A DNA stretch of 12,240 bases from Acidobacteriaceae bacterium (lineage in GTDB: Bacteria; Acidobacteriota; Terriglobia; Terriglobales; Acidobacteriaceae): NCBI GenBank assembly GCA_030040175.1, contig JASHUF010000263.1:1-12240 (forward strand). The letters run 5' to 3'. Shown here piece by piece: positions 1 to 12,240 of this stretch. The notes beneath the pieces were generated by a model. That model was not told the DNA's origin, made no database searches, and saw nothing but the letters and a program-made list of their open reading frames with translations. The first letter of the stretch is position 1. Each line of letters opens with the position of its first letter. The position numbers and the translations under genes are program-made.

Positions 1-456
1 AACTGCGAGGCCGTGGTGCGTCTCGCGCGCCTCTTCGTTCCGCCCATGGTCGAGCGCCGGTGCGGGTGGGTGCTCATCGTGGCTTCCACGGCGAGTTTTC
101 AGCCCGTTCCCTACATCTCTACCTACGCGGCCACCAAGGTCTTCGACCGCTTCTTCGCTCTCGGCCTCGCGGAAGAGGTGTCGCGCTTCGGCATAAAAGT
201 CACCGCGCTCTGCCCCGGGTCCACAGAGAGCGAATTCTTCGATGTGGCCGGCGCGCAGAGATTCAAGGGAGGCGGCGTCCAGCTGGCCGAAGACGTGGCG
301 CGCCGCGGCATCGATGCGCTGGCGCGCGGTAAGCGCACCCTCATTCCCAGGTTCGACCGGCGGCTCGCCGCATTCCTGGTGCGGTTCGTGCCGGTGGGGT
401 TGATCACGCGTGTAGTGGACAGAATGGCGCGGCCCAAGCCGAATCCTTCCCCGTAA
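1..456 (+). CDS. SDR-family NAD(P)-dependent oxidoreductase, C-terminal part (5' end outside window)
   Basis: Frame 1 is open from the first base to the TAA at 454-456, giving 151 visible residues; the N-terminal Rossmann nucleotide-binding half lies upstream of the window. Visible are the classical SDR active-site elements: an Asn at visible residue 1 in the right place for the tetrad Asn, a Ser in VASTAS (about residue 29), and the YxxxK motif YAATK (Tyr 42, Lys 46) 13 residues later, followed by the ALCPGSTESEF segment after the active site (PG motif). Family knowledge: such proteins reduce or oxidise carbonyl/alcohol groups using NAD(P)H in the cytoplasm. The substrate cannot be told from this part. 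The C-terminus is basic (RMARPKPNPSP). The next gene starts 66 bases downstream on the same strand. The family call is firm; the substrate is unknown. Confidence 0.9.
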   Translation, partial: NCEAVVRLARLFVPPMVERRCGWVLIVASTASFQPVPYISTYAATKVFDRFFALGLAEEVSRFGIKVTALCPGSTESEFFDVAGAQRFKGGGVQLAEDVARRGIDALARGKRTLIPRFDRRLAAFLVRFVPVGLITRVVDRMARPKPNPSP

Positions 457-522
457 GCGCTGCGCCCATTGCGAGCCCGGGCCCCAAGTGATGTAAAAAG
501 CCCTGCGAAAGGATTTCCTTCC

Positions 523-1323
523 ATGAGATCGGGTCTATATCGAATCGCGCACATACTTGCGTCTGCGAATGTCTTGTTCCTCGCTGCCTTCGTCGGCGCG
601 CAGCAGCCGGTGCAGCCAAAGCCGGAAGATACGGAGATCTGGCAGCCGGTGCCGAAGATCGTCGCCCCCGGCGCCACTGACGCCGATCCGCCTTCCGATG
701 CGATCGTTCTGTTCGACGGAAAAAACGAGGATGCATGGGTCTCGGCGCAGGACCACTCGCCCGCGCGTTGGTTCGTGCATGACGGCGTGCTCACCGTAAA
801 CAAGGCGCCCGGCGTGGGCAACATCGAAACCAGGCGCAGATTCAAGGACTATCAGCTTCACATCGAGTGGAAGATTCCCACCGACATCACCGGCAGCGGC
901 CAGGCGCGCGGCAACAGCGGCGTTTTTCTGGCCTCCACCGGCCCCGGTGACGCGGGTTACGAGCTGCAGGTGCTCGACTCGTATAACAACGCCACCTACG
1001 TCAATGGCCAGGCCGGCAGCATCTACAAGCAGAGTCCTCCGCTGGTCAATCCGGATCGCCCGCCGGGCGCGTGGCAGGCGTATGACGTGATCTGGACAGC
1101 TCCCCGTTTCAATGCCGATGGCTCACTCCAGGCGCCCGCCTACGCGACGGTTTTCTTTAACGGCGTGCTGGTGCAGAATCACTTCGAGCTCAAGGGCCAG
1201 ACGCTTTATATCGGCCAGCCTTTCTACCAAGCGTACTCGACCGCGCCCATCAAGCTGCAGGCCCACGGCGACAAGAGCCAACCCATCAGCTTCAGAAACA
1301 TCTGGGTGAGAGAACTGAATTAA
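523..1323 (+). CDS. Secreted DUF1080 / 3-keto-disaccharide hydrolase-like protein
   Basis: 266 residues. I chose the ATG at 523 because AAAGGA (508-513) sits nine bases upstream and the protein then begins with a clean signal peptide (hydrophobic core about residues 7-22, likely cleavage after FVGA at 26). An in-frame extension to 469 is possible but has no signal-like N-terminus. Residues about 59-265 match the DUF1080 concanavalin-like fold: IVLFDGKNEDAW at the start, then RWFVHDGVL, IEWKIP, GNSGVFL, YELQVLDSY, an AGSIYKQ segment, and the closing FRNIWVREL. Members act on 3-keto-glycosides or bind carbohydrate outside the cytoplasm. After the signal peptide there is a ~30-residue Pro-rich linker (QPVQPKPEDTE). 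It follows the SDR gene on the same strand by 66 bases; a link between an oxidoreductase and a 3-keto-sugar hydrolase is attractive but unproven. The family is fairly sure; the catalytic role is not. Confidence 0.88.
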   Translation: MRSGLYRIAHILASANVLFLAAFVGAQQPVQPKPEDTEIWQPVPKIVAPGATDADPPSDAIVLFDGKNEDAWVSAQDHSPARWFVHDGVLTVNKAPGVGNIETRRRFKDYQLHIEWKIPTDITGSGQARGNSGVFLASTGPGDAGYELQVLDSYNNATYVNGQAGSIYKQSPPLVNPDRPPGAWQAYDVIWTAPRFNADGSLQAPAYATVFFNGVLVQNHFELKGQTLYIGQPFYQAYSTAPIKLQAHGDKSQPISFRNIWVRELN

Positions 1324-1362
1324 CGCGGGCCGGCAGTTTTCGCCGGGCCGGTCCGGGCCGCT

Positions 1363-1515
1363 TCAGGCGTACGCGTTTACCGCGGCGCCGCTGCCGGCGT
1401 TGCCCGCGCCCAGGCTCTGCTCGAGCGGCTGCCACGCCTGCTGCGCCGCGCCCACGCGGCTGATGAGCGCACTGTACTGGGAAAACCCCGCCGTCGATAA
1501 GGCTGCAATTGCCAT
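1363..1515 (-). CDS. Possible small protein (50 aa), unknown function
   Basis: On the minus strand an ATG at 1515 opens a 50-codon frame ending in TGA at 1363-1365. Its third codon positions are strongly G/C, like the real genes around it, and the product reads as a coherent small polar/Ala-rich protein (MAIAALSTAGFSQYSALISR, then QQAWQPLEQSLGAGNAGSG). The segment W-x-P-L-E-Q-S-L-x-x-G-N resembles, from memory, a motif (Lxx-L-G-x-x-L-Q-S-G-N-L) in small acidobacterial proteins, but the present one stops short, at AVNAYA. I see no convincing ribosome binding site before 1515. An in-frame ATG at 1587 would add 24 residues of less plausible sequence. It is convergent with the DUF1080 gene (40 bases between stops) and divergent from the ankyrin gene. 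It could be a truncated gene or chance. Confidence 0.42.
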   Translation of the reverse strand: MAIAALSTAGFSQYSALISRVGAAQQAWQPLEQSLGAGNAGSGAAVNAYA

Positions 1516-1738
1516 GGAAGAAGACCGTGCGCGAGAAAAAGCTTTGATTCCAGGATTTCTTATCGGCCCTGAAGGCAATCTTCGCACTTTTTCCCAAAGC
1601 GGACATGCACCAAAGTAAGGTTTTGGCAGGCGTTACTTTGCGGTTATTGTGAAGACAGTATCCCAAGGTTTTGTTACCGTCGATTCGCAGGAAACGGTCA
1701 ACCCATTCGGAATCCAGCGGATTCTGCGAGAGGCATGC

Positions 1739-2443
1739 ATGCTATCGTCTCCGAGTTTCCCGCGCCCGGCGCGTCTTCCTCGGCCGCCGGCGCGCGTTCC
1801 GCGCGCACTCCTGTTTCTGGCGCTGAGCTTTTTTCCGGGCTATGCCTTGGCGCAAATCGCCACGCACCATGCGGCTCCTGAAGCCGCGAATCTCGACGTC
1901 CGCGATGCGCACGGACTTACGGCGCTGGTCGCGGCCGCATTGCAAGGTGACACCGCGCAGGTCAAATCGCTGCTCGCGCAGGGAGCGCAGGTGAATGCGA
2001 CTGCAGCCGACGGCCGCACCGCTCTCATCGCCGCCGCGCAAAGCGGCAAGATCGATACCGTTGCTGCGCTCATGGCCGCCGGCGCCCATCTCGACTGGTC
2101 TGCCCGTGGCGAAGGAACCGCGCTCAACGTAGCGGAAAACACCGGCCAGGTGCAGATCGCCGCGCTGCTTCTTGCCTCCGGCGCGCACTCCACCGGCAAA
2201 TCCGTCGGCGATACCGTCTGCGTCCGGCCCTGGGCAGGCGATGGATTCTGCGGCACGGTGCGATCGTTCACCCCGCGCTCGGTGGAGATCGAGATCACAA
2301 AGATTGTCGGCTGCGACGGCGGCTGCCAGGCGCGAGCCGAGTGCTCCGCGGCCAGGCCGGTGGGAGGCAGCAACGGTGCTCAACCCGGCGACCGCATCGC
2401 CGTCCCCAGCTGGTGCCTGACGCAGACGGGGGTGAAGCCATGA
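1739..2443 (+). CDS. Secreted ankyrin-repeat protein with six-cysteine C-terminal domain
   Basis: 234 residues. The start at 1739 has GAGAGG (1728-1733) five bases upstream and gives a signal peptide: Pro/Arg-rich n-region, hydrophobic core about 22-36, likely cleavage after ALA at 38. Three ankyrin repeats follow, at about 56-88 (HGLTALVAAALQG), 89-121 (DGRTALIAAAQSG) and 124-151 (GEGTALNVAENTG). Residues 156-234 form a separate domain with Cys at 161, 171, 192, 196, 202 and 226; two similar GDxVxV / GDRIAV strands suggest an SH3-like beta barrel, and the Cys count fits periplasmic disulfides. Ankyrin repeats are protein-binding modules; the partner is unknown. Its TGA overlaps the next gene's ATG (ATGA at 2440-2443), so the two are probably translationally coupled. 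The repeat call and secretion are firm; the role is open. Confidence 0.88.
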   Translation: MLSSPSFPRPARLPRPPARVPRALLFLALSFFPGYALAQIATHHAAPEAANLDVRDAHGLTALVAAALQGDTAQVKSLLAQGAQVNATAADGRTALIAAAQSGKIDTVAALMAAGAHLDWSARGEGTALNVAENTGQVQIAALLLASGAHSTGKSVGDTVCVRPWAGDGFCGTVRSFTPRSVEIEITKIVGCDGGCQARAECSAARPVGGSNGAQPGDRIAVPSWCLTQTGVKP

Positions 2444-5361
2444 AGCTTGCGCACACGCTCTCCTCCCGCGGCTTGTGCCTCGTTGCTGCACTCGTGCTGT
2501 GCTTGCTGACCACGGCCGCCGGCTCTTCGAAAGCCGCCGCTCAGAGCCAGTCGGGATTCCAGTACAACGGCATCGATTTCACTGACTACACCCAGGACGG
2601 CTACCTCTCGAGCTCGGAGGCCGCGCAAACCATCCGCGCAACCAGCGCCAACTACACCGCGGTAATGGCCACCTGGTACGTGCAGACCTTCGATTCGAAT
2701 TCGATTGCGCCGGAGACCACTTCTTCTCCCGGCTACGACGCGAGCACCGATCCGCTCTCACCCGCGGACGGCGCGGTGGTTGCGGCCATCCAGGCCTTGC
2801 AGGCCCAGGGCATCACGGTTACGCTCAAGCCCCACGTGGATTCGATTGACGGAACCTGGCGCGGCGACTTCACCTGGCCTTCCACTGATACCACCACCGC
2901 CGAGCAGCAGGCCTGGCTCACGGCCTGGTTCACCAGCTACGAGTCGTTTATCCTGCACTTCGCGCAGATCGCATCGCAGAACGGCGTGGGCACTCTGGTT
3001 ATCGGCACGGAGTTCACCAAGCTCACGGGCAACACCTGCGCCGGCAGTTGCGAATCGTACTGGCTCGACTACGTCATCAATCCGCTGCGGCAGCAGTATC
3101 CCAATCTCACTCTGGCTTATGGCGCCAACGCCACCGGCGCCGGCGATGAATTCACAACGGTCTCGTTTTGGAACGACGTGGACATCATCGGCGTCGACGG
3201 CTACTTTCCCATCGACAACGCCGCCGATTGCAATACGGACACACCTCCCGATCCCACGCTGGCCGAGCTCGAAAGCGGCTGGACGGACAATCCGTGCGCG
3301 GGCGGCTTCAACGCCGTGGCCGCGCTCGAGAATCTTTCGAGCTCGTATCCCGGCAAGCCGCTCATCTTTACCGAGATCGGCTATCCCAGCGCGACCGGCT
3401 CCAACGCCGCGCCCTACAACTACACGCCCACCGGCGCTTACGACGATTCCGAGCAGGCCAACTGCTATGAGGCCTTCTTCGACATCTTCAGCCAGCAGAC
3501 CTCGTGGATGAAGGGGGTCTTCTGGTGGGCGTGGATGGTTTCCCCGCCGGCAGCGAATGACACCGGCTACTCGCCGCAAAACAAGACCGCCGGTGACACC
3601 ACGCTCCCCGAATGGTTCGGCTCGCAAACCGAGGGCTTCACGCTCGCGCCCGCCAACTCCGCGCTTACCCTGAGCCAAAGCTCGAGCACGTCCACGGTCA
3701 TCTCCGTCACGCCGCTGGACGGGTTCGACGGGACCGTCACTCTGGCCGTCTCCGGCTTGCCCACGGGCGTCACCGCATCCTTTACTACCGGCAGCGCGGC
3801 CAACACGCAGATCCTCACGCTCAAAGCCGCGAGCACGGCCGCCGCGGGCAGTCCGGTCACGGTCACCATCACCGGAACCTCCGGCAGTCTCACCGCAACC
3901 ACATCGATCGCGCTCACCGTCCAGGCTCTGCCGCCCGGCTTCACGCTCTCGGCTTCGCCGGGCAGCGTATCCGTGGGCCAGGGCTCCTCCGCAGTAAGCA
4001 CCGTCACGATCACCGATGCCGGCGGATTCTCGGGCGCGGTTACGCTGGCCGCTTCGAATCTGCCCAGCGGCGTCACGGCGACTTTCGGGACCGGCGGCGC
4101 CGCCGGCACGCAGGTGATTACGCTCAACGTGAGCAGCACCACGCCCACCGGAACGACCGCAGTGACCATTACCGGAACCGGCACCTCCGGCGCACAGACG
4201 CTCACCGCGACCGCCACCATCGAACTTACGGTGGGTCCGCCCAATTTCACCGTTGTGGCCGGGCTGTCCACGCTCTCGATTCCGCAGGGCGACAGCAACA
4301 TGGAGAGCGTCACGGTGACGGACGCCAACGGCTTTAGCGGAAATGTGACTCTTGCTGCATCCGCATTGCCCTCGGGCGTCACCGCTTCCTTCAGCCCCAA
4401 TCCCACAAGCGGCTCGAGCGAGCTCACGCTTACGGCATCCGGCTCCGCCGGCCTGGTTGGGCCGGTGACCATCACCATCACCGGCACCAGCGGCAGTCTC
4501 GCCGCTTCCACAACCGTTCAGATCACGGTCGTGGCCGCGCCCAGTTTCACGATCAACGCTGAGAACCCGACTCTCTCTGTCGCTCAAGGCGCGAGCTCTA
4601 CTGACGCGATCGACGTCACCGACCTCGGCGATTTCAACGGCAGCGTTCAATTCGCCGTCACCGGCCTGCCCAGCGGCGTCACCGCCAGCTTCACTCCCAA
4701 TCCCACCACCGGCGCCTCCACAACGCTTACCGTCACCGCATCGGGCAGCGCTGAGATTCAGGGGCCGGTCAACCTCACCCTGACCGGCACATCCGGCAGC
4801 AGCGCTCAGGAGGCGACCATCGCGCTTTCCGTCACCGGCGCCCCCGGCTTCACCTATAGCGGGAACCCCGACTCATCGATCACCATTGAGCCCGGCGCGA
4901 CCTCCGGGAACACGGCCACCATTGCCGTGATCGGCACAAACGGGTTCAGCGGCACCGTGAATCTGACCTGCGCCATTACGCCGGCAGCGGCCATTGCGCC
5001 CTCATGCACGCTCTTGCCCGTGTCGGTGACCATCAGCGGGAACACTGCTGCTGCTTCCTTGCTGACCGTGAACACCGCTGCGCCGGGGAGCGCTCTGAAT
5101 CACCCCGAGAACTTCATCTGGCCCCCCGCCGGTGGCACCGCGTTGGCCATGGTTCTGTTCCTCTTGCTGCCGCGGCGCCGCAGGAACTGGCTTGCCCTGG
5201 GGTTGGTCCTGGCGCTGGCCCTCTCCCTGAGCGCGATCGGCTGCGGCGGCGGCCATGGAGGGGGTCCCGGAACCACGCCCGGCTCTTACACGGTAACGGT
5301 CACCGGCGCCTCCGGCTCGACGACCGCCACCGTGGGCACAGTCGCGCTGACCATTCAATAG
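2440..5361 (+). CDS. Secreted GH113-like glycosidase with Ig-like repeats and C-terminal membrane hairpin
   Basis: 973 residues, starting at the ATG overlapping the ankyrin gene's stop, with a GGGGGTGA Shine-Dalgarno region at about 2427-2434. Signal peptide 1-34 (cleavage after KAAA). Residues about 38-390 form a TIM-barrel glycosidase like family GH113 (beta-mannanases): the strand-4 motif IGTEFTKL carries the likely acid/base Glu191 and LIFTEIGYPS the likely nucleophile Glu312; KGVFWWAW is the usual last-strand aromatic segment. From 399 on come Ig-like repeats starting at about 399, 500, 602, 702 and 803, each ending in a (T)VTITGTSGS-type strand pair. Residues 898-911 and 917-934 are hydrophobic, joined by RRRR (912-915), followed by Cys935 and a Gly-rich stretch, then a last 30-residue strand segment. 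Family knowledge suggests hydrolysis of beta-mannan or a related polysaccharide at the cell surface; the exact substrate is inference. Confidence 0.87.
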   Translation: MKLAHTLSSRGLCLVAALVLCLLTTAAGSSKAAAQSQSGFQYNGIDFTDYTQDGYLSSSEAAQTIRATSANYTAVMATWYVQTFDSNSIAPETTSSPGYDASTDPLSPADGAVVAAIQALQAQGITVTLKPHVDSIDGTWRGDFTWPSTDTTTAEQQAWLTAWFTSYESFILHFAQIASQNGVGTLVIGTEFTKLTGNTCAGSCESYWLDYVINPLRQQYPNLTLAYGANATGAGDEFTTVSFWNDVDIIGVDGYFPIDNAADCNTDTPPDPTLAELESGWTDNPCAGGFNAVAALENLSSSYPGKPLIFTEIGYPSATGSNAAPYNYTPTGAYDDSEQANCYEAFFDIFSQQTSWMKGVFWWAWMVSPPAANDTGYSPQNKTAGDTTLPEWFGSQTEGFTLAPANSALTLSQSSSTSTVISVTPLDGFDGTVTLAVSGLPTGVTASFTTGSAANTQILTLKAASTAAAGSPVTVTITGTSGSLTATTSIALTVQALPPGFTLSASPGSVSVGQGSSAVSTVTITDAGGFSGAVTLAASNLPSGVTATFGTGGAAGTQVITLNVSSTTPTGTTAVTITGTGTSGAQTLTATATIELTVGPPNFTVVAGLSTLSIPQGDSNMESVTVTDANGFSGNVTLAASALPSGVTASFSPNPTSGSSELTLTASGSAGLVGPVTITITGTSGSLAASTTVQITVVAAPSFTINAENPTLSVAQGASSTDAIDVTDLGDFNGSVQFAVTGLPSGVTASFTPNPTTGASTTLTVTASGSAEIQGPVNLTLTGTSGSSAQEATIALSVTGAPGFTYSGNPDSSITIEPGATSGNTATIAVIGTNGFSGTVNLTCAITPAAAIAPSCTLLPVSVTISGNTAAASLLTVNTAAPGSALNHPENFIWPPAGGTALAMVLFLLLPRRRRNWLALGLVLALALSLSAIGCGGGHGGGPGTTPGSYTVTVTGASGSTTATVGTVALTIQ
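3634..5361 (+). repeat. Tandem ~300-bp units encoding Ig-like repeats in the GH113-like protein
   Basis: Within the glycosidase gene four full units begin at 3634, 3937, 4243 and 4543, with a fifth, altered unit from 4846. The spacings are 303, 306, 300 and 303 bases, so the period is about 101 codons. Each unit opens with (G/N/S)FT, has a GFxGxVTLAxSxLPxGVTAxF core, and closes with VTITGTSGS and LTV. DNA-level similarity is patchy (for example around LPSGVTA in units two and four), which points to old duplications rather than recent copying. The fifth unit lacks its closing strands at the expected place; they reappear after the membrane segment. Confidence 0.85.
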
Positions 5362-5690
5362 CCGGGATGCGGCGCCAACCCTCGCCGGGCCCGCCGGCGC
5401 CGTAACTCAACTACCGCATAAGCGAACAGAAAGAGAATATATCCGTCATCAGCACGTAAACCGGGGTCCAAGAGGAGAATTTTTCGCCCTCCCGGCTGCT
5501 GTGGAAAAGTTTTCCTTTCCTTTGGTCCCACGGTGCAACCTTTTCCCTCAATTCGCATCTGACAAGTTAACAAGCAGAGGCTTCCCCAAGATGTCCCACC
5601 GAAGAAAGGTTTCAATTCCTTTTTGAGGGTCCATTCGGACCTCTTCCCAAACACCCCCCCTGGATTCCCTCCCTTTACTGCCTCTCGAAC

Positions 5691-5712
5691 GGGCCTACCG
5701 GAAGGTAGGCCC
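5691..5712. other. Perfect 9-bp inverted repeat with GGAA loop
   Basis: GGGCCTACC (5691-5699) and GGTAGGCCC (5704-5712) pair without mismatch around the loop GGAA, a GNRA-type tetraloop on the plus strand. No T-run follows on either strand (the plus strand continues AACTTACATAATGG), so it is not a standard intrinsic terminator. It may be a folded RNA element, a protein-binding site, or a terminator of a U-tract-less type. Confidence 0.6.
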
Positions 5713-5772
5713 AACTTACATAATGGCAATTTCACCCCGGCAGGAATCCGTGGACGCGAATTTCCGGGATGC

Positions 5773-5801
5773 TTTCGGCAATCGTTTCATCCCGCTACAA
5801 T
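5773..5801 (+). promoter_or_regulatory. Candidate promoter for the pgeF-like gene
   Basis: TACAAT at 5796-5801 matches the sigma70 -10 consensus at five of six bases. The -35 region (TTTCGG at 5773-5778, 17-base spacer) is poor. Transcription from about 5808 would give a leader of only ~16 bases before the ATG at 5824, which agrees with the lack of a clear ribosome binding site there. Confidence 0.35.
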
Positions 5802-5823
5802 CGACTTTTGTCGAAGCTTGCCC

Positions 5824-6885
5824 ATGCCCCTTTCTCGTCGCTCCGCTCCATCTTCGGCAGACGGCCTCGCCGATCCGCTCTTCGAACATGCGGGGCTTGT
5901 GCGCAGCCGCCGGGGAAAGACCGCGCACCCTCTGCGCCCCGGCGGGATTGAGCCTGCGGCGCGCGCCGAGCTTGTCCGCCCCGCGCCCGTCCCGCTCGTC
6001 GCCGCGAACGGGGTCGGCTGGCTGCCCGTTGCAGGCTGGAACCTTCCCTGGCTCTCAAGCGGATTCAGCACCCGACTGGGCGGCCTGAGCCATGCTTACG
6101 CGGCCGGCGGCGGGTGCGGAGAACTCAACCTCGGCTTCACGGCCGAGGACGCGAGCGAAACCGTCGCCCGCAATCGCCGTCTTCTGGCCGAAGCCGTCAC
6201 CGGCGATTCCGCCGTTCCGCTCATCCCGGCGCGGCAGTTCCACTCGAATCTTGTTGTGGTTGCGGGCGCCGAGGACGCCGCGCGGGAGCGGCCGCGCAAG
6301 GCGGACGGCCTGCTCTGCGCAGAACCGGGCCTGCTTCTCGGCGTGCAAACCGGCGACTGCATCCCGGTGCTGGTGGCCGATCGCAGGCGCCGCGTCGTCG
6401 GCGCTTTCCATGCGGGCTGGCGCGGTACGGTGAAACGCATCGTGGAGACCGGCCTCGGCCGCATGCGGCTCGAATTCGGTTCCCGGCCCGCCGACCTCAT
6501 CGCTGCCATCGGACCCGGCATCGGTCCCTGCTGCTATGCCGTGGGCGAGGAGGTCTTATCGGAGTTTGAATCGCAGTTTTCGTATGCGCGCGAGCTTTTC
6601 CGTGAGGTCTGCGATTCCGACCCGGTGCGGCAGCGCTATCCGCTGCTGTTCATGAATCAGCGCGCCCCCGGCCACGCGCGCCTCGACGCGGCGCTTCACG
6701 TGGATTTGATTGAAGCGAACCGGCGCCAGCTGCTTGACACCGGAGTTCGGGCGCGATCGATTCAGATCGCCGGCGGCTGCACCCAGTGCAACCCGCATCT
6801 ATTCTTCTCTTATCGTGGTTCCCGCGGCCGCACCGGACGCATGATGGCGGTAATTGGGATTCGCAAAGGTGCTGCTCGGAGTTGA
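5824..6885 (+). CDS. pgeF: PgeF/YfiH family protein (multicopper polyphenol oxidase, laccase-like fold)
   Basis: 353 residues from the ATG at 5824; upstream in-frame starts exist but run through sequence without protein character. No strong ribosome binding site is seen; a -10-like box lies 23 bases upstream. Motifs of the family are clear: GFSTRLGG (80-87), QFHSN with metal-ligand His140, GDC with Cys179, AFHAGWRGT with His196, then AIGPGIGPCCY, GGCTQCN and FFSYRGSRGRTGRMM near the end. The spacing of the three ligands (39 and 17) is close to E. coli YfiH (36 and 17). In E. coli this cytoplasmic enzyme removes wrongly incorporated L-Ser from peptidoglycan precursors; relatives act on purine nucleosides or phenols. 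The protein has about 55-60 extra Arg/Pro/Ala-rich residues before the domain. It is convergent with the HU gene. Confidence 0.9.
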   Translation: MPLSRRSAPSSADGLADPLFEHAGLVRSRRGKTAHPLRPGGIEPAARAELVRPAPVPLVAANGVGWLPVAGWNLPWLSSGFSTRLGGLSHAYAAGGGCGELNLGFTAEDASETVARNRRLLAEAVTGDSAVPLIPARQFHSNLVVVAGAEDAARERPRKADGLLCAEPGLLLGVQTGDCIPVLVADRRRRVVGAFHAGWRGTVKRIVETGLGRMRLEFGSRPADLIAAIGPGIGPCCYAVGEEVLSEFESQFSYARELFREVCDSDPVRQRYPLLFMNQRAPGHARLDAALHVDLIEANRRQLLDTGVRARSIQIAGGCTQCNPHLFFSYRGSRGRTGRMMAVIGIRKGAARS

Positions 6886-6923
6886 GAGCCGCGTGCCTCG
6901 GCCGGGATGCGGAGCACAGGATT

Positions 6924-6940
6924 GGCGCACGATTTGCGCC
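6924..6940. other. Weak hairpin between convergent genes
   Basis: GGCGCA (6924-6929) and TGCGCC (6935-6940) form a 6-bp stem with a 5-base loop, in the 76 bases between the stop codons of the PgeF-like and HU genes. It may help end transcription from both sides, but there is no T-run. Confidence 0.3.
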
Positions 6941-6961
6941 CAGGCACGCACTGGGAGGATT

Positions 6962-7261
6962 TCAGGAAGCTGCTTTGGCCGCTTCGCCCGGATTCACCAG
7001 GTCGCGCAACTCCTTGGATGGCTTGAAGTAGGGGACTTTCTTGGCAGGAACTTCCACACGCTCGCCGGTCTTGGGGTTGCGGCCGATGCGCGGATTGCGC
7101 TGGCGGATGCGAAATGAACCGAACCCGCGAATCTCGATCTTGTCGCCGCTCTGCAAAGCGCCGATTACGGAGGAGAAGATGGTTTCCACAATTACTTCGC
7201 CGTCGCGGCGAGTCAGGTCGCCCAATGCAGTTACCTTCTCCACTAGGTCTGCTTTTGTCAT
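6962..7261 (-). CDS. HU/IHF-family DNA-binding protein
   Basis: 99 residues, a normal length for the family. It starts at the ATG at 7261 (minus strand) with GGAGGT (complement of 7271-7276) nine bases upstream. The N-terminal helices (MTKADLVEKV...) are followed by the signature GDKIEIRGFGSF (39-50) and the DNA-intercalating beta-arm with RNPKTGE (Pro63), then VPYFKPSKELRDLVN. HU and IHF dimers bend and compact DNA and act in replication, recombination and transcription. HU versus IHF-beta cannot be decided without a tree, so I give no symbol. The C-terminal tail is short (PGEAAKAAS). It is divergent from the glycosyltransferase gene with a 240-base gap that must hold both promoters. Confidence 0.96.
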   Translation of the reverse strand: MTKADLVEKVTALGDLTRRDGEVIVETIFSSVIGALQSGDKIEIRGFGSFRIRQRNPRIGRNPKTGERVEVPAKKVPYFKPSKELRDLVNPGEAAKAAS

Positions 7262-7501
7262 ATCTCAAAGACCTCCGCTCCAAGCATAAAGGGATTCTGC
7301 CCATGAACGGGCGAAAAAAGCAAGTCCCCCCTGTAAATTAGCCTTTGTGCATCAGCGATTTGCCAGCCGGTCCGCTCCCGCCGCTTCGGCCACGCATTCC
7401 CGGCGAGGGTGAGGTATGATGGCTTGCATTCAGCCGGCTTGCGCTTTCTCTGGACTTAAGTGCTATGGCCGGAGGGACCCCGGTGTGGAATCGTGTAAGC
7501 G

Positions 7502-8269
7502 ATGTCATATCCACAATTTAGCATCGTTATACCGGCCTATAATGAGGCCGCGCGCATCCCCGCCACGCTGGATGCGGTGGTTGCCTGCGTCCGCAACCGC
7601 GGCTGGTCGGCCGAGGTGGTCGTGGTCAACGATGGTTCCCGCGACGCGACCGCGGACGTGGTCCGCGGCTTTTCAAGCGTTCACTCCGAAGTCCGCCTGC
7701 TGGAAAATCCCGGCAACCACGGCAAGGGCTACAGCGTGCGCAACGGCCTCCTCCGGTCACTGGGCGAAATCGTAATGTTCACCGACGCCGATCTCTCCGC
7801 GCCCATCGAGGAGGCCCAGGGCCTCTTCGATGCCATTGCCCGCGGCGCTGACATTGCCATCGGCTCGCGCTGGCTCGAGCGCAGCCGCCAGACCATCCGC
7901 CAGCCCCTCTATCGCCGCTTCTTCGGCCGTTGTTTCAACGCCGTCACCCGCGCGGTCATGGGACTTCCCTTCGCCGATACGCAATGCGGCTTCAAGGCCT
8001 TCACGCGCGCCGCGGCGCAAACCGTCTGCCAGTTGCAGACCATCGATCGCTGGGGCTTCGATCCTGAAATCCTCTTCATTGCCCTCAAGCGCGGTTACCG
8101 CATTGAAGAGGTGCCCGTAAGCTGGGCCCACGACGAGCGCTCCCGGATCAGCTACCTCAAAGACGGCATGCGCATGCTCGAGGACATCGCCATCGTGCGC
8201 TGGAATGCGCTCCTCGGCCGCTACAGCAGGCAAGTGGAGCGGATTCATCGCGCGGACCTGGTGGAATAA
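7502..8269 (+). CDS. GT2 glycosyltransferase, dolichyl-phosphate beta-glucosyltransferase/mannose synthase-like
   Basis: 255 residues. An in-frame TAA at 7496-7498 directly precedes, so the ATG at 7502 is the only ATG that gives a complete N-terminus; the ribosome binding site is weak. The GT-A fold is clear: SIVIPAYNEAARI at the start, VVVNDGSRD (nucleotide-sugar binding, Asp44), NHGKGYSVRNG, and the metal-binding DAD (Asp95, Asp97) in FTDADLSAP. GSRWLERS, FADTQCGFKAF and RWGFDPEILFIA are typical of the ALG5/DPM1-like group, which moves a sugar from UDP-glucose or GDP-mannose onto a polyprenyl phosphate at the inner face of the membrane. No C-terminal membrane helices are present. A broken relative of this gene lies at about 10967-11164. 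The family is firm; the sugar is not known. Confidence 0.92.
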   Translation: MSYPQFSIVIPAYNEAARIPATLDAVVACVRNRGWSAEVVVVNDGSRDATADVVRGFSSVHSEVRLLENPGNHGKGYSVRNGLLRSLGEIVMFTDADLSAPIEEAQGLFDAIARGADIAIGSRWLERSRQTIRQPLYRRFFGRCFNAVTRAVMGLPFADTQCGFKAFTRAAAQTVCQLQTIDRWGFDPEILFIALKRGYRIEEVPVSWAHDERSRISYLKDGMRMLEDIAIVRWNALLGRYSRQVERIHRADLVE

Positions 8270-8300
8270 TCTTGGGACTCGGGCTGCAACGCCGGACCGC

Positions 8301-8317
8301 GGTTGATTAGGTCAACC
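8301..8317. other. Inverted repeat 31 bases after the glycosyltransferase stop
   Basis: GGTTGA (8301-8306) pairs with TCAACC (8312-8317) around a 5-base loop TTAGG. It is placed where a terminator would be, but lacks a T-run and has only a 6-bp stem. Confidence 0.3.
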
Positions 8318-8662
8318 AGCCTGGCCGGCGTCCGCAGTCTCCGTGGGCCTGACTCCGACCATGCCGCTGACGCCCGGTCCGCCTCCCCGCAATTATCTTT
8401 AAGAAAGTTGCCCGCACCTCGCGGCGAGACGTACCATGTGTGCGCGGGAATCCAGCCATCTTGTGTGTTTTCTTCTTCGGATTCGGCGTGATCCGGCTTC
8501 CGATGGCTGCTTGCGCATAGGGCGCGCACCTTTCGAACAGGACGGCAGTCCGCGGTGCAAATATGCGATCGCTGCTGTTCCTGGGATTGCGCGGTTACGG
8601 CGGATTAGGAAATATTGTGTCCGCGCGAGGTCGCGCAGGGTCAGCGCTCCCTGATGCTTCCA

Positions 8663-8690
8663 CCCCACGAACGAAGACCCGTTCGCGGGG
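8663..8690. other. Long imperfect hairpin in the gene-free stretch
   Basis: CCCC-A-CGAACG (8663-8673) pairs with CGTTCG-C-GGGG (8680-8690): ten base pairs with a single A/C mismatch around the loop AAGACC. No T-run follows on either strand. It could be an RNA fold, an operator or a degenerate terminator. Confidence 0.5.
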
Positions 8691-8902
8691 ACCCCGGAGG
8701 GTCGCGTTGACTTTGGGCCATGGCTCCTCGAATATCCCACTTCCTAATCCGCTCCAGCCCTGCGCGTAATGCGGCCGTTGGTTCTTGCGGGAACGCCGCC
8801 GTGCACAGGGCTATTGCGGCTGGAGAGGGAGGTTGACTCCACTTGATGGGAGTCTCCTGCAGGGGTCAATTCAGGAAAACGAATGGGCAATCGGAGGAAT
8901 TC

Positions 8903-10936
8903 ATGAAACCCAAGATGGACTTGTTCCTTGGTGCGCTTCTCGCGGGCATTCTTCTCACACCCCAGGCCCGAACGCAGCAGCCCATGCCTGCTCGCAAGGC
9001 CCCAGCCCCGGCATTTGTCCCTTTGCCGGGGGACATTCAGTGCTCCCTTCAGGGTCTGTCGTACACACCGGTAGCGGGAGCCACGGGCGGGACGGCGGGC
9101 GGCAACGGCGCCGTCGAACACGTCACATGCTGGATCGCCACCAAGACTCCGGTGCAAAAGAGGGAACTGCCGCTCGCTTCGAACGCCGTCGCGCGGGGGT
9201 TCGTTCTCACCAGGAACTTTGGCAGACTGCGCATCGCCCCCACACACGGCGGAGCTTCCTCAGGCGTTGCCATCGCCGTCCGCAGCGATCAGTTACCTTC
9301 GTTGAGAGCCTTTCTGCAAAGCCCCGACCAGGTCGCGGCCGCAGTGCCGGCGGCGGGCAGCGCATCGGCACAAGGTGAAGCGGTGAAGCCCCAGCCCGTC
9401 ATCAAGCCGCCGGCCACGTACTCCGAAACCAAGTTGACGGCCATTCGCCCCAACGGCGAGGGAGGCTTCTCGCCTTATTGGGTCGCCTATATCGTGAGTC
9501 CGGACAAAGACAGCGCAGACAAGAGCTACTACGTCGAGCTCAACGGCGACAGGCTGGGCCCTTACGTCAATGTGAGCCCCTGGGTACGCATCAGCTCTGA
9601 CCAGCAACATATCGCGTTTGCAGCGCAGAAAGGCGACCTTTGGACGCTGGTGCTCGATGGCGTAGAAAAATACAGCGCCAGGAAACTTCTCTGGGCCGGA
9701 GCAAGCTGGAGTCCTGCTCTGGAAAGCAACGTCTTCAGCAACGAGGTGAACGCCGCCATGTTCGGTTTTGTCCCCGGCGGCGGTCTCGCCTATCCCGCGT
9801 CAGGCGATGACGGGCTCGATCACATGTTTGTCGACGGCGTGCCGGGGCCGGGATTCGGGGGCTTCTCAAGCCAGTTCGAGTGGGTCAACGGAGCCGTATT
9901 CGCCACCGGATTCACCAACGAAAAGGCCACCGTGATCCACGGCGCAAAGCAATTCGGTCCCTACGACTCGGTCTCGTACGAACAGATATCGGACGACGGC
10001 CAGCACTACGCCCAGCGAGTAACGGCCCAGGGTGTCTCGCAGATTTTGTATGACGACGCCCTGATCCAGCCCAAAGGCGAGATCGGCTCCTTTGCCATCG
10101 GTCCTCACGGCGAGCTTGCGTACAGTTACACGGAAGGCGGCTCAAGCCGGGTTGTCTTTAACGGCCAGGAACTGCCGGACACTTATCAATTCGTGGATTA
10201 CCTCGCCGTCAGCCCAGATGGGAAGCAGCTCGCGTTCTGGGCCAGGAAGGGCAGCCAATGGATGCTGGTGGCGGGCGACAAGACCTATCCAAGCGCCCGC
10301 GGGTACTTTATTTACATTGCCGGCGACCAGTACGCAGTGATGTGGAGCCACGATTCGCAGCACGTGCTGTACTTCGTCCGCAACGGCAAAGACGGTGGTA
10401 TCGCCATGCTCGACGGCGCTGCGCTGAAAAACTCCTACGCCCCTGGCGGCTTTATGGTGATGGGCATCATTCAGGACGACGATGGGGAAATCGCTGGAGA
10501 GCAAATGATGGGCAACGGCGGAATCGACCGGCAAGGCATGGTGGAAGCAGCTCTTCATGAAGGCAGAACGGGATGCCTTCCTGCGTCGTCTGTGCTGATC
10601 GGTCAAACCCTCTCCTGCATCGTCAGACCGTCATCGAACGATAACGGCAACGGCGCCAATGCGCAGCAGCCGGAGCGCGTAATCTACGGCGACAAGGAGG
10701 AAGGCCCTTACAAGAAGGTGGCAAGCACCGTGTCGGCAACCAGGGACGGCCAACACTATGCCTACGTGGTTGAATCGGACCAGGGATGGCAGGTGGTTGT
10801 GGATGGCAGGCTTCGTCCCCAAGTCTTTGACCAGATCTACCGCGCTTATCTCAACGATAGCGACAACACGTACGAGTTGCTGGCTTCCAAAGGCGGGAAT
10901 CTCTACCACGTCGTGCAACCCCTCGCTGCGCAATAG
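8903..10936 (+). CDS. Large secreted protein with propeller-like repeats, function unknown
   Basis: 677 residues. The ATG at 8903 is chosen because GGAGGA at 8893-8898 lies just upstream and the protein then begins with a signal peptide (hydrophobic core about 6-19, LFLGALLAGILLTP). A Pro/Ala-rich segment follows, then an N-terminal region with two Cys (IQCSL, VTCWI). From about residue 205 the protein repeats a pattern: V/Y-x-x-G-x-x-x-GPY near 208-218, 344-354 and 593-603, each followed by D(G/Q)QHxAxxxxxxGxxW and a LVLDG/VVVDG-like end; a related unit begins at 417 (VVFNGQELPD) with SPDGKQLAFWARKG. This is the look of a TolB/WD40-like beta-propeller, with blades too divergent to count by eye. 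A second Cys pair is near the C-terminus (GCLPAS, LSCIV). No catalytic motif is seen. It stands alone, likely a periplasmic or surface binding protein. Confidence 0.85.
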   Translation: MKPKMDLFLGALLAGILLTPQARTQQPMPARKAPAPAFVPLPGDIQCSLQGLSYTPVAGATGGTAGGNGAVEHVTCWIATKTPVQKRELPLASNAVARGFVLTRNFGRLRIAPTHGGASSGVAIAVRSDQLPSLRAFLQSPDQVAAAVPAAGSASAQGEAVKPQPVIKPPATYSETKLTAIRPNGEGGFSPYWVAYIVSPDKDSADKSYYVELNGDRLGPYVNVSPWVRISSDQQHIAFAAQKGDLWTLVLDGVEKYSARKLLWAGASWSPALESNVFSNEVNAAMFGFVPGGGLAYPASGDDGLDHMFVDGVPGPGFGGFSSQFEWVNGAVFATGFTNEKATVIHGAKQFGPYDSVSYEQISDDGQHYAQRVTAQGVSQILYDDALIQPKGEIGSFAIGPHGELAYSYTEGGSSRVVFNGQELPDTYQFVDYLAVSPDGKQLAFWARKGSQWMLVAGDKTYPSARGYFIYIAGDQYAVMWSHDSQHVLYFVRNGKDGGIAMLDGAALKNSYAPGGFMVMGIIQDDDGEIAGEQMMGNGGIDRQGMVEAALHEGRTGCLPASSVLIGQTLSCIVRPSSNDNGNGANAQQPERVIYGDKEEGPYKKVASTVSATRDGQHYAYVVESDQGWQVVVDGRLRPQVFDQIYRAYLNDSDNTYELLASKGGNLYHVVQPLAAQ

Positions 10937-10966
10937 GGTCCGGCGTCCCGGGGTTACTTCTCTTGC

Positions 10967-11164
10967 GTGCGCGATATTCTTTCCGGATCCGCCGGGATCG
11001 CCGCGGACGCCGGCATCGCCATCGGTTCGGGCTGGCTCGAGCGCACTCCTCCCGGCTATTTCAAGGACGGCATGCGCACATCGCCATCGTCCGCGGGAAT
11101 GCCCTGCGCGGGCGCTACGGCCGTCAAATCGAGCCCATCCACCGCTCCACGCTGGCAGAAATAA
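10967..11164 (+). pseudogene. Remnant of a GT2 glycosyltransferase with an internal deletion and a frameshift
   Basis: This stretch aligns to two separate parts of the intact glycosyltransferase at 7502-8269. Bases about 11016-11045 encode IAIGSGWLER and match IAIGSRWLER (residues 118-127) with 27 of 30 bases the same. Bases from 11057 encode YFKDGMR and match YLKDGMR (218-224); the ~90 codons between these blocks in the intact gene are missing. After CATGCGC (ending 11077) the ten bases that follow in the intact gene are absent, shifting the frame; the frame then reads HIAIVRGNALRGRYGRQ, matching DIAIVRWNALLGRYSRQ, and IHRSTLAE against IHRADLVE at the end. No start or full domain remains. 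The 5' limit is uncertain, since only weak similarity is seen before 11010. Confidence 0.82.
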
Positions 11165-11305
11165 ACGCGGCCGCCCCCAAGATCAATTCGATTGTTTGCA
11201 GTGCGCTGAGACTTATCTCTGCGCCGCTCCGTCCTTCAATCACAGGTGGCCGCCGCTTGCCCGCTGCGCGCCGGAACCGTCGTATGGTTGGAAAGGAAAA
11301 TGTGC

Positions 11306-11704
11306 ATGATCCGCAAATTGGGGCTCACAGTTTTGTTTTTCGCACTCGGCTCCGTGGCCGCGCTGGCCGCAGACTTTAACGGCAAGTGGAATGCCCAGGT
11401 TCAGGGCCGCAACGGCACGCAGACTCTGGTCTTCGACTTCCACGTCGAGGGCACGACTCTCACCGGTAAAATCACCACGCCGCGCGGCGACACGGATATT
11501 TCGAACGGCAAGGTCGATGGCGACACCATCACCTTCGACCAGGTGCTGAACTTCAACGGCAACCCGGTCACCATCTCCTACACCGGCAAAGCCTCTGGCG
11601 ACACCATCGAGTTCACGCGCCAGTTCGGCGCCGCCGGCGACCGTCCGCCGCAGCAGTTTACGGCCAGGCGCGGAGATGCTGCCCCTGCCACTGCGCCGCA
11701 ATAG
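11306..11704 (+). CDS. Small secreted beta-rich protein, unknown function
   Basis: 132 residues. Two ATGs (11300 and 11306) are possible; AAAGGA at 11292-11297 is eight bases before 11306 but only two before 11300, so I prefer 11306. The protein begins with a signal peptide (RKLGLTVLFFALGSVAALA, cleavage about 21). The mature part is ~110 residues of alternating beta-strand pattern: DFNGKWNAQV, LVFDFHVEGTTLTGKI, GDTDISNGKVDGDTITFDQ, NFNGNPVTISYTGKASGDTIEFTRQFG. The G-x-W start and paired strands recall a small lipocalin-like barrel. I know similar short secreted proteins from Acidobacteriota, without an assigned function. The C-terminus is Ala/Pro-rich (GDAAPATAPQ). It lies between the glycosyltransferase remnant and rplS, with which it shares a strand but probably not an operon. 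Confidence 0.85.
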   Translation: MIRKLGLTVLFFALGSVAALAADFNGKWNAQVQGRNGTQTLVFDFHVEGTTLTGKITTPRGDTDISNGKVDGDTITFDQVLNFNGNPVTISYTGKASGDTIEFTRQFGAAGDRPPQQFTARRGDAAPATAPQ

Positions 11705-11749
11705 CCCCCGTTCGCAGGTTGCGGAAAAGTTGGTTCGAGACCGGAAGTG

Positions 11750-11787
11750 GGGAAATCCCTGCTTTTCCCGGTTAGGCCGAATGGCCT
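11750..11787 (+). promoter_or_regulatory. Two consecutive hairpins upstream of rplS (terminator or leader)
   Basis: GGGAAA (11750-11755) pairs with TTTCCC (11764-11769), loop of eight. Just after, AGGCC (11774-11778) pairs with GGCCT (11783-11787) with the loop GAAT, followed by TATCTTTGAT. The second may terminate transcription of the upstream gene; alternatively both belong to the rplS leader, as L19 leaders are known regulatory RNAs in some Firmicutes. The evidence does not decide. Confidence 0.4.
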
Positions 11788-11835
11788 TATCTTTGATAAA
11801 CTGAAGATTCTGAAGTCCACTTGCAGGAAGTCATC

Positions 11836-12207
11836 ATGTCCATCCATCCCGTGATGCAGCGCCTGGCTGAGAAGCTCAAGCGCACCGATTTGCCGGAGTT
11901 TGTGCCCGGCGACCAGATTCGCGTTCAGGTGAAGATCAAGGAAGGCGATAAGGAGCGCTTGCAGGCCTTCGAGGGTCTGGTGATCGCCATCAACAACGGC
12001 CCCCAGGGTACCTTCACCGTGCGCAAGATGAGCTTCGGCCAGGGCGTCGAGCGCATCTTTCCCTTCAACTCCAAAGTCATCGACAAGATCGAAAAGATCC
12101 GCAGCTACAAGGTGCGCCGCTCCAAGCTGTTTTATATCCGCGGGCTGCGCGGCAAGGCCGCACGCCTCAAGGAAATCGAGCGCGACTCAGCCAAAGCCCA
12201 CGCCTAA
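11836..12207 (+). CDS. rplS: 50S ribosomal protein L19
   Basis: 123 residues against a usual ~115. The ATG at 11836 has AGGAAG (11825-11830) five bases upstream; an in-frame TTG at 11821 would sit on the ribosome binding site and is not used. The family signature is full: [25 protein letters not shown] at the start is followed by [33 protein letters not shown] and the C-terminal [22 protein letters not shown]19 sits at the 30S-50S interface and helps form the peptidyl-transferase side of the aminoacyl-tRNA region. In many bacteria it follows trmD; here its upstream neighbour is the small secreted protein, so the usual rpsP-rimM-trmD-rplS order is not seen in this window. Confidence 0.98.
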
Positions 12208-12222
12208 ACGGGAGATTCTTCC

Positions 12223-12240
12223 TTGATTTCAACAGAACCC
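12223..12240 (+). CDS. Possible start of the next gene (partial, cut by window end)
   Basis: GGAGA at 12211-12215 is followed seven bases later by a TTG at 12223, opening MISTEP to the window edge. The 15-base gap after rplS suggests an operon. In related bacteria a signal peptidase I gene often follows rplS, but six codons cannot show this. Confidence 0.35.

Follow-up and report, generated by a model that had tools for sequence, protein, structure and literature searches.

What becomes of a protein domain when a membrane hairpin stands in the middle of it? The question is raised by one gene in the window, by which we mean the whole stretch of 12,240 nucleotides of Acidobacteriaceae contig JASHUF010000263.1 that was analysed. 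An open reading frame at 2440-5361 on the forward strand (973 amino acids plus stop) encodes a GH113-like enzyme followed by Ig-like repeats, and the last repeat reaches its closing strands only beyond two hydrophobic segments. An earlier note on this DNA proposed that both halves of one Ig fold lie outside the cell, tethered by a hairpin in one of its loops. The best reading of the sequence likewise makes the last Ig-like domain a single fold that the hairpin splits, with both parts outside.

Layout of the enzyme and its last repeat

The features of the gene are as follows, in window coordinates.

2440..5361, + strand: whole gene, a GH113-like, putatively secreted enzyme carrying five Ig-like repeats, of which the fifth is apparently split (PF22612 match)
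2440..2541, + strand: predicted N-terminal Sec-type signal peptide, residues 1-34 (sequence; hydrophobic windows centred at 12-23)
3634..4839, + strand: Ig-like repeats 1-4, all complete
4846..5076, + strand: fifth repeat, first part, residues 803-879 (profile columns 7-77, 65.4 bits)
4945..4947, + strand: Phe836, profile column 31, which covaries with column 92 over the hairpin
5119..5172, + strand: WPPAGG motif (894-899) and first predicted membrane segment, residues 894-911
5173..5184, + strand: RRRR turn, residues 912-915
5185..5241, + strand: second predicted membrane segment, residues 916-934, shaped like the h-region of a lipoprotein signal
5242..5244, + strand: Cys935, a lipobox-like Cys (A-I-G-C)
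5245..5286, + strand: Gly-rich linker, residues 936-949 (sequence)
5287..5358, + strand: fifth repeat, putative closing strands F and G, residues 950-973 (profile columns 78-100)
5311..5313, + strand: Ser958, profile column 92, the partner of Phe836

The catalytic part matched PF22612 at 152.1 bits against a cut-off of 27, and its relatives with solved structures are mannanases. Glu191 and Glu312, which we take to be the two catalytic glutamates of GH113, lie within motifs that align with the solved mannanases. The end of the signal peptide, between AAA and QS, was judged by eye. Ig-like repeats start at residues 399, 500, 602, 702 and 803. The coordinates in the earlier note are correct, and so is its account of four complete repeats and a fifth whose closing strands come only after two hydrophobic segments around RRRR. 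The Kyte-Doolittle value (window 19) exceeded 1.6 at centres 12-23 (the N-terminal signal), 901-902 and 924-929 only; the first segment of the hairpin, described before as short, is thus real but short, with just the centres 901-902 above the threshold. We take the RRRR between the segments to be cytoplasmic by the positive-inside rule. The first part of the fifth repeat, presumably strands A-E, holds Cys844 and Cys856 (profile columns 39 and 52) and ends with LLTVNT at 874-879, inside LLTVNTAAPGSA at 874-885. Beyond the hairpin come GCGGG at residues 934-938 and the closing strands, with YTVTVTG at 950-956 and VALTIQ at 968-973.

A repeat profile was built from 92 upstream copies of the repeat; the search for these used a single complete repeat of a homologue, and the sequences were cut 150 residues before the tail Cys. 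In the window protein, residues 812-881 fell on profile columns 7-77 and residues 944-966 on columns 78-100 (14.8 bits), meaning that the profile continues unbroken over the hairpin. The same was seen in tails of this kind, hereafter class I, taken as the best 120 of 411 homologues with the window's own protein included; a further homologue list comprised the best 120 of 247. The first part was found in 120/120 class I tails and the second in 119/120 (best 120 of 411), a count that is not an unbiased frequency given that the homologue lists were chosen by similarity to such tails. The first part ended at column 81 (median; range 77-95) and the second started at column 76 (median; range 68-80) in the best 120 of 411, so that the halves meet with a small overlap. 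That the insertion point is constant, a check proposed together with the split-fold reading, was borne out: the first part ended at columns 77-84 in 118 of these 120 (best 120 of 411) and in 365/407 tails of a cleaned larger set, where 27 ended earlier, 4 at columns 85-88 and 11 at column 89 or beyond. Homologues in which the repeat closes before the membrane segment, named in advance as the finding that would speak against the reading, were not noticed among the tails read. L072, L091, L093, L098, P0217 and P0235 were exceptions of another kind, with truncation, a shift or a replacement at the C-terminus.

A second class of break point was seen in the window's own genome, on contigs C90 and C399 (L014 and L016). 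These two proteins run one strand further than class I before the hairpin; L014 has AGTYVITVVFTETLPGA, the hairpin, GC and then one strand. L014 as query retrieved 289 proteins, of which the best 120, the query's own protein included, make up the class II list. Hairpin and Cys were present in 120/120 class II proteins (best 120 of 289). The first part ended at columns 87-93 in 106 of the 110 that aligned (of the best 120 of 289), which places strand F before the hairpin. The single closing strand is so short that its profile score does not reach significance, and ends were aberrant in 2/120 (P0217 and P0235; best 120 of 289). No complete class II repeat copies passed the filter in the sequence bodies. 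Taken with class I, these proteins suggest that the domain is interrupted by a similar hairpin at one or the other of two adjacent loops, and that the missing strands always come after this hairpin. A hairpin-only profile found 15 hairpin proteins in the window's genome, and inspection by eye placed the break of 13 at E-F and of 2 at F-G. In L007 and L012, two of the 13, an entire additional Ig-like domain separates the Cys from the closing strands.

Covariation over the hairpin

If the two parts form one sheet, columns on either side of the hairpin may be expected to covary, given that in an Ig fold strands C and F pair antiparallel and strands B and F pack against each other. We compared 360 cleaned tails (effective number 284), free of tails divided at a first-helix Cys, with 221 complete repeats, which are 272 minus 51 that had no F-G columns, being first parts of split tails. 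Among 71 antiparallel registers, the best in the 360 tails was i+j=127, followed by 125, 123, 128 and 121, and 0/200 shuffles scored as high in any register. Register 127 pairs columns 28-41 with columns 86-99, which in our reading is how strands C and F of an Ig fold should pair. In the 221 complete repeats, registers 129 and 127 were the two best. The registers are compatible with C-F pairing and B-F packing in both tails and complete repeats; a PDB search returned no significant relatives of the repeats with solved structures, and its best match, the MS2 coat protein at E 0.0051, was judged spurious. Columns 39 and 52, occupied by Cys844 and Cys856, were the top coupled pair in the sets before cleaning.

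One pair illustrates the signal. Columns 31 and 92 (Phe836 and Ser958) ranked second among the cross-hairpin pairs of the tails and first in the complete repeats, and the swap is from Phe with a residue other than Asp to Tyr with Asp. In the tails, Asp92 accompanied Tyr31 in 17/34 sequences and Phe31 in 10/301; in the complete repeats the counts were 6/7 and 27/208. On a tree resting on 93 columns, with 31 and 92 excluded, there were 16 gains of Tyr31 and 13 of Asp92 in the cleaned set, and 5 branches shared both against 0.29 expected; the uncleaned set gave 17 and 13 gains and 6 shared branches.

The strength of the signal varied with the set. The register band had first come to notice in the smaller tail set, and with 182 tails the signal was weak (10/150 shuffles as high in the band and 35/150 anywhere; spearman 0.048). 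With 382 uncleaned tails, 0/200 shuffles reached it in the band and 2/200 anywhere, and pair 31/92 came first. The coupling maps of tails and complete repeats agreed slightly overall (spearman 0.08, cleaned sets). The signal persisted undiminished when shuffles were confined to sequence clusters, a control that neither supports nor excludes deep common ancestry given that most clusters are single sequences.

These results bear on the idea that the tails are decayed repeat arrays, in which a fifth repeat cut short is followed by the hairpin and then by what is left of a sixth, with no packing between the halves. Tails do end repeat arrays, where truncation is plausible. However, decay would not be expected to leave halves whose junction falls on one profile position in nearly all tails, a class II that is cut one strand later and has its last strand only beyond the hairpin, covariation across the hairpin in one strand register, and the excess of shared-branch changes just described. 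We regard decay as very improbable.

The second helix and its cysteine

Lipoproteins made by the Lgt/LspA route carry a basic cluster, an h-region and a lipobox with Leu usual at -3. The second helix of the window protein has much of this form: an uncharged h-region ends in AIGC, a likeness that the earlier note does not mention, although the signal-like stretch occupies residues 912-935 of 973 and not the N-terminus. To see how general the cysteine is, hairpins were located from the basic cluster and hydrophobic flanks alone, the Cys being unused. A Cys nonetheless followed 120/120 class I hairpins (best 120 of 411) and 119/119 class II hairpins (best 120 of 289; one hairpin was not located). 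Position -1 was Gly, Ala or Ser in 240/240 proteins (best 120 of 411 plus best 120 of 289), and +2 was Gly in 112/120 of class I (best 120 of 411) and 116/120 of class II (best 120 of 289). The distance from the last basic residue to the Cys was 20 in 107/120 class I tails (best 120 of 411). The 16 residues before the Cys were free of D, E, K, R, H, N and Q in 116/120 of class I (best 120 of 411) and 96/120 of class II (best 120 of 289). A PROSITE-like lipoprotein pattern, an uncharged h-region ending in [AGS]C, was matched by 116/120 of class I (best 120 of 411) and 83/120 of class II (best 120 of 289), and -3 was mostly Ala in class I (65/120 of the best 120 of 411), the usual lipobox Leu being absent.

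In an alignment of 45 sequences, the only invariant columns were the tail Cys and Tyr950 of the putative F strand; because a sequence needed the Cys to be included, Tyr950 is the unbiased invariant. Nine of 53 loci were left out of this alignment: L076, L078, L081, L092, L095 and L098 for having no hairpin by the Cys-requiring rule, L093 for frame shifts, and L072 and L091 for closing strands that were not proper. L098 looks truncated. The window's genome has one LspA match and two Lgt matches, and two or more Lgt were found in 28/31 genomes of the family. The second Lgt was considered as a dedicated enzyme for the tails and set aside, because G023, G121 and G210 have one Lgt yet carry tails. 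Local N-terminal lipoprotein candidates in the loci numbered 4, too few for comparison.

Given that the second helix ends in the lipobox-like A-I-G-C, Lgt and LspA would act on Cys935, which is probably lipidated and cut by LspA. The mechanism toward which we lean, with modest confidence, is that the fold is split by a trip through the inner membrane in the E-F loop and closes outside, with Cys935 lipidated and cut. The sequences themselves show the anatomy, the constant break point, the second class, the conserved Cys and the covariation, whereas the fold with its strand names, the topology, the lipidation, the cleavage and the final location are deduced from them. Export would be started by the N-terminal signal, and strands A-E would emerge outside. 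The first, short helix would then stop transfer, leaving the Arg cluster cytoplasmic, and the second helix would restart it in the manner of a lipoprotein signal peptide, so that F and G emerge and close the same fold outside. Lgt and LspA, as ordinary enzymes, would diacylate Cys935 and cut before it, and the lipid would sit on a short C-terminal piece (935-973) bound to the enzyme through the completed sheet. Among the points against this mechanism, a cut by LspA alone would leave the enzyme still anchored in the inner membrane through the hairpin, and -3 Leu is missing while the class II fit to the lipoprotein pattern is 83/120 (best 120 of 289).

In a bolder reading the hairpin is excised altogether, LspA cutting before Cys935 and another protease before the first helix. 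The mature enzyme would then consist of two chains, held by an outer-membrane lipopeptide clasp that supplies the Ig-like domain with its missing strand (class II) or pair of strands (class I). Such a clasp would have a lipidated donor strand produced in cis, and each genome of one acidobacterial family would use it for several proteins. We hold this excision to be unlikely.

Rather unlikely, too, is a split fold that undergoes no processing, in which the two helices form a permanent two-pass anchor in one loop and Cys935 is unlipidated or uncut. Such an anchor needs nothing beyond the anatomy, and both segments pass the hydrophobicity threshold in the window protein; it also accords with Ala, not Leu, as the commonest class I residue at -3 (best 120 of 411) and with the 37/120 class II proteins (best 120 of 289) that miss the lipoprotein pattern. 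What it leaves unexplained is a Cys after 239/239 hairpins (best 120 of 411 and best 120 of 289), Gly, Ala or Ser at -1 in 240/240 and the 20-residue spacing in 107/120 class I tails. The split fold of the earlier note stands on the profile halves, the constant break point, class II and the C-F covariation. Its picture of a tether leaves something out: with a second helix that looks like a lipoprotein signal, the hairpin may be cut and not persist as a tether.

The first helix invites another comparison. In LPXTG, PEP-CTERM and GlyGly-CTERM tags, a motif, a helix and a basic cluster follow in order, and WPxxGG, the first helix and the Arg cluster are ordered in the same way, as a tripartite signal for a dedicated enzyme would be, with the rest a remnant. 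There are weak matches to MYXO-CTERM (TIGR03901, 13.9 bits) and LPXTG (12.1 bits), both under their cut-offs of 20 and 15.9, and the order of elements is reversed with respect to MYXO-CTERM. Against a tag of this kind, 58 more residues follow RRRR, and the part beyond the helices is conserved. Seven tail-bearing genomes were searched for the enzymes; sortase had no match in 7/7, and exosortase had none in 3/7 and a match in 4/7, the window's genome included. We consider a sortase-like tag improbable.

Catalogued family, known systems and significance

The tail itself is already known as a catalogued family. Residues 873-973 match NCBIfam NF058595 at 64.5 bits against a cut-off of 37; this entry, invert_tail, is named 'lipo-invert putative C-terminal anchoring domain'. 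The window's tail is thus over the cut-off, whereas six of six class II proteins tested were under it (26.8, 26.3, not listed, 26.8, 30.8 and 21.8 bits). In the window's genome, 13/17 matches exceeded the cut-off, and all 15 hairpin proteins were among the 17. The family was over its cut-off in 36/297 genomes of the phylum; by best E-values, these were 31/31 genomes of the window's family and 5/266 others. The 31 sampled family genomes had 3 to 14 NF058595 matches each among the matches listed. The hairpin-only profile, for which at most 150 candidates were scored per genome, gave 1 match in G225 compared to 14 with NF058595, so absence in that search means little. The full tail also occurs in named records, among them Paracidobacterium acidisoli, Occallatibacter savannae, a Granulicella and Terracidiphilus MAGs. 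Many kinds of protein precede the tail; their Pfam domains include PF22612 (GH113), PF09286, PF01436 and PF01344, the last three of which we take to be a protease pro-domain, NHL and Kelch, respectively.

The earlier note, which mentioned similar tails in other acidobacterial proteins, knew of no description of the split-fold reading; the catalogue entry of the tail itself is not mentioned there. A literature search found no paper on NF058595 by name or accession, and a limited search on lipoboxes, acidobacterial sorting signals, donor strands and secretomes found no description of such tails and no text with the split-fold reading or the two break points. New here are the constant break point, the second class, the lipoprotein-like second helix with its Cys and the covariation across the hairpin.

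The tail can be set beside several known systems. With bacterial lipoproteins it shares the basic cluster, the uncharged h-region, [AGS]C and, in most cases, Gly at +2; it differs in that the signal stands 38 residues before the C-terminus, after an enzyme with its own export signal, and in that the commonest -3 residue of class I tails is Ala, not Leu. Donor-strand complementation, in which a missing strand is supplied by another subunit, is a parallel for the fold: in chaperone-usher pili an Ig-like fold is completed by a non-contiguous donor strand, and type V fimbrial subunits are lipoproteins. Here the completing strands lie in the same open reading frame, and unlike in donor-strand systems the lipid would sit on the completing piece. 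In type V fimbriae (Mfa4, PMC4789730), an Ig-like fold is likewise completed by a non-contiguous strand. MYXO-CTERM, the tag associated with myxosortase, also has an invariant Cys adjoining one helix and a basic cluster, and lipidation of that Cys has been proposed (PMC11980579). The order there is Cys, helix, basic cluster and end, whereas here it is helix, Arg, helix, Cys and strands; the same paper contrasts MYXO-CTERM with lipoproteins in its inverted topology and its lack of a lipobox (PMC11980579).

In summary, the tail suggests an unusual way to fasten a protein to the membrane. If the mechanism favoured here is right, a natural split-domain clasp would become usable in protein engineering, and the rules of lipoprotein biogenesis, in which the signal is placed N-terminally, would have to be widened to admit a lipobox at a great distance from that end. 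The tail would also represent a C-terminal lipid anchor made without a sortase, and a large set of secreted acidobacterial proteins would be fastened by a membrane-interrupted domain.

Gene neighborhood of the GH113 gene

The mannanase-like GH113 gene shares the window with the following features:

469-1323, 3-keto-disaccharide hydrolase gene (Pfam PF06439 match), near the mannanase-like gene
1649-2443, ankyrin-repeat ORF, immediately 5' of the GH113 gene
8843-10936, ORF, 697 aa
11246-11704, ORF, 152 aa

The stop codon of the ankyrin-repeat ORF shares bases with the GH113 ATG (window position 2440) in an ATGA overlap, suggesting translational coupling of the two genes. The 3-keto-disaccharide hydrolase gene and the mannanase-like gene may represent one sugar-use set. 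Searches against Pfam at E 0.01 gave zero matches for the 697-aa and 152-aa ORFs.

Variation in tail architecture

Two proteins of the window's genome, L007 and L012, carry a complete additional Ig-like domain inserted between the lipobox Cys, which follows the second hydrophobic segment of the tail hairpin, and the strands that close the split repeat. At five tail loci (L068, L071, L079, L090, and L096), another Cys lies ~9 to 14 residues past the lipobox Cys. Among class II proteins, whose hairpin comes one strand later, NF058597 "choice-of-anchor Z" repeats were present in all six scanned (P0121, P0127, P0142, P0152, P0160, and P0217).

Lgt matches and an N-terminal lipoprotein-like signal

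The window's genome contains two Lgt matches, of 151.9 and 85.3 bits, on contigs C441 and C513 (L101 and L102), and at least two were found in 28 of the 31 sampled genomes of its family. Given that L017, another protein with Ig-like repeats from the window's genome, has an ordinary N-terminal lipoprotein-like signal (SLAGCGG), lipoprotein-like signals, as predicted from sequence, are used at both ends of Ig-like repeat proteins in this genome.
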